Shown here: piece after piece, positions 1 through 64,000 of the stretch | How positions within the stretch are numbered: position 1 is the first letter of the stretch | How the letters are laid out: every line of letters starts with the position of its first letter | Assembly: GCA_001829185.1 (NCBI GenBank) | Contig: MIAR01000011.1 | Location: forward strand, 1-64,000 | DNA length: 64,000 bases | Source of the DNA: Spirochaetes bacterium GWB1_60_80 | GTDB taxonomy: Bacteria > Spirochaetota > Spirochaetia > Treponematales > UBA12059 | Direction: 5' to 3' | Made by a program: the position numbers and the translations under genes | Notes under the pieces: generated by a model | The model's database searches: none | What the model was told of the DNA's origin: nothing | What the model saw: the letters and a program-made list of their open reading frames with translations, nothing else

Positions 1-422
1 AGGCTGCCCAGGCTGTCCGAATCGACTGTCACGGTCTGGACTATTGTTTGGTCAATATCCGGCACGTTAAAGGTCAGGGGCTCGATAACTTGGCTGAAAG
101 CGCCAAAATCGAGTTCTTGGTCGACGACGTTGCCCAGCGGCTGTTCGTGGAGCCGTTTGTCGGCCTGGATGGTGTAGACGCCATCGACCAGCCCGGAACT
201 GATAGTGTCGCCGGCCGCCTCGTCAAAAGCGCCGGCCATAGTGCCCAGAACCATGGCATCGAGATCGACGCCCAGCTCGGCCAGATCAACCGTCACTTGG
301 CCGGCCGACAGGTCGAAGGCCGGATCACTTTGGATGACTATCCGCTGCGGCAGGGCGAAATTGCAGGCGACGAATGCCAGCGCTACGACCGATAGTGCCA
401 GGCAGCGCAGTGTATTTTTCAT
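1..422 (-). CDS. lipoprotein, 3' end outside window
   Basis: The reading frame opens with an ATG at 420-422 (minus strand) behind a strong GAGGAGG ribosome site and runs off the left edge of the window. The N-terminus is basic, then hydrophobic, and ends in a lipobox (AFVAC-N), so the product should be a lipid-anchored envelope protein. The rest (about 120 residues seen) is rich in Asp, Val and Gly with no Cys and no motif I recognise; it looks like an extracytoplasmic beta-rich domain. The function is unknown. Confidence 0.7.
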   Translation of the reverse strand, partial: MKNTLRCLALSVVALAFVACNFALPQRIVIQSDPAFDLSAGQVTVDLAELGVDLDAMVLGTMAGAFDEAAGDTISSGLVDGVYTIQADKRLHEQPLGNVVDQELDFGAFSQVIEPLTFNVPDIDQTIVQTVTVDSDSLGS

Positions 423-590
423 GACAGCCTCCTCGGGTAAAGAACAAGCCGGCCGGTCGCGGATGAGCGCCGACGCTTGAACCGCACTACCAAGCCTACT
501 GCATTTTCTGGCCGATTTCAAATAAAATACTGGATGTTTTAGATGTTTCAGATGTTTTAAAGGAATATCGCCCAAGTACCCCATCGCACA

Positions 591-628
591 TAAAAAAACG
601 CCCGTCGGCACAGCGGCCGGCAGGCATT
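591..628 (-). terminator. Rho-independent terminator of rpmB
   Basis: On the minus strand a GC-rich stem (GCCTGCCGGC pairing with GCCGACGGGC, one mismatch and one wobble) is followed by a run of seven T. It lies about 35 bp beyond the rpmB stop codon. Confidence 0.7.
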
Positions 629-660
629 CTCAGGTCATCGCGCAGGATTCCGGGGTCGGA

Positions 661-852
661 TCAGACGTGCTTGACGATCTTGTTGGACTTCAGGCAACGG
701 GCGCAGAGCTTGACGGAAAGAACGGTGCCGCCGATCATGGTCTTCATGTTGATCAAGTTGGGGCGCCAGGTGCGGCGAGTGCGGTTCTTGGAATGGCTTA
801 CGGTATTACCGAAGATGGTGCTTTTGCCGCAAAGATCACATTGTCTGGACAT
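661..852 (-). CDS. rpmB: 50S ribosomal protein L28
   Basis: A 63-residue product starting MSRQCDLCGK. It has the L28 pattern of two Cys pairs (CDLC near the start, CARC near the end) that form a zinc ribbon, plus the basic centre SHSKNRTRRTWRPN. L28 binds 23S rRNA in the large ribosomal subunit. The frame is open 21 codons further upstream, but the internal ATG matches the family start. The gene stands alone (rpmG does not follow), with its own promoter-like sequence and terminator. Confidence 0.95.
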   Translation of the reverse strand: MSRQCDLCGKSTIFGNTVSHSKNRTRRTWRPNLINMKTMIGGTVLSVKLCARCLKSNKIVKHV

Positions 853-922
853 ATATTTCGTCTCCAATCGCATTTGGTTCCCGGTAAGGGCCGAGCCGGG
901 ACAAGGCGCCGGCAACGCAGGG

Positions 923-952
923 AGAATAACAGAAAAGCCGCCGGCGTGGCAA
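923..952 (-). promoter_or_regulatory. possible sigma-70 promoter of rpmB
   Basis: On the minus strand TTGCCA and TATTCT are separated by 18 bp, about 70 bp upstream of the rpmB start. Assignment is by consensus match only. Confidence 0.4.
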
Positions 953-984
953 GTAGCTGGCTAGGCCTTGACCTTCAGACAGGG

Positions 985-1389
985 TCAGGGATGGGTGATG
1001 ACCACGCCTTCAGCGTAGAAATCCACCCAGACGCCTAGCCCCAGGGTGAAGGGAGTCAATATGCACAATGGCGAAGGCTTGCTGTGGAAGGTGATATTGG
1101 TGATTCCGTCCATCCCTGGCATAATGGCGACCTTGGCGATCAGGGCCTCGTACAGGTCGGCACGCACTTTGTTGGCGTCATACAGCACGAAAAAGGGCGT
1201 CCAGACTGTCTTCTGAACCTGGATGATGCCCTCAGTGCGGATGCCCGCCTGATAATCGCCCGTGGAGAGGTACCAACCAGGCGGCGTGGTCACCGACAAG
1301 GTGGAGCAACTGCTCAAGGCCAGGCTGTTCGCTAGGCAGAGGGCAACCAGGGTAACCAGGGCAAAGGTCGAAATACGGTGCTTTCTCAT
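985..1389 (-). CDS. small lipoprotein
   Basis: A 134-residue protein with a GGAGGA ribosome site directly before the ATG. A signal peptide ends in a lipobox (LALSSC), so the mature protein (about 105 residues) is lipid-anchored. The C-terminal half contains NITFHSKPSPLCILTPFTLG and ends in a hydrophobic, aromatic stretch (WVDFYAEGVVI), suggesting membrane-associated beta structure. I do not recognise a named family and give no function. A repeat element lies just upstream (1412-1546). Confidence 0.7.
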   Translation of the reverse strand: MRKHRISTFALVTLVALCLANSLALSSCSTLSVTTPPGWYLSTGDYQAGIRTEGIIQVQKTVWTPFFVLYDANKVRADLYEALIAKVAIMPGMDGITNITFHSKPSPLCILTPFTLGLGVWVDFYAEGVVITHP

Positions 1390-1411
1390 GATTCCTCCAT
1401 TGAACGGGATC

Positions 1412-1546
1412 TAACAGGGTGTTGAAAAACGCGGATGCGGCTTTTCAACACTTCAAAAGCCGGTACAATTACGCAGCATAGCGCAAGCTATGCGAGGAAT
1501 TGTTAAGGTTGTTGAGAAAGCAACCGGCTTTTTCAACAACCTGCTA
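1412..1546 (+). mobile_element. 135 bp TA-flanked palindromic element, copy 1
   Basis: This is a full copy. The outer ends are near-perfect inverted repeats (CAGGGTGTTGAAAAA against TTTTTCAACAACCTG) flanked by TA. Three hairpins lie inside: a left one (GTGTTGAAAA/TTTTCAACAC), a central one (GCATAGC-gcaa-GCTATGC) and a right one (GGTTGTTGA/TCAACAACC). It sits between a lipoprotein gene start and the 3' end of ffh and carries no protein gene. Confidence 0.9.
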
Positions 1547-1593
1547 ATCTGGCCGGGGGGGCATAATCGCCCTGTCCAATTATAGCGCAGTGC

Positions 1594-2916
1594 TTACATG
1601 CCGCCCATCATCTGGGCCGCCATTTTCTTGTTTTTGACAGCCTTGCGCATCATCAGCTTGGATTTCTCGAATTTCTTGAGCAGGCGGGCCACTTCGGCCA
1701 CCGAGGTGCCCGAGCCGCGGGCGATGCGCGAACGGCGGGTCGGCCCGATAATCAGATAATTATTCCGTTCCTTCCTGGTCATGGACAGGATGATGGCTTC
1801 CTCGTGCTTGGTATCGACCGCATTGAGCTGCTCCTCGGAAATCTGGCCGGCCAGCCCGGGCATCATGTCCAACAGGCTTTTCATGGAGCCCATCTTCTTC
1901 ATCTTGCGGATCTGGTCCAGGTAGTCCTGCAGCGTGAAGGTCTCGTTGACCATCTTGCGCTCCAGCGCCTCGGCCTCGCCCTGCTCCATGACCTCCTGGG
2001 CCTTCTCCACCAGGCTGACGATGTCGCCCATGCCCAGAATGCGGCTGGCGATGCGTTCCGGATGGAAGACTTCCAGACCCTCCGGCCGTTCGGAGACGCC
2101 GATGAACTTGATGGGCTTGTCGGTGACGCTCTTGAGCGACAAGGCGGCGCCGCCGCGGGTGTCGGAGTCGAACTTGGTCAGGATGACGCCGGAGATGCCG
2201 ATGCGCTCGTTGAAAACCTTGGCGATATCGACGGCGCTCTGGCCGGTCATGGCGTCGGCCACCAGCAGGGTTTCGTCCGGCTTGACCAGGTTGCGCAGCT
2301 GCTCGAGCTCCTTCATCAGGCCGTCGTCAATCTGCATGCGGCCGGTGGTGTCGAAGATGACCGTGTCGTAGAGGTCTTTCTTGCAGACCTTGAAGGCGTT
2401 GCCGGCGATGGCCAGGACGTTCTGGCTGTCCTCGCGGTAGACAGTGACGCCGATCTGGCCGCCCAACACCACCAATTGCTCGACGGCGGCCGGGCGCACC
2501 AGGTCGCAGGCCACCAGCAAGACCTTGCGGCCCTTGTTCTTGAGGTGCAGGGCTAGTTTGGCGGCGGTGGTGGTCTTGCCGGAGCCCTGCAGGCCGGCCA
2601 GCAGGATGACGCTAAGCGTGTCCGGTCCCTTGAGCTGCAGATCTTGCTTGGTATCGCCCAGCAGGGCCACCATGCGGTCGTGGACGATCTTGACGAACTG
2701 CTGGCCGGGCTGCACGGCGCGCAGCACCTTTTCGCCCTTGGCTTCCTCGATGGTGGCATTGACGAAACGACGCACCACGCGCAGGTTGACGTCGGCCTCG
2801 AGCAGCGCCATCTTGATTTCCTCAACGGCGTCCTCGATGTTTTTCTCGCTGATGCTGGCCTTGCCGCCGATAGCGCGGAAGATGTCGCCGAATTTCTGGG
2901 AAAGCTTTTCCATCAT
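1594..2916 (-). CDS. ffh: signal recognition particle protein Ffh (SRP54)
   Basis: A 440-residue GTPase that binds 4.5S RNA and signal sequences of nascent membrane proteins and docks with FtsY. The order is an N-terminal helical bundle (about 1-90), the G domain with P-loop GLQGSGKTTT (about 107-116), DTTGRMQ, and TKFD as the guanine-specificity motif, then the Met-rich M domain (about 300-440) with GSGTSVAEVARLLKKFEK and a MMRKAV...MAAQMMGGM tail. Length matches the family. The usual downstream genes (rpsP, rimM, trmD) are not here; a lipoprotein and an inserted element follow instead. Either Met of the MM start could be used. Confidence 0.97.
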   Translation of the reverse strand: MMEKLSQKFGDIFRAIGGKASISEKNIEDAVEEIKMALLEADVNLRVVRRFVNATIEEAKGEKVLRAVQPGQQFVKIVHDRMVALLGDTKQDLQLKGPDTLSVILLAGLQGSGKTTTAAKLALHLKNKGRKVLLVACDLVRPAAVEQLVVLGGQIGVTVYREDSQNVLAIAGNAFKVCKKDLYDTVIFDTTGRMQIDDGLMKELEQLRNLVKPDETLLVADAMTGQSAVDIAKVFNERIGISGVILTKFDSDTRGGAALSLKSVTDKPIKFIGVSERPEGLEVFHPERIASRILGMGDIVSLVEKAQEVMEQGEAEALERKMVNETFTLQDYLDQIRKMKKMGSMKSLLDMMPGLAGQISEEQLNAVDTKHEEAIILSMTRKERNNYLIIGPTRRSRIARGSGTSVAEVARLLKKFEKSKLMMRKAVKNKKMAAQMMGGM

Positions 2917-2924
2917 TGAATCCT

Positions 2925-2945
2925 TACTGGGGTCTGTCCCCAGTA
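2925..2945. repeat. short palindrome TACTGGGG-tctgt-CCCCAGTA
   Basis: A perfect 8 bp inverted repeat sits just upstream of the ffh start codon and overlaps its leader. Its GGGG-n-CTGTCCCC core resembles the palindrome at 25583-25604. Confidence 0.55.
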
Positions 2946-3029
2946 TAGCCTGCCGGGCTGACGATTGAAAAGCCCGGCGGCGTCAGGCTACACTCGCTCG
3001 ATCAGGAGCGCCGGGGAGGAAGTGTCGCC

Positions 3030-3617
3030 ATGGAACGACTACAGGCCGAGGAAATTGACGACCAGACCTTCGTCAAGCTTGATTTTTCCGAATTGTCCCT
3101 TCTGGGCCGGGAATTCAGCGCTTGTGTCTTCAACGACTGCAATTTCACGGGCAGCAACCTGTCCGGGTCGACTTTCGAGGACTGCCGCTTCGTCGGCTGC
3201 AACCTCAGCAACCCGATCCTGGAAAACAGCCGGCTAATCGACTTACGCTTCGCGGGCTGCAAAGTCGTGGGGCTCCGGTTGTTCACTTGCCGCCAACTGG
3301 CCTTCGACCTGCAGTTCGACGCCTGCAAGCTGTCAGTCTGTAACTTCAGCGACGTCAAAATGAAGAAATCGAAATTCACCGCCTGCCAGATCGACGAATG
3401 CTACTTTCAGAACAGCTACCTACCCGAGGCGGACTTCACGGCCTCGAGCTTTCGCAACACGCTATTCTCGCAGGCCGACCTACAGAAAGCCAATTTCCGC
3501 CGAGCTAGCGGCTACAGCATTGACCCGCGCCTGAACAACATCCGCCGGGCAGTCTTCTCGGTGCCGGCGGTGCTCGGTTTAATCGACTGCTTCGACATCG
3601 TCATCAAGGACGACTAA
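3030..3617 (+). CDS. pentapeptide-repeat protein
   Basis: A 195-residue protein with a good GGAGGAAG ribosome site. Residues about 15-160 show pentapeptide periodicity, A(D/N)(L/F)xx, for example CNFTGSNLSGSTFEDCRF and EADFTASSFRNTLFSQADLQ, predicting a right-handed quadrilateral beta helix. It ends with the motif YSIDPRLNNIRRAVFSVPA...LIDCFDIVI, a C-terminal cap seen in many stand-alone pentapeptide proteins. Some relatives (Qnr, MfpA) bind DNA gyrase, but nothing here proves that role. Its TAA stop codon is formed by the TA of the adjoining repeat element. Confidence 0.85.
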   Translation: MERLQAEEIDDQTFVKLDFSELSLLGREFSACVFNDCNFTGSNLSGSTFEDCRFVGCNLSNPILENSRLIDLRFAGCKVVGLRLFTCRQLAFDLQFDACKLSVCNFSDVKMKKSKFTACQIDECYFQNSYLPEADFTASSFRNTLFSQADLQKANFRRASGYSIDPRLNNIRRAVFSVPAVLGLIDCFDIVIKDD

Positions 3618-3710
3618 CAGGTTGTTGAAAAAGCCGGTTGCTTTCTCAACAACCTTAACAATTCCTCGCATAGCTTGCGCTATGCTGCGTAATTGTACCG
3701 GCTTTTGAAG
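3615..3710 (-). mobile_element. truncated TA-flanked element, copy 2
   Basis: A reverse-orientation copy lacking the outer left hairpin. It begins with the TA inside the stop codon of the pentapeptide gene and follows the consensus until ...GGCTTTTGAAG at 3710, then leaves it. The central CATAGC hairpin and the right arm are intact. Confidence 0.85.
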
Positions 3711-3732
3711 CGCTAGGCGCTGGCGACCGGTT

Positions 3733-5316
3733 TCAGCGGCGGCGGCGGCGGGCCAGTTCCTGCTCCTGGTCCCGGCGCTCGGTGGCCATCACCGCCCGCG
3801 CCTGGTCCAGTATCGCTACCCGGTCGGCCAGCAACTGGTCGCTATCGGCCGTGCCGTCGGCCAGGGCGCGTTCGAGCAGCCGGCCGGCGTCGGCCATAGC
3901 GGCCTGCTTGCGCCGCGAGCACCAGCGGGACACGAATGCCAGGACCGGCGGCGAACCATGGGCCAGGCTGGCCAGCAGCCGGGCGTCGCTCAGTTCCACC
4001 GCCCGGCGGGCAACGCGCTCCGGCAGCTTGACCAGGGCGGCCAGGGGCTGCCCCGAGGTCAGGGCGACCTCCAAGCGCTGCTGGGCTGGTTCCTGGATGA
4101 CGGCGGCATGGATATCGCGAATCAGGGCTGCCCCGGCTGGCGACAGGGCCAAGCGGCCGCTGTACAAGGCCAGGAACAAGAGCCGGTAGGCCTGGTCGTT
4201 ACGCTGCAGGAAGTCGGTGGCGTCTGGGGCGGCGGTGGCCGGATCAAGCCGGCCGTCCTGGAAAACGGTTGGCGGGAACAGGCTGTCGTTGCGGCGATGG
4301 TCGAAGCTGAGCGGGTACATCATCCGCTCGGCCGTACCGGCCGTACCGGCCGTACCGGCCGGCCGTGCCGCCCGCGTCGCCGCCGCGTTCGCCGTCGGCT
4401 GACCAGACGGCGTGCCCGGGCGTTGCCGGTACAAGAACAGGGCACCCAGGTCAGGGCCGCGCAACTGGGGGACCAGCGCGTTCTGGATGACCAGACGCAG
4501 ATCGGCCAGCGACAGCAAGTTGAACAATTCGTAGACCGGCAGATAGATCCGGGCGCCAGCCGCGCTGATAAAAGGCAGGCGCCGGGAAAGCCACGTCGGG
4601 CGGCACGAAGCGCCCAGCCAAGCCGCCGAGGCGGCCGCCAAGGCACTCAACGGATCGTCTGGCCTTATCGGGTTCGGGCAGCCTAAGGCCCGGGCCAAAC
4701 TGAATAGATAGGTGCTGGCGCAAAAAACCGAGGCCGGCCGGAACTGGCCGCGGATGGCGTAGACAAAATCGGCCCGCAGCCAGTCGCCGGTTACGGCGCC
4801 GGTACCGCCGGCCGGCGCGGCGCAGGCGGCTGCCCGAAAGGCGCTCGGCGCCAAGGCCGGTACAGCCGCCAGGCTGGCCTTCAGCTGCGCCGCCGCAGCG
4901 CTGGCGATGGCCTGTACCTGGGCTGGCCACGCGGTGTCGGCCGGACCGCCGCCGCCGAAGCTGGCCCCGGACGCCGGGAAATGCCACCAGGCGCCAAGCG
5001 GGCCGGCTGGCGTGACGGCCTGCCAGCGGAACCAGACTCCCTCGACCGCCAGCTCACCAGCCGCTACCGGGCCAGGCTCCACACCGGCTAGCAGCTCAGC
5101 CGGAGAGCCAACCACCAGGCGCGACAGGCGGGCGCGGCAGGGCAAACCACCGACCGAATAGGCCAGCGGCAACAGGAAGGAAGCAGCCTGATACGATAAA
5201 GGCGCCGGCTCCTCCAGGTAACGGCAGGGCAGCGCCGGCGGCAGCTCGACCGACGCGACGGCAACGCCGCCGCGCCTTTTAGTCGCCCAGCCTGTCAGAT
5301 AATCGATCAGCCCCAT
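3733..5316 (-). CDS. unrecognised protein, possible FliG-like C-terminus
   Basis: A 527-residue product. I chose the internal ATG (MGLIDYL) because an AAGGAGGG ribosome site precedes it; the frame is open 15 codons further. It has no signal peptide or membrane segment and is rich in Ala, Pro and Arg. The C-terminal 120 residues are helical (AALVKLPERVARRAVELSDA, then ASLAHGSPPVLAFVSRW), and the spacing of LLASLAHGSPPVL...LADRVAILDQARAVM loosely resembles the middle/C-terminal repeats of flagellar switch protein FliG. That is a weak inference. A nine-base repeat (about 4330-4359) encodes GTAGTAGTA in a linker. It is followed upstream by a membrane protein and a sigma factor, also leftward. Confidence 0.6.
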   Translation of the reverse strand: MGLIDYLTGWATKRRGGVAVASVELPPALPCRYLEEPAPLSYQAASFLLPLAYSVGGLPCRARLSRLVVGSPAELLAGVEPGPVAAGELAVEGVWFRWQAVTPAGPLGAWWHFPASGASFGGGGPADTAWPAQVQAIASAAAAQLKASLAAVPALAPSAFRAAACAAPAGGTGAVTGDWLRADFVYAIRGQFRPASVFCASTYLFSLARALGCPNPIRPDDPLSALAAASAAWLGASCRPTWLSRRLPFISAAGARIYLPVYELFNLLSLADLRLVIQNALVPQLRGPDLGALFLYRQRPGTPSGQPTANAAATRAARPAGTAGTAGTAERMMYPLSFDHRRNDSLFPPTVFQDGRLDPATAAPDATDFLQRNDQAYRLLFLALYSGRLALSPAGAALIRDIHAAVIQEPAQQRLEVALTSGQPLAALVKLPERVARRAVELSDARLLASLAHGSPPVLAFVSRWCSRRKQAAMADAGRLLERALADGTADSDQLLADRVAILDQARAVMATERRDQEQELARRRRR

Positions 5317-5399
5317 CGTACCCTCCTTGCGGACTCTCCCGCCCACGCGCTGCCAAGCCAAGTGACCGGCGCGCTGCGGATCGCCCGGGGCTGACCGGG

Positions 5400-5786
5400 T
5401 CAGACAGGCTCGGCCGGATCAGCGCCGCCGGACTCGTCAGAAGCCGTCTGGCCTCTAGGCGTGCTGCCCGTGGTTCCACCAGCCTCGTCGCACCACTCCC
5501 AGCGCCCGCGTGCGCCCATGCGCGGCCGACCACCGGCTTTGCCACCCGACTTGCCGCCGTAACCCGGCTTAACCAGGATGTGGGCCAGGATGACCAGCCC
5601 CCAGGCCTGCCAATAACTGATGGTCTTGAGGCCAAAAATGTCCGGCATGATGCGATTCCACAACAGCATCACCACCCAGCCGAATAGAAAGGCGAACAAC
5701 ACCGCCAGGGCCAGCCCTCCCACCACCATGCCAACTATGCCATACCAGGGGAACTTGCGTCCCGCTTGCTTCCAGCCGAATTTCAT
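5400..5786 (-). CDS. small membrane protein co-transcribed with sigma factor
   Basis: A 128-residue protein starting MKFGWKQ, with a GGAGGA ribosome site inside the end of the sigma-factor gene and only one base between that gene's stop and this start, so translation is probably coupled. Two hydrophobic stretches (about residues 14-40 and 55-70, with MLLWNRIMPDIFGL between) fit a small membrane protein; small proteins of this kind are common beside ECF sigma factors. The C-terminal 50 residues are Gly/Arg/Lys rich and probably disordered. It could be an anti-sigma partner, but no zinc anti-sigma motif (HxxxCxxC) is present. Confidence 0.7.
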   Translation of the reverse strand: MKFGWKQAGRKFPWYGIVGMVVGGLALAVLFAFLFGWVVMLLWNRIMPDIFGLKTISYWQAWGLVILAHILVKPGYGGKSGGKAGGRPRMGARGRWEWCDEAGGTTGSTPRGQTASDESGGADPAEPV

Positions 5787-5787
5787 T

Positions 5788-6327
5788 CTATGCCTCCTCC
5801 AAAAAGATGTACAGTGATTGGCGCAGGCGACTAAGCGCATAGCGCTTGCGCGAGGCCAGGGTGTTGATGGGCAATCCGGTCTGTTCGGCCAGCTGACGCA
5901 GGCTGCGTCCAGCCAGGCAGTGCTGCCGGATGACCAGGGCCTGCTCCGGGCTCAGGTAGTCGATGGCCGTTTCTAAGGCGGCCAGCAACTCGGCGCGCAG
6001 CAGCTCATCGTCGACGCTCCGGAACGACGAGGCCAGCTCCAGTTCCAACTCATCGAGCGCCAGGCTATCCGGATGTCGGCGCGTCTGCCGCCAACGGTCG
6101 CGCAGGCCGTTGGCCGCCACCCGCCATAGCCAGCCGGCCAGATCGCGGATCGGCTCCAGGGCGTCGAGGTTGCGGCAAGCCCGGTAGAAGACATCATGCA
6201 GCAGATCCTCGGCACTTTCGGTGTCGACCTTGCTGCCCAGCCAAGCCAGTAGCCGGTCCTTCTGTTCATGGTAAAGACGCGTCAGGGCGTCAGGTTTTCG
6301 GTTGTCCATCAACTCCATAGACGCCAA
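5788..6327 (-). CDS. ECF-type RNA polymerase sigma factor
   Basis: A 179-residue sigma-70 family protein of group 4. Region 2 covers about residues 10-85 (LYHEQKDRLLAWLGSKV, then ESAEDLLHDVFYRA, and LAGWLWRVAANGLRDRWR). Region 4 covers about 110-170 with the helix-turn-helix LRQLAEQTGLPINTLASRKR. It directs RNA polymerase to a specific set of promoters. The adjacent membrane protein is the likely regulator, but this is inferred from position. Translation may begin at either of two closely spaced ATG codons. Confidence 0.9.
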   Translation of the reverse strand: MASMELMDNRKPDALTRLYHEQKDRLLAWLGSKVDTESAEDLLHDVFYRACRNLDALEPIRDLAGWLWRVAANGLRDRWRQTRRHPDSLALDELELELASSFRSVDDELLRAELLAALETAIDYLSPEQALVIRQHCLAGRSLRQLAEQTGLPINTLASRKRYALSRLRQSLYIFLEEA

Positions 6328-6343
6328 GCGGGCAGTTTTTGTC

Positions 6344-6511
6344 TAGCAGGGTGTTGAAAAACGCGAATGCGGCTTTTTAACACTTCCAAAACAATCACAA
6401 TTGCATAGCATATTCGCCAGAGTACTGGCGCGCAAGGTATGCGAGCGCCAGTACTCTGGCGAAAATTGTTAGGTTGTTGGAAAAGCAACCAGCTTTTTCA
6501 ACAACCGGCTA
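6344..6511 (+). mobile_element. 168 bp divergent TA-flanked element, copy 3
   Basis: A variant copy with the usual TAGCAGGGTGTTGAAAAA left end and TTTTTCAACAACCGGCTA right end. The central hairpin is replaced by a perfect 19 bp inverted repeat (TTCGCCAGAGTACTGGCGC and its complement) around GCAAGGTATGCGA. It lies upstream of the sigma-factor gene and may overlap its promoter. Confidence 0.85.
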
Positions 6512-6586
6512 TCGGCTTTGGCGAAAGCCGGTTAGAATGGCGGGATTGCGCTACGGCTGACGCCGACTCCGGAGGTTCCCTATGAC

Positions 6587-6721
6587 TAACAGGGTGTTGA
6601 AAAACGCGGATGCGGCTTTTCAACACTTCAAAAGCCGGTACAATTACGCAGCATAGCGCAAGCTATGCGAGGAATTGTTAAGGTTGTTGAGAAAGCAACC
6701 GGCTTTTTCAACAACCTGCTA
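6587..6721 (+). mobile_element. 135 bp TA-flanked element, copy 4, in amylase 5' end
   Basis: A full copy placed between a GGAGG ribosome site with ATG (6582-6584) and the body of the amylase gene. TA occurs at both borders (6587-6588 and 6720-6721). Deleting the element with one TA rejoins ATG-ACT-AAT-GGT-ACG-ATG-ATG in frame, reading MTNGTMMQAFHWY. Confidence 0.93.
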
Positions 6722-6729
6722 ATGGTACG

Positions 6730-8190
6730 ATGATGCAGGCCTTTCACTGGTATCTGCCGGCTGATGGGTCGCTCTGGAAGCAGCTGACGGCTGACGCGCC
6801 AGCCTTGGCCGATGCCGGCTTCACCGCCCTATGGCTGCCGCCAGCCTCCAAGGGCTCCGCCGGGATTTACGATGTCGGTTACGGCCCCTACGACCTGTAC
6901 GACCTGGGCGAGTTCAACCAGAAAGGCAGTATCCCCACCAAGTACGGCCGCAAGGACGACTACCTGCGCCTGATCCAGGCCTGCCACGGCCGTGGCATCC
7001 AGGTCTACGCCGATATCGTGCTCAACCATAAGGCCGGCGCCGATGCCACCGAGTCGGTGTGCGTCCACCGCGTCTACCCACACGACCGACGCATCGAATT
7101 TGGCGACAAAACCGAGATCGAGGCCTGGACGCGCTTCGACTTCCCGGCCCGGAGCGGAAAATATTCCGGCTTTACCTGGAACAAGCAGCACTTCGATGGT
7201 GTCGACTGGGACCAGCGGCGCGGTGAAGGCGCCATCTTCAAGTTCTGCAAGCCGGATTCGGCCTGGGAAAGCGTGGTCGGCGGCGAGGCTGGCAACTACG
7301 ACTACCTGATGTTCGCCGATCTGGACTTCACCGAGCGGGCGGTGGTCGAGGAATTGAAACGCTGGGGCCTCTGGTTCCTGGCCGAGACTGGTATCGACGG
7401 CTTCCGCCTGGACGCTATCAAGCATATTAGCTTCGATTTCTTCCATGAATGGCTGCATGCCATGCGAGAGGGCACCGGCCGCGAGATTTTCACGGTGGGC
7501 GAATTCTGGTGTTACGACCGCACCGTGCTGGAACTGTACCTGGAATACTCCCACGGCGCCATGTTGCTGTTCGACGCCCCACTCCACCTGGCCTTCCACC
7601 ACGCTTCGCGCCAGCCCAGCTTCGACATGCGCCAGCTGTTAACCAGTAGCCTGGTGGCTGAAAATCCCTGTCAGGCCGTCACGCTGGTCGACAACCACGA
7701 CACTCAGCCACTGCAATCATTGGAATCGCCGGTGGACTTCTGGTTCAAGCCGCTGGCTTACGCCTGTATCCTGTTGCGTGAGGCCGGCTACCCTTGCGTC
7801 TTTTACCCCGACTGGTATGGCGCGTCGTACCGGGACCGCGGCGGCGACGGCAACTGCTATGATATCAACATCGCGCCAGTGCCGCAGCTGCCGGCCTTGC
7901 TCGCGCTACGGGCCAACCTAGCCTACGGCCGGCAGCGCGACTACTTTGACCACCCGCGCACCGTCGGCTGGACGCGGGCCGGCGATCCGGGATTCGCCAA
8001 TTCCGGGCTGGCGGTGCTGATGAGCTCGGGCGACGCCGGCTGGAAATGGATGGAGCTGGGACCGGGCTGGGCTGGCCGGCGGCTGGTCGACCGGCTAGAC
8101 CCGGCGCAGCCAGCGCTGGTGGTCAACGCCGACGGCTGGGCCTGCTTCACCTGCCCGGCGCGCGGCTTGTCGGTCTGGGTAGCCGGCTGA
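6730..8190 (+). CDS. amyA: GH13 cytoplasmic alpha-amylase, start region split by element
   Basis: An enzyme of glycoside hydrolase family 13 (AmyA-like, no signal peptide) that cleaves alpha-1,4-glucans in the cytoplasm. MMQAFHWYLP begins the barrel; DIVLNHK, GFRLDAIKH (nucleophile Asp, about residue 226), TVGEFW (acid Glu, about 255) and VDNHDTQ (about 321) are all present. Length (486 residues) fits. The original start is the ATG at 6582, now cut off by the 135 bp element; reading from it gives a 24-residue peptide ending at a TAG in the element. The internal ATG pair at 6730/6733 has no ribosome site, so expression is probably low, though only five residues would be lost. Confidence 0.9.
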   Translation: MMQAFHWYLPADGSLWKQLTADAPALADAGFTALWLPPASKGSAGIYDVGYGPYDLYDLGEFNQKGSIPTKYGRKDDYLRLIQACHGRGIQVYADIVLNHKAGADATESVCVHRVYPHDRRIEFGDKTEIEAWTRFDFPARSGKYSGFTWNKQHFDGVDWDQRRGEGAIFKFCKPDSAWESVVGGEAGNYDYLMFADLDFTERAVVEELKRWGLWFLAETGIDGFRLDAIKHISFDFFHEWLHAMREGTGREIFTVGEFWCYDRTVLELYLEYSHGAMLLFDAPLHLAFHHASRQPSFDMRQLLTSSLVAENPCQAVTLVDNHDTQPLQSLESPVDFWFKPLAYACILLREAGYPCVFYPDWYGASYRDRGGDGNCYDINIAPVPQLPALLALRANLAYGRQRDYFDHPRTVGWTRAGDPGFANSGLAVLMSSGDAGWKWMELGPGWAGRRLVDRLDPAQPALVVNADGWACFTCPARGLSVWVAG

Positions 8191-8191
8191 T

Positions 8192-8246
8192 TACCAGGCT
8201 TTTGAAGTGTTGAAAAGCCACATTCGCGTTTTTCAACACCCTATTA
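8192..8246 (-). mobile_element. mini form of the TA-flanked element, copy 5
   Basis: A 55 bp partial copy holding only the left hairpin (TGTTGAAAAGCC...TTTTTCAACA), with TA at both sides. It lies between the amylase stop and the ada start and is slightly diverged (CACATTCGCG in place of CGCATCCGCG). Confidence 0.75.
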
Positions 8247-8299
8247 CTTGTCGCGTTTCCGGTTGCCGACCAGGTGGCAATAGCGCTACACTCAGGCTC

Positions 8300-9358
8300 A
8301 TGGAACTACGAGACGAAGACGGCAGCCTCTACCAAGCGCTGCTGGAAAAGGACGCCCGTTACGACGGGTCGGTATATTACGCCATCAGCAGCACCGGCAT
8401 CTTTTGCCGACCGGTCTGCACGGCCCGCAAACCGAAACAAGCCAATGTCCGCTACTTCGGCAGCGCCCGCGAGGCCATCAACGCCGGCTTCCGCCCCTGC
8501 AAGTTGTGCGCGCCGCTCGACTTCCCGGACAATATTCCGCCGGCCTACCGCGACCTGCTGCACGAGGTGACCAGCCAGAACGGCCTGCGGCTGCGCGACC
8601 AGGACCTGCGCCAGCGCGGCCTGGAGCCGGCCAGCGTCCGGCGCTGGTTCCAGAAACGTTACGGCCTGACCTTCCAGGCCTTCGCGCGTTCCTTCCGCCT
8701 AGCCGGCGCCTTCGACGCCATCCGCTGCGGCAGCCGGGTGCTCGACGCCGCGCTGTCGGCCGGTTACGACAGCGCCAGCGGTTTTTCCGCCGCCGTCAAG
8801 GAGTCCACCGGGCAGGCGCCGTCCGTGGCCAGCACTGGCGCTGGCGCCATCTACCTCAGCCGCTTCGAGACGCCACTAGGTACCATGGTGGCTGGTGGCT
8901 GGCAGGAACGCCTCTGCCTGCTCGAATTCGCCGACCGGCGGGCCCTGGAAACCGAGTTGGCTGACCTGGAGCATCGCCTCCAGGCGCGCGTCATCCCCGG
9001 CTACACCCCACTTCACGCCACCGTCGAGCGCCAGTTGCTGGAATACTTCCGCCGCCAGCGACGGGACTTCGAGCTGCCGCTGGCCACGCCGGGTTCCCTC
9101 TTCCAGAACCAGGTCTGGCAGGAATTGCGCGCCATTCCCTATGGTCAGACCCGCAGCTATCGCGCCCAAGCCACGGCCCTCGGTCGGCCGCAAGCCGTCC
9201 GGGCGGTGGCCAGCGCCAACGGCCATAACCGCATCGCCATCGTGATCCCCTGCCACCGCGTCATCGGCAGCGATGGCAAACTGGTTGGCTACGCCGGCGG
9301 CCTACCCCGCAAGCAGGCTCTCCTGGAGCTGGAAGGCGCCCTACCCGCCCGGATCTGA
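8300..9358 (+). CDS. ada: Ada-type regulator/O6-methylguanine-DNA methyltransferase
   Basis: A 352-residue protein with full Ada architecture. The N-terminal Ada zinc domain (about 1-80) has four Cys (FCRPVC...CKLC) that accept methyl groups from phosphotriesters. An AraC-type helix-turn-helix region follows (about 85-175, VRRWFQKRYGLTFQAFARSFRL). The C-terminal Ogt domain (about 180-350) carries the active site PCHRVIG. Methylation would convert it into an activator of repair genes. The start is the ATG at 8300; no strong ribosome site is visible. A longer frame begins inside the upstream mini element (GTG at 8207) and is probably artefactual. Confidence 0.93.
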   Translation: MELRDEDGSLYQALLEKDARYDGSVYYAISSTGIFCRPVCTARKPKQANVRYFGSAREAINAGFRPCKLCAPLDFPDNIPPAYRDLLHEVTSQNGLRLRDQDLRQRGLEPASVRRWFQKRYGLTFQAFARSFRLAGAFDAIRCGSRVLDAALSAGYDSASGFSAAVKESTGQAPSVASTGAGAIYLSRFETPLGTMVAGGWQERLCLLEFADRRALETELADLEHRLQARVIPGYTPLHATVERQLLEYFRRQRRDFELPLATPGSLFQNQVWQELRAIPYGQTRSYRAQATALGRPQAVRAVASANGHNRIAIVIPCHRVIGSDGKLVGYAGGLPRKQALLELEGALPARI

Positions 9359-9496
9359 GCCAAGCCGCCGGGACGGGAATCGCCTGGCGTTGATTCAAGA
9401 CTTGTCAGATTCGATAAACCGTGCTTTGATGAATCCATCACCAAGCCGACCCGGCCGGACAGCGGCCCAGACCTCAACCGGCGCAGGAGACCACCC

Positions 9497-10069
9497 ATGA
9501 TCCCGGAAATCACCCAGGCCGCCAACCTGGTCGGCAGCAGCCTTACCCAAGCCTCGGATACTATCTCCGGCATCCTCCAGAAGATCGAACGCTGGAGCAA
9601 GCTGCGCAGCGAGACAGCCTCCACCATCCGCCTTTTGTATCTTGAAGTCTGCCGCGACATCGAGCTGCTGGCGGTGCTCAGCGACGCCCGTGGCGAAGCA
9701 ATCTCCTGGAACGACGGCCGCATCCAGTTTTTCGTGCGCAATTTCGACACCTCGGTAATGGAGATGGTGCTGCTCGGCACCGAAAAGGAAGAAGTCTACA
9801 AGAAGCTGTCCAACCGCGGCCGCATTACCGACAAAAACGACATTAAAGGCATCAAGGACCGCAACGTCCAGAAATACGAAAACGTGCTACAGGCCATCAA
9901 ATTCATCTATGTGAAGATGGACCTGTTGCGCAAGCTGACCATTGAACCGGGTGAAAACGAGTTATTGGTGAAGGTTAAGGTGATAGAGCGCATGAAAAAT
10001 ATCGAGACCCGCCTGCTGTTGGCCCGCAAAATCCTGGGCGACCTGGTTGAGAATAAAGCTCTGGCCTGA
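9497..10069 (+). CDS. unrecognised helical protein
   Basis: A 190-residue protein with a CAGGAGA ribosome site. No signal peptide or membrane span; charged and mostly helical, with Lys/Glu-rich C-terminal stretches (ENELLVKVKVIERMKNIETRLLLARKILGDL). The N-terminus (ITQAANLVGSSLTQASDTISGIL) is amphipathic. I recognise no family. A repeat element starts 22 bp after its stop codon. Confidence 0.6.
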   Translation: MIPEITQAANLVGSSLTQASDTISGILQKIERWSKLRSETASTIRLLYLEVCRDIELLAVLSDARGEAISWNDGRIQFFVRNFDTSVMEMVLLGTEKEEVYKKLSNRGRITDKNDIKGIKDRNVQKYENVLQAIKFIYVKMDLLRKLTIEPGENELLVKVKVIERMKNIETRLLLARKILGDLVENKALA

Positions 10070-10090
10070 GCGCCGGCCACGGCGAGCCCC

Positions 10091-10225
10091 TAGCAGGGTG
10101 TTGAAAAACGCGAATGCGGCTTTTCAACACTTCAAAAGCCGGTACAATTACGCAGCATAGCGCAAGCTATGCGAGGAATTGTTAAGGTTGTTGAGAAAGC
10201 AACCGGCTTTTTCAACAACCTGTTA
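10091..10225 (+). mobile_element. 135 bp TA-flanked element, copy 6
   Basis: A full copy between the unknown gene ending at 10069 and the PIN toxin gene. Its right-hand TA plus the next base forms the TAA stop codon of the toxin gene on the minus strand. One base of the left hairpin loop differs (GCGAATGCGG). Confidence 0.92.
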
Positions 10226-10651
10226 GAACAGCAGCTGGACGCGCACCCCGGGAAAACGCAGAAAGTCACGGTCACCGGTAACCAGGCTGGCATCGTTTTC
10301 CAGGGCCAGGGCCGCCAAATGGGCGTCCGTTACCAAATTCCCGCCGGTACCAAGGACTAAAAGCAGATGCCGCAGGATACCGGCGTGCGCCTTGCCGGGA
10401 TTGAGCGGCACCACCGCCGGATGCTCGCGCAGGTGATCCAGCCAGGCGCAGGCCTGGTCGACTGGCAAGGGCTGGGGAAAGACCCTGGCCGAGGTAGACA
10501 ATCGCAAAAAACCAAGGTGGACCACCCAGGCCAGACCGAGTTCGTCGCTAGCCTCGTTGAGGCTGGACTCCAACCAAGCCTTGGCCGCCTCGTGGCGGGC
10601 CGACGTGGCATCCATGGCATAGAGCAAAATATTCAAATCGGGAATAGTCAT
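10223..10651 (-). CDS. PIN-domain ribonuclease, VapC-like toxin
   Basis: A 142-residue PIN domain. The acidic residues expected for Mg-dependent RNase activity are visible: Asp in IPDLNILLYA near the start, Glu/Asp in the middle, and the C-terminal pair in LVTDAHLAALA and LVTGDRDFLRFPGV. VapC toxins cleave specific RNAs until bound by their antitoxin. The ATG overlaps the stop of the upstream small gene by four bases (ATGA), typical of toxin-antitoxin operons. Its TAA stop comes from an inserted element, so the natural C-terminus may have been trimmed or kept exactly. Confidence 0.85.
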   Translation of the reverse strand: MTIPDLNILLYAMDATSARHEAAKAWLESSLNEASDELGLAWVVHLGFLRLSTSARVFPQPLPVDQACAWLDHLREHPAVVPLNPGKAHAGILRHLLLVLGTGGNLVTDAHLAALALENDASLVTGDRDFLRFPGVRVQLLF

Positions 10652-10908
10652 TTGCGCAGGCTCATTTTTTCGGCGACGGCGTCAGCCTCCAGCTGGTCAA
10701 TCAGATCCCAGGCCTTGCCATAATCAACCCGGGCTGGACCAAGGTCATGCACCGGGCAGACCCACTGTTCAACGGCCGGCGGTTTTGGCCGCTCCAGGCC
10801 AGCCAGGATGATCTTGTTCAGCACTTCCTTAATGGAGCTGCGCTCGGCCATTGCTAATTGCTGCACGCGAGTCATCAAGGCATCATTCAAATCACAAGTA
10901 GTTCTCAT
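10648..10908 (-). CDS. probable antitoxin partner of PIN toxin
   Basis: An 86-residue protein taken from the internal ATG (MRTTCDLND). The N-terminal third, RTTCDLNDALMTRVQQLAMAERSSIKEVLNKII, resembles ribbon-helix-helix DNA-binding antitoxins (VapB type). The C-terminal part is acidic with VEQWVCPVHDLGPARVDYGKAWDLIDQLE and would wrap the toxin. The gene comes first and overlaps the toxin gene by four bases. The AT-rich stretch just upstream (10909-10972) probably holds the autoregulated promoter. Confidence 0.75.
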   Translation of the reverse strand: MRTTCDLNDALMTRVQQLAMAERSSIKEVLNKIILAGLERPKPPAVEQWVCPVHDLGPARVDYGKAWDLIDQLEADAVAEKMSLRK

Positions 10909-10974
10909 AGAGACATAATACTGCCGATTATTGAAAACGTCAATACACATTTAATATTAAAATATTTTATGCGA

Positions 10975-12183
10975 TTATGCGCTTGAACCCATTCGAGTTT
11001 TGCGCCGTAACGACAACCGAGCCAAGCCGCCGGTCAGCGCCAGTACGCCGGAGGTGACAAAGAAGACCGCCGGATAGCCGGCTAGCGTGGCGACAGTAGC
11101 CCCCACCGCCGGCCCTAAGGCCATGCCGGCGCTGGAAATGGATGCCGACAGGCCATAGGTCGAGCCTTGCTTGTCCTTGCTGCACAAAGTGGCGATGAGG
11201 GCATTAATGCTGGGCATGGTGCCGCCCAGGAAAAAGCCCGACCCGAAACGCAGCAACAGCAACTGCCATGGCGCGGTCGCCAAGCCCTGCGGCAGGTAAA
11301 AAATGAAAGCGCCGGTCAGACACAGCACCAGCGTGCGGCCATAGCCGATCCGACCGGAGGACTTGCCGATGAAGCCAGCCGCCAGCGCGCCGGACAAGGC
11401 CCCCACCCCTTGGATAAGCCCCGACACCAGCCCCAGGGAGCGCGAGTCGCCGGCCAACTGGCGCACAAACAGGGTGAGCATCGATCCGACCACCGAGTTG
11501 GCGAACTGAACCGCAAAAATGGCGCCCATCAGCGGCAGAAGTGCCGGGATGCGGAACAAGGGTGAAAAATCCGGTATCGCGTTTTTAAGGAAGCTGGCGG
11601 TACGCGGCTTGGGCGTAAAATCCTCTTTGACGAAACGCAGGATAATGAAAGCGGCCAGAGCCAAGAGGCAGCTGGTAATGAGGAAGTTGGCGCGCGAACC
11701 GGCGACGAAGTGAATGCTGCCGCCTAGCAGCGGCCCAAGCGAATTACCCAAGTACACGGCCATCTGCATCAACCCTAAGCGGTAGCCGATCTCGGCGGCC
11801 GGGACGGTGGCGGCGGTCAGGACGGTAGCGGCGGCCACTGTCCCGGTTATCATGCCCTGCATGGTACGCAGCGCCAGGATCTGCCAGGGGGCTTGTACGA
11901 AGGTCATCAGGCCGACCAGAACGGTGCCGCCGATCATGGCCCGCAGCAGCATCAATTTGCGGCCGTAGCTATCGGCCAGCGCGCCCCAGATAGGCGCAAA
12001 AATGGCCATCGACAGCGAGGCGCCGACATTGACGAAGCCGGTCCAGAGGTTCAGCGCCGCCGTCTGGGTAACGCCCAGTTCCTTGATGAACAACGGGATG
12101 ATCGGGTTGCTGGTGGCAAAGCCGGCGATAGCGATGAACTCGGCTATCCACATGGCGATGAAGGAACGTTTCCAGGTGGGCAT
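10975..12183 (-). CDS. MFS drug-type efflux transporter
   Basis: A 402-residue membrane protein with about 12 hydrophobic segments. The loop 2-3 signature GALADSYGRKLMLL and the motif-C-like YRLGLMQMAVYLGNSLGPLLGG in segment 5 mark an H+-coupled drug antiporter-type (DHA1) member. The substrate cannot be told. Neighbours are a toxin-antitoxin pair and a cyclase gene, and neither suggests a pathway. Confidence 0.85.
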   Translation of the reverse strand: MPTWKRSFIAMWIAEFIAIAGFATSNPIIPLFIKELGVTQTAALNLWTGFVNVGASLSMAIFAPIWGALADSYGRKLMLLRAMIGGTVLVGLMTFVQAPWQILALRTMQGMITGTVAAATVLTAATVPAAEIGYRLGLMQMAVYLGNSLGPLLGGSIHFVAGSRANFLITSCLLALAAFIILRFVKEDFTPKPRTASFLKNAIPDFSPLFRIPALLPLMGAIFAVQFANSVVGSMLTLFVRQLAGDSRSLGLVSGLIQGVGALSGALAAGFIGKSSGRIGYGRTLVLCLTGAFIFYLPQGLATAPWQLLLLRFGSGFFLGGTMPSINALIATLCSKDKQGSTYGLSASISSAGMALGPAVGATVATLAGYPAVFFVTSGVLALTGGLARLSLRRKTRMGSSA

Positions 12184-12226
12184 GCCGCCATACTACACGC
12201 CGGCGCCGCAGCGCGGCAAGCTGGCT

Positions 12227-12258
12227 GGCCAGGTTACTGACCGGCCAGTAACTTGGCC
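12227..12258. terminator. strong hairpin between cyclase and MFS genes
   Basis: A 13 bp stem with one mismatch (GGCCAGGTTACTG and CAGTAACTTGGCC) around a 6-base loop. It lies just past the cyclase stop codon and before the MFS start on the minus strand. There is no T run, so it may serve as an mRNA 3' stabiliser or a Rho-dependent stop. Confidence 0.45.
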
Positions 12259-12263
12259 CACCG

Positions 12264-15200
12264 TCAGGCCCGGGCGATGCGTCCGAACACCGATAAGCCC
12301 AGCAGGCGCTCGCGCACCGCGTCGTCGCGGCAGGCTAGGAGCTCGTCGTCCAGCAACCGCTTAGCCTCGGCGATGTACTCGTCGCGCTCGTCCTGGCGCA
12401 GGTAGTCGCCGCAGCTATAGCCTTCCGGCGAGCACTCCATCAACAGCCAGGCGAAGTAATAATAACGGGCTTCGGTCTTGCGCTCGCGGTAAATCGGAGC
12501 GGCGGCCAGCTGGCAGGCGTCGGCCACGAAAAAGCCGAAGCCGTCCGTCTCGCCGTCTAGTAGGCAAATCTCGGCCAGGCTAATCTGGCATTCAAACATG
12601 GCGGCGTAATGGCGGGAGCGCAGGCTGGCCTCCAAGCCATCGACGTAGCGCTCGCGAGCCTCCTGGCGGTCGCCAGCCAGTAGACGCGCCCAGCCTAACT
12701 CGGCGGCCGCGCCGGCCCGTTCCTCGTCGCCCCGTAACTGGGCCAAATGGTACTCGGCGCTGGCGAAGGACTTGGCCGCCTCGGCGCTGTTGCCGGCCAG
12801 ACGCCAGGCCAGGGCCAGGGCGGCGTGGTAAAGACAGTTGGCTTGCCCATCCAAGCCGCAGTAAGCGCGCTCGACGGCGTCCACTGCCAGTGGCTCGTCG
12901 AATTGAAAGTTACGCAGGCTGGCGCTAACCAGCTTGGCGCGGTACTGGTACACCATATCGGCGTCGCCGCGCTGCTGGGCCTGCTTGAGCAGCGCCTGGA
13001 AAGCACTGCAGGCTTCGCGGTGGTTACCCTTCAGCCGGTGGTAGTCGGCCAGGGCAGTGGCAGCCAGGCCGGCGGCGTACTCATCATCGAGCGGTAAGCC
13101 GTCCAAGGCAGAGCGGGCGCGGTCGAAGCGCCCGATAGCCAGGAAGCACAGCGCCAGGAAGAAGCGGGCGTTGGCGGCCGCCCGCCGGTTGCCGGCCCCC
13201 TCGTAGGCGTCGAGCGCCTTGCTGCCGTAAAGGATGGCCGAGCGGTAGTCCAGGCTCATATAGTAAGTGGTCATCAGGAGGTGGTAGCAGCGCGCCAAGT
13301 AAAATGGCTTGCGAGCCCGCAGGGCCAGGTGGTACATGGCATGCACGATCGGCGCCAATCCCTCGTAGACCTTGTTGTTGTAATTGGTGGCGTATTTAAT
13401 GAAGTGCAGCTCGATCAGTTCCCCCAGCTTGCTCTGCGGGCAGTGATCGATCAGTTTCTGGATATGACCCAGGCTTTCCAGCGGCAGGTGGGGTCTTTCC
13501 TCCACTAGGTAGTCGCGGGCGGCCTGCCAGGATTCTGACTCCGCCAGGTGATAAAACAATTCGGCCGGCCGATCCTGCCCCTCTCCGCGCAAATGCTCGG
13601 CCGCCAAAGCGTGCAGGATGCGGCGGTTGCGCAGCAGCAGCGACGACAAGATGGCCTCGCGCACGATGGTATGCTTGAAGGCCCAGCGGCCGTCGCCGGC
13701 CCGCGCTAGGATGCGCTCGTCTACCAAGCGATCCAGGCAGGCGGACATATCGGCGCAGCACTCCAGGTCCGGGCAGGCGTCGTTCTCTCCCTTGCCGTGC
13801 AGGGCCAGCGCCATGGCCTGCTCGAATGGATAGCGCAGAATGGACAAGCGCCGGGCCATGTCGCGGCCCACCGTATCCAGACGCTCCAACGCCGCCAGAA
13901 TGGTGGTCTGGATGCTCTCCGGCAGGTGGCCGATGTTGCCGTCTTGGCGGGCCAGTTTGACGTACTCCTCGATGAACAGCGGATAGCCCTGGGCGCGCTC
14001 GACGATAAGCTCCAGCGAAGCCTCGTCCAGCCCGCCGCTATCCAAAGCCCGCGCCAGGGCCAGCGAATCGTCGTGTCCCAGCGGCTCCAACGCCAACTCG
14101 ACCTGGACGTCGAAGACAACGGCCGCGGCGGCAGCCCGGGCGCGGTCGCACAGCACCACGAAGGGCCGACTACGGGCACTGCCCCGGTAGCCGCGGAAAA
14201 ACTCCAGGCTTTTAGCGTCCATCAGGCGGGCGTTGTCCACGAAAACGACGTCCGGGTAGGCGTCGCCATCGGAGGCCAGGATAGCGTCGAACAGGCTACC
14301 CAGCGCGCCCAGAAAGCGGCTGTCGGCCGTCGGGCGATCGGCTGGACTGAACAGGCCCCAGCAATCGCGCCGGGCCTCGTCAGCCAAGTCGACGCGGTTG
14401 GCCAAGGCGCCGGAATACTCCTCGAAGCTGGCGTCGGGTTTGATGTCCAGGAAGTCGGTTACGGCGTTGAGGGCAGCCGCATACTCGAAGGTGCCGCACA
14501 GCGACGGGTTGATGGTCAGGAAGGTAGCCTGAAAATCGGGAAAGCCTTTCAGTCGCGCCCAAAACTCGGCCACCAGCCGGGTCTTGCCGATACCGCCGTC
14601 GCCCAGCACGTAGACGCCGCCGTACTGGCCGCGCATGTGCTTGATATATTCGCCGGTCAGGGTTTCCAGCGGCTGCTTGCGGTCGATGAACGGCGTGTCG
14701 TAGTCGAAAATGGCCTTGCGCCGCGACAAGGCTTGCCAGGCTAGCACCCGCTCCTCTTTGCCCTTGAGGGTCAGCTCTTGCGGATCGGAAAAGACGAACT
14801 GCTTGGCGCAGGCCTCGCGGGTAGAGCCCGACACCAGGATGCCGTTGACTGGCGCGGCCACCTGCAGCCGGGAAGCCACCGCCAGGGTATGGCCGGTAAC
14901 CACGCCGAACTCGCCGCGCCGCCCGGTGGTCACCAGGCCGGTGTGGATGCCGGTGCGGAACGACAGGCCTGATGGCCCGACATCAGGCCCACCCTCGGGC
15001 AGTCCGCCGGAGGGACGACGCAGGGCGGCGATAAACTCCAGGGCGCAGTCGATGGCCCGGGCCGGATCGTCCTCGTGCAGCTCGGCGGCGCCGAACACCG
15101 CCACCAGGGCGTCGCCGATGTACTTCTCGACCGAGCCGCCATGCCGCCGGATGATGGCCTCGAACCGGGTAAAGACCCGCCCCATCAGTTGGTCCATCTC

Positions 15201-15338
15201 TTCGGGGTCGCTCTTTTCCGACAAGGCGGTGAAGCCCTTCATATCCGAAAAAAGCACCGTGACGGTGCGCCGCTCGCCGTCCTTGAGCACTGAGCCGAAC
15301 TCGGAAGCTGGCTCGAGGACATCGTCCATGTCAGCCAT
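12264..15338 (-). CDS. class III cyclase-ATPase-TPR signalling protein
   Basis: A 1024-residue multidomain regulator. Residues about 20-200 form a class III adenylyl/guanylyl cyclase domain with both metal-binding Asp motifs (VLFSDMKGFT and EKYIGDALVAVFG). An AAA/STAND-like ATPase follows with P-loop LGDGGIGKTR (about 246) and Walker B VVFVDNARLMD. The second half (about 530-1000) is alpha-helical with TPR-like repeats (for example RRAAANARFFLALCFLAIGRFDRARSAL). Such proteins are thought to couple ligand sensing and ATP binding to cyclic nucleotide output. The Walker B carries DN rather than DD/DE, so ATP hydrolysis may be weak. Confidence 0.88.
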   Translation of the reverse strand: MADMDDVLEPASEFGSVLKDGERRTVTVLFSDMKGFTALSEKSDPEEMDQLMGRVFTRFEAIIRRHGGSVEKYIGDALVAVFGAAELHEDDPARAIDCALEFIAALRRPSGGLPEGGPDVGPSGLSFRTGIHTGLVTTGRRGEFGVVTGHTLAVASRLQVAAPVNGILVSGSTREACAKQFVFSDPQELTLKGKEERVLAWQALSRRKAIFDYDTPFIDRKQPLETLTGEYIKHMRGQYGGVYVLGDGGIGKTRLVAEFWARLKGFPDFQATFLTINPSLCGTFEYAAALNAVTDFLDIKPDASFEEYSGALANRVDLADEARRDCWGLFSPADRPTADSRFLGALGSLFDAILASDGDAYPDVVFVDNARLMDAKSLEFFRGYRGSARSRPFVVLCDRARAAAAAVVFDVQVELALEPLGHDDSLALARALDSGGLDEASLELIVERAQGYPLFIEEYVKLARQDGNIGHLPESIQTTILAALERLDTVGRDMARRLSILRYPFEQAMALALHGKGENDACPDLECCADMSACLDRLVDERILARAGDGRWAFKHTIVREAILSSLLLRNRRILHALAAEHLRGEGQDRPAELFYHLAESESWQAARDYLVEERPHLPLESLGHIQKLIDHCPQSKLGELIELHFIKYATNYNNKVYEGLAPIVHAMYHLALRARKPFYLARCYHLLMTTYYMSLDYRSAILYGSKALDAYEGAGNRRAAANARFFLALCFLAIGRFDRARSALDGLPLDDEYAAGLAATALADYHRLKGNHREACSAFQALLKQAQQRGDADMVYQYRAKLVSASLRNFQFDEPLAVDAVERAYCGLDGQANCLYHAALALAWRLAGNSAEAAKSFASAEYHLAQLRGDEERAGAAAELGWARLLAGDRQEARERYVDGLEASLRSRHYAAMFECQISLAEICLLDGETDGFGFFVADACQLAAAPIYRERKTEARYYYFAWLLMECSPEGYSCGDYLRQDERDEYIAEAKRLLDDELLACRDDAVRERLLGLSVFGRIARA

Positions 15339-15412
15339 GTGGTGGTTCCATAGCTCTCATTCTTGGCCGCCGACCGGGCTTTGTCAACCTGGCGGCGGCG
15401 CGTCGGTTTGAC

Positions 15413-16231
15413 TCAATCCTCGGCCTTCGGATACAACCAGGTGGCGAATTCCAGATAGCCCAGACGGCGGGCAATGCCGATGGAAGCCGGCCGGGTGTTC
15501 TCGGCCCGGATCTGGGGAATGCGGCCACGCTCCAGCAACTGCCGGGTTAGCAGAGCGGCGGCTAGGCTACCGTAACCGTGACCACGCTCGGCTGGCAGGG
15601 TCACGTAGCCGATGTCCCAAACCGGTCCGTCGCTGGCCTCATCGTCGTCGTCATCGTCGTCGTCGTCGTCATCGTCGTCGAAGGCATAAGCACTGGCTTT
15701 GGCTAATAGCCGGCCGTCGCGCAGGCAACCGACCACCAGGTCGTGATCCAATTCCACATAGCCGGCTTCCAAGTCGGCTGCCGGGCAGGCCGCGTCCAAG
15801 GCGTCAAAAGCGGCCGCGTCGGCCGCCGTCAAGGTGCGCAACTCGATGCCGACCGCCAATTCCGGCAGCCGGAAGCCGGTGGCGCTAGTATAGAACAGAT
15901 GGTCGACCGTCATTTCCATGCCGGTCATGGCCGCTAGCCAAGCCTGCAGGCCGACCAAACTCTGCGCTGCCGCCTGAACGGCCGTCGTGTAGGCATCGAA
16001 CAGACTGCCATTCAGCACCGCACAGTCGGCGGCCGCGCCAGCCGGGCTGGTCACACCGGCCAACAAGTCACACAGGTGTTCGTCAGCCAGGCGGCGGCGG
16101 TAAACGGTAAAGCCGTCGGAACCGGAACGGCCGCTGGCCAGGTCGGCGTCCAACTTGGTCAGCCAGAAAGCCATCATATCAAAATGCTCATAGGCGTAGA
16201 AATCTTTTCCCGCCCTCGGATTGTCTGTCAT
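15413..16231 (-). CDS. GNAT-type acetyltransferase with poly-Asp insert
   Basis: A 272-residue protein with an AGGAGGAAA ribosome site. The C-terminal half (about 135-270) has the GNAT fold, with the acetyl-CoA loop LPAERGHGYGSLAAALL and the end ENTRPASIGIARRLGYLEFATWLYP. Between beta strands, after LAKASAYAF, lies an uninterrupted run of 13 Asp. The N-terminal half is a helical region without clear relatives. The acceptor is unknown. The overall layout resembles GNAT proteins that acetylate small molecules, but this is not provable from sequence. Confidence 0.8.
   Translation of the reverse strand: MTDNPRAGKDFYAYEHFDMMAFWLTKLDADLASGRSGSDGFTVYRRRLADEHLCDLLAGVTSPAGAAADCAVLNGSLFDAYTTAVQAAAQSLVGLQAWLAAMTGMEMTVDHLFYTSATGFRLPELAVGIELRTLTAADAAAFDALDAACPAADLEAGYVELDHDLVVGCLRDGRLLAKASAYAFDDDDDDDDDDDDDEASDGPVWDIGYVTLPAERGHGYGSLAAALLTRQLLERGRIPQIRAENTRPASIGIARRLGYLEFATWLYPKAED
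15641..15679. repeat. GAC/GAT trinucleotide tract (13 Asp codons)
   Basis: Thirteen consecutive Asp codons in the GNAT gene, written on the plus strand as GTC and ATC triplets. Slippage would change the Asp count without shifting frame. Confidence 0.9.
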
Positions 16232-16330
16232 TATTATTTCCTCCTGCCAAGCCGCCGCCCTGGGTCAGCCTACCCCGCTACCATAACCTAGTGCCAGCCG
16301 GCCGGCAAGGGAAGATTCGGGTAAACCCTG

Positions 16331-16362
16331 AAAAAACCGCCGCCCCAGGCGGGACGGCGGCG
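16331..16362 (-). terminator. Rho-independent terminator of the Big-2 lipoprotein gene
   Basis: On the minus strand the stem CGCCGCCGTCCC / GGGGCGGCGG is followed by TTTTTT. It is about 80 bp beyond the lipoprotein stop. The same terminator type, with the same flanking TTGTCAACAGA, recurs after gcvPB at 18190. Confidence 0.75.
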
Positions 16363-16444
16363 TACCTTGTCAACAGAGCAGAATATCAGGCGGAAGCTAA
16401 GCCTCAGTAGCAAAGCCCTGTATTACGGGGCCTTGGCCGACTTT

Positions 16445-18123
16445 TTAAAAAACGGCCAGAACCCAAGCCTCGGCCGGCTCCAGTCCATAGGTGTGGGACA
16501 GGACGTAGAGCTCGCTACCGGCCGCGTTCCAGAAGGCGTACTTGCCGTAACTGAAATAGGACTTTCCAGCCGAGCTAGCGGTGGGTAGATAGTAGGTACC
16601 CACTAGGCTAAAGTCGGCATCATCGATCAGATAAACCTGCTGGTTAAGCATGGCTGGCACTGTATCGTATATTGGATAACTCTGATACACCCAAGCCGTC
16701 AGCGCTGCAATGAGACCGGTATGGCTTTGCCGCGCGGCTCCGGCGGATTGGTCGGCCCAATTCAGGGTCTTGTTAGCCATGGCCGTACTATGCGACCCGC
16801 GGTAATTCAGATCGGTACCAGAAACCTGTGTGACGTTGTAGACTAATCCAGTCGCACTTATCAGGCCAGTACCGTCGACGTACCACCAGAGGCAGGGTTT
16901 GACATATTTAGTATACCCGGAGAAAGTCGCCAAGGCCGGTTGCGTTAAGTCGGTGCGGACCATGTAGGAGGTACCATCATTATAGTAAAGACCTGTGCCG
17001 GAAGGGTGCAATAGAGCCCTAGCACGGCATAAAGTGACGATGCGGTTTTATAGACATGACTGCCGTCGCTGACTGCGATCTGGCGCAGCTTGATCGAGTA
17101 ATCGGCGCTATCGATGGCATATAGGTAACCGCGCGCCTTGTCGTAGGCGATACTAGTGATGCGCCCCTGATTCTGATTATAACCGCTGGTGAAAGGAATC
17201 GACCAGGTACTGGCCACCACTGGGCTGGCGCCGCCCAGGTTGACCACACCCACATAGCCATCGTAACCGATGGCCGCATCCAAACCATCTAGAGACAGGC
17301 CGAGGCTGTACGGCGTATGTGGCAACGTCACGCTGCTGAGCTGTCCGTTGGCCGGATTGACCAGCACCAGACGATCCGGCGCCTGGCAAAGCACAACGAT
17401 GCGATCCAGGCTGCGGCTGTAGGCGGCCATGACCGGCGTGGCCAACTCCATACCATAGGTGCGCAGCGTTGGACTGGACAGATATTCCACCGTTACCTGG
17501 CATTCAGCAGTGATAACCCCATTATAATTATACGATAGGCTAATGGTGGCGGTACCTGGGCCGACCGCACTAACGGCACCATTACTATCGACGGTGGCGA
17601 TGCTGGCATCGCTTGTCTGCCAATTGATCGCCCAATTAGAATAAGTGGCATTCGCCGGTATAGGCGTTATGGACGGGCTGGCGGTAGACGGCAAGGTACT
17701 CAAGCCCATGCCCAGAGCCAGCGTCGGCGGCAATTCCATCGCCATCAGAGTACCTTCAGGGTTGACACGCAGGTCACAGCTGGCCGAGTCCGAACCATAG
17801 ACGGCGCGAGCGGTTATGGTACAATCGCCGGTTCCCGTTGGACGAATGGTACCGTTCGCGCTAACGGTCGCCACATACCGATTGGAACTTGACCAGGTCA
17901 CGTCAGTATACTCGCCGGCTTCCGGCGGGAAATTGGCGGCCAAGCTGGCTGTCATTCCCATGTTCAAGGTTATAGATTCATAGTTCAAGCTAAAATCCCA
18001 AGCATAACCCTTGAGCTCATCAAAGGCCACCTTATCCAACAATGGCTCACAGGCCACCAACAGCCCCAACAGGCCGACCACACCGAGTGTCAACACTAAA
18101 AACGTGAACTTGATATTCTTCAT
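16445..18123 (-). pseudogene. Big-2 domain lipoprotein, frameshifted
   Basis: The frame starts MKNIKFTFLVL with a lipobox (LGLLVAC) at about residue 20. Two Big-2-like immunoglobulin domains follow (VTWSSSNRYVATVSANGTI and INWQTSDASIATVDSNGAV), then a propeller-like region with IVVLCQAPDRLVLVNPANGQ. Near 17005-17025 the frame breaks: the first frame soon ends at 16945 while the homologous sequence (HPSGTGLYYNDGTSYMV) continues in another frame to the stop at 16445. A single missing base near GTGCTAGGG explains it. It may be a true mutation or a sequencing error. Intact, it would be a surface-exposed protein of about 560 residues. Confidence 0.75.
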
Positions 18124-18189
18124 GGGGCAGGATTCTAGCACAGACGAAGTCGACCCGCAAGCCGGGGGATCCAATGCTCCAGGTTCAGG

Positions 18190-18224
18190 AAAAAAGCCGC
18201 CGGCCCGGGTAGGACGGCGGCGGC
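18190..18224 (-). terminator. Rho-independent terminator of the gcv operon
   Basis: On the minus strand GCCGCCGCCG pairs with CCGGCGGC across a short spacer, followed by TTTTTT. It lies about 70 bp after the gcvPB stop. Confidence 0.75.
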
Positions 18225-18241
18225 ATACCTGGTCACTTGTC

Positions 18242-18281
18242 AACAGAACAGAACAGAACAGAACAGAACAGAACAGAACAG
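18242..18281. repeat. pentanucleotide tandem repeat, about 7-8 units of AGAAC
   Basis: An uninterrupted run of ACAGA units between the gcvPB stop and its terminator, about 120 bp upstream of the Big-2 lipoprotein start. The five-base unit is slippage-prone. Confidence 0.9.
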
Positions 18282-18292
18282 TAACCGGAACG

Positions 18293-19726
18293 TCAGCCCC
18301 GGTAGCAGAGCACCGGATTACGGGCGGCGGACACCTCGTCCAGCCGGCCAACCGGTGTGTGGTGCGGCGCGTCGTGCAGCAGCTCGGGATTGGCGCGGGC
18401 TTCCTCGGCGATCTTGAGCATCACCTCCACGAAGGCGTCGAGCGTTTCCTTGTTCTCGGTCTCGGTCGGCTCGATCATCAGGGCTTCCGGCACGATCAGC
18501 GGGAAGTAGATGGTCGGCGGATGGAAGCCGTAGTCGATCAGGCGCTTGGCGATGTCCAGGGTGTGGATGCCGTCGACGAAGTTGCCCATGGCCACGAACT
18601 CGTGCATGCATCTTCGCGGATACTTGACCGGGTAGACTTTCTCAAGCCTGGCCTTCAGGTAGTTGGCGTTGAGCACGGCGTTCTCGGCCATCTTGCGCAG
18701 GCCGTCGCCGCCCAGCATGCGGATGTAGGTGTAGGCCCGCACCAGCACGCCGAAATTGCCGTAGAAGGCTTTCAGGCGGCCGATGCTCTTGGCCGGCTGG
18801 CGCATGACAAATTTGTTACCATCCTTGACCGCGATCGGGCCCGGCAGGAAGTCGGCCAGGCTGGGAGCGGCGCCGACGTAACCGACGCCCGGACCGCCGC
18901 CGCCGTGCGGCGTGGAGAAGGTCTTGTGCAGGTTGTAGTGCATGACGTCGATGCCCAGCTCGGCCGGGCGCAGGATGCCGGCGATGGCGTTCATGTTGGC
19001 GCCGTCGCCGTAGACCAGGCCGCCAGCGGCATGGACGATGTCGGCGATCTGTTTCATGTTGCGTTCAAACACGCCGATGGTGCTGGGGTTGGTGATCATG
19101 ATGCCGGCCAGGCTGTCGTTGCAGGCTGCCTTGAGGGCCGTGAGGTCGATAGCGCCGTCTGAGTCGCTGGCGATGGTCACCACCTTCATGCCGGCCATGG
19201 TGCAGGTGGCCGGGTTGGTGCCGTGAGCCGAGTCGGGTACGATCATGGTGGTGCGCTGGGCTTGTCCGCGGGCCACCTGGACGGCGCGGATCATCAGCAC
19301 CCCGGCCAGCTCGCCGTGGGCGCCGGCGGCCGGTTGCAGGCTGCCGGCCACGAAGCCGCCGATCTTGTTCAGGCTGTCCTGCAGGCGGTACATCAGCTCG
19401 ATGGCGCCTTGGCTGAACTCGGCGCCCACCAGCGGGTGGGTGCTGCGCCAACCAGGCAGGCTGGCGGCCACTTCGTTCACCTTGGGGTTGTACTTCATGG
19501 TGCAGGAACCCAGCGGGTAGTACTGGGTGTCGATGGAAAAATTCTTCTGGGACAGGCGGGTGAAGTGGCGCACCACCGTCAACTCGTCCAGTTCCGGCAG
19601 CTTCAGCTCGGCGCGCAGCAGGGCGGTTGGCAGGGCGGTAACAGGAACGTCACAGTCCGGCAGGGCCACGCCGACGCGGCCGGGGCTGGAGAGTTCGTAG
19701 ACCAGCAGTTCCGGTTGCAGGTTCAT
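18293..19726 (-). CDS. gcvPB: glycine dehydrogenase (decarboxylating) subunit 2
   Basis: A 477-residue PLP enzyme subunit. With GcvPA it forms the P-protein that decarboxylates glycine and passes the aminomethyl group to lipoyl-GcvH. The PLP lysine lies in HKTFSTPHGGGGPG; other family marks are YYPLGSCTMKYNP, SAHGTNPAT and GDGANMNA. The start overlaps gcvPA by four bases. It is the last gene of gcvT-gcvH-gcvPA-gcvPB. Confidence 0.97.
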   Translation of the reverse strand: MNLQPELLVYELSSPGRVGVALPDCDVPVTALPTALLRAELKLPELDELTVVRHFTRLSQKNFSIDTQYYPLGSCTMKYNPKVNEVAASLPGWRSTHPLVGAEFSQGAIELMYRLQDSLNKIGGFVAGSLQPAAGAHGELAGVLMIRAVQVARGQAQRTTMIVPDSAHGTNPATCTMAGMKVVTIASDSDGAIDLTALKAACNDSLAGIMITNPSTIGVFERNMKQIADIVHAAGGLVYGDGANMNAIAGILRPAELGIDVMHYNLHKTFSTPHGGGGPGVGYVGAAPSLADFLPGPIAVKDGNKFVMRQPAKSIGRLKAFYGNFGVLVRAYTYIRMLGGDGLRKMAENAVLNANYLKARLEKVYPVKYPRRCMHEFVAMGNFVDGIHTLDIAKRLIDYGFHPPTIYFPLIVPEALMIEPTETENKETLDAFVEVMLKIAEEARANPELLHDAPHHTPVGRLDEVSAARNPVLCYRG

Positions 19727-21048
19727 GCGGTCACCTCCTTGAGGGCGCTGGCCAGGAGGTCGATCTGCGCCTTGGTGGCCATTTCTGTGACGCAGACCAG
19801 CAGTTCGTGGCTGCGTTCCTTATAGTAGCGGACCAGCGGCAGGCCGGGCACGATGCCGCGACGCTCCAGCTGCTCGGCGATTTCGGCCGCCGGGCGCGGC
19901 GTCTGAACGACGAATTCCTTGAAGAACAGCCCGTCGGCCACTTTACAGCCGGGAATCTTGCCCAGCTCCTTGGCGGCGTAGTGCGCCTTGTGCCAACACA
20001 GCTCGGCTACCTGCTTGAGGCCGTTCTTGCCCAGCAGTTCCAGGTAGATGGTGGTCATCAGCATCACCAAGCCCTGGTTGGAGCAGATGTTGGACACGGC
20101 CTTCTCGCGCCGGATGTGCTGCTCGCGGGCCGACAGGGTCAGCACGAAGCCGCGCCGGCCTTGGCCGTCGACGGTTTGGCCCACCAGGCGGCCGGGCATC
20201 TTGCGCACCAGCTTCTGGGTGACGCCCATCATGCCCAGGAAGGGGCCGCCGTAGTTCATGGCGTTGCCCAGGGCCTGGCCCTCGGCGGTGACGATATCGG
20301 CGCCCAGCTCGCCGGGGCTCTTGAACAGCCCGAGCATGATCGGGTCGGCATGGACGATGAACAAGCCACCGGCGGCGTGCACCGCGTCGGCCACGCCTGA
20401 GAGCTCGTGAATGCGGCCCTCGAAGTCCGGATAGGCGGCCACCAGGCAGGCCGTCTTGTCGTCCAGCAGCTTGAGGCCGTCTTTGGGCGTACCGCCGTAT
20501 TCGACCAGTTCCACCTCAAAAGCCTCGAAGTAGGTACGCAGCACTTCTTTATATTCGGGGTGCAGCGCCGCCGGCAAGAGGATGCGGTGGCGGTCGGCCG
20601 ACAAGTTGTAAGCCATCAGAATGGCCTCGGCCAGGGCGGTGGAGCCGTCGTAGTGCGAGGCGTTGACCGCGTCCATGCCCAGGAGCTGGCCGGCCATCGA
20701 CTGGTATTCGAAGATGGCCTGCAGGGTACCCTGCGACACCTCGGGCTGGTAGGGCGTGTAGGCGGTCAGGAACTCGCCGCGGCTGGCCAGGGCGGCCACG
20801 GCGGCCGGGATGAAGTGGTTGTAGGCGCCGGCGCCCAGGAACCAGGCCGTGTTGTTGGCCGACAGGTTGCGCGCGGCCAGCGACTCGATCTCGCGCATCA
20901 CCTCCAGCTCGGACAAACCCTTGTCCAGGCCCAGTTGCGGGAAACGGTTGACGGCCGGAATGTCGCTGAACAGCTCGTCCACCGACTTGACGCCGATTGT
21001 ATCCAGCATGGCTTTCCGGTCGGCGTCGGTATTGGCAATAAAGGGCAC
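19723..21048 (-). CDS. gcvPA: glycine dehydrogenase (decarboxylating) subunit 1
   Basis: A 441-residue partner of GcvPB, the N-terminal half of the P-protein in organisms with the split form. It shows PQLGLDKGLSELEVMREIESLAARN, FLGAGAYNHFIPAAV, TPYQPEVSQGTLQAIFEYQS and YDGSTALAEA, all standard. It starts three bases after the gcvH stop and overlaps gcvPB by four bases, so the three genes are translationally linked. Confidence 0.97.
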   Translation of the reverse strand: MPFIANTDADRKAMLDTIGVKSVDELFSDIPAVNRFPQLGLDKGLSELEVMREIESLAARNLSANNTAWFLGAGAYNHFIPAAVAALASRGEFLTAYTPYQPEVSQGTLQAIFEYQSMAGQLLGMDAVNASHYDGSTALAEAILMAYNLSADRHRILLPAALHPEYKEVLRTYFEAFEVELVEYGGTPKDGLKLLDDKTACLVAAYPDFEGRIHELSGVADAVHAAGGLFIVHADPIMLGLFKSPGELGADIVTAEGQALGNAMNYGGPFLGMMGVTQKLVRKMPGRLVGQTVDGQGRRGFVLTLSAREQHIRREKAVSNICSNQGLVMLMTTIYLELLGKNGLKQVAELCWHKAHYAAKELGKIPGCKVADGLFFKEFVVQTPRPAAEIAEQLERRGIVPGLPLVRYYKERSHELLVCVTEMATKAQIDLLASALKEVTA

Positions 21049-21051
21049 GGT

Positions 21052-21435
21052 TTACTCCTTGGCGGCTTCGGTCTCGTAGGCGGCGGCGTCCAGGAGGGCG
21101 TTGAAGTCGGCCGGATTGGCGGCTTTGAACTTGATCAGCCAGCCACCGCCGTGCGGTTCGCGGTTTACCAAAGCCGGGTCGGCTTCCAGGTTGCCGTTGA
21201 CCTCGGTAATGGTGCCGGCCATGGGCAGGTAGACGTCGCTGGCGGCCTTGACCGACTCGATGACGCCAAAGGCCTCACCCTGCTTGAAGGTCTTGCCGAC
21301 GGCCGGCAGCTCGACGAAGACGATGTCGCCGAGGGCCGACTGGGCATGGTCGGAAATGCCGACCACGAAAACATCGCCGGCCTTGAGGGCGTACTCGTGC
21401 GAGGCGGCGTAACGGGCGTTCTTGTCAATGTTCAT
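21052..21435 (-). CDS. gcvH: glycine cleavage system H protein
   Basis: A 127-residue lipoyl carrier. The lipoylated lysine is in GVIESVKAASDVYLP (about residue 62). It shuttles the aminomethyl and reduced lipoyl group among the P, T and L proteins. A GGAGGA ribosome site precedes the ATG. The upstream gap to gcvT (155 bp plus a mini element) is unusually long for this operon. Confidence 0.97.
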   Translation of the reverse strand: MNIDKNARYAASHEYALKAGDVFVVGISDHAQSALGDIVFVELPAVGKTFKQGEAFGVIESVKAASDVYLPMAGTITEVNGNLEADPALVNREPHGGGWLIKFKAANPADFNALLDAAAYETEAAKE

Positions 21436-21591
21436 GCGAATCCTCCATTATTGGTAGCTGTACCTGTCCGCCTACATGAGGCAGACCGTCGCGGGTGGCA
21501 CCCTTCGCCTGTTAGCCAGGTGAACCGTGCCGGCTATGTAAAATCGGCCGCCGCAGCGCCCTGGAGGCGGCGCGACAGCCGTAACGTCCTT
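21436..21591 (-). other. gcvT-gcvH intergenic leader
   Basis: A 156 bp non-coding stretch with a small hairpin (GTCnGCCT/AGGCnGAC, 21466-21486) about 30 bp before gcvH. I compared it by eye with the glycine riboswitch core (CCGAAGGGGCAA, CTCAGGCAAAAGGAC) and found no match. A separate promoter for gcvH is possible but no clear -35/-10 pair is visible. Confidence 0.3.
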
Positions 21592-21638
21592 TAACAGAGT
21601 GCTGAAAAACGCGAATGCGGCTTTTCAACAACCTGTTA
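21592..21638 (+). mobile_element. 47 bp deleted TA-flanked element, copy 7
   Basis: This copy keeps the left half up to the first hairpin (TAACAGAGTGCTGAAAAACG) and then joins directly to the right end (TTTTCAACAACCTGTTA). The join is at the CTTTTCAACA sequence shared by the two arms, so an internal deletion between short repeats is likely. Its right TA gives the TAA stop of gcvT. Confidence 0.85.
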
Positions 21639-22730
21639 GCGCCGGTAGGTCGGCAGGTACAACGGCCGCTTGACCACCACCGCGTCCTTGCCGGCGCCGC
21701 GGATGACCACCTTGAGGGCGGTGCCCAGCTTGGCGTAGGCCGGGTCGATCAGCGCATTGGCCGCCATCTTCTTGACGCTGGGGCAGAACATGCCGGCCAC
21801 CACCGTGCCGATGGTTTTGCCGTCGGCCGACTGGACCTCGAAGCCTTCGCGCGGGATACCGCCGGTCACGTCCAGCGTCACCAGCTTGCGTTTTAGCCCT
21901 TCGGCCTGGAGTTTTTCCAGGGCGGCCTTGCCGATGAATTCCTTGTCAAAGTCGCAGGCCCACTTGAAGTTGGATTCCAGCGGGTAAATGGCTTGCGAAA
22001 TCTCGTGGCCGTGCAGCGGCATGCCGGCCTCGAAGCGCAGGCTGTCGCGGGCGGCCAGGCCGATAGCGGCCGTCTCGATGCCGTGCTTCCGGCCGGCGGC
22101 CAAGAGGCCGGTCCAGAGCGCCACCGCCGCTTCAGCCGAGAAGAACAGCTCGACGCCGTCCTCGCCGGTGTAGCCAGTGCGGCCCACCAGGCAGTCGACG
22201 CCCAGGATAGACGTGCGGCCAGAAGTAAAGCGCGGATAGGCCGAAATCTTGTCCTTGGCGCAGAGGTCTAAAAGCTCGATGGCGCGCGGTCCCTGCACCG
22301 CAATCATATAGGTTGAGTCGGAGTGGTCGACCAAGCTCACGCCAGCCGGCTTGTGCTTATTAAACCAAGCCAGGTCTTCCAGGCGGTTGGAGGCGTTGAC
22401 CACGATCCACCAGCTGGACTTGAGGCGGTAGATGAACAAGTCGTCGATAACCGTGCCGCGTTCGTTCAAGAGTAGCGAGTAGCGGGCGTCGTTGGCGGCC
22501 ATGTCCAGGATCTTGGCGCTGGCCAGGCGGGAGACGAATTCGTCGGCGCCCGGCCCCTGGACTTCCACCTGGCCCATGTGGTCAATATCGAACAGGCCAA
22601 CCGAACGGCGGCAAAGATTGTGTTCCTCAACCGCGCCCAAAGGATAGGTAATGGGCATGTCGTAACCGGCAAAAGGCGCCATTTTGGCCCCGGCGGCCAC
22701 ATGCCAGTCGTGCAAACGGGTTGTGTTCAA
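21636..22730 (-). CDS. gcvT: glycine cleavage system T protein (aminomethyltransferase)
   Basis: A 364-residue enzyme that releases ammonia from aminomethyl-GcvH and makes methylene-tetrahydrofolate. Typical sequences are WHVAAGAKMAPFAGYDMPITYP, GLFDIDHMGQVEVQGPGADEFVSRL, GYTGEDGVELFF and ARDSLRFEAGMPLHGHEI. I place the start at TTG 22728-22730 because a GGGGAGG ribosome site sits just upstream and the protein then begins like the family (NTTRLHDWH). Its stop is supplied by a mini element. First gene of the gcv operon. Confidence 0.95.
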   Translation of the reverse strand: MNTTRLHDWHVAAGAKMAPFAGYDMPITYPLGAVEEHNLCRRSVGLFDIDHMGQVEVQGPGADEFVSRLASAKILDMAANDARYSLLLNERGTVIDDLFIYRLKSSWWIVVNASNRLEDLAWFNKHKPAGVSLVDHSDSTYMIAVQGPRAIELLDLCAKDKISAYPRFTSGRTSILGVDCLVGRTGYTGEDGVELFFSAEAAVALWTGLLAAGRKHGIETAAIGLAARDSLRFEAGMPLHGHEISQAIYPLESNFKWACDFDKEFIGKAALEKLQAEGLKRKLVTLDVTGGIPREGFEVQSADGKTIGTVVAGMFCPSVKKMAANALIDPAYAKLGTALKVVIRGAGKDAVVVKRPLYLPTYRR

Positions 22731-22899
22731 GACAGGTTCCTCCCCAACAGAAGTAAGACAGGCCCACGCCGGCCAGTATCGCGGACGCCGCATTGTAGCG
22801 CAATAGCGGCCGGTACGACAAGCCGGTTAACCCGGAATTTGTTTTACCAATTGAAACTTTCATTCGGTAATCAAAACAAGGGCTAAAGGGGGAGCAAGG

Positions 22900-23085
22900 T
22901 GAAAGGTTGGCAGGCGCACTTCCAGCCCTAACGCCAGACGCGGCACCCGACGCGGCTCCCCCTCGGCCAGGCTTCCGGCCCCGCCTTAGGGCTACCGGCC
23001 CGGCGGTCTCCGGACGGAGCCCGCCGCCGAGCGGCCACCCACGCGGTGCCGGCGATCCTGGCCTGCCCCTACACGTCACACGGCG
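22900..23085. other. GC-rich structured non-coding region, possible RNA
   Basis: The 427 bp gap between divergent gcvT and the 23158 gene has no convincing gene. It contains nested complementary blocks: GGCAGG (22909) with CCTGCC (23062), AGCCCTAA (22924) with TTAGGGCT (22986), GGCCAGG (22965) with CCTGGCC (23057), and a local hairpin GGCGG...CCGCC at 23002-23025. The second and third pairings cross, as in a pseudoknot. It could be an RNA gene or a leader of gcvT. No match to glycine, B12, TPP, SRP or RNase P cores was found by eye. Confidence 0.3.
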
Positions 23086-23157
23086 GCCGGCCGCTGGTAA
23101 ATTCCCCCGACTTGCGTTAGGCTGGCAGTCAATGGCTCCGGCCGGAAAGAAAAACCG

Positions 23158-23565
23158 ATGCCGTACGCGCCCTGGCTGGTGCCTCTGTCCTTGATCAGCT
23201 TCGTGGCCTTCGGGTGCCTGATGGTTGTACTACTGAGCTTGCCGAGCGGCTGGCACAGCCTGGCCCGGCGCTATGCCAGCCAACGCGCCGACGAAGTAGT
23301 CACCGTCGGTTTCCAGAGCGCCGGTTTTGGCCTGGTCAGCTACCGCTTCTGCCTGACCATCGGCGCCACGGCCGATGGCCTGACCCTGGCAGTGGCCGGT
23401 CACTGGCCCACCACCATCAGGTTCTATCACGGCCTGTCGCCAGAACTGCTCAATGCCTGGCCGCAGCCGGCGGCGGGCAACCCGCGGGAGACGCTGTGTC
23501 AGTTTATTCCCGGGAACATGCCGCCATTGAAAGCAGCGCAGTACCCGCCACTAGCAGGGTGTTGA
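23158..23565 (+). CDS. hypothetical membrane-anchored protein, end altered by element
   Basis: A 135-residue frame with one N-terminal membrane span (VPLSLISFVAFGCLMVVLLSL) followed by SGWHSLARRYAS...VGFQSAGFGLVSYRFCLTIGATADGLTLAV. This resembles a widespread family of small proteins with one span and a W-x-x-LA-x-RY motif, but the last 55 residues do not continue in an obvious way. The final codons (AGC-stop) come from the inserted element whose TA is at 23552. Function unknown; an upstream frameshift or truncation is possible. Confidence 0.5.
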   Translation: MPYAPWLVPLSLISFVAFGCLMVVLLSLPSGWHSLARRYASQRADEVVTVGFQSAGFGLVSYRFCLTIGATADGLTLAVAGHWPTTIRFYHGLSPELLNAWPQPAAGNPRETLCQFIPGNMPPLKAAQYPPLAGC

Positions 23566-23686
23566 AAAACGCGGATGCGGCTTTTCAACACTTCAAAAGC
23601 CGGTACAATTACGCAGCATAGCGCAAGCTATGCGAGGAATTGTTAAGGTTGTTGAGAAAGCAACCGGCTTTTTCAACAACCTGCTA
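23552..23686 (+). mobile_element. 135 bp TA-flanked element, copy 8
   Basis: A full copy in the gap before the first methyltransferase fragment. It forms the left border of a 422 bp tandem duplication. Confidence 0.92.
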
Positions 23687-23711
23687 GTAGCGATACTACC
23701 GAAGGAACACC

Positions 23712-23987
23712 ATGGATTACCAAAAAAACTACACCGCCATCAATGCTAAAGTCTGGGACGCCTGGTCAGCGGAAGAATTTGAATGGACCATGCCGATTTC
23801 ACACCAGGACTTCGCGCAAGCCTTAAACGGCAGCTGGGCTATCAAACTCACGCCAGTCCGAACCGTCCCCAAGGAATGGTTTCCGCCATTGAAGGGTTGC
23901 CGCGTCTTGGGACTAGCTGCCGGCGGCGGCCAGCAGATGCCGGTTCTGGCGGCGCAGGGCGCGCTATGTACCTTAACAGGGTGTTGA
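23712..23987 (+). pseudogene. methyltransferase 5' fragment, first copy
   Basis: Residues 1-88 of a class I SAM methyltransferase (MDYQKNYTAINAKVWDAW...) ending in the SAM-binding motif VLGLAAGGGQQ and GALCTL, followed by TGC-stop encoded by element copy 9. A GAAGGAACACC ribosome site precedes the ATG. Without the remaining domain it should not be active. Confidence 0.85.
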
Positions 23988-24108
23988 AAAACGCGGATGC
24001 GGCTTTTCAACACTTCAAAAGCCGGTACAATTACGCAGCATAGCGCAAGCTATGCGAGGAATTGTTAAGGTTGTTGAGAAAGCAACCGGCTTTTTCAACA
24101 ACCTGCTA
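23974..24108 (+). mobile_element. 135 bp TA-flanked element, copy 9
   Basis: A full copy between the two identical methyltransferase 5' fragments, generated as part of the 422 bp duplication. Confidence 0.92.
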
Positions 24109-24133
24109 GTAGCGATACTACCGAAGGAACACC

Positions 24134-24409
24134 ATGGATTACCAAAAAAACTACACCGCCATCAATGCTAAAGTCTGGGACGCCTGGTCAGCGGAAGAAT
24201 TTGAATGGACCATGCCGATTTCACACCAGGACTTCGCGCAAGCCTTAAACGGCAGCTGGGCTATCAAACTCACGCCAGTCCGAACCGTCCCCAAGGAATG
24301 GTTTCCGCCATTGAAGGGTTGCCGCGTCTTGGGACTAGCTGCCGGCGGCGGCCAGCAGATGCCGGTTCTGGCGGCGCAGGGCGCGCTATGTACCTTAACA
24401 GGGTGTTGA
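24134..24409 (+). pseudogene. methyltransferase 5' fragment, second copy
   Basis: The same 5' fragment as 23712-23987, again ended by an element (copy 10). This is the copy adjacent to the 3' part of the gene. Removing copy 10 and one TA joins codon TTA to ATG-GAT-ATC and restores one intact frame of about 257 codons. Confidence 0.85.
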
Positions 24410-24530
24410 AAAACGCGGATGCGGCTTTTCAACACTTCAAAAGCCGGTACAATTACGCAGCATAGCGCAAGCTATGCGAGGAATTGTTAAGGTTGTTGAG
24501 AAAGCAACCGGCTTTTTCAACAACCTGTTA
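24396..24530 (+). mobile_element. 135 bp TA-flanked element, copy 10, inside methyltransferase
   Basis: A full copy interrupting the methyltransferase gene. The TA of codon TTA (Leu 88) is the target and is present at both borders (24396-24397 and 24529-24530). Confidence 0.93.
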
Positions 24531-25040
24531 ATGGATATCAGCCAAGTACAGCGCAACCATGATCAGATGGTAGCCACCCGCGAGGGATATACCATTAGCA
24601 TCATCGATGGCGACATGAGCCAGCCCTTCCCCTTCCCTGCCAATAGTTTTGATTTGATCGTGCACCCCGAATCAAACAACTGGATCCGCGACGTCCGGCA
24701 CCTGTGGCGCGAGTCATGCCGGGTCCTGAAACCCGGCGGCATCTTGCTGGCCGGCTTCGCCAATCCCCTGCTTTACCTGTTTTCAGGCGATGAAACCCCG
24801 GCCGATTTACGGGTTACCAATAAATTACCGTACGACCCCATCGCGACGCTATCCGAGGAAGCTCTGTCCAAAATGGCGGAAAACTCCATCCAGTTTTCGC
24901 ACTCCCTGGAATCGCAAATCGGCGGCCAGCTGGAGGCTGGCCTCCAGCTAACCCATTTACTGGAAGACGTCCACCACGAGGGGGCCTTGGCCGCCTTCAC
25001 GCCGGCCTTTATCGCTACCCGGGCCGTCAAACCGGCCTGA
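24531..25040 (+). pseudogene. class I SAM methyltransferase, 3' part
   Basis: The remaining 169 residues: MDISQVQRNHDQMVATREGY, then GDMSQPFPFPANSFDLIVHP (SAM methyltransferase motif region), WRESCRVLKPGGILLAGF and a helical C-terminus. The frame extends upstream into the element (ATG at 24474), giving a 19-residue alien N-terminus starting MRGIVKVVEK. The family methylates small molecules or proteins; the substrate is unknown. No ribosome site is seen before 24531. Confidence 0.85.
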
Positions 25041-25091
25041 CACGTTGACGCCGCCCGGCCGGCGCACTATGCTGGATGGCGAGGACACAGC

Positions 25092-25763
25092 ATGCGGGTA
25101 GAAATCGCCCTGGACAGCTACGACGACCTCTTCTCGGATTTTGACATCCGCAATTACCGCGACCGCCAGTTCTCGGTCGACTTCCTCGACGAACTGAAAA
25201 TCCGCACCCGCAAAGGCTCGAGCGGGCACGGCCTGGACATCGTCTTGCTATTGCCCCAGCCGGAACGGAAAGCGGAATTCGAGGCACTGATCGCCGCCAG
25301 GCTGGCGCGCTTCATTGCCGAGCGCCGGAAACGAAACCAGGACAAACTCAAAAAGGCCTTCATCCAATCAGCCATCTACATTGCCATCGGCATCGCCATC
25401 ATGCTTATCGCCAACCTGTTTTCCGGCCAGGTCACCCGCCTGGTCAGCGATTTCATGCTTATCCCGTCCTGGTTCTTCATCTGGAACGGCCTGGAACGCT
25501 TCATCCTGCACCGCCAGGAATTCCGCGCCAAACTGCGCTATTACGGCCTGTTGGCCAAGGCCAGTTTCGTGTTTGAAGCCCTAAAACGGGGACTGTCCCC
25601 AAAATTGGTAGGAGCGGTCCCAGCTGCCGAAGTCGGCGCTGGTCACGCCATAGCGGGTGGAGCCTGCAAAGCTGGCCTGGCCGCCCAGGATCTGGATGGT
25701 GACGATGCCGCCACGGGTTTGCCTAATAATTCCGGCGTGGACGGCCGCCCAGGCGATGGGTGA
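25092..25763 (+). CDS. two-span membrane protein, extended at C-terminus
   Basis: A 223-residue frame. The first about 163 residues look genuine: a charged cytoplasmic N-terminus (SVDFLDELKIRTRKGSSGHG), then two membrane spans (IYIAIGIAIMLIANLF and VSDFMLIPSWFFIWNGLERFIL) and a short tail. From 25581 on it reads antisense through the LCCL gene after a GGGGACTGTCCCC palindrome, so the native stop was probably lost there. No function is known to me. Confidence 0.65.
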   Translation: MRVEIALDSYDDLFSDFDIRNYRDRQFSVDFLDELKIRTRKGSSGHGLDIVLLLPQPERKAEFEALIAARLARFIAERRKRNQDKLKKAFIQSAIYIAIGIAIMLIANLFSGQVTRLVSDFMLIPSWFFIWNGLERFILHRQEFRAKLRYYGLLAKASFVFEALKRGLSPKLVGAVPAAEVGAGHAIAGGACKAGLAAQDLDGDDAATGLPNNSGVDGRPGDG

Positions 25764-26333
25764 ATCCGAACTGTAGACATCGCTGCCCCAAATGGAGGCC
25801 GGTGTGCTGCCGTACGGCGCCGGCGGGATCATCAAGGTGACGATCAGATCAAGTTTGTCACCAAAGCCCAGATCGTCGGCCGTCTGGCTCCAGTCAATCG
25901 CGACAGGTTCGTTGGCCCCGGGTACCGTCATGACCCCATCGGGTGACACGAAGCTGAAACTGAGATTCCAGCTGCCAAAGCGTAGCGAGGTGACGCCGTT
26001 GCGGGTGGTGGCCATGTAGCCGCCGCGTCCGGGCAGGATTTCCACCACCACGACGCCGCCTTCCGCCGGATTCAGGTAGCCATCATGAACCGCCGCCCAG
26101 CCGATGGAGGAATCCGAGGTGTAAATCTCGCTGCCCCAGATGGCGGTTGGCCGACCCTTGGTTGGCTCAAGGTAAAAGGCAAACAGTTCGCCCACCGCCG
26201 GCTCGGCCTCCAGGGCATCATGCAGTGAATCGGCCCAACCGATGGTGGGCACCGTAGTCACGTCGATCTGGGCCGCCAGGCTGGTTGTGGCCAGGCAACA
26301 CAGAGCCAGGCCGAGCAGTAAACAATTCTTCAT
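25581..26333 (-). CDS. secreted protein with two LCCL-like domains
   Basis: A 250-residue protein with a cleavable signal peptide (LLLGLALCCLATTSLAAQ). Two similar units follow, at about 55-125 and 165-245, each with W-G-S-(E/D)-(I/V)-Y-(T/S)-S-D-S-(S/P)-I-(G/A)-WAAVH, then GG-(V/I)-V-T/V-x-I-L, then a Gly-rich loop, (N/Y)GVTS and a terminal aromatic strand. This is the LCCL domain pattern (named for Limulus factor C, Coch and Lgl1), rare in bacteria. The last residues (GQSPF) come from a palindromic repeat, so the true end is uncertain. Possible role in surface adhesion, by inference. Confidence 0.8.
   Translation of the reverse strand: MKNCLLLGLALCCLATTSLAAQIDVTTVPTIGWADSLHDALEAEPAVGELFAFYLEPTKGRPTAIWGSEIYTSDSSIGWAAVHDGYLNPAEGGVVVVEILPGRGGYMATTRNGVTSLRFGSWNLSFSFVSPDGVMTVPGANEPVAIDWSQTADDLGFGDKLDLIVTLMIPPAPYGSTPASIWGSDVYSSDSPIAWAAVHAGIIRQTRGGIVTIQILGGQASFAGSTRYGVTSADFGSWDRSYQFWGQSPF
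25583..25604. repeat. palindrome GGGGAC-t-GTCCCC with AAAA flanks
   Basis: A near-perfect 22 bp palindrome at the meeting point of the convergent genes 25092 (+) and 25581 (-). It supplies the TAG stop of the minus-strand gene. Similar in core to 2925-2945. Confidence 0.6.
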
Positions 26334-26622
26334 ACGACGTCTCCTTTGGCAACAACTATCAGTCTTAGCGCTTGTCAACCGGCTGTCAAGGTTTTTTACC
26401 GGATTGATCGCGGAACGATTGGACAACCGGCTTGATAGATTGCCCAAAGGGCAACCGAGGGCTACCCTTTCACGCAGAAGCCGTCCGCCAGTAGCCGGCG
26501 CCCGAGGAACTGCTGAACAATCTCGATTGGTTTAATATAAATTAGCATATATATCCATAGTTTGACTTTCGTCTGAAATATTGATAGTTTTCAAGGACAT
26601 CGCAAGATTATTTCAATACTAC
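26334..26622. other. gene-free gap upstream of the LCCL gene
   Basis: The first 100 bp probably hold the LCCL gene promoter (minus strand). The part after 26520 is AT-rich (TTTAATATAAATTAGCATATATAT) and unlike its surroundings. I see no gene, terminator or repeat in it. Confidence 0.3.
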
Positions 26623-26676
26623 TAGCGGCTTTTGAAGTGTTGAAAAGCCGCATCCGCGTTTTTCAACACCCTGCTA
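26623..26676 (-). mobile_element. mini form of the TA-flanked element, copy 11
   Basis: A 54 bp copy with only the left hairpin, in reverse orientation, bounded by TA on both sides (TAGCGGCTTTTGAAG...CACCCTGCTA). It has nearly the same extent as the mini copy at 8192-8246, suggesting a discrete form. Confidence 0.8.
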
Positions 26677-26771
26677 GACACGAAGGCACATTGGCGTTCA
26701 TGGGCCTTTTTCTAAACCTCGCCAAGCCTTCTGATGGCAGTTTCGCCAAGTTGGCGAAGGGAGGGATTAAC

Positions 26772-27728
26772 ATGGCTGAAAGGCAAAAAATCATACCGAG
26801 TTTGTGGTTTGACCAGCAATGCGAGGAAGCGATGAACTTTTACGTTTCCGCATTTTCAGGCTTGTCGGGCAGTAAGCAAAAATCCGGTATTATTTCGATC
26901 CAGCGCTATGAAAAAGGGATGGAAACGCCCGGGATCGAACAGATGACCGGAAAAATTCTGACCGGAATATTTGAGTTGGAAGGCTTCCGGTTTATGGCCC
27001 TGGACGGAGGGCCTATTTTTAAGCTGAATCCTGCCATCTCCTTCTTCCTGAATTTTGATCCCGCCCGGGATACGGACGCCAGGAAGCACCTTGACGCTTT
27101 ATGGGAGAAACTGGCCGAAAGTGGTCAAATATTGATGGAAAAACAAAAATATCCGTTCAGCGAACAATACGGCTGGGTTCAGGACAGATTCGGCGTCAGC
27201 TGGCAGCTGATTTTAACCGATCCGCTGGGGGAACCCCGGCCGTTTATCGTCCCCTCCTTGTTGTTTGTCGGCGCGGTGGCCGGGCGGGCCGAAGAGGCAG
27301 CCGAATTGTATTTATCAATATTTAATAACGCTAAAAAAGGAGCACTATCCCGCTACCCCGCCGGCATGTCGCCGAATAGGGAAGGGTCTACCATGTTTTC
27401 CGATTTTAGGATCGAAAGCCAGTGGTTTGCGGCCATGGACAGCGCTTACAAGCATGGATTCGCCTTTAACGAGGCAATTTCCTTTTTAGTGAACTGCGCG
27501 AATCAAAAAGAGCTCGACAGGCTCTGGGAAAAGTTATCCTTTTCTCCCGAACACGAGCAATGCGGCTGGCTGAAAGACCGTTACGGCGTTTCCTGGCAGA
27601 TTGTTCCCGAACGGCTGGGTGAACTGCTTTCCGATCCTGACGAAGAAAAGGTGCTTAAGGTAGCGAATGCGATGCTCAAGATGAAAAAGCTCGTCATCGC
27701 CGATCTGGAAGCGGCCTACAGGGAATGA
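26772..27728 (+). CDS. tandem PhnB-like (glyoxalase/VOC fold) protein
   Basis: A 318-residue protein made of two PhnB/3-demethylubiquinone-methyltransferase-like repeats. Each has the pattern I(I)PSLWFDQQCEEAMNFYVS or PSLLFVGAVAGRAEEAAELY at the front and CGWL/YGWVxDRFGVSWQ(L/I) at the end. The start is the ATG after GGGAGGG; the longer frame starting in the mini element is not supported. Codon use is more AT-rich than most neighbours, as is the next gene. The substrate is unknown. Confidence 0.88.
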   Translation: MAERQKIIPSLWFDQQCEEAMNFYVSAFSGLSGSKQKSGIISIQRYEKGMETPGIEQMTGKILTGIFELEGFRFMALDGGPIFKLNPAISFFLNFDPARDTDARKHLDALWEKLAESGQILMEKQKYPFSEQYGWVQDRFGVSWQLILTDPLGEPRPFIVPSLLFVGAVAGRAEEAAELYLSIFNNAKKGALSRYPAGMSPNREGSTMFSDFRIESQWFAAMDSAYKHGFAFNEAISFLVNCANQKELDRLWEKLSFSPEHEQCGWLKDRYGVSWQIVPERLGELLSDPDEEKVLKVANAMLKMKKLVIADLEAAYRE

Positions 27729-27759
27729 GCTCACCACGAGCGCGAGCAGGGGGTACAAA

Positions 27760-28362
27760 GTGAGAAAGATCATTGTCTTGTCGTTTATTTCGCTGGATGG
27801 CATCATGCAGGCGCCGGGGGGCGCCGAGGAAGACACCGCTGAAGGATTTCAATACGGTGGCTGGACGGTACCGTTTTTTGATGAAACATTGGGTGATATC
27901 ATGGGAAATCAGATGAGCAAAAAATCCGACTTGCTTCTGGGTAGAAAGACTTTCCAAATATTCGCGTCCTACTGGCCGGATCATGAGGAAGAGTGGCCAG
28001 GAATCAACGCCATCACCAAGTACGTCGCTTCAAACACGCTTTCCGCCAGCCAGTGGAATAACACCGTATTTCTTAAGGGCGATATTCCTGGTCAGATTGG
28101 AAAACTCAAACAGCAGGAAGGCCCGGAAATACAGGTGCATGGAAGCAGCGGGCTTATCCAGACGCTGCTCGAACATGACCTGATCGACGAGTTCTGGCTG
28201 AAAATATTCCCCGTGACGCTCGGCAGCGGCAAGCGGCTCTTCGGTAAAGGCACGATTCCGGCGAATTTCAAACTACTGGAAAGTCGCTTGACGCCAGCCG
28301 GTGTGATTACCGCGGCCTTTGCCAGGGATGGTGAGGTGAAGACCGGGGCATTCGGGACTTAG
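27760..28362 (+). CDS. dihydrofolate reductase-like (RibD C-terminal fold) protein
   Basis: A 200-residue protein of the YwjB/YyaP-like group: MRKIIVLSFISLDGIMQAPGG at the front, LLLGRKTFQIFASYWP, the strand IQVHGSSGLIQTLL and DEFWLKIFPVTLGSGKRLF. This is the reductase fold shared by DHFR and RibD; true DHFR activity is not implied. The start is GTG after AGGGGG, 31 bp downstream of the PhnB-like gene, so the two form an operon. Confidence 0.88.
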   Translation: MRKIIVLSFISLDGIMQAPGGAEEDTAEGFQYGGWTVPFFDETLGDIMGNQMSKKSDLLLGRKTFQIFASYWPDHEEEWPGINAITKYVASNTLSASQWNNTVFLKGDIPGQIGKLKQQEGPEIQVHGSSGLIQTLLEHDLIDEFWLKIFPVTLGSGKRLFGKGTIPANFKLLESRLTPAGVITAAFARDGEVKTGAFGT

Positions 28363-28432
28363 AAAATACGGGGATCAGTCGGACGTTCCGCCACGACCTA
28401 GATTCGGCAAAGTCGCACCGAAGTAAAAGAGA

Positions 28433-28471
28433 GGCGCCTGTAAAATTTTGTCCAGGAATTTTACAGACGCC
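28433..28471. terminator. bidirectional hairpin between convergent operons
   Basis: A 15 bp stem (GGCGnCTGTAAAATT/AATTTTACAGnCGCC) with a 9-base loop. It lies between the plus-strand DHFR-like gene and the minus-strand ABC ATPase. The A/T-rich inner stem could terminate both. Confidence 0.6.
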
Positions 28472-28515
28472 CAGGAAACTAGTTGCAGCCGGTACACTCC
28501 AAGCGCCGCCGCTAA

Positions 28516-29589
28516 TCAGTATAAGGCCTGGCCAGTGGCAGTGTCAAAGAAATGAGCTTCCTCCATGTCCGGATGAAGGAAAACCGTATCGCCGATTTCT
28601 CCCCAGAATGACATCTCCGCCCTAGCGACGACTTCCACTGCGCCTAAACGGCAATAGACATGTTTTTCGGAACCCAAGGGTTCGACTAATACGATTTTCG
28701 CCTGCACTGTACTAGCTGTGGCTTCCCGCACAATTTTAAGATTCTCGGGTCGAATCCCCCAGACCAGTTGCTGACCAGCCTTGAAAACTCCAGCGTAAGC
28801 CAGGCGCTGCCCCTCAGCCTGTAAAAATTTCTGGCTGTCAACCAGCACAACGGCGGCCTCGGCGAAGTTCATGGGCGGCGAACCAATGAAACCAGCCACA
28901 AACTGGTTGGCCGGATGGGTATAGAGCTCGGCCGGCGTCCCGACCTGCTGCACCAAGCCATCTTTCATGATGACGATACGGTCGCCCATGGTCATGGCCT
29001 CAACCTGGTCATGGGTCACGTAGAGCATGGTGGCGCCCAGCTTCTTGTGCAGAGCCGCCAGCTCAGCCCGCATCTGGACGCGCAACTTGGCGTCAAGATT
29101 GGATAATGGCTCGTCGAATAAAAACACCTTGGGCTTGCGCACAATGGCCCGACCCACGGCGACGCGCTGACGCTGGCCGCCGGAAAGCTGCTTGGGCTTG
29201 CGCTGCAACAGCGGCTCGAGGTCCAAAATGCGGGCAGCCTCCATGACGCGAGCCTCGATTTCCTTTTTGTTGGTGCGGCGGATGGTCAGGCTGAAAGCCA
29301 TGTTTTGAAAGACATTCATGTGCGGATACAGGGCGTAATTCTGGAAAACCATTGCTATATCCCGGTCCCCCGGCAGCATCTCGGTCACATCGTCATCGTC
29401 GATGAGTATATTGCCGCCGCTGACGTCTTCCAGACCGGCGATCATCCGCAGCGTGGTTGACTTGCCACAGCCGGATGGTCCGACGAACACCACGAATTCG
29501 CCGTCGGCGATTTCCAGATTAACGTCCTCGACCGCCTTGACCTTGCCATCGTATACTTTACAGACGGACTTCAGCGTAATGCTGCCCAT
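28516..29589 (-). CDS. sugar ABC transporter ATPase (MsmK/UgpC type)
   Basis: A 357-residue ATP-binding subunit with Walker A GPSGCGKSTT, signature LSGGQRQRVAVGRA, Walker B VFLFDEPLSNLD and H-loop VTHDQ. The C-terminal 120 residues carry the regulatory OB-like domain (WGIRPENLKIV...GSEKHVYCRLG) of the MalK group. It powers the permeases encoded upstream. The start overlaps the end of the GH94 gene by 32 bases, with a GAGGAGGAAAA ribosome site inside that gene. Confidence 0.95.
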   Translation of the reverse strand: MGSITLKSVCKVYDGKVKAVEDVNLEIADGEFVVFVGPSGCGKSTTLRMIAGLEDVSGGNILIDDDDVTEMLPGDRDIAMVFQNYALYPHMNVFQNMAFSLTIRRTNKKEIEARVMEAARILDLEPLLQRKPKQLSGGQRQRVAVGRAIVRKPKVFLFDEPLSNLDAKLRVQMRAELAALHKKLGATMLYVTHDQVEAMTMGDRIVIMKDGLVQQVGTPAELYTHPANQFVAGFIGSPPMNFAEAAVVLVDSQKFLQAEGQRLAYAGVFKAGQQLVWGIRPENLKIVREATASTVQAKIVLVEPLGSEKHVYCRLGAVEVVARAEMSFWGEIGDTVFLHPDMEEAHFFDTATGQALY

Positions 29590-32062
29590 TTTTTCCTCCT
29601 CGGTTAATGCTCAGGCTCATGGCGTCCGATCGCAAGGTCAGTAGCACTTCGACTACTGACTTTCCTTGCATAGATGAAACAGGTATCAAACTTGATGGCT
29701 GCTCGACTCCATCGACCCGCAGGCCAGGCTTGTCCCACGCGCTGCGCCGAACGCTGATGCGCAGGCGGGTACCGCGAAAGACCCGATCCGCCTCATAGCC
29801 TAGCCAGGTGGACGGCAGACAGGGCGCTATCGAAAGGCCCCCGTGTTGTGCCCGCAACCCCAACAGATAATCCAAGGCGGCGATGTAGGCCCAGGAGGCG
29901 GTACCGGTCAGCCAGGAGTTTCGCGCCAGGCCAAACTGCGGATGCTCATCGCCGAGGACATTTTGCGAAAAGACATAGGGCTCCGCCTCGTAGCGCTCGA
30001 TGTCGGCCAAATAAGTCAGGGGATTGATGCGGGTAAAATAGGTCATGGCAATATCGGCATCGCCCAACAGACACTCGGCCATAACCGCCCACGGATTGGT
30101 ATGCAGGAATATGCCGCCGTTTTCCTTGGCTCCCGGCGGATAGGTAGACACGCCGCCAACATCCGGATCGTAGGCCTGGTAAGATGGCCACATTAGCTTG
30201 ATGCCGCGCGGAGTGGACAATAAGCGTCGGAGCTCGGACATGGCCATCCTCCCCCGCTCCTGGCCGGAAAAAGCGGCTATTACCGGCCAGCTCTGGGCGT
30301 ATGAAAATATTTTCCCATCCGTGCCGTGTGACCCCAGGGCCACACCGTCAACTGTAAAGTAGGCCGCATACCAGCGGCCATCCCAGGCGGCGTCCGAGAA
30401 GAGGCGCTTCATGTGTTCATGCCGCAGCCGCAATTCGGTAGCTGACTCGGCCTGGCCTGCCGCCTGGTAGGCTGCCGCCAATTCCAAGACGGCATACCCG
30501 TACAGGCAGGCGCAAAAACAAGACTCGGCTCCGCCGGCTAGGTTTATGGTGTCGTTCCAATCGGCAAAGCCAGCTAGCGGCAGACCGTGCCGACCAACCT
30601 GTTTTTCGCTGAACAGTAAGGCTCGTTCCAGATGCTGGGCGACACTGCCCGAGCCGGTCAAGGCGTCGGCCTGGTCACGGTACGGCACGATCCGCTCCAG
30701 GAGGGCCAGGTCGCCGGTTTCGCGCAGATAGGCGCAGGCCGCTATTACCGCCCATAGGTGATCGTCGCCGTAGTATTGCGGCCGGTCAGGCATTTCGGCG
30801 GCGTCACCCGACGATGCCTCAAGAGACAGCGGATTGAATTGATGCCAAGCCGATCCGTCACTGCGCTGAAATGATAGCAAGAGTATCAGGAACTCGGCGG
30901 CATCGACCGAATCCTGCGCCATATAGGCCAGCAGGTCCTGGCAGGAATCGCGGAAGCCAATGCCGCGGCTGCCGTAGCCAGTCTGATAAATCGACAAGTA
31001 GCGTGACCAAATCCTGGTTACCCGACATTGCCGCGGCGCCAGAACATTAATCAGGTTCTCAAAGTCCTTGTCCGGTGCTTTTATCGAAAAATAACCACGT
31101 CGCCTGCTGTCGTCATGTATCAACTCGGCCACGGCGGCTTTCTCGGCGCCAGGCTGCCGGTACTGCCTGAGTAAGCCCAGTCCAGCCTCGCGCGTTTCGG
31201 CCTGACCCAGGAAGGTGCTAAAATTGAAGCACATGCCCGGCTCCAGCCAAGACGAGCGCAGCAGCAGGGCCCCGATATTGTCGCCCCGCCTGGCCAAGCC
31301 GTTGGGCAGGGAGTCAGCCAGCAGGGCAAAAGGTTTCTCCCAACTACCGTAACCGCCATCGCCGAGAAACTGGTCGCGCCGCGTCTCGAAGGAATCGAAC
31401 GGGACCGATGATGAATAAAAATTCACCGGGCCATTACTGCGCACGAAAGGAAACTGCCAGAGCACGCCCGGTTCGCTGCCGGAGTGCTTCATTCCAGTAA
31501 CAGACCGAACGGTCGGTAATAAAACTTCGCTCATCATCGTTTGCGGCACCCAGTCGGCATTCGTCAAATGCTTGCTGGCGTCGAAATGCGAATAGGCTAC
31601 TACCGGAACGGCGTCAATTCGCAGACACCGATTGCTTTCGTTGCGCACGCTGGTTGCCCTGATCAATACTTGGCCATCCTTGGGCACAAAAACCAGCGCC
31701 TCGAAGCGCAGGCCGCCGAAGCGCGATACAAAGCGCGAATACCCCGGCCCAACCCGACACTGATACTCATCGAGCGCCATCATCGACGGCACCGAGTAGG
31801 GACAAGCGAGGCTCATGGCGCCGGAGCGATCATGGATACGCAGGTACAAGGTCTCGCCCTTGAAGGCGCCTTTGGTGGCATTAGGAGGATAATGAGTTAT
31901 CCGGTTCAGCGCCGGATCGCCCTTGCAGAGCAAGACACCGCCGGTTTGATCGACAAACCCGCCGAAAGACAACGTACCGACATAGTTTATCCACGGCGCC
32001 GGCGTCCTGGGTGTAGTAATAACAAATTCGCTTGCTTCACTATCAAACCAGCCGTAATTCAC
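29558..32062 (-). CDS. GH94 glycoside phosphorylase, second type
   Basis: An 834-residue inverting phosphorylase of family GH94, with the N-terminal signature VITTPRTPAPWINYVG, QYYGDDHLWAVI, the catalytic Asp in GFADWNDT and YPPGAKENGGIFLHTNPW. It starts with GTG in a GTGA overlap with the preceding cbp gene. It differs clearly from the first GH94 (no NDIGSDFNDDPLW), so the substrate probably differs, for example a longer or differently linked beta-glucan oligomer. It is cytoplasmic, releasing sugar 1-phosphate from a disaccharide or oligosaccharide. Confidence 0.9.
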   Translation of the reverse strand: MNYGWFDSEASEFVITTPRTPAPWINYVGTLSFGGFVDQTGGVLLCKGDPALNRITHYPPNATKGAFKGETLYLRIHDRSGAMSLACPYSVPSMMALDEYQCRVGPGYSRFVSRFGGLRFEALVFVPKDGQVLIRATSVRNESNRCLRIDAVPVVAYSHFDASKHLTNADWVPQTMMSEVLLPTVRSVTGMKHSGSEPGVLWQFPFVRSNGPVNFYSSSVPFDSFETRRDQFLGDGGYGSWEKPFALLADSLPNGLARRGDNIGALLLRSSWLEPGMCFNFSTFLGQAETREAGLGLLRQYRQPGAEKAAVAELIHDDSRRRGYFSIKAPDKDFENLINVLAPRQCRVTRIWSRYLSIYQTGYGSRGIGFRDSCQDLLAYMAQDSVDAAEFLILLLSFQRSDGSAWHQFNPLSLEASSGDAAEMPDRPQYYGDDHLWAVIAACAYLRETGDLALLERIVPYRDQADALTGSGSVAQHLERALLFSEKQVGRHGLPLAGFADWNDTINLAGGAESCFCACLYGYAVLELAAAYQAAGQAESATELRLRHEHMKRLFSDAAWDGRWYAAYFTVDGVALGSHGTDGKIFSYAQSWPVIAAFSGQERGRMAMSELRRLLSTPRGIKLMWPSYQAYDPDVGGVSTYPPGAKENGGIFLHTNPWAVMAECLLGDADIAMTYFTRINPLTYLADIERYEAEPYVFSQNVLGDEHPQFGLARNSWLTGTASWAYIAALDYLLGLRAQHGGLSIAPCLPSTWLGYEADRVFRGTRLRISVRRSAWDKPGLRVDGVEQPSSLIPVSSMQGKSVVEVLLTLRSDAMSLSINRGGKNGQHYAEVRL

Positions 32063-34509
32063 CGTTGCCCACTTTGTCGATATACCCGCACCAGATGCGT
32101 CAGGCCATCCCCCGGCGGCACAATCAAGTTGTCGGGCAACTCCACCCCATCCAGCTCAATGACCAACCTGTCTTCAGCGCCCAACCCGACTTCATAACGG
32201 ATATCGAAGCAGTCACCGCGGAAGCGGCGTTGCACCCGAAAGTCGCCTAGCTCGGCCGGCAAGGCTGGACTGATCCGCAAGCCATCGAAATCCGGCCGAA
32301 TTCCCAGTATCCATTGCGTAACCGCCACAAACGACCAGGCAGCCGCTCCGGTCAACCACGAATTCTTGGCTTCACCGAAGCTGGACGCATCGCGTCCTGC
32401 CACCATTTGCGCGTACACGTAAGGCTCCAGGCGGTGTTGCGCTGTCTTCTCGCCCAGGAAGGTCGGACAGAGACGCGAAAATAGACTGTAGGCACGCTCC
32501 GGCCGGCCATTGGCCACTTCGGCAATAATGACCCACGGGTTGCTATGACAGAAAATTCCGGCATTTTCCTTATATCCCGGCGGATAGCTAGTTATTTCTC
32601 CCAAAGCTTTGTTATATTTAGTAAATGCCGGTTGCACCAACATCACGCCGCGCTCCGTATCCAGGTACTTGGCAACCGAATCTAAAGCCCGAATCGGGTA
32701 GGCTTCAGCCTTGCCGACTCCCGCCCAAGCCAGGAAAGCCTGCGATTCGATAAATATGCGGCCTTCCGCGCTTTTAGCCGTTCCCACCGGCTGGCCCGAA
32801 GCATCAAAAGCCCGCAGCCACCACTCGCCGTCCCAGGCATATTCCAGCAACCGCCCTTCGATACGCTGGATGGCATTGCCCACCTGAGCCTCCAGCGCCG
32901 TATCGCCGACCAGAGCGGCCAATCTGGCGAATTCGCGACCTAACAATACGATCATTCCGGCTATCATAACGCTTTCCGCCGTATCGCCGCTTGCGTTGGT
33001 CGCCGTCTGAAACGACTCATCCGGCGTCATCGAGAAGCAGTTCAAATTAAGGCAATCATTCCAGTCGGCCCGACCTATCAGGGGCAAGCCATGCAGGCCA
33101 ATCTTGTCTGCCGCCTTGAAGAATCCGCGTCTCAGATGCACCAAGAGGCTGTCTGCCAGGGCAGGATTATTATCAAACGGAACCGATTCTTTGAGAATCG
33201 ACCAGTCGCCGGTTTCTTTGATATAGGCGACGGTAGAATAAATTAACCACAGTGGATCATCGTTGAAGTCCGAGCCAATATCGTGGTTACCCAACTTGGT
33301 CAGCGGCTGGTATTGATGGAAAGCGCCACCATCGCGCAGCTGGGTCGCCGCCACGTCCAGGATACGTTCCCGGGCCCGTTGCGGCATTAGGTGCACCATC
33401 CCGCCGATGTCCTGATTCGTATCCCGAAAGCCCATGCCGCGCCCTATGCCGGACTCGAAGGAAGATGCACTGCGCGACACCCGGAAGGTTGTAAAACATT
33501 GATATTGGTTCCAGATATTCACTGAACGATCGAGTCGCTTTTCCTGGCTCTGTACGCTGAATGACCCGAGCATGGCATCCCAGAACAACGCCAATTCGCG
33601 CAATGCCGCATCAACCTGCTCGCTAGCGGCATAGCGCGTAAGCATGGACATCATGGGCGCCGGATTGGCTCGGCCACGTTCGTCCCATTTATTAGGCTCG
33701 TCTTGTTCAACATAGCCGAGGACGAATACCAAGACTTTTTCCTCACCTGCCGCCAGTTCGATGTCATGGCGCTGGGAAGCTACCGGCGCCCAGCCATGGG
33801 CTTCAGACTGCCAGGAACAACCCTGCAAGACAGCCTCGGGAGCGGCCAATGAGCCGTACTGGCCACAAAAAGCAGACCGATCCGTATCGAAGCCATCGGG
33901 TAGCTGGCTGCTGGCATAAAAGGCATAATGGTTACGCCGCTCGCGATACTCGGTAATGTGCATGATAGCCCGGCCTGATTCCTCGATCTGCACTTCACCC
34001 GTTGACCAGTTGCGCTGGAAATTGGTCATGTCGTCGTAGGCATTCCACAAGCAAAATTCGGCGTACGACCAGAGGGAAAAACTCTTGCGTTGGGCGGAAC
34101 GGTTCACCAGCCGGAGTCGATGAACCTCGCAAGCCTCACCGACCGGCGAAAGCATGGTCAACTCGGAAGCCAGTTGATTCTTGAGCGCCGTAATCACCGT
34201 GTAGCCAAGCCCGTGCCGGCAGGAATATCCGTCCAGTTCCGCCCTGACCGGAGCCCAGCCCGGGCTCCATACCATTCCACCTTCCCTCATGTAAAACCAG
34301 CGGCCCAGCGAATCAACCGGCTGATCGTTGTAGCGGAAACGGGTCAGGCGCCGCAGGCGGGCATCCTTCATATAGCTGTAGCCGGAACCGGTATTGGAAA
34401 CAATTCCGGTAAAATCTCCCGTACCCAGGTAGTTTATCCACGGATAGGGTGTCCGAGGCGTTGTTATTACATATTCGCGCTTGTCGTCATCAAAATAGCC
34501 GAATTCCAT
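32059..34509 (-). CDS. cbp: cellobiose phosphorylase (GH94)
   Basis: An 816-residue enzyme splitting cellobiose and phosphate into glucose 1-phosphate and glucose. Highly typical motifs: MEFGYFDDDKREYVITTPRTPYPWINYLGT (N-terminus), GMGFRDTNQDI, YQPLTKLGNHDIGSDFNDDPLWLI, catalytic Asp in LIGRADWNDCLNLNCFS, and YPPGYKENAGIFCHSNPW. The start was chosen at MEFGYF, behind an AAGGGAAG ribosome site. The presence of import genes and a ROK repressor in the same operon agrees with cellobiose use. Confidence 0.93.
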   Translation of the reverse strand: MEFGYFDDDKREYVITTPRTPYPWINYLGTGDFTGIVSNTGSGYSYMKDARLRRLTRFRYNDQPVDSLGRWFYMREGGMVWSPGWAPVRAELDGYSCRHGLGYTVITALKNQLASELTMLSPVGEACEVHRLRLVNRSAQRKSFSLWSYAEFCLWNAYDDMTNFQRNWSTGEVQIEESGRAIMHITEYRERRNHYAFYASSQLPDGFDTDRSAFCGQYGSLAAPEAVLQGCSWQSEAHGWAPVASQRHDIELAAGEEKVLVFVLGYVEQDEPNKWDERGRANPAPMMSMLTRYAASEQVDAALRELALFWDAMLGSFSVQSQEKRLDRSVNIWNQYQCFTTFRVSRSASSFESGIGRGMGFRDTNQDIGGMVHLMPQRARERILDVAATQLRDGGAFHQYQPLTKLGNHDIGSDFNDDPLWLIYSTVAYIKETGDWSILKESVPFDNNPALADSLLVHLRRGFFKAADKIGLHGLPLIGRADWNDCLNLNCFSMTPDESFQTATNASGDTAESVMIAGMIVLLGREFARLAALVGDTALEAQVGNAIQRIEGRLLEYAWDGEWWLRAFDASGQPVGTAKSAEGRIFIESQAFLAWAGVGKAEAYPIRALDSVAKYLDTERGVMLVQPAFTKYNKALGEITSYPPGYKENAGIFCHSNPWVIIAEVANGRPERAYSLFSRLCPTFLGEKTAQHRLEPYVYAQMVAGRDASSFGEAKNSWLTGAAAWSFVAVTQWILGIRPDFDGLRISPALPAELGDFRVQRRFRGDCFDIRYEVGLGAEDRLVIELDGVELPDNLIVPPGDGLTHLVRVYRQSGQR

Positions 34510-34572
34510 GATCTTCCCTTTATTGTTGCGTTGCTTACCAGAAAACAATTTACACCTCCGACCAGCCTTACC

Positions 34573-35466
34573 TCATTCTTTGACCGCGCCTTTTATCAAG
34601 CCGTCGATGATCTGCTTTTGCAGGGTAGTGAATAAAATCAGTACCGGAATAGAGACGACGATACAAGCCGCCATCATGCCGCCCCAACGCGCCTGGTTGG
34701 TAGTAATATATTCCATCAGTCCCAAGGAAACGGTTTTGGTGTCACGGCCGGTCAAGACCGAGGCAAAGAGCATTTCGTTCCAGGCCATGATGAAGGCGAA
34801 AATTCCAACCGACACCAAGCCTGGTTTGACGAGGGGCAGAATAATCCTGAAAATAATGGCCGGACGCTTGCAGCCGTCAACCAAGGCCTGTTCATCGAGC
34901 GATTTCGGAATGGAGTCAAGGTAACTTTTCATCATCAAAATGCAGAAAGGCAAGGCAAAACTGGTATACGTCAGAATCAGACCGTAATAGGTATCCTTCA
35001 GTTTTATGCCGGTAAGGCGGGTTATGGCCGTAAAGAGAATAAAATAGGGAATCAAAAAGGCTATGCCTGGAAACATCTGGGTCGAATAAATCGTCAATTC
35101 ATAGAGGCGCTTGAAGCGGAATTCGAGGCGCGACAAGGCATAAGCCGCAAACAGGCTAATGAACACGGCCAATATCATCGTACCAATCGAGATTATAAGG
35201 CTATTGCGCAGATAACGAAGCATCGGCACCGTGCGGTTGATGCGCTGGTAATTCTCAAGCGTAGGCTGACGCGGAATCAAGGACGGTTCCTGGCCAGGTT
35301 TGGTGTAATCCGCGGACTGGATTTCTATGGTTCGCTTAAAGCTGCCGGAAATCATCCACAGGTAGGGAAACAAGACCGAAGCGACAACCAGAATGATGGC
35401 CGCAACGAACAGTACATTCCAGAATTTTGAGTTCGCGCGACGACGCTTGACGATATTGAAATTCAT
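34573..35466 (-). CDS. sugar ABC transporter permease (MalG type)
   Basis: A 297-residue inner-membrane permease with six spans and the EAA loop MKSYLDSIPKSLDEQALVDG. Together with the MalF-type partner it forms the channel for a cello-oligosaccharide. Its ATG overlaps the partner's stop by four bases. Confidence 0.95.
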   Translation of the reverse strand: MNFNIVKRRRANSKFWNVLFVAAIILVVASVLFPYLWMISGSFKRTIEIQSADYTKPGQEPSLIPRQPTLENYQRINRTVPMLRYLRNSLIISIGTMILAVFISLFAAYALSRLEFRFKRLYELTIYSTQMFPGIAFLIPYFILFTAITRLTGIKLKDTYYGLILTYTSFALPFCILMMKSYLDSIPKSLDEQALVDGCKRPAIIFRIILPLVKPGLVSVGIFAFIMAWNEMLFASVLTGRDTKTVSLGLMEYITTNQARWGGMMAACIVVSIPVLILFTTLQKQIIDGLIKGAVKE

Positions 35467-36368
35467 TCGACGCTCCTCTCGCGCTTAGTAAAAACTGCAA
35501 TTGCGGTTAGTAACAATATTATCGCCAACATAATGACAGCCATGGCGCTACCCGAGCCAAAATGCAGAGTTCCGAAAGCCTCGCGCAGGATGACTACGGA
35601 AGGGACAGCCGCTTTGCTGGCCGTATCGGCGCCGAGCATGACATAAAACTGGTTGAAGGCGTGGAAATTCCAGATCACCGACAACATCAGCAAAGTCCGC
35701 GACACCGGCCAGAGCATGGGCAAGGTTACATAGCGCAAACGTTGAAACCAGGAAGCGTTGTCAAGACGGGCGGCCTCGTATAGATCCTGGGGTATAGTCT
35801 GCAGGGCAGCGAGCAACATCAACGATGTAAATGGCCAACCCTTCCAGATACTGGCCACAATGACGGCGATCAGGGCATTGTCGCCCACCAGCCAAATGAT
35901 CGGCTCCCGTATCAAGCCCAGTCCTGATAGAATCGAATTGACAATCCCGACCCGCGACTGAAAAATGAAGCGCCAGACATTGTACATGACTGCATCGGGC
36001 GTTATATACGGCAGCAATATCAGGCCGCGCACGATGGTACGACCCTTGAACTCACGGTTCAATAACATGGCAACCGCCAAGGCTATCACGTAGCCAACCG
36101 GAATGGTGACCAGACCATAAATCAGCACATTGCCGATGGAAGACAAGAACCGTTGGCCGACACCGCTGCCATCCGTAAACAGATACTTGAAATTGTCAAA
36201 ACCGATAAAAGGCACCCGCGGAAAGTCCGAAAGATTTGAAACATCAATTCTCAGGAAAGCCATGATAATACCGAAAAAAATCGGGATCAAATGGACGACA
36301 AACATAGCCGTTAAAGCCGGACCGATCAGGAATGCCGCAGCCCTATTATTTAGCCGTGTTATTTTCAC
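35463..36368 (-). CDS. sugar ABC transporter permease (MalF type)
   Basis: A 301-residue permease, GTG start with a GGAGG ribosome site. Six membrane spans and the EAA loop LQTIPQDLYEAARLDNASWFQRLRYVTLP are clear. It overlaps the MalG-type gene by four bases. Confidence 0.95.
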   Translation of the reverse strand: MKITRLNNRAAAFLIGPALTAMFVVHLIPIFFGIIMAFLRIDVSNLSDFPRVPFIGFDNFKYLFTDGSGVGQRFLSSIGNVLIYGLVTIPVGYVIALAVAMLLNREFKGRTIVRGLILLPYITPDAVMYNVWRFIFQSRVGIVNSILSGLGLIREPIIWLVGDNALIAVIVASIWKGWPFTSLMLLAALQTIPQDLYEAARLDNASWFQRLRYVTLPMLWPVSRTLLMLSVIWNFHAFNQFYVMLGADTASKAAVPSVVILREAFGTLHFGSGSAMAVIMLAIILLLTAIAVFTKRERSVE

Positions 36369-36424
36369 GAAACCTCCAATCGGCCAAAACAGCCCAGTCG
36401 TTTTTTATAAGCGCGGAACGTGCG

Positions 36425-36469
36425 GAAAAATAGATTGCGGGATTGGCTGAGGAGGCCACCAACCCCGCA
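36425..36469 (-). promoter_or_regulatory. stem-loop downstream of binding-protein gene
   Basis: On the minus strand TGCGGGGTTGG pairs with CCAATCCCGCA (11 bp, one wobble), followed by ATCTATTTTT. It sits six bases after the binding-protein stop and before the MalF-type gene. It may act as a partial terminator or mRNA stabiliser, giving more binding protein than permease. Confidence 0.6.
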
Positions 36470-36475
36470 TTATTG

Positions 36476-37759
36476 TTATTTCTCTTTGGCCAAAGCAGCG
36501 TTCACCATGTCAGCGGCGGCGTCAAGATGCGCTCTGACCGCGGCCTGGTCAGAGCGACCGCCAATGGCATCGGTAATGGAAGCCTTGAACTCGTTCACGA
36601 TGGCGTTTTCAATATCGCCCCACACGCCCAACGGCAGATAGGCGGTCGCGTAAGATAGAGTATCCTTGAAAATTTTCCAGATTCCACTTTGATAGTAGCT
36701 GTCGTTGTAGGCGCTCAATGTAGCCGGCATCATGTGGGTCAGCGTTTTGGTATACTCGATCATTGAAGAATCGGATACCAAATACTCGATCCAGGCCAAG
36801 GCGGCGGCCTTGTTCCGGGAACCCTCGAGCACTACCAGGTTTGAACCGCCCGAGAAGGAGGCTTTGCCAGCGCTGCCGGCCGGAGGCTCGACCACACCGT
36901 ACTGCAGCGTCGGGTTTTCCTGATCGATATTGGCGACGTTCCACGGCCCCATGAAACACATGGCGACATTGCCATTGATGAACGCCGAGTCAGCCTGAGG
37001 CTGGTTATATTCGGCGCAGGCATTGGCGGCATAACCGCGCTCCAAAAGCCCCAAGTACCAGGAAAGCGCTTCAACGCCGGCGGGACCGTTAAAGGCTGCT
37101 CGACCAGCATCGGTCAGTTTCCCGCCATTCGCCCACAGGATGATGGCCCAGTTGTGCAGCAGATCCCAGGCCGAAGTACCGGCAATGGCGATGGCTGAAC
37201 CGGAACCAAACTTGTCAATAATGCGAGCCGACACTTCATACAACTCGGCATAGCTGGTGGGCGGCGTTACACCGGCTTCGGCGAACATGGTTTTGTTATA
37301 ATAGAGGGCGCGGGTTTCCGCAAACCACGGCACGCCATAGTACTCATTCTTGTAACTGGTAGATGCCAAATTGGCCGCCATAAATGATGAGGAACCGCCA
37401 AACTGGTTCATGTCGATCTTCGCCAGGCCACCGGTAGCGGCAAACTGTGGATTCCAGGTGGTGCCGACCTGGAATACATCAACCCCTTCACCCGTAGCAA
37501 TCGCGGTGCTGATCTTTGTCCAGGCATCGCCCCAGCCCACGACCTCGAAATTTACCTTAACACCGGTCTCTCGCTCAAAGGCGGCGGCCTTGGCGGACAA
37601 CCACGGGTTATGGGTTTCATCAGGCGCGTTCGGCATCAGCCAGAAGGTAATCTCGCCTCCGAGCCGGGAGTCAGCTCCGGCGTCGGCAGCCTTGCCCTTA
37701 CACCCAGCCAACAGTACCATCGCCAGTAAGGCGACAGCCAGCCATGTTAGTTTCTTCAT
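36476..37759 (-). CDS. sugar ABC transporter substrate-binding lipoprotein
   Basis: A 427-residue lipoprotein with signal peptide and lipobox MVLLAGCKG. It belongs to the family 1 extracellular solute-binding proteins (MalE-like): ITFWLMPNAPDETHNPW, then NFEVVGWGDAWTKISTAIATGEGVDVFQVGT. It captures the sugar outside the inner membrane. The ATG with a GAGGAA ribosome site was chosen over the upstream GTG. The gene for a ROK regulator lies directly upstream. Confidence 0.93.
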   Translation of the reverse strand: MKKLTWLAVALLAMVLLAGCKGKAADAGADSRLGGEITFWLMPNAPDETHNPWLSAKAAAFERETGVKVNFEVVGWGDAWTKISTAIATGEGVDVFQVGTTWNPQFAATGGLAKIDMNQFGGSSSFMAANLASTSYKNEYYGVPWFAETRALYYNKTMFAEAGVTPPTSYAELYEVSARIIDKFGSGSAIAIAGTSAWDLLHNWAIILWANGGKLTDAGRAAFNGPAGVEALSWYLGLLERGYAANACAEYNQPQADSAFINGNVAMCFMGPWNVANIDQENPTLQYGVVEPPAGSAGKASFSGGSNLVVLEGSRNKAAALAWIEYLVSDSSMIEYTKTLTHMMPATLSAYNDSYYQSGIWKIFKDTLSYATAYLPLGVWGDIENAIVNEFKASITDAIGGRSDQAAVRAHLDAAADMVNAALAKEK

Positions 37760-37803
37760 TTCCTCTTCCCCCATCTTCGTTTTCTACACAGGGTCATACG
37801 ACC

Positions 37804-38988
37804 CTATGTTAAGGCCTGCCTTTTTCTGCAATCAGGCTCCTTCAGGACGGACAGCAAGTCAAAGCTGGTATCGTAAAAGTCGAAAGAACCCATCAGGCAT
37901 TCGAGATAGGCCGCCGCCGCCCCTTTGGCGACCATGGGTACGGCGCCATCCAGCTTGACCGCGATAGTGCGGCTGCGACGATACGGACGATTGCTTTCCA
38001 TGGTCTTGGCAATAGCCTCAGCCAGCTCAACATTAGCCAAGTTGTTATCACCGCCCAGACGCACCGAAAAGACGTCAAGCGAGTTGACGAACAGGGCAAC
38101 GTGGGCGGCTATCTCACCAATCAGGCGCTGCCGAATTCCCGCATCCTCATCCATGCGGGCAAGATCAACGTCGTTGATCGAAAACTGCGAAGTATTGCCT
38201 GGTTTCCAGAGCATGGACCGGAATTCGCCTGCCGAGCCCGATGCGCCGCGGTGCACTCGCCCGTCGAACACAAAGGAAAAGCCAAGGCCAATCGGTGAAT
38301 AAGAATTACTATCAACCACCGCGTGGCGCTCCAGAAGGATATAGACAAAGTCCCTCGCCTCTTCAGTCATATCAAAGGCCACGATATTCAGGGCGCAGCA
38401 CCGGGCATCGTTTTCAACAATCACGTCGATACCGAATTCCTTGCGCACCAGATCCGCCAAAGGCAACGCCGTTTGGACCCGCAGCGGAATTGAGGAATGA
38501 ATTACTCCAGCTATTGAATCGATGATACCAGCCAAGCCAAAGCCGACACCGAGCAGACGCAAGTTTCGCTCTCCAGATAGCTGAAGCGCCTTCCTGACCA
38601 TCGCAAATACCGTTTCCTGCAAGCTGGCGCGACGTTTTTCCTCATAATGGCACAATTCCTTGCCATAAACATCAATGAGCTGGATGCGCGCCACATCGGG
38701 CTGAATCTCGATGCCGGCTACCGTGCCGACGGTGCGGGAAATCGCCAAAGCCACCGGCCGTCGGCCGCCAGCCGGTCCGGACCTGCCAAACTCGACTTCC
38801 TCGATGATCTTTTTTTCGAGCAACTCATTGACAATCGCCCCGACGGTAGACTTGTCCAAACCCAGCGAATGAGCCAAGTCGACCCGCGAGACCCCCGAAT
38901 ATTTCCAGACGGCATGAAGCAGGCGCAGATGACTGCTCAGGCTTGGCAAAACAGAAGTTATATCAGCTTTATTTAGTTTGGTTTTCAT
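37804..38988 (-). CDS. ROK family transcriptional regulator (NagC/XylR type)
   Basis: A 394-residue protein with an N-terminal winged helix (about 20-75, SRVDLAHSLGLDKSTVGAIVNELLEKKIIEE) and a ROK sugar-binding domain (about 95-380). In the ROK part, the usual DNDAN is represented by VENDARCCAL and the glucokinase-type zinc motif CxCGxxGC is absent, so it is a sensor and not a kinase. It is the first gene of the cellobiose operon, about 45 bp before the binding-protein gene, with a small hairpin (37790-37805) across its end. It probably represses its own operon. Confidence 0.9.
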   Translation of the reverse strand: MKTKLNKADITSVLPSLSSHLRLLHAVWKYSGVSRVDLAHSLGLDKSTVGAIVNELLEKKIIEEVEFGRSGPAGGRRPVALAISRTVGTVAGIEIQPDVARIQLIDVYGKELCHYEEKRRASLQETVFAMVRKALQLSGERNLRLLGVGFGLAGIIDSIAGVIHSSIPLRVQTALPLADLVRKEFGIDVIVENDARCCALNIVAFDMTEEARDFVYILLERHAVVDSNSYSPIGLGFSFVFDGRVHRGASGSAGEFRSMLWKPGNTSQFSINDVDLARMDEDAGIRQRLIGEIAAHVALFVNSLDVFSVRLGGDNNLANVELAEAIAKTMESNRPYRRSRTIAVKLDGAVPMVAKGAAAAYLECLMGSFDFYDTSFDLLSVLKEPDCRKRQALT

Positions 38989-38998
38989 ACTAACTAAA
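38972..38998. promoter_or_regulatory. possible ROK operator over the ROK start codon
   Basis: An inverted repeat TTTAGTT...AACTAAA (13-base spacer) spans the ATG of the ROK gene. AT-rich palindromes of this type are typical operators for ROK repressors. Pattern match only. Confidence 0.4.
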
Positions 38999-39197
38999 AC
39001 TTACACCGGCTTTTTCGATCTGTAAAGCCCTATTTTTAAGTTTTACGGTTTTTCTACCACGGTTTAGGCGACTGAGTGCCTGCGGACTCGGTCATAGCGG
39101 ATGAAGGCCATCAGATGAAGCGGTGAAGCTCAACTATTAGCGAAGCGGCAGCGACTGCCCGGTAGACAGCCAACCGGCGCGCCGGTATGGTAGGCTC

Positions 39198-39902
39198 ATG
39201 CTCACTCTTCCGCCCACCGCCACCTGTCCGCCCTGCGCCGACCTGGCAGCCATCCCCCGCGTCTCAGTCCTACCCCACTGGGCTGAGGCCTGCGTCGCCC
39301 TCAGCCAGGCCGACCCAGCCTTGCGGCCGCTTTTGGAGCGCTACGCAGGCGACCGGCTGCGCGGTTCCGGCTCGGCCTTTACCACTCTGGCCAACGCCAT
39401 CGTCGGCCAACAGATTTCGGTCAAAGCCGCCGCCAGCATCTGGAGTCGATTACGGCAACTGCTGGCCGGGGCGCCAGACGCGGCCGGCTTTGAACCGGCC
39501 GCCATCCTAGCCGCCAGCGACGCCGAGCTGCGTGTCGCCGGCCTCTCGACCCGTAAAGTGGAATATCTGCGCAGCTTGTCTTCGGCCTTCGCCGGCGGCC
39601 AACTCCAGCCGGAGCTCTGGCCGGGCATGGACGACGACGCCATCATCGCCCAGCTGTCCGGACTGCGCGGCATCGGTCGCTGGACGGCGGAAATGTTTCT
39701 TATTTTTCACCTACACCGGCCGGACGTGCTGCCGCTGGACGACATTGCCTTGTTGCGGGCCGCCGGCCGGGCGCTGGCCGCCGATGGGCAACCCTTTACG
39801 GCCGCGGCATTGCGCGAACGGGCCGAGCGCTGGCGCCCCTGGCGGACGGTGGCCACCTGGTATCTGTGGCGCCTGCTGGATCAAACGGCCGTGGTATACT
39901 GA
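39198..39902 (+). CDS. AlkA-like DNA-3-methyladenine glycosylase
   Basis: A 234-residue helix-hairpin-helix glycosylase. The HhH motif LSGLRGIGRWTAEMFLIFHL is followed by the catalytic Asp in LPLDDIALL. The front shows FTTLANAIVGQQISVKAA, which is typical. It excises alkylated adenine. Lacks the N-terminal AlkA extension of E. coli, as in short AlkA types. There is no obvious partner; the ada gene is far upstream in the window. Confidence 0.9.
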   Translation: MLTLPPTATCPPCADLAAIPRVSVLPHWAEACVALSQADPALRPLLERYAGDRLRGSGSAFTTLANAIVGQQISVKAAASIWSRLRQLLAGAPDAAGFEPAAILAASDAELRVAGLSTRKVEYLRSLSSAFAGGQLQPELWPGMDDDAIIAQLSGLRGIGRWTAEMFLIFHLHRPDVLPLDDIALLRAAGRALAADGQPFTAAALRERAERWRPWRTVATWYLWRLLDQTAVVY

Positions 39903-39973
39903 GGCGGCCGGCGGCCCCAGGCCACCGCTGCGGTATACCTGATACCCCGCGACCGATCATCGGTTAACCGCTT

Positions 39974-40942
39974 TTATGGCAGCAGCAGCAAACCGTCGTT
40001 AGTAAAGCTATCCAGGCCGGTAGGTAGCAGCTTGCGCGTATCGAAAGCGGTCGTAGCGAGGTAGGCCTGAATAGCGGCGGCATAGCCATCAGGGTCAGTC
40101 AGCAAGCCTATGTCGGTAACGCCGACGGCGGCCTCGAAATTACCCTCGGTAGCCCCGGCCTCCAGGCGATAATAAACCGGCGTCGTGTCGGCTTGGCACA
40201 GGATAAAATAGCCCGCCCCCAGGGAGATGCCCATACCGACCACTGGCGAGCCCTGACCGGTGACGAACTGGATAAAGAAGCTGTGATCGAGCATGTTGCC
40301 CTCGACGTAGGCCCGGCGGCCGAAATCATCGGCCGTACCAATCGGCTTGTCGTCGAAGGTGCAGAAATCCAGCGCGATATCGCCGGTAACCTCGTTAAAG
40401 GTGGTCTCAAAAATCTGGCGCTGCGTCTTGGTGCCGCCATCGACGGCTTCGCGAACGGTGTAGCCATAGCAGGCTTCGACCGTATCGCCGTTCATGGCGT
40501 AGGCCAAGGTATAATCGTAGTTACCGCCCCCCTCCTCTATGCTGTTAAAGGCATTGGTGAAGGTCTTGACCGAATTCCCGAAATCGAAGGGCGAGGCGAT
40601 AGCCGTTGGACTAATGGCCGCGGCCTCTATCCGCCGATTCACGAAAATTTGGGAGGACTCGAACAGCAGCTTGTACAAGTTGCCGGTATCGACCACTCCT
40701 TCATCGTCCGGATAGACATAATCCTGAAAAATATAATACAGGTTGTACATCGGCTGGCCGTAGGTCAGGGTGCGCGCCCCGGACGGGCCCGAGATAGACC
40801 GGGCCGCCCCGATGGCCACCACGGGCGTGGTCGTCTTCATCATCAGGAAGAGCGAACCCTTATTGGGGTCCAACAGGTAGAACAGCTGGCAGCCAACCAG
40901 CACCAAGGCTAAAGCCACTACGCCAATAGTCAACTTCTTCAT
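39974..40942 (-). CDS. lipoprotein of unknown function
   Basis: A 322-residue protein with an AGGAGG ribosome site and signal peptide ending in a lipobox (LALVLVGCQ). The mature part holds many Thr, Asp and Tyr (MYNLYYIFQDYVYPDDEG), predicting a beta-rich surface domain. Two related stretches (VVAIGAARSI and GSPVVGMGISLGAGYF) are not clearly repeats. I do not recognise it. Confidence 0.7.
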   Translation of the reverse strand: MKKLTIGVVALALVLVGCQLFYLLDPNKGSLFLMMKTTTPVVAIGAARSISGPSGARTLTYGQPMYNLYYIFQDYVYPDDEGVVDTGNLYKLLFESSQIFVNRRIEAAAISPTAIASPFDFGNSVKTFTNAFNSIEEGGGNYDYTLAYAMNGDTVEACYGYTVREAVDGGTKTQRQIFETTFNEVTGDIALDFCTFDDKPIGTADDFGRRAYVEGNMLDHSFFIQFVTGQGSPVVGMGISLGAGYFILCQADTTPVYYRLEAGATEGNFEAAVGVTDIGLLTDPDGYAAAIQAYLATTAFDTRKLLPTGLDSFTNDGLLLLP

Positions 40943-41101
40943 GATTCGCCTCCTGAAAGGATAATAAGCCTCCAATAAATCTAGCTTGTGGCTAACTGGC
41001 TTACAAGTCGATTGAAAGCCTTATTTGATTTTATTAGGTGTATCACAGCTCTGGATACCAATATTAATTCGATAAACGGTGCCTAGCCCGAGTCGCACAC
41101 C

Positions 41102-41130
41102 TTGACAAGCAATACAGTTACCGATACAGT
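41102..41130 (+). promoter_or_regulatory. sigma-70 promoter of pdxST
   Basis: TTGACA (41102-41107), 17 bp, TACAGT (41125-41130), about 60 bp before pdxS, whose ATG has a GAGGAG ribosome site. Direct repeats of CCGATACAG (41121-41129 and near 41157) lie across and after it, possibly regulatory. Confidence 0.65.
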
Positions 41131-41189
41131 TCTACTAGCAGGAACAACACACTTTCCGATACAGGTACGATCAATAGAGGAGTCATAGT

Positions 41190-42068
41190 ATGGAAGATAG
41201 ACAGCAAGTGAACCGTGATTTAGCCAAGATGCTGAAGGGCGGCGTCATCATGGACGTGGTCAATGCCGATCAGGCGCGCATCGCCGAGGCGGCTGGCGCG
41301 GTGGCGGTAATGGCTTTGGAGCGCGTCCCGGCCGACATCCGCAAACAGGGCGGCGTGGCCCGCATGTCCGATCCCCGGCTAATCAAAGAGATCCAGGCGG
41401 CGGTCAGTATCCCGGTCATGGCCAAGGCCCGCATCGGGCACATCGTCGAGGCCCGCGTCCTGGAAGCCCTTCAGGTCGACTACATCGACGAATCCGAAGT
41501 GCTTACCCCGGCCGACGACCGCTATCATATCGACAAGGCAGCCTTCCAGGTGCCCTTCGTCTGCGGCGCGCGCAACCTGGGCGAAGCCCTGCGGCGTATC
41601 GGCGAGGGAGCGGCCATGATTCGCACCAAGGGCGAAGCCGGCACCGGCGACATCGTCGAGGCCGTCCGCCACCTGCGCACCCTCTTCGAGGAAATCCGCC
41701 AGGTAGCCAAGGCGCCGCGCGAAGAGCTGATGACCATGGCCAAGGAAATGGGCGCCCCCTACGACCTGGTGTTGTATGTGCACCAGCACGGCCGCCTGCC
41801 GGTGGTTAACTTCTCGGCTGGCGGCGTGGCCACGCCGGCCGATGCCGCCCTGATGATGACGCTGGGCGCCGAGGGCGTCTTCGTCGGCTCGGGTATCTTC
41901 AAGTCGGCCGACCCGGCGGCGCGGGCCCGCGCCATCGTCAAAGCCGTCACTTGCTGGCAGGATCCGGTGGCTATCGCCGCGGCCTCCGAGGGTCTGGGCG
42001 AGCCGATGGCCGGTATCGACACGCGGGCCATGGACGAGGCCGCCCGCTACGCCCCGCGCGGCGTCTGA
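41190..42068 (+). CDS. pdxS: pyridoxal 5'-phosphate synthase, lyase subunit
   Basis: A 292-residue barrel enzyme making PLP from ribose 5-phosphate, glyceraldehyde 3-phosphate and ammonia. The catalytic lysines are in VMAKARIGH and [12 protein letters not shown], with Asp in [13 protein letters not shown]. Very strongly conserved throughout. Confidence 0.98.
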
Positions 42069-42071
42069 GCC

Positions 42072-42683
42072 ATGACCGCCATGCGGGTCGGGGTGCTGGG
42101 ATTACAGGGTGGCGTCGCCGAGCATCTGGCCATGCTCCGTCCTATCGAGGGCGTAGTGGCCGGCAGCTTCATGCGGGTAAGCGAACTGGAGCGACTGGAC
42201 GCCGTCATCCTGCCCGGCGGCGAGAGCACCGCCATGGGTAAGCTGCTGGCCGAATTCGGCCTCCTCGAGCCACTAGCCGCACGGATCGCCGGCGGTCTGC
42301 CGGTCTGGGGCACCTGCGCCGGGCTGATCCTGCTGGCCAAGGACATCAGCAACGACCAGCGCCACCACCTGGCGGTCATGGACATCACCGTGGACCGGAA
42401 CGCCTATGGCCGCCAGCTGCACTCCTTCATCGGCGCCGAGCTCATCGCCGGCTTGCCTGGTGGCCCCTTCCCGCTAGTCTTCATCCGGGCGCCGCGCATT
42501 ACCCGCCTGGGACCGGGCGTCCAGGCCCTGGCCAAAGTAGCTGGCGAGCCGGTGGCTTGCCGACAGGTCAACATGGTCGCCACGGCCTTTCACCCGGAGT
42601 TATCCGGCGACGATCGCTTCCACCGCTGGTTCGTGGAGCTGGCGCGAACCGCCCAAACCGGCATCGCAAGCCGCAAACCTTGA
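42072..42683 (+). CDS. pdxT: pyridoxal 5'-phosphate synthase, glutaminase subunit
   Basis: A 203-residue class I glutaminase feeding ammonia to PdxS. The triad is visible: Cys in WGTCAGLILL, His and Glu in AFHPELSGD, plus GGESTAMGKLL. It starts three bases after pdxS, so the two form one operon. Confidence 0.97.
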   Translation: MTAMRVGVLGLQGGVAEHLAMLRPIEGVVAGSFMRVSELERLDAVILPGGESTAMGKLLAEFGLLEPLAARIAGGLPVWGTCAGLILLAKDISNDQRHHLAVMDITVDRNAYGRQLHSFIGAELIAGLPGGPFPLVFIRAPRITRLGPGVQALAKVAGEPVACRQVNMVATAFHPELSGDDRFHRWFVELARTAQTGIASRKP

Positions 42684-42838
42684 TACGGCTCTTCAGGTAA
42701 AGGCCGGACGCCTTGCCCACCCAGGGCCTGTATATCGAGGCAGAGGTAGGCCTGGTCGTAAAAGCCACAGTCGATAGCCTACTCGGAACAGCTACCGATA
42801 AGCCGCAAACCCGATGGCTAGCCGGCGCAGACTGCAGT
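42684..42838 (-). pseudogene. decayed AraC-family C-terminal fragment
   Basis: On the minus strand one frame reads DCGFYDQAYLCLDIQALGG and another continues SGLYLKSRIKVCGL. Together they match the C-terminus of the AraC gene at 47952-48758 (DCGFYDQAHLCHEIQALGG...HYLKGRITVYGL). The nucleotide similarity is visible over about 100 bp. A frameshift near 42725 and stops upstream mark it as a relic. It fills much of a 365 bp gap; the rest (42839-43048) shows a possible half-decayed element end (TAGCAGGCTGTT at 42881) but no gene. Confidence 0.7.
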
Positions 42839-43048
42839 GCGAAGAATTTCTTGCAGCTGGCCAAGGCTGCCTAGCAGGCTGTTTAAACTCGACGCTGCGC
42901 GAGTATACTTGCCATCACAACCGGCAGTGCAATTCCTGGCTCGAGTACTCTCGTAAAAAAACCTTGCGGTTTTCTACGTAATTGCTGAAGTTTAGGATTG
43001 TTGAAAAACCGTTTGCCAATCACAGGTCTCCAGATAGAGGTTTTTGAG

Positions 43049-44434
43049 TCAGTATCGATGTTTATCCTGGGGCGTATTAATCCTGATCCACAATTTCATG
43101 CCACTTTCGCCTAATTCCAATCCAGAATTAGGCGACTGCGCATTTTTGGAACTCAGGAGGGATTTGACCAAGGAGAATTGGGATTCATGACCGCGATGGT
43201 CAATCTCGTCGCTGACGTGCAGGATAAAATGATCAGAACCCATTCTCTCAGATTTAATCGTTATCGCGGAGTTTTCCGCGCAGGCATTGAAGGCAGCAGT
43301 GAAAATATCGCATAGGATGAGCGCAAAATCCGTAGAGAGTTCGAGGGGAATTACGATTTCATCACCTTGGCAATCGAGCCGAACACTTGGTTCGCTTGTG
43401 CAAAATTTAATCACTTGATTGGCGAACAGGCTTCTTATAAATTCAAACAACCTGATAAAGGAATACCCGCCAAAGTCGTAGAGCGTTTCCTGAATCTCGG
43501 CGAGCGCGGAAATTCGGGTTTCAAGGCGAGAGACTCGAGCCGTCCAAACCTCTCCAGTTGCATCATCAGCCTCGAGTGAGATGAGCACCCGAATAATGCT
43601 GAGATTGTTCATGACGCGATGATGCAACTCGCGCACTAATTCCTCTTGATCCAAAAGGCTTTTCCGCATCCGTAACTCGCTGCGGATTCTACGGAGCGTA
43701 CTGGATAGAATGCCAGTGACTTCTTCGATGAACATCGAGCTGATCACCGAGTCTCCACAAGCCTGGGCAGCCAGAATAATGAGAAGGCTAGGCTGCGCGT
43801 CCGAATCATGCAACCTGAATGTCTGAGCGCTACCTCTGGTCTGGCCATTTTCAATTGAATCATCTATGTGATATAAGCCAAGCGAGTGACAGTCGAGCGA
43901 TATCGATCGGACATCCGGGCAAAGTCCTGAATCCCGGATAACCTGCAGCAAAGGCGTCATGTCATGTTTCTCGGAATTCAACTCCTGAGCGCACCGAAGC
44001 ACGGCATTGATCGTTTTCTGCACGCTCAAGCTAAGCTTAATCTGGTTTTCGGCGATTATCTTGGCATTTTCCGCCGCGGCCTGTTTAACGGCAGCCTTGA
44101 TTGCTTCCGCGATTCTGACCATTCGATCCTTTAGCAGGTAGTCTACCGCGCCATGTTTTATACATTCCGCGGCCCGCTCGTCGTCAAGGGCGCCAGTAAT
44201 CACAATTACCGGCACAGTCGGTGCCAAGATGTTAATTTGATCGATGATATCGAGGGCGGTAAAGCCGACAAGGTGGAAATCGGCTATGACCAAATCAACA
44301 TTCTGGCATAGTGCGCCGCGGAGATCCTCGAGCTTGTCTATTAAAAGCCAATCTACATCCAAGTCGCCACGACGAACCGCGGATTGTACCAACTTAATAT
44401 CAAATGGGTCATCTTCAGCCAAAACTATTCTCAT
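43049..44434 (-). CDS. response regulator fused to HisKA_2 histidine kinase
   Basis: A 461-residue protein. Residues 1-120 are a receiver domain (LAEDDPFD, phosphoacceptor in LVIADFHL, TGALDD, KD at LLKDRM). A linker follows, then a HisKA_2 dimerisation motif LVRELHHRVMNNLSII (about 275) and an HATPase-like end. HisKA_2 kinases often answer light or stress signals, but no sensor domain is seen here. It diverges from the phosphatase operon at 44595, with 160 bp between. Confidence 0.85.
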   Translation of the reverse strand: MRIVLAEDDPFDIKLVQSAVRRGDLDVDWLLIDKLEDLRGALCQNVDLVIADFHLVGFTALDIIDQINILAPTVPVIVITGALDDERAAECIKHGAVDYLLKDRMVRIAEAIKAAVKQAAAENAKIIAENQIKLSLSVQKTINAVLRCAQELNSEKHDMTPLLQVIRDSGLCPDVRSISLDCHSLGLYHIDDSIENGQTRGSAQTFRLHDSDAQPSLLIILAAQACGDSVISSMFIEEVTGILSSTLRRIRSELRMRKSLLDQEELVRELHHRVMNNLSIIRVLISLEADDATGEVWTARVSRLETRISALAEIQETLYDFGGYSFIRLFEFIRSLFANQVIKFCTSEPSVRLDCQGDEIVIPLELSTDFALILCDIFTAAFNACAENSAITIKSERMGSDHFILHVSDEIDHRGHESQFSLVKSLLSSKNAQSPNSGLELGESGMKLWIRINTPQDKHRY

Positions 44435-44560
44435 AATGGAGAAACCATGCTTCCCTTCAAGTAGTATGTATCGGCAATCCCTTGAACCTTAAACGGTAGA
44501 GCCTGAAATCAGCCAGTATTCGCGGCGTCTCATCAATTTCCCTTATATAGACAAAAAGGC

Positions 44561-44588
44561 TTGACAATCCAATAAGCGCACCTAAAAT
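44561..44588 (+). promoter_or_regulatory. promoter for a possibly leaderless transcript
   Basis: TTGACA (44561-44566), 16 bp, TAAAAT (44583-44588). The ATG of the next gene begins seven bases after the -10 box, where transcription should start, and no ribosome site is visible. Confidence 0.55.
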
Positions 44589-44594
44589 TGTAGC

Positions 44595-45767
44595 ATGGAC
44601 ACTTCTGAAACGCAAGATTTATGTGTGCTTTTTGTCGATGACGAGCTAAACATCCTGCATGCCCTGGAACGAGAAATGCGTGGCTGGGCGCGTCAGAATC
44701 AGCTATCAATTCTCACTGCCGATTCCGGAGCGCTGGCGCTTGAGGTATTAAGGAAAAACCCCAAGCAGATTGCCTTAGTAATTTCAGACCTGAAAATGCC
44801 CGGCATGCTCGGTTCTGACCTGCTGCTGCAGATCAAAAAGGAATGGCCTGACATCGTTACCATGCTTTTAACTGGTTATTCCGAAACGCAAGAAGTGATG
44901 AAAGCCGTCCAGGCGGGCATCTTCAGCTATATACTGAAGCCCTGGGAATCTGATTACCTTCAGGCCGAACTATCCAAGGCATTGGTTGTATATAAAACCC
45001 AGCGTCAGAATGAGGCTTACAAAACATTAATGGAGGAGGAGCTCCGCTGGGCTGGGGAGATGCAGCGGGCCTTATTAAGGCCAGCATTAGTCAAGACCGA
45101 AGGAGTGGAGTTCAGGGTTAGCTACCATCCTGTCGAGGGCCTCTATTGTGGTGGTGATTACTATGACGTCATTAACCTGCCCAACGAAAGGTACTTGATG
45201 CTGCTGGGCGATGTCGCTGGCCATGGCGTAAAAGCCGCCTTCATCACCGGGATACTCAAGGCGGTCATCTATTCCGAATATGTGAGGAATGCGCTCTATT
45301 CCACATTCTCACCGGCCGCCTTCCTGAGTTGGCTCAACGACCGGATGAATTTTGAACTGAGGCAGACTTCCGGTTTGATCCTTTCCTTCCTTGCCATCGT
45401 ACTGGATCGTAAAAATGGCACTATTGTCTATTCAAACGCCGGCCACAATAAGCCGCTCCACATTTCTGGCTCCAGATTGTCGGAGTTGCCGGTATCAGGG
45501 CCGGCTATCGGCATGAAAAAAACAGTCATGTATGTCGATAATAGCGGCCGCCTTCTGCCTGGAGACGTAGTGCTAGCCTATACTGACGGGCTGACCGAGG
45601 TTGGCGGCGCTACTGGCGAGTCTGGGCATGATTTTATGGTAAAGTTATTCTCTTCGACGCCTTATAGCACTGATTATCACTCCAAACTGATGCAGTCCGC
45701 TCTCCAACTGGCTGGTCAGAAAACATTCCAGGACGACGTCACGCTCTTGAGCGCGAAGCTACTATAA
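44595..45767 (+). CDS. REC-SpoIIE (PP2C) phosphatase
   Basis: A 390-residue protein with a receiver domain (about 8-125: LFVDDELNIL, phosphoacceptor in LVISDLKMPG, lysine in LKPWE), a short coiled linker, and a PP2C/SpoIIE phosphatase domain (about 170-390) with GGDYYDVI, LLGDVAGHGVKAA and AYTDGLTE metal-binding motifs. It would dephosphorylate a STAS partner, which is the next gene. First gene of a three-gene operon. Confidence 0.92.
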   Translation: MDTSETQDLCVLFVDDELNILHALEREMRGWARQNQLSILTADSGALALEVLRKNPKQIALVISDLKMPGMLGSDLLLQIKKEWPDIVTMLLTGYSETQEVMKAVQAGIFSYILKPWESDYLQAELSKALVVYKTQRQNEAYKTLMEEELRWAGEMQRALLRPALVKTEGVEFRVSYHPVEGLYCGGDYYDVINLPNERYLMLLGDVAGHGVKAAFITGILKAVIYSEYVRNALYSTFSPAAFLSWLNDRMNFELRQTSGLILSFLAIVLDRKNGTIVYSNAGHNKPLHISGSRLSELPVSGPAIGMKKTVMYVDNSGRLLPGDVVLAYTDGLTEVGGATGESGHDFMVKLFSSTPYSTDYHSKLMQSALQLAGQKTFQDDVTLLSAKLL

Positions 45768-46162
45768 TGGACATTGATCAGCAAAATCGCGGCGCCCAAG
45801 AATTATTCCCGCCCTCCTCTGACCTTCGTGTCAAGGTTAGCGCCGCCCTGAAGCCGGTTGGAGTATTGGTTGCCTTGGGCGGAAGTCTAGACACCACGCA
45901 AAGCAAGGCCTTGCTTTGCTATCTTGAACAGTTGGTTGATCAGATTGGTCCGGGTGATTCGCTGATCATCGGTCTAGACAGCTTACATTATATCTCGTCT
46001 ACCGGCATAGGCTGTCTTACGCACATTCTGTCGGTTACCACCAAGCGGGGAATCTCTTTTTCGCTTTACGGAATGACTATAAAAGTCCGTGAGGTGTTTT
46101 CGCTACTAGGTTTTTTGGATTTTTTTAATTTTATTGATGAATTAGAAATCAACCATGATTGA
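45767..46162 (+). CDS. STAS-domain anti-sigma-factor antagonist
   Basis: A 131-residue STAS protein. The conserved Ser of the HYISSTGIGCL loop is the expected phosphorylation site. It starts in a TAATG overlap with the phosphatase and ends eight bases into the next gene. No RsbW-type kinase gene is adjacent, so the kinase partner lies elsewhere or is one of the local kinases. Confidence 0.88.
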   Translation: MDIDQQNRGAQELFPPSSDLRVKVSAALKPVGVLVALGGSLDTTQSKALLCYLEQLVDQIGPGDSLIIGLDSLHYISSTGIGCLTHILSVTTKRGISFSLYGMTIKVREVFSLLGFLDFFNFIDELEINHD

Positions 46163-47882
46163 ATCTAAAGAATCACCTATTCACACCAACAACCTGTTTG
46201 CCCCGATCCTAAAATGCTTAGAATATTTGGCAAGTAACCCTCCTCCATCTAAACTGGTTGCGGAATTTCTTACATTATTAGCGCCACTTTGCATCAATGA
46301 CAAGGTACTGGTATCCGCCCGGGTAACTCCTGAAGATTGGCATTTTGGAGCTAATCAGAAAGAAATTGAACCGCAATATGCTAAAAAAGCCTTTCAGGCG
46401 GCAAAGAACCTCGATTATGCACCACTTGCCAATTCTCAAGCCGAAATAGCTACTACGGCCCATGGCTTGACCATTAAGATCGAGGATAAGGCTGGTTCAT
46501 TCATGATCTGCGTAGTTGGGGCGCAGGAGGACAGAGCCGATAATACCACCGCTGCGATCAAGAAGGTCTTTTCCATCCTGGCCAGTAGTATCCACAGCTA
46601 TTTGCAGCGGACTATGGAGATCAATAAAAAACGGATGGTGGAAAAGACCTTGCGGCGGAGCGAAGAACAGCTTCGAACTTTTTTTGAAGAGTCGAAAGAC
46701 ATGATCTATATGTCCAACGCCGATGATATCATCGCTTCCATCAATAAGGCTGGAATGCAATTATTAGGCGCGAAGGATAAGTTCGAGGTCTTGGGACACT
46801 CGTTTTCAGATTGGGTTGTCTCAGGCGAAGACAGAAACCATTTTCTTCAAAAAATCAAGCATAACGGTTTTGTAATTGATCACGAAATTTTACTGAAAAG
46901 AACCGATGGCAGTACGGCGTTTTGTCTGGAAACCGCCCAGTCAGTAAAGCGGATTGATGGGACAATCATCGAAATCCAAGGAATCGTACGGGATATAACT
47001 GATCGCATCAAGACGGAACGCGATCTATGGGCTAAAAACCTTGAACTAGTCGAAGTGAATAACCAACTACAGACCGCGCACCTCAAGATGTTCGAACAGG
47101 AGAAAATGGCATCCATCGGGCAACTGGCGGCAGGAATCGCCCATGAGATCAACAATCCGGTGGGCTTCCTAAAAAGCAACCATGCTACGCTGCATGCCTA
47201 TCTCGAAACATTGCATACTGCCTGGAAGCAGGCCAGCATCTTGGATCCTGCCGCCCACCGGCTCATCGCCGACGGCCTTGACCTTGACTATACATTGAAG
47301 CAAATCGATGAATTGGTGTCCGAATCCGATGAAGGCTTTCAACGGATTATCGCTATCGTGAAGAACTTAAAAAGCTTTGCCCGTATCGACCAAGCAGAGC
47401 CTTTCGGGAGTTATGATCTGGAAAAAGGCATTGAGAGCAGTTTGATGCTGGCCAGAAACGAATTGAAATACGCGGTGGATGTCAGTTGTGAGTTTGGCCA
47501 CATCCAGCCAATCATGGCAGTCGGCGGAGAAATAAACCAAGTCCTACTGAATATCATAGTCAATGCCGCGCAAGCGATCAGCGGAATGGGTAAGGCCGAG
47601 CGCGGCCGGATCGTGATCCGCACCATTGAGCGCAAAGCCATAGCTGTCTGCGAGATAGAAGATAATGGTCCAGGAATAAAAGATGAAATTAAAAAACTGG
47701 TATTTGATCCATTCTTTACCACTAAACCGCCGGGCAAAGGTACCGGTCTCGGCTTAGCCCTTTCGTACGATATCGTCGTGCAAAAACATCATGGCCACTT
47801 ATCCTTCTCCCGCAATCAGGCCGGCGGGACAACCTTTCATATTGAGTTGCCGTATCGACAAGCCGAAAAAGCGCAATCATGA
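46155..47882 (+). CDS. PAS-domain sensor histidine kinase
   Basis: A 575-residue kinase without membrane spans. An N-terminal GAF-like region (about 1-160) is followed by a coiled coil and a PAS domain (about 172-290, [25 protein letters not shown]). The HisKA motif is [17 protein letters not shown] (about 325) and the ATPase has [15 protein letters not shown] and [10 protein letters not shown]. It is translationally coupled to the STAS gene. It likely phosphorylates the receiver domains encoded in this block. Confidence 0.92.
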
Positions 47883-47951
47883 TAGTCCCACAAACTTAAT
47901 ATTTCGACTTGCACTGTAATCCCCCAGCCCAAGCCCCTGACCCTGGTGGCC

Positions 47952-48758
47952 TCATAGGCCGTACACCGTGATGCGGCCTTTCAGGTAGTGGCCCGGTGTC
48001 TTGCCGCCCAGGGCTTGAATCTCGTGACAGAGGTGGGCCTGGTCATAGAAGCCGCAGTCGGTGGCCAGCTGGGCCAGGCCCATGCGCCTGGGTTGGGCAC
48101 AAGCCCACAGGAAACGCCGGTAACGCAGCACCCGCAGATAGGTCTTGGGCGAGCAACCGATGGTATCGGCGAAGACGCTTTCAAACCGCCGCCAGGAAAC
48201 CGGCAGCTGCTCGGCCAGCTTGATTTGGGGGACGAGCCAGCCGCCCTGATTCATTACGCTGACCATGCCGAACAGCCAGTCGGGCAGCTCAGGCCGCTTG
48301 GCCAGGCCGAGGTACAACACCGCCTCGGCCCGTTCTCGGAAGGCCGCAAAACTCGGAGCCTGACCGGCGCTGGCCATCGGCGCGAAGATTTCATTACAAC
48401 CGGGCAGCGCCAGGCCATCGTTGACGACCATTTGCCCTAAGGCTTTGAAGTCGCCGTCGAAAAAGCGGGCCATGCCTAACGGATGCAGGACGATACCGTA
48501 AACCACGCAGCCGTTGCGCAGACCATTGCGGTACGACGAGGACAATTGGGTATAGGCCACCAAGCCGCGGAACGGCCGCAGGCTGGTTGGCGGTACGGTG
48601 GCCGGCTCGCGAATATAGGTGACCTCGGCGGTGCCGGTTGGGGTTAAGCCAAGAAAACCGATGCCATCGGCCGCGTACTCGAAGCGGTAATACGACTTGA
48701 CATAAGGCGCCAAGTAGGCGGAGGGTGGAGACGATTCATACAACTGCACCTTGCCCAC
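47952..48758 (-). CDS. AraC-family transcriptional regulator
   Basis: A 268-residue regulator. The N-terminal 140 residues are a sensor of the type often annotated DUF6597 (SPPSAYLAPYVKSYYRFEY). The C-terminal domain has two helix-turn-helix motifs (KLAEQLPVSWRRFESVF and LAQLATDCGFYDQAHLCHEI). A decayed copy of its C-terminus is at 42684-42838. The targets are unknown. Confidence 0.88.
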   Translation of the reverse strand: MGKVQLYESSPPSAYLAPYVKSYYRFEYAADGIGFLGLTPTGTAEVTYIREPATVPPTSLRPFRGLVAYTQLSSSYRNGLRNGCVVYGIVLHPLGMARFFDGDFKALGQMVVNDGLALPGCNEIFAPMASAGQAPSFAAFRERAEAVLYLGLAKRPELPDWLFGMVSVMNQGGWLVPQIKLAEQLPVSWRRFESVFADTIGCSPKTYLRVLRYRRFLWACAQPRRMGLAQLATDCGFYDQAHLCHEIQALGGKTPGHYLKGRITVYGL

Positions 48759-48781
48759 GCGCTGATCCTCCCTACTTAGCC

Positions 48782-48916
48782 TAGCAGGTTGTTGAAAAAG
48801 CCGGTTGCTTTCTCAACAACCTTAACAATTCCTCGCATAGCTTGCGCTATGCTGCGTAATTGTACCGGCTTTTGAAGTGTTGAAAAGCCGCATCCGCGTT
48901 TTTCAACACCCTGCTA
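48782..48916 (-). mobile_element. 135 bp TA-flanked element, copy 12
   Basis: A full copy in reverse orientation upstream of the AraC gene. It ends at the TA (48915-48916) that touches a 12 bp hairpin. Confidence 0.93.
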
Positions 48917-48951
48917 GTGGAGGCGCCATCAGGTCCACTGGCGCCTCCACT
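48916..48951. terminator. hairpin next to element copy 12
   Basis: A perfect 12 bp inverted repeat AGTGGAGGCGCC/GGCGCCTCCACT with a 12-base loop. No T run follows. It could be a terminator stem or a remnant of a second repeat type. Confidence 0.45.
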
Positions 48952-49149
48952 GGTCAGTCTACCCCTGTTTGCCAGGCTCGTAAATGATTATGTGCCCCTA
49001 AAACCGCCCGGATTTCGTTTTTTTACAATACGTCTACCTGGCGACGAGGTAGAATGAGCGCGGGATGGCCGCAAAAAAACGTCCTTTTACGCAACTTACT
49101 AGCTTCTTTTTTCCAGGTGGCTGCCTACCCAAAACAGACGAGGTGTGAA

Positions 49150-50943
49150 ATGGATGTACTGTTTGTCAATTCGATCAACCTGGAAGCTTCCGCCAGTCTA
49201 GATTGCCTTGGCACCCTCAGCCTAGCTGGCGTGCTAGCCTTCGCCGGCTACCAGGCCGACATCGTGGACATCGATTCGCTTTTTCTGAGCCGTAATTTCC
49301 AGATCGACTCGCCGGCCGGCTTCGTTAACGCCGTGGTAGCCGAATTGGCGGGACGAAGGCCGCGCATTCTCGTCTTCCACGCCTTGGGCAATTCCTACCC
49401 TCTAATGCTCAAGATAGCGGCCGTCGTCAAGGCGGAATTGCCAACCATGATAATTTTATTCGGTGGACCCCAGGCTTCTTTGACCGCCGTCGACACCATG
49501 GAAGCCTTTGACTTCGTCGACGCCGTCATTATTGGCGAGGCCGAGGGAATCATAACCGAACTGGTGCGTTGCTACCTGGCTGGCCGAGATCCTAGTCACC
49601 TGCCCAACCTGGTATACCGGCGGGATGGCGCGCTCCGCACCTCCCGACGAGACTCGACGCCACTGGTTCTGGAGGCCATTCCGCACCTCGACTACGCCCG
49701 CTTGCCGGCCAGCCAAAACGCTCGCAACGTCAGCATCGAGGCCGGACGCGGCTGCGCCTTCGCCTGCCGTTTTTGCAGCGCCAGCGTGCTATGGGAGCGC
49801 CAGTTCCGCGTCCGTTCACCGGAGGATCTCGTAGCCCAGATGCGCAATCTTTTCCAACGCTTCGGCACCAAGTCGTTTTCGCTAGACCACGCCTTGCTTA
49901 CCGCCCAGCTTGAGCCGCTGCACCACTTCTGCCGTCTGCTGATCGCTGCCGACCTACCCATAGAATGGAGCTGCAGTGCCCGAGTGGATAGCCTCGACGC
50001 GCATACCATCGAACTCTTAGCAGTAGCCGGCTGCAAGGAAATTTACCTAGGTATTGAGACCGGCTCGCCACGGATGCAGCGGCTGGTGGGCAAAGGGCTC
50101 AAGCTAGAAAACGTCCGGCGGGTAGCTCGCCTGCTGCGCGCCAACGGTATCGACATCATCGCCTCCTTTATCCATGGCTTTCCCGAAGAAACCAAGATCG
50201 ACCTGGACGCTACCTTGCGCATGCTGGCCGACTTTATCTGCGATTACGACGCCATCGCCCAGCTGCACACCCTTAGCTTCCAGCCAGGCACCGACTATTA
50301 TCGCATGGTACGCGGCACCCTCTTCGCCGACCCAAACTACTTTAACATGGACAACTTGTGGTACCAGGACGTAATCCGCCACTGCGCCGACCTGATCGGC
50401 GACCGCAGCGCCATCTTCCCCAACTACTTCAACTGCCAAACCGGTGTCTCGCGCGATGCGCCCTTCCTGGATTTCTTTTTCATGCTGCTCAGTAGCTATG
50501 CCAAGAAATTCCGGGCCACGGTGACGCGCCTGTTGACCAAGCACCGCGGCGACCTCTTTGCCTGGTACGGCCGGGAATGCGCCCGTGGGCTGACGGCCGA
50601 AATTCAGTCGGCCTTGGATGCCAATCTGTCAACTGTCTACATCAAGGCTAGCGGTCGACGCTGGCTGGCAAAGCTTTTCTTCGGCATCGTGGAACGCGAC
50701 CTGGCCGACCAAGCCGACGCTTTCGCCGATGAGGTCTACCGCTTCGAGAAAGACGCCTTCGACTACGGCTGCGCCAAACCGGACGCACCCGAAATAAAGA
50801 ATTACGATTATAACGTCCTCAACGCCTATCTGCCAAGCAAGCGCCGGTCGCGCCGTGGCGCCGAGAAAATATCGCTGCTGATGTACCTACACAAGGATTT
50901 GGTTCGGGCCAAGCGCATACCTTACCAAGAGGGGATTAGATGA
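49150..50943 (+). CDS. B12-binding-domain radical SAM protein
   Basis: A 597-residue enzyme. The first about 150 residues form a Rossmann-like cobalamin-binding fold (VDIDSLFL, LVFHALGNSYPLMLKI, ILFGGPQASLTA, VDAVIIGEAE). The radical SAM cluster CAFACRFC (CxxxCxxC, about residue 204) follows, with GIETGSPRMQRLVGKG and IIASFIHGFPEET typical of the family. The C-terminal about 230 residues match no domain I know. The internal ATG (GACGAGGTGTG before it) was chosen; the frame is open 32 codons upstream. Two tiny ORFs follow closely, so peptide modification is a reasonable guess; lipid or cofactor methylation is also possible. Confidence 0.85.
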   Translation: MDVLFVNSINLEASASLDCLGTLSLAGVLAFAGYQADIVDIDSLFLSRNFQIDSPAGFVNAVVAELAGRRPRILVFHALGNSYPLMLKIAAVVKAELPTMIILFGGPQASLTAVDTMEAFDFVDAVIIGEAEGIITELVRCYLAGRDPSHLPNLVYRRDGALRTSRRDSTPLVLEAIPHLDYARLPASQNARNVSIEAGRGCAFACRFCSASVLWERQFRVRSPEDLVAQMRNLFQRFGTKSFSLDHALLTAQLEPLHHFCRLLIAADLPIEWSCSARVDSLDAHTIELLAVAGCKEIYLGIETGSPRMQRLVGKGLKLENVRRVARLLRANGIDIIASFIHGFPEETKIDLDATLRMLADFICDYDAIAQLHTLSFQPGTDYYRMVRGTLFADPNYFNMDNLWYQDVIRHCADLIGDRSAIFPNYFNCQTGVSRDAPFLDFFFMLLSSYAKKFRATVTRLLTKHRGDLFAWYGRECARGLTAEIQSALDANLSTVYIKASGRRWLAKLFFGIVERDLADQADAFADEVYRFEKDAFDYGCAKPDAPEIKNYDYNVLNAYLPSKRRSRRGAEKISLLMYLHKDLVRAKRIPYQEGIR

Positions 50944-51005
50944 AGGTGGGTACGGTCGTCAACCTGACGGAACCGATCACCGACCTTGCAGATCAGATTG
51001 TCTGA
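50940..51005 (+). CDS. 21-residue overlapping micro-ORF after radical SAM gene
   Basis: The ATG overlaps the radical SAM stop (ATGA) and has a strong AAGAGGGG ribosome site five bases before it. The product starts MKVGTVVNLTEPIT and ends in ADQIV. Position and initiation signals argue for translation, but the length is near the noise level for ORFs. It could be a precursor peptide or a leader. Confidence 0.45.
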   Translation: MKVGTVVNLTEPITDLADQIV

Positions 51006-51038
51006 GTTAGCAACATAGCTAGCCCCAAGGAGAAAACC

Positions 51039-51212
51039 ATGAAAGTACGAAAGCCACAAGCCCAGCGGGTCGCCGGGTTGGCCCTGCTGTTTCTGGTAAT
51101 CGGCCTGGCCATACTGGCGCCGTTATCGGCCGGCGCGGAAACTACAAAATCGAATGCCGTGCGGCCTACAAGCTGGATCGACGATCCGGACGAACCTGAC
51201 AATCCAAACTGA
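51039..51212 (+). CDS. 57-residue exported peptide with DxP repeat
   Basis: The ATG follows AAGGAGAAAACC, a very good ribosome site, 33 bp after the micro-ORF. A basic start (MKVRKPQAQR) and a hydrophobic core (GLALLFLVIGLAILAPLS) form a signal peptide with an AGA cleavage site. The predicted mature part of about 24 residues begins ETTKSN and ends SWIDDPDEPDNPN, which contains three D-x-P units. It is the nearest gene product to a radical SAM enzyme. A substrate role is inferred. The ORF is open on one strand only to a histidine kinase stop five bases on. Confidence 0.65.
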   Translation: MKVRKPQAQRVAGLALLFLVIGLAILAPLSAGAETTKSNAVRPTSWIDDPDEPDNPN

Positions 51213-51216
51213 GGAC

Positions 51217-53799
51217 TTAGCCTTTTAAGCCAGAGCGCCCGCGCGCCAACAGCCTGGCCACGATGGTTTCCAGCTCGTCTGGCCGGAAGTTTCCTTTCTG
51301 GAGCAGGGCGTTAGCTTGTTCGCCTAGGCGTTGGCGCTCGGCGGCGGTCAATTCTTTGGCGGTCACCACCACTACCGGGGTGGCCGCCAAGGCTGGGTCG
51401 GCGCGCAGGGCGGCAAGCACCTCGAAGCCATTCATGTCTGGCATCATCAGATCCAGCACCACCACGTCCGGCCGCTGGGTGCGGATCTGCTCCAGACCGG
51501 TGCGGCCGTCACCAGCCTGGAGTATGGACAGTCGCGTCGGGCTCAGGATGCGCTTGATGATGTCCAGCGAGTCGGGATCGTCGTCGATAGCCAGTACCGT
51601 GCCGCCAGCCGGCGCGTATTTCTCGGCCAGCTCAATTAAGCTGAGGGCGTCGAAGGGTTTGGAAAGGTAGTCATCGGCGTCCAAATAGAGGGCACGCTGG
51701 TTCTCCTGGGTTATCGAGCAGATGATAACCGGGATGTCGCGCGTCTCGGGCGTGTCCTTGAGCGACTTGAGGACGCTCCAGCCGTCGGCGTTGGGCATCA
51801 ACACGTCCAGGACGATGACGTCGGGCCGGAACTCACGCGTCTTTTGCAGCGACAGCCGGGAATCGGACAGCGTCAGCACCCGGTACTTGCCTTGCCGGAG
51901 CATGTGCACCATGAGGGCGCAGGACGAGCTGTCGTCGTCGATGACCAGCACGCAGGCGTCGGAAGGTTGGTCGGCGGTCGGCGCCGTATCGGTCCAGGTT
52001 TCGCGCTGGCCGGCTGCGCCTGGCTGGCCGGCTTGGCCCGGCCGAGCCTCGGCCAAGGGCAGCGTAAAACTGAAGGTCGAGCCTTCGCCTACCACGCTGC
52101 GCACGCTGATGCTGCCGCCGTGCATTTCCACGAAGTGCTTGGAAATGGCCAGGCCGAGGCCAGTGCCGGTGGTGCCATGGGCATTCTCGCCCTGGACAAA
52201 CTCCGAGAAGATGGTCCGCTGCTCGGTGGCTGGGATTCCCTTGCCGGTATCGACGACCGAGACTTCCACCAAGCCAGCGGCGGAACCGTCGGCCAAGCCG
52301 ATGGTGATAGAACCCTGCGGCGTGAACTTGACGGCGTTGGCCACCAGGTTGAGCAACACCTGGCGGATGCGTCCATGGTCGACATGGACCAGGCGGTCGA
52401 CGGCATCGGGCGCTACGGCCAGGGTAAGCGGCTTGCCGGCCACCAAGGCTTGGGCGGTATGCAGCACCTCGTCGACGATGGCGCGCAGGCGCACGTCCTC
52501 CACCACCAGCTCCATGCGGCCCACCTCGATCTTGGCCAGGTCGAGGATGTCGTTAATCAAGCCTAACAAATGCCGACCGGCTTCCTCCACCCGGCCGATG
52601 ATCTCGGCCTGGCCGCCAGAAAGCGCGCCCTCGGTGCCCTGGTTCAGGAGGTAGGCAAAGTTGATGATGGCGTTGAGGGGCGTGCGCAGCTCGTGCGACA
52701 TCCTGGCCAGGAAGGTGGACTTCATGCGGTTGGCGTCCTCAGCCTCGGTGCGGGCTTGCTGGGCGGCCTCAAACAGGCGCACGTTCTGGATGGCCACGGC
52801 CACTTCGGTGCCGATGAGGGAAAAGAATTCGAAGTCCTGGTCGTCATAAAGCTCGTAGATCTCATAGCTCTGGATGGCCATGACGCCGACGATTTCGTTG
52901 CCGGCCAGCAGTGGCACGCCCATCCAGCTCTTGGCCGGTTCGCCGCGCTGGGCGATGCCCGAACTTGAATAAAAGGCGTGCTGCTGTTCATGGTTGCCGA
53001 AATGCACCGGCTGGCGCTGGCGCAGAATGTAGCCGGTGATACCCTTGTCGATATCGCGCCGGCTTGGCTCCAGGCGCGAACCATGATCTACCTGGATGGC
53101 GAACTCGTAGTCCGGGCTGCCTTCGACGAAGGTGACGATGTAGAAATTGGTAGTGTCGAACAGGCGGCTGATCTGAACCAGCACGGTCTCGAGCACCTCG
53201 GACTGCTTGTGCATGGTGGCCAAGGCGCGCCCGATTTCGGCCAGGCTGGCGAAGCGCTCGATGCGGCGGCTGGCGGCTTCGTAGGAGCGGGCGTTCTCGA
53301 TGGCGATGACGCCCAGCCCGGCCAGGCCTTCCAGGTAATCGAGATCGGCCTCGACGAAGGCCGGCTCGTCGGCGTCGCGCCAGACGGCCATGATGCCGAC
53401 GCTGCGGCCGCCAGACAAGAGAGGCACGGCCATCAGCTTGTCGTCTTCCTGCGATTCCGGCGTACCGGCGATCTCGATGCCGCGCTGGTCGTTCAAGGTA
53501 TCGTTGATGATCTCGGCCACCCCGGTCTGGGCCACCGTGCCGAGGATACCGATGCCATACTCGATACGCTCGCCCAATAATTCGCCGGCGAAGGCGCCTT
53601 CGGCGGCTACTCCGTACATGACGTTCCGGCTCTTCTCGACCAGATACACGGCCGCCGTACTGCGGGTCAACGCCGAGCGGGCCCGCGCCACGATGCGGGC
53701 TAACACCTCGTTCTGGTCGCGCGATTCCAGCAAATCACGGGCGGTATCGAGGAAGCCGGCCATGTTATGCGAATCGATCTTGCGGTGCAGCCTTTTCAC
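51217..53799 (-). CDS. hybrid histidine kinase, GAF-GAF-HisKA-HATPase-REC-REC
   Basis: An 860-residue cytoplasmic kinase. GAF domains lie at about 15-165 and 190-330. HisKA has FLARMSHELRTPLNAIINFA (about 370), the ATPase has NLVANAVKFT, DTGKGIP and TGTGLGLAIS. Two receiver domains end the protein (about 615-730 and 735-855, LVIDDDSSSCALM and LAIDDDPDSLDII). The start is placed at GTG 53797-53799 because of the GGGGAGG ribosome site; the frame continues open upstream by 44 codons. A second hybrid kinase gene precedes it in the same direction. Confidence 0.9.
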   Translation of the reverse strand: MKRLHRKIDSHNMAGFLDTARDLLESRDQNEVLARIVARARSALTRSTAAVYLVEKSRNVMYGVAAEGAFAGELLGERIEYGIGILGTVAQTGVAEIINDTLNDQRGIEIAGTPESQEDDKLMAVPLLSGGRSVGIMAVWRDADEPAFVEADLDYLEGLAGLGVIAIENARSYEAASRRIERFASLAEIGRALATMHKQSEVLETVLVQISRLFDTTNFYIVTFVEGSPDYEFAIQVDHGSRLEPSRRDIDKGITGYILRQRQPVHFGNHEQQHAFYSSSGIAQRGEPAKSWMGVPLLAGNEIVGVMAIQSYEIYELYDDQDFEFFSLIGTEVAVAIQNVRLFEAAQQARTEAEDANRMKSTFLARMSHELRTPLNAIINFAYLLNQGTEGALSGGQAEIIGRVEEAGRHLLGLINDILDLAKIEVGRMELVVEDVRLRAIVDEVLHTAQALVAGKPLTLAVAPDAVDRLVHVDHGRIRQVLLNLVANAVKFTPQGSITIGLADGSAAGLVEVSVVDTGKGIPATEQRTIFSEFVQGENAHGTTGTGLGLAISKHFVEMHGGSISVRSVVGEGSTFSFTLPLAEARPGQAGQPGAAGQRETWTDTAPTADQPSDACVLVIDDDSSSCALMVHMLRQGKYRVLTLSDSRLSLQKTREFRPDVIVLDVLMPNADGWSVLKSLKDTPETRDIPVIICSITQENQRALYLDADDYLSKPFDALSLIELAEKYAPAGGTVLAIDDDPDSLDIIKRILSPTRLSILQAGDGRTGLEQIRTQRPDVVVLDLMMPDMNGFEVLAALRADPALAATPVVVVTAKELTAAERQRLGEQANALLQKGNFRPDELETIVARLLARGRSGLKG

Positions 53800-53927
53800 G
53801 AGCGCGTCCTCCCCGAATAACCTGGACAATTTCGGCCATTGTAGCATGGATTGCCGAAAAGCGGAATTTTTTTTGGCGCGGACTTGTCTGGGCCGGCCCC
53901 AAGCCCCCTCCCCGGCGAGGGCCGCCC

Positions 53928-56132
53928 TCAAGGCTCCTCTTGATCGTCGTTGGCCGGCTCGGGGATGTCTGGCTCGGCCACGGCTTGCAGGGCTTCGCTC
54001 AGCTCGGCGATGCTGTATGGCTTCCAGATATAGTGACGCAAGCCGAGTTCGGCCAGTTTGACCAGGGTTTCCTCTTTGATGTACCCGGAGGCGATGATGA
54101 AGCGGGCGCCGCTGTCCAGGGCCAGGATGGCCCGCAAGGCTTCCAGCCCGTCCATTACCGGCATCACGATATCCAAGAGCACGGCGTGCACCTTACCCAG
54201 ATTGGCCTGGTAGAGGCGCACTGCCTCCTGCCCATCCACCGCCAGCAATACTTGGTAGCCCAGCTTTTCGAGCATCTTGCGGGCCGTCAGCCGAATGATT
54301 TCCTCGTCGTCGACCAGCAGCACCAAACCCGAGCCGGATTTGACCGAAACCGTGGCCGCCGCTACCGCATTGACCTCGCCGGCCGGCAGATAGACGCGGA
54401 AAGAGCTACCCTTGCCCAGTTGGCTATCAACCGTAACGGCGCCATGCAGTTCCTTGATCAAGCTGAACACCGCCGATAAGCCAAGGCCAGTACCTTGGCC
54501 AGGATCCTTGGTGGTGAAGAAAGGCTCGAAAATCCGGCCCACGCTTCCCGGATCGATGCCGCTGCCCGAGTCGCGCACCTCGATGCTGACATAAGCGCCC
54601 GGCTCGATACCATACGACGAAGAGCGGCAGAAGGCTTCATCTAGTTCCAGCGACATAGTCAGGAAGGAAAGGCTACCGCCGTCGGGCATGGCCTGCGCCG
54701 CGTTGATACCCATGTTAAGGAGGGCGTTGCCCAGCTGGGCCGGATCGCCGTGAATCCAAGGCTGGGTGGCCCGAAAACTAGTGCTAATGTCGATATTGCG
54801 ATCCAGGCTGCGCTTCAGGATGGATACCGTGTCCTCGATAACGCCGTGGACGCTGAAATTAACGCGGGTGATTTCAGCTTTGCGGCTGAAGGCCAGCAGG
54901 CGCGAGGTCAGCGCCGCCGCCCGCTCGGTGGTCTTGAGTATCAGGTCGGCGTAGCCACGCACTTCGCCGCCCAGCGTGCTATCCAGACTGATAAGCTGGG
55001 TCGCCCCCATGATACCGGCCAGCATGTTGTTGAAGTCGTGGGCCACGCCGCCGACCAGGCGGCCTACCGACTCCATTTTCTGCGACTGCATCAGCAAGGC
55101 GTGCAGGTGGCTGCGCTCCTCTTCGAGGCGGACGCGCTCGGAAACGTCACGCACCACCGCCAAGACCTCGTTGACACCGAACAGCACGTAGCGGGCCTCA
55201 AACCATTGCGTCTGGCCGCCGCTTTCCATGCTGTAGGTAGTGTACTCGGCCTGGCGCGAGCCCAGAACGGCCTCCACCTTCTGCCTGGTCAACCTGGCCA
55301 ACTCCGAGGGAAACACTTCGCTGGCCAGACGGCCGACCAACCCCATCGCGGGGCGCAGTAGCTCCTGGATCCGCCGCTGCGGATAGCAGTCGACGATACG
55401 GCAGTCCGGCGAAAAAACAAACATCAGGTCCGGGTTGGCATCCAGCAAGGCTCGGTTCTGTTCCAGGGCGTGTTGCAGATCGAGCTGGATCTGCTGGCTC
55501 TCGGAGATGTCACGCACGTTGGACAACACTCCGCGGATGGCCGGCTCGTGCAGCAGGTTGCGGGTCACGGCTTCTAGGTAGATCCAGCCCTTAGACTTGT
55601 GCTTGTGCCGGTAGCGCACCTTGGCCACCGCGCCTGGCCGGCGGCACAGATCCGCCCAGAGGGGGGCGAGAGTCACCAGGTCATCGGGATGAATCATTTC
55701 GAAGAACGGTACGGCCAGTTCGGCCAAGCTGTAACCGGTTATTTCCTCGGCCACCGGGCTGACGTAGCGCTGCCGGCCGTCGGCGTCGATGATGACGACG
55801 ATGTCGCTGGAATTGCCGACCAGCAGGCGGAACTTGTCTTCGCTGGCCTGCAGGTCGGCGCCGCACTGGCGCAACGTTGCCCGCAGCCGGCGGTTCCTGG
55901 CCCAGACGGCTAGTATCAGAAGGACAAGGCTAGCCAGAACGGCCAGGGGCACCCAGGCAACCTGCCGGTCGCCACCGACCAACAGGCCGCTAGCGTGAAG
56001 ACGGTAGGGAATAAAGCCGGCCACGGTCAACAGGCACCATACGCCCGGCAGACAAATTCGCTCTTTCAAACTCGACGCTCCAGGAATCGCTAACTTGGCT
56101 GATATTGAGGGGCTAATCCCGTTCCCTGCCAA
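53928..56132 (-). CDS. membrane hybrid histidine kinase, PAS-PAS-HisKA-HATPase-REC
   Basis: A 734-residue protein with one or two membrane segments (GVWCLLTVAGFIPYRL and WVPLAVLASLVLLILAVWA, about 60-78), PAS domains at about 95-215 and 225-340, HisKA GRLVGGVAHDFNNMLAGIMG (about 360), ATPase with NMGINAAQA and GQGTGLGLSA, and a receiver domain (about 610-720, LLVDDEEIIR). A TTG start at 56069 (GGAG before it) is an alternative. Neighbouring kinase 51217 is probably in the same transcript. Confidence 0.88.
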   Translation of the reverse strand: MAGNGISPSISAKLAIPGASSLKERICLPGVWCLLTVAGFIPYRLHASGLLVGGDRQVAWVPLAVLASLVLLILAVWARNRRLRATLRQCGADLQASEDKFRLLVGNSSDIVVIIDADGRQRYVSPVAEEITGYSLAELAVPFFEMIHPDDLVTLAPLWADLCRRPGAVAKVRYRHKHKSKGWIYLEAVTRNLLHEPAIRGVLSNVRDISESQQIQLDLQHALEQNRALLDANPDLMFVFSPDCRIVDCYPQRRIQELLRPAMGLVGRLASEVFPSELARLTRQKVEAVLGSRQAEYTTYSMESGGQTQWFEARYVLFGVNEVLAVVRDVSERVRLEEERSHLHALLMQSQKMESVGRLVGGVAHDFNNMLAGIMGATQLISLDSTLGGEVRGYADLILKTTERAAALTSRLLAFSRKAEITRVNFSVHGVIEDTVSILKRSLDRNIDISTSFRATQPWIHGDPAQLGNALLNMGINAAQAMPDGGSLSFLTMSLELDEAFCRSSSYGIEPGAYVSIEVRDSGSGIDPGSVGRIFEPFFTTKDPGQGTGLGLSAVFSLIKELHGAVTVDSQLGKGSSFRVYLPAGEVNAVAAATVSVKSGSGLVLLVDDEEIIRLTARKMLEKLGYQVLLAVDGQEAVRLYQANLGKVHAVLLDIVMPVMDGLEALRAILALDSGARFIIASGYIKEETLVKLAELGLRHYIWKPYSIAELSEALQAVAEPDIPEPANDDQEEP

Positions 56133-56169
56133 CTATAGCCACCCTGGCCGGCTTGTCAAGCATAACTGA

Positions 56170-56783
56170 CTAGGCGCGCGAACCATCCGTGCTGGCTAAC
56201 GGCCCGGTATGATGCTGCCTGACCATGGCGGCGTAAGCCGACCAGAACAAGGGCCAGGCGTCGGCCGGCAACAGGTCCACAGCGGCAGCCATATTGGCTT
56301 CCACCAAATCGGCCCAACCCGCGGTTCGCGGTCGCTCGATGAAGGCCTCGATGCGGAAAGCGACAAAGCGGCCGGCCGGAACGAAGCGGCCGTAGCGAGC
56401 CTGGCGCGTAAACACGGCCATGTTATAGTTTTGGCACAGGGAGGAATAGCGTTCGGTGAGCGCTGGCAGGTCAGCCAAATCGACTAGGACAGTGCGGTCG
56501 GCCAACCCGTCCCAGGCCGGCCCGGCAGCCGGCGCCGGCGTTTCAAGGGCCGCGATGGTACGCCAGGCTACCGCGCAATAGTCGTCGCCATAGCGTTCGG
56601 ATAAGGATCGGCCCAGGGGTTTCCAGAAACCGGGCACTTCGCCGGCTACCGATTGCCATTCCTGGCGCTGCCGGCTAGGCCGGCGGCCGCTACCGTCCAG
56701 CCGGCGAGAGCCAGGCCGAGGCGGGCCGCTGCAGATGATCGGCGCTTGTGCCCGTGATGCATGGCCAGCTTGTGCGCCAGCAT
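56170..56783 (-). pseudogene. membrane-anchored protein, probably frameshifted
   Basis: The ATG at 56781-56783 begins one base after the hutU stop and encodes a basic start plus a membrane anchor (RLGLALAGWTVAAAGLAGSA), but that frame stops at 56646. A second frame, without a stop at the junction, continues RQEWQSVAGEVPGFWKPLGRSL to 56170. A one-base shift near 56675 would join them into about 205 residues. Alternatively the second frame begins at GTG 56637 alone. No family is recognised. Confidence 0.5.
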
Positions 56784-56784
56784 G

Positions 56785-58803
56785 TTATTTACCATTAACC
56801 GTCTGCTCGATCAGCCCGTCGTCCACGGTATAAGGCAGCGTGATGTGGCCCAGTTGGCGGTAGCGGCTGTTGTACTCGGCGCAAACTTCCATGGCGTGCG
56901 GGTTGCGCGCCCAGGCGCGGCGGGCCACGCCGCCCATCACGTCCCAGGGCATGGCCATGGCTAGGATGGTGTCCACCCGTTCCGAGCCGTCCAGCAGCAT
57001 GCCGAAGCCGCCGTTGACGCTCTTGCCGATGCCGACGCCGCCGCCGTTGTGCAGGGCTATCAGGCTCATGCCGCGGGCCGCGTCGCCGGCGAAATTCTGC
57101 ACCGCCATGTCGGCCATGACGTTGGAGCCGTCCTTGATGTTGGACGTCTCGCGGAAGGGGCTGTCGGTGCCGCCGCAGTCGTGGTGGTCACGGCCTAGCA
57201 TGATCGGCCCGACAACGCCTGAGCGCACCATATCGTTGAACTTGAGGGCGATCTTGGTGCGGCCCATGGCGTCCTGGTAAAGAATGCGCGCCTTGGTGCC
57301 CACCACCAGGCGGTTCTTCTCGGCGTCGCGGATCCAGACCCAGTTGTCGCGGTCCTGGCCGCGGCGCGTCGGGTCGATGCAGTCCATCGCCGCCCGGTCA
57401 GTGCGGCGCAAATCCTCGTCCTTGCCGGACAGACAGACCCAGCGGAAGGGTCCGTAGCCATAGTCAAACAGCTCCGGCCCCAGGATATCCTCGACGTAGC
57501 TCGGGAAGATGAAGCCGTCCTTCTCGTCGACGCCGTTGCGCGAAACGTCCTTGGCGCCGGCGTCATAGACGGCCTTGAGGAAGGAGTTGCCGTAGTCGAA
57601 GAAGTAGGTTCCCTGGGCGTGTAATTTCTTGATAACTTCAAAGTGGCGTAGCAGGCCTTCGTCCACCAGCCTGGCGAATAGTAGCGGGTCGTCGCGCAGC
57701 AGGCGGGTGCGTTCCTCGAAGCTGATGCCGGCCGGGCAGTAGCCGCCCTCGTAGGCGGCGTGGCAGCTGGTCTGATCGGACAAAAGATCGATTTTGATGC
57801 CATGTACATCGGCATATTCCAGCAGGTCGACGACGTTGCCGCGAAAGGCGATGGCGATAGCCTCCCCGGCGGCCTGGGCCTGGGCGGCGTGGTCGAAGGC
57901 GCCGGCCGGCGTGGTTTCCACGCAGGACACCCAACCTTGGGTGTGCCGGGTTTCGACGCGGCTGGGGTCAACCTCGGCGATGATGCTGGCGGCGCCAGCA
58001 ATGACGGCAGCCTTACCCTGGGCGCCGGACATGCCGCCCAGACCGGAAGAGACGAACAGCCGGCCTTTGAGGTCGCCGTCCTGGGGAATGCCCAGCTTGA
58101 GGCGGCCGGCGTTAAGCAGCGTGTTGAAGGTGCCGTGAACGATGCCCTGCGGCCCGATGTACATCCAGCCGCCGGCCGTCATCTGGCCGTAATTGGCCAC
58201 GCCCAAGGCGGCGGCGTGGTTGAAGTCCTTGAGGTTGTCGAACATGCCGATCATCAGGCCGTTGGTGATGGCCACCCGCGGCGCCAGGCTGTGGCTCTTG
58301 AACAGCCCCAACGGATGGCCCGACTCGATGACCAGGGTGCTGTGGTGGTCGAGCTGCTGGAGGTATTCGCGGATCAGGCGGTACTGCAGCCAGTTTTGGC
58401 AGACCTGGCCGGTCTCGCCGTAAGTGACCAGCTCATAGGGATAGAGGGCGATGGCGAAGTCCAGGTTGTTGTCGATCATCACCTGGAAGGCGCGCCCCTC
58501 CAGGCAGCGGCCCTCGTAGTCCTCGATGGGCCGGCCGACGATGGATCCGGCCGGCCGGAAGCGATAGGCGTAGATGCGGCCATGTACGCGCAACTCGGCC
58601 AGGAATTCCGGCGCCAGTTGGGCATGGAATTGCTCGGGCAGGTAGCGCAGGGCGTTGCGCAGGGCCAGCTGTTCGTGCGCGGCCGTCAGCTTGGCCTCGC
58701 GGCGCGGGGCGCGGCGAATGCCGGCCTGAAAGATCGGAGCGGGAGGGAGCTGGTCAAAATCAAGCCGGATGGTCATGGCGCCGGCGCTTTCCTGATTGGT
58801 CAT
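56785..58803 (-). CDS. hutU: urocanate hydratase
   Basis: A 672-residue NAD-dependent enzyme converting urocanate to imidazolonepropionate in histidine degradation. GLGGMSGAQGKAAVIAGA is the NAD-binding signature, with DQTSCHAAYEGGYCPAG and GRDHHDCGGTDSPFRET. It is the long form of urocanase. It lies 27 bp downstream of hutH; hutI and formimino-glutamate genes are not in the window. Confidence 0.96.
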   Translation of the reverse strand: MTNQESAGAMTIRLDFDQLPPAPIFQAGIRRAPRREAKLTAAHEQLALRNALRYLPEQFHAQLAPEFLAELRVHGRIYAYRFRPAGSIVGRPIEDYEGRCLEGRAFQVMIDNNLDFAIALYPYELVTYGETGQVCQNWLQYRLIREYLQQLDHHSTLVIESGHPLGLFKSHSLAPRVAITNGLMIGMFDNLKDFNHAAALGVANYGQMTAGGWMYIGPQGIVHGTFNTLLNAGRLKLGIPQDGDLKGRLFVSSGLGGMSGAQGKAAVIAGAASIIAEVDPSRVETRHTQGWVSCVETTPAGAFDHAAQAQAAGEAIAIAFRGNVVDLLEYADVHGIKIDLLSDQTSCHAAYEGGYCPAGISFEERTRLLRDDPLLFARLVDEGLLRHFEVIKKLHAQGTYFFDYGNSFLKAVYDAGAKDVSRNGVDEKDGFIFPSYVEDILGPELFDYGYGPFRWVCLSGKDEDLRRTDRAAMDCIDPTRRGQDRDNWVWIRDAEKNRLVVGTKARILYQDAMGRTKIALKFNDMVRSGVVGPIMLGRDHHDCGGTDSPFRETSNIKDGSNVMADMAVQNFAGDAARGMSLIALHNGGGVGIGKSVNGGFGMLLDGSERVDTILAMAMPWDVMGGVARRAWARNPHAMEVCAEYNSRYRQLGHITLPYTVDDGLIEQTVNGK

Positions 58804-58830
58804 CGTGATCCTCCTTGAGTTATGCTTTAC

Positions 58831-60381
58831 TTACTGTTCATCGCGGTTCAGGACGTCCTCGGCGGCGCGCAGGATGGCGCCGTCAGCCACCAGGCTGCGG
58901 GCGGCCTCGATATCCTGGTACATCAGGCGGTCCTTGTCGACCATGGTGACGGCCGAGCGCAGCACGCGGTAGGCGGCTAGGGTGGCCGGCGACAGGCTGT
59001 CCGCCTCGCCCAACAGGTCGATGGCCTGGCAGGCGGCTAAGAGCTCGAGGGCCACCACGCTGCGGGCGTTGTCGATGATCTCGCGCGCCTTGCGGGCGGC
59101 GATGGTGCCCATCGAGACGTGGTCTTCCTGGTTGGCGCTGGACGGGATGGAATCGACGCTGGCCGGGTGGGCCAGCACCTTGTTCTCGGAGACCAGGGCG
59201 GCGGCCGTGTACTGGACGATCATGAAGCCGGAATTAAGGCCGCCGTCGCGCACCAAAAAAGCCGGCAGCCCGTTGGACAGGGCCGGGTTCACCAGCCGCT
59301 CGATGCGGCGCTCCGAGACGCTGGCCAGCTCGGCGGCGGCTATGCCTAAGAAGTCCATGGCCAGAGCCACCGGCTGCCCGTGGAAATTGCCCCCGGAGAT
59401 GATGTCGCCGCCGGACGGGTCGTCGGGGTTATCAAATATTAGCGGATTGTCGGTGACGGCGTTAACCTCGCGCGAGACCGCCCCGTAGACATAATCAATG
59501 GCGTCGCGGCTGGCGCCGTGGATCTGGGGTACGCAGCGCAGGGCATAGGCGTCTTGGACGCGTTCCTCGCCCTGCCGGGTGGTGGACAGCGAGCCGTCCA
59601 GCAGGGCGCGCAGGTTGGCGGCGCAGTCGATCTGGCCCGGTTGGCGGCGCACCTCGTGCAGGCGCGCGTCAAAGGCGTCGGTGATACCGTGCAGGGCCTG
59701 GATGGTCAGGCAGGCCGCCAGGTCGGCGGTGCGGGCCAGCTTCCAGGCGTCGAAGGCCGCCAGGCAGCCGATGGCCGTCATGCACTGGGTGCCGTTGATC
59801 AGCGACAGGCCTTCCTTGGCGGCCAGCTCCACCGGCTGGAGGCCGGCGCTGTCCAGAGCCTCGGCGGCTGGCAGGCGGCAGCCACGGAAAAAGACGTCGC
59901 CCATGCCGCATAAGGCGATGGCCATGTGCGACAGCGGCGCCAGGTCGCCGGAAGCGCCCAACGAGCCCTTTTCGGGGATGACCGGCACGATGTCGGCGTT
60001 GAGCATGTCGATCAGGGCCTGGATGGTCTCCAGTCGGGCGCCGGAGTGACCGACCGCCAGGGCGTTGGCGCGCAGGAACATCATGCCGCGCACCACTTCC
60101 AGCGGCAGCGGCTGGCCGACGCCCACGGCGTGGCTCATGATCAGATTCTTCTGCAGGAGGGCGTTGCTGTCCTCGTTGATGACCACGTCGCAGAATTTGC
60201 CGAAGCCGGTGGTGATGCCGTAGCGCACCAGCGAGTTCTCGACGCAGCGGTCGACCACCTCGCGGGCGGCCAGGATGCGTTCGGCCGCGGTCTCGTCCAG
60301 CCGCGCCTCGGCGCCGTAGCGGGCCACCAGTACGACATCCTTGATAGTGGCTTCCAGGCCGTCGATCAGCACGATATCCAT
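58831..60381 (-). CDS. hutH: histidine ammonia-lyase
   Basis: A 516-residue enzyme that removes ammonia from histidine. The MIO cofactor triad ASG is in SLGASGDLAPLSHMA (about residue 143). HNLRPNPGQ-like and SERRIERLVNP marks are present. First gene of the hut pair, preceded by a promoter-like sequence at 60482. Confidence 0.97.
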   Translation of the reverse strand: MDIVLIDGLEATIKDVVLVARYGAEARLDETAAERILAAREVVDRCVENSLVRYGITTGFGKFCDVVINEDSNALLQKNLIMSHAVGVGQPLPLEVVRGMMFLRANALAVGHSGARLETIQALIDMLNADIVPVIPEKGSLGASGDLAPLSHMAIALCGMGDVFFRGCRLPAAEALDSAGLQPVELAAKEGLSLINGTQCMTAIGCLAAFDAWKLARTADLAACLTIQALHGITDAFDARLHEVRRQPGQIDCAANLRALLDGSLSTTRQGEERVQDAYALRCVPQIHGASRDAIDYVYGAVSREVNAVTDNPLIFDNPDDPSGGDIISGGNFHGQPVALAMDFLGIAAAELASVSERRIERLVNPALSNGLPAFLVRDGGLNSGFMIVQYTAAALVSENKVLAHPASVDSIPSSANQEDHVSMGTIAARKAREIIDNARSVVALELLAACQAIDLLGEADSLSPATLAAYRVLRSAVTMVDKDRLMYQDIEAARSLVADGAILRAAEDVLNRDEQ

Positions 60382-60481
60382 GGTCCATACCTTTCAGGAC
60401 CGGCCGGAAGCGGCCTAATCCGGGGTTGATTTCTCGTTCAGCGCGCCAGACCGCAGTGGCCGGCGCGACAGGCCAGATGGT

Positions 60482-60511
60482 AGCATAAAAGCGCCGCTAA
60501 AGCGAGTCCAA
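60482..60511 (-). promoter_or_regulatory. possible promoter of hutHU
   Basis: On the minus strand TTGGAC, 18 bp, TATGCT, about 100 bp upstream of hutH. Consensus match only. Confidence 0.45.
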
Positions 60512-60611
60512 AAAACTGAAGTGACGTTTCAACTATTGACCAGGTGACCAGGCAGGCAGGCAGCCTCGGGCTCAGCCAGCCCCTGGCCCAACTGGCCGGC
60601 GCGATCCCGGC

Positions 60612-61262
60612 CTACAAGCCCAGAATCGAGAACACCGCCTGCCAGAAGGCGTCCTCGGCCAGCCGGTTTTCCAGGCGGGCCTTAATCAGCGACTTGAGCT
60701 GCGGATCGAAGCTGATCCAGTATTTATCCTGCCAGCGCGGCATCCAGTCCCACAGTTCCTTCTGGCGCGACGGCGGCATCAGGCCCAGCGAGTAGTCGGC
60801 AAAATCGCGCACCATCATCATGACCGCGTCCGGCGGCAGACCGGCGGTAACGTCGCCGCCGTCATAGTCCACCAGACCGGGTGGGCTTCCGTCCGCCGGC
60901 GCGCTGTTGGCACTGCCGGACTGCCCGAGTACCGCCGCCTCGGCTTGGCCGACGTAGTGGTCCAACAGGGCGGCTACTTCAAGGTCGCTGGCTTCCGGCG
61001 CCTGGCGGCGGATGATATCCTCCACGTACTTGCGCACCGTGCGGCGCAGGCTGTCCATGCTGCCTTCGATGCCCTGGTTGATGGAACCGGCCATGCGCTC
61101 GGCCATGGCCGCCGGGCTGAGGCCGCCCAGGCCCTCATAGCGGCCGGCGTCCTGGCGGCGACGCTCCAGAGCCTTAGCGACGACCTCCAGCTCGGCCACT
61201 GGGGCGCGGTTGAGGATGTAGTCGAGTACGGCCGGAAGATCGGCCGGCTTGACGGCCATCAA
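60612..61262 (-). CDS. conserved-type hypothetical helical protein
   Basis: A 216-residue protein without signal peptide. It is helical at both ends (VLDYILNRAPVAELEVVAKALERRR and DPQLKSLIKARLENRLAEDAFWQAVFSIL) with a disordered middle (GQSGSANSAPADGSPPG). No motif is recognised. The gap to hutH has no clear terminator. Confidence 0.65.
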   Translation of the reverse strand: MMAVKPADLPAVLDYILNRAPVAELEVVAKALERRRQDAGRYEGLGGLSPAAMAERMAGSINQGIEGSMDSLRRTVRKYVEDIIRRQAPEASDLEVAALLDHYVGQAEAAVLGQSGSANSAPADGSPPGLVDYDGGDVTAGLPPDAVMMMVRDFADYSLGLMPPSRQKELWDWMPRWQDKYWISFDPQLKSLIKARLENRLAEDAFWQAVFSILGL

Positions 61263-61348
61263 AGGCCGGCCAGACGGGTTGAGTAACTCATGCCAGCAGT
61301 CTACTACAGGCCGGGGGCTTGCTCAAGTTGCCGGCCTGGTCGGGCTGG

Positions 61349-61894
61349 TCAGACCCGAAGCGCGGCGCGGAAGCCTCGGGCGGCATAGTACGACGGCGCG
61401 CCATTATGATAGACGAAGACCGTGTCGTAGCGGCGGTCGCCGAAGATAGCGCCGCCGAGTTTACGGATGGCAGCTGGCGTCTCCAGCCAACTCGAGGTTT
61501 TTAAATCGAATTCGCCGAGTCGCTGCAGGTCGCGATACTGCTGTTCGGTTAAAAGCTCGACACCCATGGCGGTCGCCAGACTAAGGACACTGTTCTCCGG
61601 ACGCGCCTCCTTGCGTGATTCCAGCGCCGCGCGGTCATAGCACAGGCTGCGCCGTCCAGCCGGGCTCTCGGCCGCGCAATCGACAAACAGGTACTCGCCC
61701 GCGTCCGCATCATACGCGATGACATCGGGCTCGCCGCCGCTGGCTTCCATTTCGGCCAGCGAGCGCAGCTTGGCCGGGTTGGCCACCAACTTGGCCTGCA
61801 CGTCGGCCCACGCCAGACCCGGATGGCGTTTTTGATGCTTATCAAAGCGGCCTTTCAGGGTCTCCAGCAGTTCGTCAAATGGCTTTGCTTTCAT
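61349..61894 (-). CDS. DUF4256 family protein
   Basis: A 181-residue protein with the DUF4256 pattern: LLETLKGRFDKHQKRHPGLAW, EASGGEPDVIAYD, SPAGRRSLCYDRAALESRKE, LLTEQQYRDLQRLGEFDLKTSSWL and GGAIFGDRRYDTVFVYHNGA. No biochemical role is established for this family that I know. Element copy 13 lies 56 bp upstream. Confidence 0.85.
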   Translation of the reverse strand: MKAKPFDELLETLKGRFDKHQKRHPGLAWADVQAKLVANPAKLRSLAEMEASGGEPDVIAYDADAGEYLFVDCAAESPAGRRSLCYDRAALESRKEARPENSVLSLATAMGVELLTEQQYRDLQRLGEFDLKTSSWLETPAAIRKLGGAIFGDRRYDTVFVYHNGAPSYYAARGFRAALRV

Positions 61895-61950
61895 GTGACT
61901 TGCTCCTTACAGCTCCATCCTGGCGAACCAGCTGGTCAGCCGATCCGCCT

Positions 61951-62085
61951 TAGCAGGGTGTTGAAAAACGCGGATGCGGCTTTTCAACACTTCAAAAGCC
62001 GGTACAATTACGCAGCATAGCGCAAGCTATGCGAGGAATTGTTAAGGTTGTTGAGAAAGCAACCGGCTTTTTCAACAACCTGTTA
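61951..62085 (+). mobile_element. 135 bp TA-flanked element, copy 13
   Basis: A full copy. Its right-hand TA (62084-62085) is also the left-hand TA of the unrelated element at 62086-62319. Confidence 0.93.
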
Positions 62086-62319
62086 GGAGTCTGTCGGGCT
62101 TTGGAACGCGAAGAATGATTGTCAGGAAAAATTGAGAAACAAATCTGGAGAATCCAGAATCTCGGGAGATCTTTCACGCTTTTTGGCCGAGCTCAGCGCC
62201 TCACGGCGTAAAATCGGCTCGTCAATCGGGCCATACAGGAAGTATGACCCTCAATCCTCACCAATTTTCCACTCGTGGCTCGCTTTCGCTGGGCCAAAAT
62301 CCAAAGCCCGACAGACTCC
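62086..62319. mobile_element. 234 bp element with 20 bp perfect inverted ends
   Basis: The ends are GGAGTCTGTCGGGCTTTGGA and its exact complement, flanked by TA on both sides (62084-62085 and 62320-62321). The interior (about 194 bp) has no long frame. It looks like a non-autonomous derivative of an insertion sequence using TA targets, or an IS remnant with both ends kept. Confidence 0.85.
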
Positions 62320-62467
62320 TAGCTTTCAATATACTACCGCCAGGCGGGCACGGCCAGTCGGGGGACAGCCCCCGCTGGCTTGACAGCGGCCGGCCTAGGC
62401 CGCCACTATGCTAGATGCCGGCCGGTGCCACGCGAGCTGCCGCCGCATCCAAACCAGGCGGGACGAG

Positions 62468-63856
62468 ATGTCGCAATACATTATGGATTTACAGGTTGTA
62501 CTGAGCCTCGCCTACCTGACCAACGCCTTGCTGTCGGTGCTGCTGGCCGGTTCCGGGTTGAACTTCAAGGGCGCCTGGTGGTGGGTGCTAGCCCAGAGCC
62601 TAATGGCGCTGGGAACCCTAGGCGATGCCCTGGCGCCACTGCTGCCGCCCTGGTTGCCGCTGATCGTGGCCAACACGGCCTACGCGGCAGCCAGTATCTT
62701 CTACATTCATTCGGTCTGGGTCTTCCGATTTCAAAAACCGTTCCCGCCCTGGCTCTACCTGATAAGCTTGCTGCAACTGGCCAGTTTTAGCTTCGGCTTC
62801 TTCCAGCCCTACCAGGCGCGGGCGCTATTATTCTCGGCCTGGATGAGCCTTGGTCCCTTGGCCACGGCCGGTTTGCTGCTTTGGAAGGTGGAACGCCGCT
62901 TCTGGCTGGCTAACAGTCTGACCGCCCTGCCCTTCTTGATTCTCGGCCTGGCCTCGGCCAGCCGGCTGGCGCTGCTCGCTTCCCTGGCGCTGCAGGGTGA
63001 GGTGCTGGTGACCAGCACCCAAAATGTCTGGTACACCGCCGGCGCCATCCTGTTGTCCACCATCATGCTGTTCGGGTATTTCATGATGAGCTCCATCCAG
63101 ACCGTCCAGGTGCTCAATGTCAAAGACGGCCAGATCGAAGCCCGCAACCGCAAGCTGGTGGAGGCGGCCAAGGCCAAGGATCTGTTCTTCGCCATCATCG
63201 CCCACGACATCCGCGGACCGATTGGCGGGGCGGCCCGCTACGTGCGCAAGCATCTGTTCGGTCATGCCTCCGGCCTGGAAGCCAAGTCGGCCGAGATGGA
63301 CACCCTGGCCTCGTCGCTGGAACGCACCAACGAATACCTGGAGAAGCTGCTGTGGTGGTCGCGCACCCAACTGCAAGACTGGGTGCCGGCCAAACTGGAG
63401 ATAGCGCTCGATCACTGCCTGGACCACGCCGTCAGCTTGCTTAAAACCCGCATCGAGTTGAAACACCTGAGCGTCGAGCTACCCGGGTCACCTTGCTCCA
63501 AGGCTTGCGCCGACCCGGAATCGATTCAACTGATCCTGAACAACCTGCTGTCCAACGCGGTTAAATATAGCCCGCCCGGCCGGGTGGTGACGGTGGCGGC
63601 CGACCGTGATGGCGCTTTCTGCCGCGTCCAGATCCGCGACCAGGGCATCGGTATGAGCCAGGAAACCCTCGGCCGCCTGTTCCGCATCGAGGAGAAGATC
63701 AGCGTCCTGGGCACCGCCGCCGAGACGGGCAACGGGCTAGGGCTGATCCTGGCCAAAAGCCTAGCCGAGCGCAACGGCTGCCGCATCGAACTGGAAAGCG
63801 CGCTGGGGGTAGGAACCTGCGCCCGCTTGTGGTTGCCGCTGGCGGCTGATGCCTGA
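62468..63856 (+). CDS. membrane-bound sensor histidine kinase
   Basis: A 462-residue kinase. About six to seven hydrophobic spans fill residues 1-215 (for example VVLSLAYLTNALLSVLLAG and AGAILLSTIMLFGYFMM). HisKA follows with FFAIIAHDIRGPIGGAARY (about 242), then the ATPase with LILNNLLSNAVKYS, IRDQGIGMS and GNGLGLILAKSL. No receiver domain. The ATG at 62468 was chosen as first residue; the frame is open to 62408. The seven-span N-terminus suggests a small-molecule or physical sensor. Confidence 0.87.
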   Translation: MSQYIMDLQVVLSLAYLTNALLSVLLAGSGLNFKGAWWWVLAQSLMALGTLGDALAPLLPPWLPLIVANTAYAAASIFYIHSVWVFRFQKPFPPWLYLISLLQLASFSFGFFQPYQARALLFSAWMSLGPLATAGLLLWKVERRFWLANSLTALPFLILGLASASRLALLASLALQGEVLVTSTQNVWYTAGAILLSTIMLFGYFMMSSIQTVQVLNVKDGQIEARNRKLVEAAKAKDLFFAIIAHDIRGPIGGAARYVRKHLFGHASGLEAKSAEMDTLASSLERTNEYLEKLLWWSRTQLQDWVPAKLEIALDHCLDHAVSLLKTRIELKHLSVELPGSPCSKACADPESIQLILNNLLSNAVKYSPPGRVVTVAADRDGAFCRVQIRDQGIGMSQETLGRLFRIEEKISVLGTAAETGNGLGLILAKSLAERNGCRIELESALGVGTCARLWLPLAADA

Positions 63857-63962
63857 AAGCCGGCCGGCAAACCCACCTGGGCGTGCGTCGGCAACGCGCC
63901 CGCTGGAAAAAATCCGCGCTATGGTGTAGGCTTGCAGCATCCCTGTTGCCCGGGAGGCTTCC

Positions 63963-64000
63963 ATGCCCATCAAGCGCGATTATGGCCTGAAACTGAACCG
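63963..64000 (+). CDS. start of a gene running off the right edge
   Basis: An ATG behind GGGAGG begins MPIKRDYGLKLN. Only 12 codons are visible; the function cannot be told. Confidence 0.5.
   Translation, partial: MPIKRDYGLKLN

Follow-up and report, generated by a model that had tools for sequence, protein, structure and literature searches.

The window analysed here is a stretch of 64,000 nucleotides (contig MIAR01000011.1, positions 1 to 64,000) from Spirochaetes bacterium GWB1_60_80, whose genome is a draft assembly of 59 contigs. At a methyltransferase locus between positions 23551 and 24531 lies a tandem repeat with a period of 422 bp, 2.3 copies and 100% matches. It is built of three 129-bp elements, all identical, which alternate with two 293-bp spacers, both identical. 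Each spacer runs from CTAG to TTAA and holds 28 bp of upstream sequence and the first 88 codons of the methyltransferase; a genome-wide search found it at the array's two positions only. A sequence-only reading had described two 422-bp units followed by a third element and the 3' part of the gene, and the identity of the elements and of the spacers bears this out. The features are as follows:

23551 to 23554, no strand: left CTAG, the 4-bp target duplication of the first element (from reading the flanks)
23555 to 23683, plus strand: first element, 129 bp, flanked by CTAG on both sides, 28 bp upstream of the first methyltransferase start codon
23684 to 23976, plus strand: spacer copy 1, CTAG...TTAA, 293 bp, with the 5' part of the gene (reading frame from 23712)
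23712 to 23987, plus strand: methyltransferase 5' fragment, copy 1, with 88 native codons and then an element-derived TGC-stop; contains the SAM-binding motif GLAAGGGQQ
23977 to 24105, plus strand: second (hybrid) element, with TTAA as its left flank and CTAG as its right; this is the recombination joint
24106 to 24398, plus strand: spacer copy 2, same sequence as spacer copy 1
24134 to 24409, plus strand: methyltransferase 5' fragment, copy 2
24399 to 24527, plus strand: third element, flanked by TTAA on both sides, within the methyltransferase gene
24528 to 24531, no strand: right TTAA, the target duplication of the third element (from reading the flanks)
24531 to 25040, plus strand: methyltransferase 3' part, 169 aa, with a Methyltransf_11 match; its frame opens inside the element at 24474

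The frame upstream of the array (23158 to 23565) ends inside the first element, and its native 3' end may also be altered; it has no Pfam or NCBIfam match.

The interrupted methyltransferase gene

The two 5' fragments, with starts at 23712 and 24134, both run into the next element and stop there after ...ALCTLTGC. When the 5' and 3' parts were searched separately, with the gene left unmended, they were found to abut in relatives with a gap of 0 nt at 80 of 80 named loci, and at loci such as L032, L033 and L035 both parts lie in one open frame. Because the two parts adjoin without a gap in all 80 named relatives, the gene is really interrupted, as the sequence-only reading had proposed. That reading had also named a circumstance that would speak against it, namely relatives whose gene naturally lacks the joined region; the region is present in every one of the 80. 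Given the adjoining parts and the single frame at such loci, ALCTL|MDISQVQ is the ancestral reading. The same join had been predicted by excising the last element together with one TA. The join stands, but the TA does not: the duplicated target is a 4-bp TTAA of the YTAR type.

Both gene parts in the window align to intact relatives; eight of these were found elsewhere in the order, outside the window's family. Within that family, 22 further genomes, including one of the same genus, gave no homologue. A profile of the intact relatives matches 8k76_A over positions 5 to 253 (5.4e-116), and 8k76, the nearest structure that has been solved, carries the annotation SAM-dependent methyltransferase. 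Full-length homology thus assigns the gene as a predicted class I SAM-dependent methyltransferase of the 8k76 group. In NCBIfam no model scored above its cut-off for the methyltransferase, and a contig search with the 3' fragment alone gave no match.

The conserved motif GLAAGGGQQ, at residue 67, lies in the 5' fragment, apart from the remainder of the domain, which the 3' part contains. Hence both fragments are probably non-functional. This split suggests that the methyltransferase function has been lost.

The 129-bp element and its target sites

The element is non-coding, with inverted ends CAGGGTGTTGAAAAA / CAGGTTGTTGAAAAA and the end sequence CAGGKTGTTGAAAAA; the three copies in the array read CAGGGTGTTGAAAAA...TTTTTCAACAACCTG. 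Its left end has about 187 matches in the 3.6-Mb genome, against none for a reversed-pattern control. Among the best 40 matches, 38 show 100% identity across 131 bp, suggesting that the element expanded recently. It is short and non-coding, has terminal inverted repeats, duplicates a fixed 4-bp YTAR target and is dispersed in high copy number; it is a MITE-like repeat. No match to it was found in Rfam, and no element ends that differ in the inner base turned up in a pattern search.

The direct repeat at the element's flanks is 4 bp long in 107 of 118 strand-counted copies in this genome, and lengths of 1 to 3 and 5 to 8 bp do not occur. The element targets YTAR, with a preference for C two bases ahead of the site and for G two bases behind it. 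Genome-wide, in a flank set of 63 distinct copies, each entered once for either strand, the duplication is perfect in 58, has one mismatch in four and two mismatches in one, whereas random pairing of flanks would give 24% matches and 26% differing at two positions. The sole copy with two mismatches is the middle element of the methyltransferase array. The flanks at the locus are, in order, CTAG/CTAG, TTAA/CTAG and TTAA/TTAA. The first and last elements are thus complete insertions with their own targets, and the middle element joins the end of one spacer to the beginning of the next.

REPIN and REP sequences carry inverted tetranucleotide tags beside hairpins and have no target duplication. 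This class was rejected for the present element, whose flanks are direct and not inverted repeats, including non-palindromic pairs such as CTAA...CTAA and TTAG...TTAG.

After rejoining, the empty site lies in a frame that stays open over 596 bp in only 10 of the 118 strand-counted copies, compared with 54% of random positions, all drawn from the 64-kb window. Insertion inside genes is therefore rare, and the methyltransferase locus is unusual.

Further complete 129-bp copies lie in the window at 1415 to 1543, 6590 to 6718, 10094 to 10222, 48785 to 48913 and 61954 to 62082; the copy at 10094 has CTAG/TTAG flanks, with one mismatch. A diverged relative of 162 bp (6347 to 6508), with a longer inner hairpin and an imperfect right end, adjoins an intact copy. 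Partial copies with one recognisable end each are found at 3618 to 3710 and 8200 to 8243. An element end at 26637 to 26673 stands on the 5' side of an open frame, 26637 to 27728, which has a 3-dmu-9_3-mt match, and the listed start of this frame may be element-derived.

Other genera and families of the order carry related elements, with an identity of about 69 to 79% across most of the sequence. In an alignment of ten sequences, which are related to each other and were picked for similarity, three hairpins comprise 47 pairs, and at 21 of these at least one sequence has changed both sides and kept the pair. Such compensatory changes are support for, rather than proof of, conservation of the hairpins. 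One relative (G014) carries a second subfamily with CAGGCTGTTGACAAA ends and matching stem changes (L204-L208, L212, L209, L213), as well as solo 36-bp end hairpins beside YTAR-like sites.

A mobilising enzyme was sought in the draft assembly with three transposase families, PF01609, PF13546 and PF13751, and none had a match. PF01609 was also searched in six relatives and gave one match, in G003; it had none in G005, G014, G051 and G023, four of the five relatives searched in which the element family occurs. Draft genomes often lack multi-copy insertion sequences. Where two element ends in G005, G051 and G014 stood an IS-like distance apart, they proved to be nothing but further short elements and solo hairpins. 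A search of the genome's own contig ends for an autonomous element found instead other repeat families and one contig (C27) that starts inside the element. Two of these other families recur at many contig ends (L154, L155, L166, L167, L173 and L183; L161, L170, L180, L185 and L186) and are probably the ends of multi-copy elements at which the assembly broke off.

It is conceivable, though unlikely, that the element belongs to an order-wide family of hairpin-structured, YTAR-targeting repeats, which would be moved by a type of transposase not yet linked to such elements and whose copies would serve as ready-made recombination sites that duplicate or delete gene segments. Literature searches found no report of a YTAR target.

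History of the locus

The array very probably arose by two insertions of the element in the same direction and one later tandem duplication, brought about by recombination between elements. A 129-bp MITE-like element would have inserted at CTAG, just upstream of the class I SAM-dependent methyltransferase gene, and another copy in the same direction at TTAA after codon 88; either insertion may be the earlier. The insertion at TTAA would have added 133 bp with an immediate stop and so broken the gene. Later, the two identical elements, on sister chromosomes or during replication slippage, would have recombined out of register, duplicating one element and the 293 bp between, and giving a middle element whose left and right flanks stem from different sites. 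This history builds on features that can be observed directly (element identity, spacer identity, the flank pattern and the seamless junction in relatives), from which we infer the order of events and the existence of the duplication in cells.

Two same-direction insertions followed by unequal crossing over had been the proposal of the sequence-only reading. The insertions and the duplication hold, with flanks as predicted, but crossing over is indistinguishable from slippage or template switching. Bacterial direct repeats recombine both with and without RecA, and sister-chromosome crossing over, slippage and reintegration of an excised circle would be expected to give the same product. Replication slippage or template switching between the elements, perhaps aided by their hairpins, has in our view slightly less than an even chance of being the route taken in place of sister-chromosome crossing over. 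Short repeats (129 bp) lie close together here (422 bp), shuffled sequences fold much less well than the element does (z about -8), and in bacteria direct repeats have been documented to recombine independently of RecA (PMC4627823). In that study, on Deinococcus, it proceeded by single-strand annealing and gave deletions, not duplications. The two routes yield the same product, and the sequence favours neither.

The second unit might also be an assembly artefact, with both insertions real and the repeat loop traversed twice. The assembly looks short-read, since many sampled contig ends share repeats of about 90 to 107 bp and C27 begins inside the element, and the copy number of the unit rests on this 59-contig draft. 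With an element of only 129 bp and about 187 occurrences, a loop of 422 bp could be miscounted either way. However, flanks correctly joined in 58 of 63 copies, against 24% at random, indicate that the assembler did resolve the element; a false loop would require support for a joint that does not exist; and the collapse of identical tandem copies is presumably the more usual error. An assembly error is therefore unlikely.

It is highly improbable that the middle copy came from a separate, third transposition, or that the unit moved as a composite transposon, although elements of the same type do lie on both sides of the segment. Matching 4-bp flanks would be expected of an independent insertion, whereas those of the middle copy, TTAA and CTAG, each equal the target of one neighbour. 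A composite insertion predicts one new duplication around the whole unit, and none is seen; nor did the genome search find the unit elsewhere. The composite transposon was rejected for lack of a duplication around the unit, and an independent insertion is disfavoured by the mismatched flanks. That the two fragments are separate natural genes is hardly credible and was rejected: the 3' part is indeed open from an ATG inside the element (24474 to 25040, 188 aa), but the gap-free junction extends from the 80 named relatives to the closest same-order homologues, and loci such as L032, L033 and L035 hold both parts in one frame.

The locus, as reconstructed from two insertions and one duplication, records three steps, and its history can be read from one sequence because the target duplications label each of them. 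This suggests that a 129-bp element is sufficient to seed the tandem duplication of part of a gene. Events of this kind are already known and their mechanism is ordinary; the locus is an unusually clean example. The orphan element family is a more interesting lead than the duplication mechanism: with three hairpins kept across related genera and no match to the three transposase families searched in this assembly, it poses a concrete question for spirochaete genome evolution.

Comparison with known systems

The tandem amplification of aphA1 mediated by IS26 resembles the array in that copies of a segment are bounded by directly repeated mobile elements (PMC9602291). IS26, as described there, is an autonomous insertion sequence that amplifies a whole, selected resistance gene, whereas the present element is non-autonomous and the duplicated segment is a gene fragment under no evident selection.

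The MITEs of Haloquadratum walsbyi share the multi-copy, non-coding nature of the element, and some are apparently mobile although no functional matching transposase was found; they are archaeal and unrelated to it. The available portion of that report describes no comparable tandem duplication bounded by MITEs (PMC3119063).

MITEPsy1 of Pseudomonas syringae pv. phaseolicola is a non-coding element of 100 nt with inverted ends carrying TCTGAAAAAG; it duplicates a 4-nt target (CTAG or YTAA), interrupts genes and has been shown to transpose (PMC3189936). It is attributed to ISPsy2, a presumed parent of the IS5 family present in the same host (PMC3189936). For the present element, IS5-family derivation is not supported: the draft of its own genome has no PF01609 match, and only the YTAR target and TGAAAAA in the ends resemble MITEPsy1. 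The two also differ in size (100 nt, against 129 bp with three hairpins), in number (six copies, against about 187 left ends) and in the presence of ISPsy2, against no PF01609, PF13546 or PF13751 transposase found here. In its short non-coding sequence, inverted ends, 4-nt duplication and interruption of genes, MITEPsy1 is the published element closest in behaviour to the one in the window.
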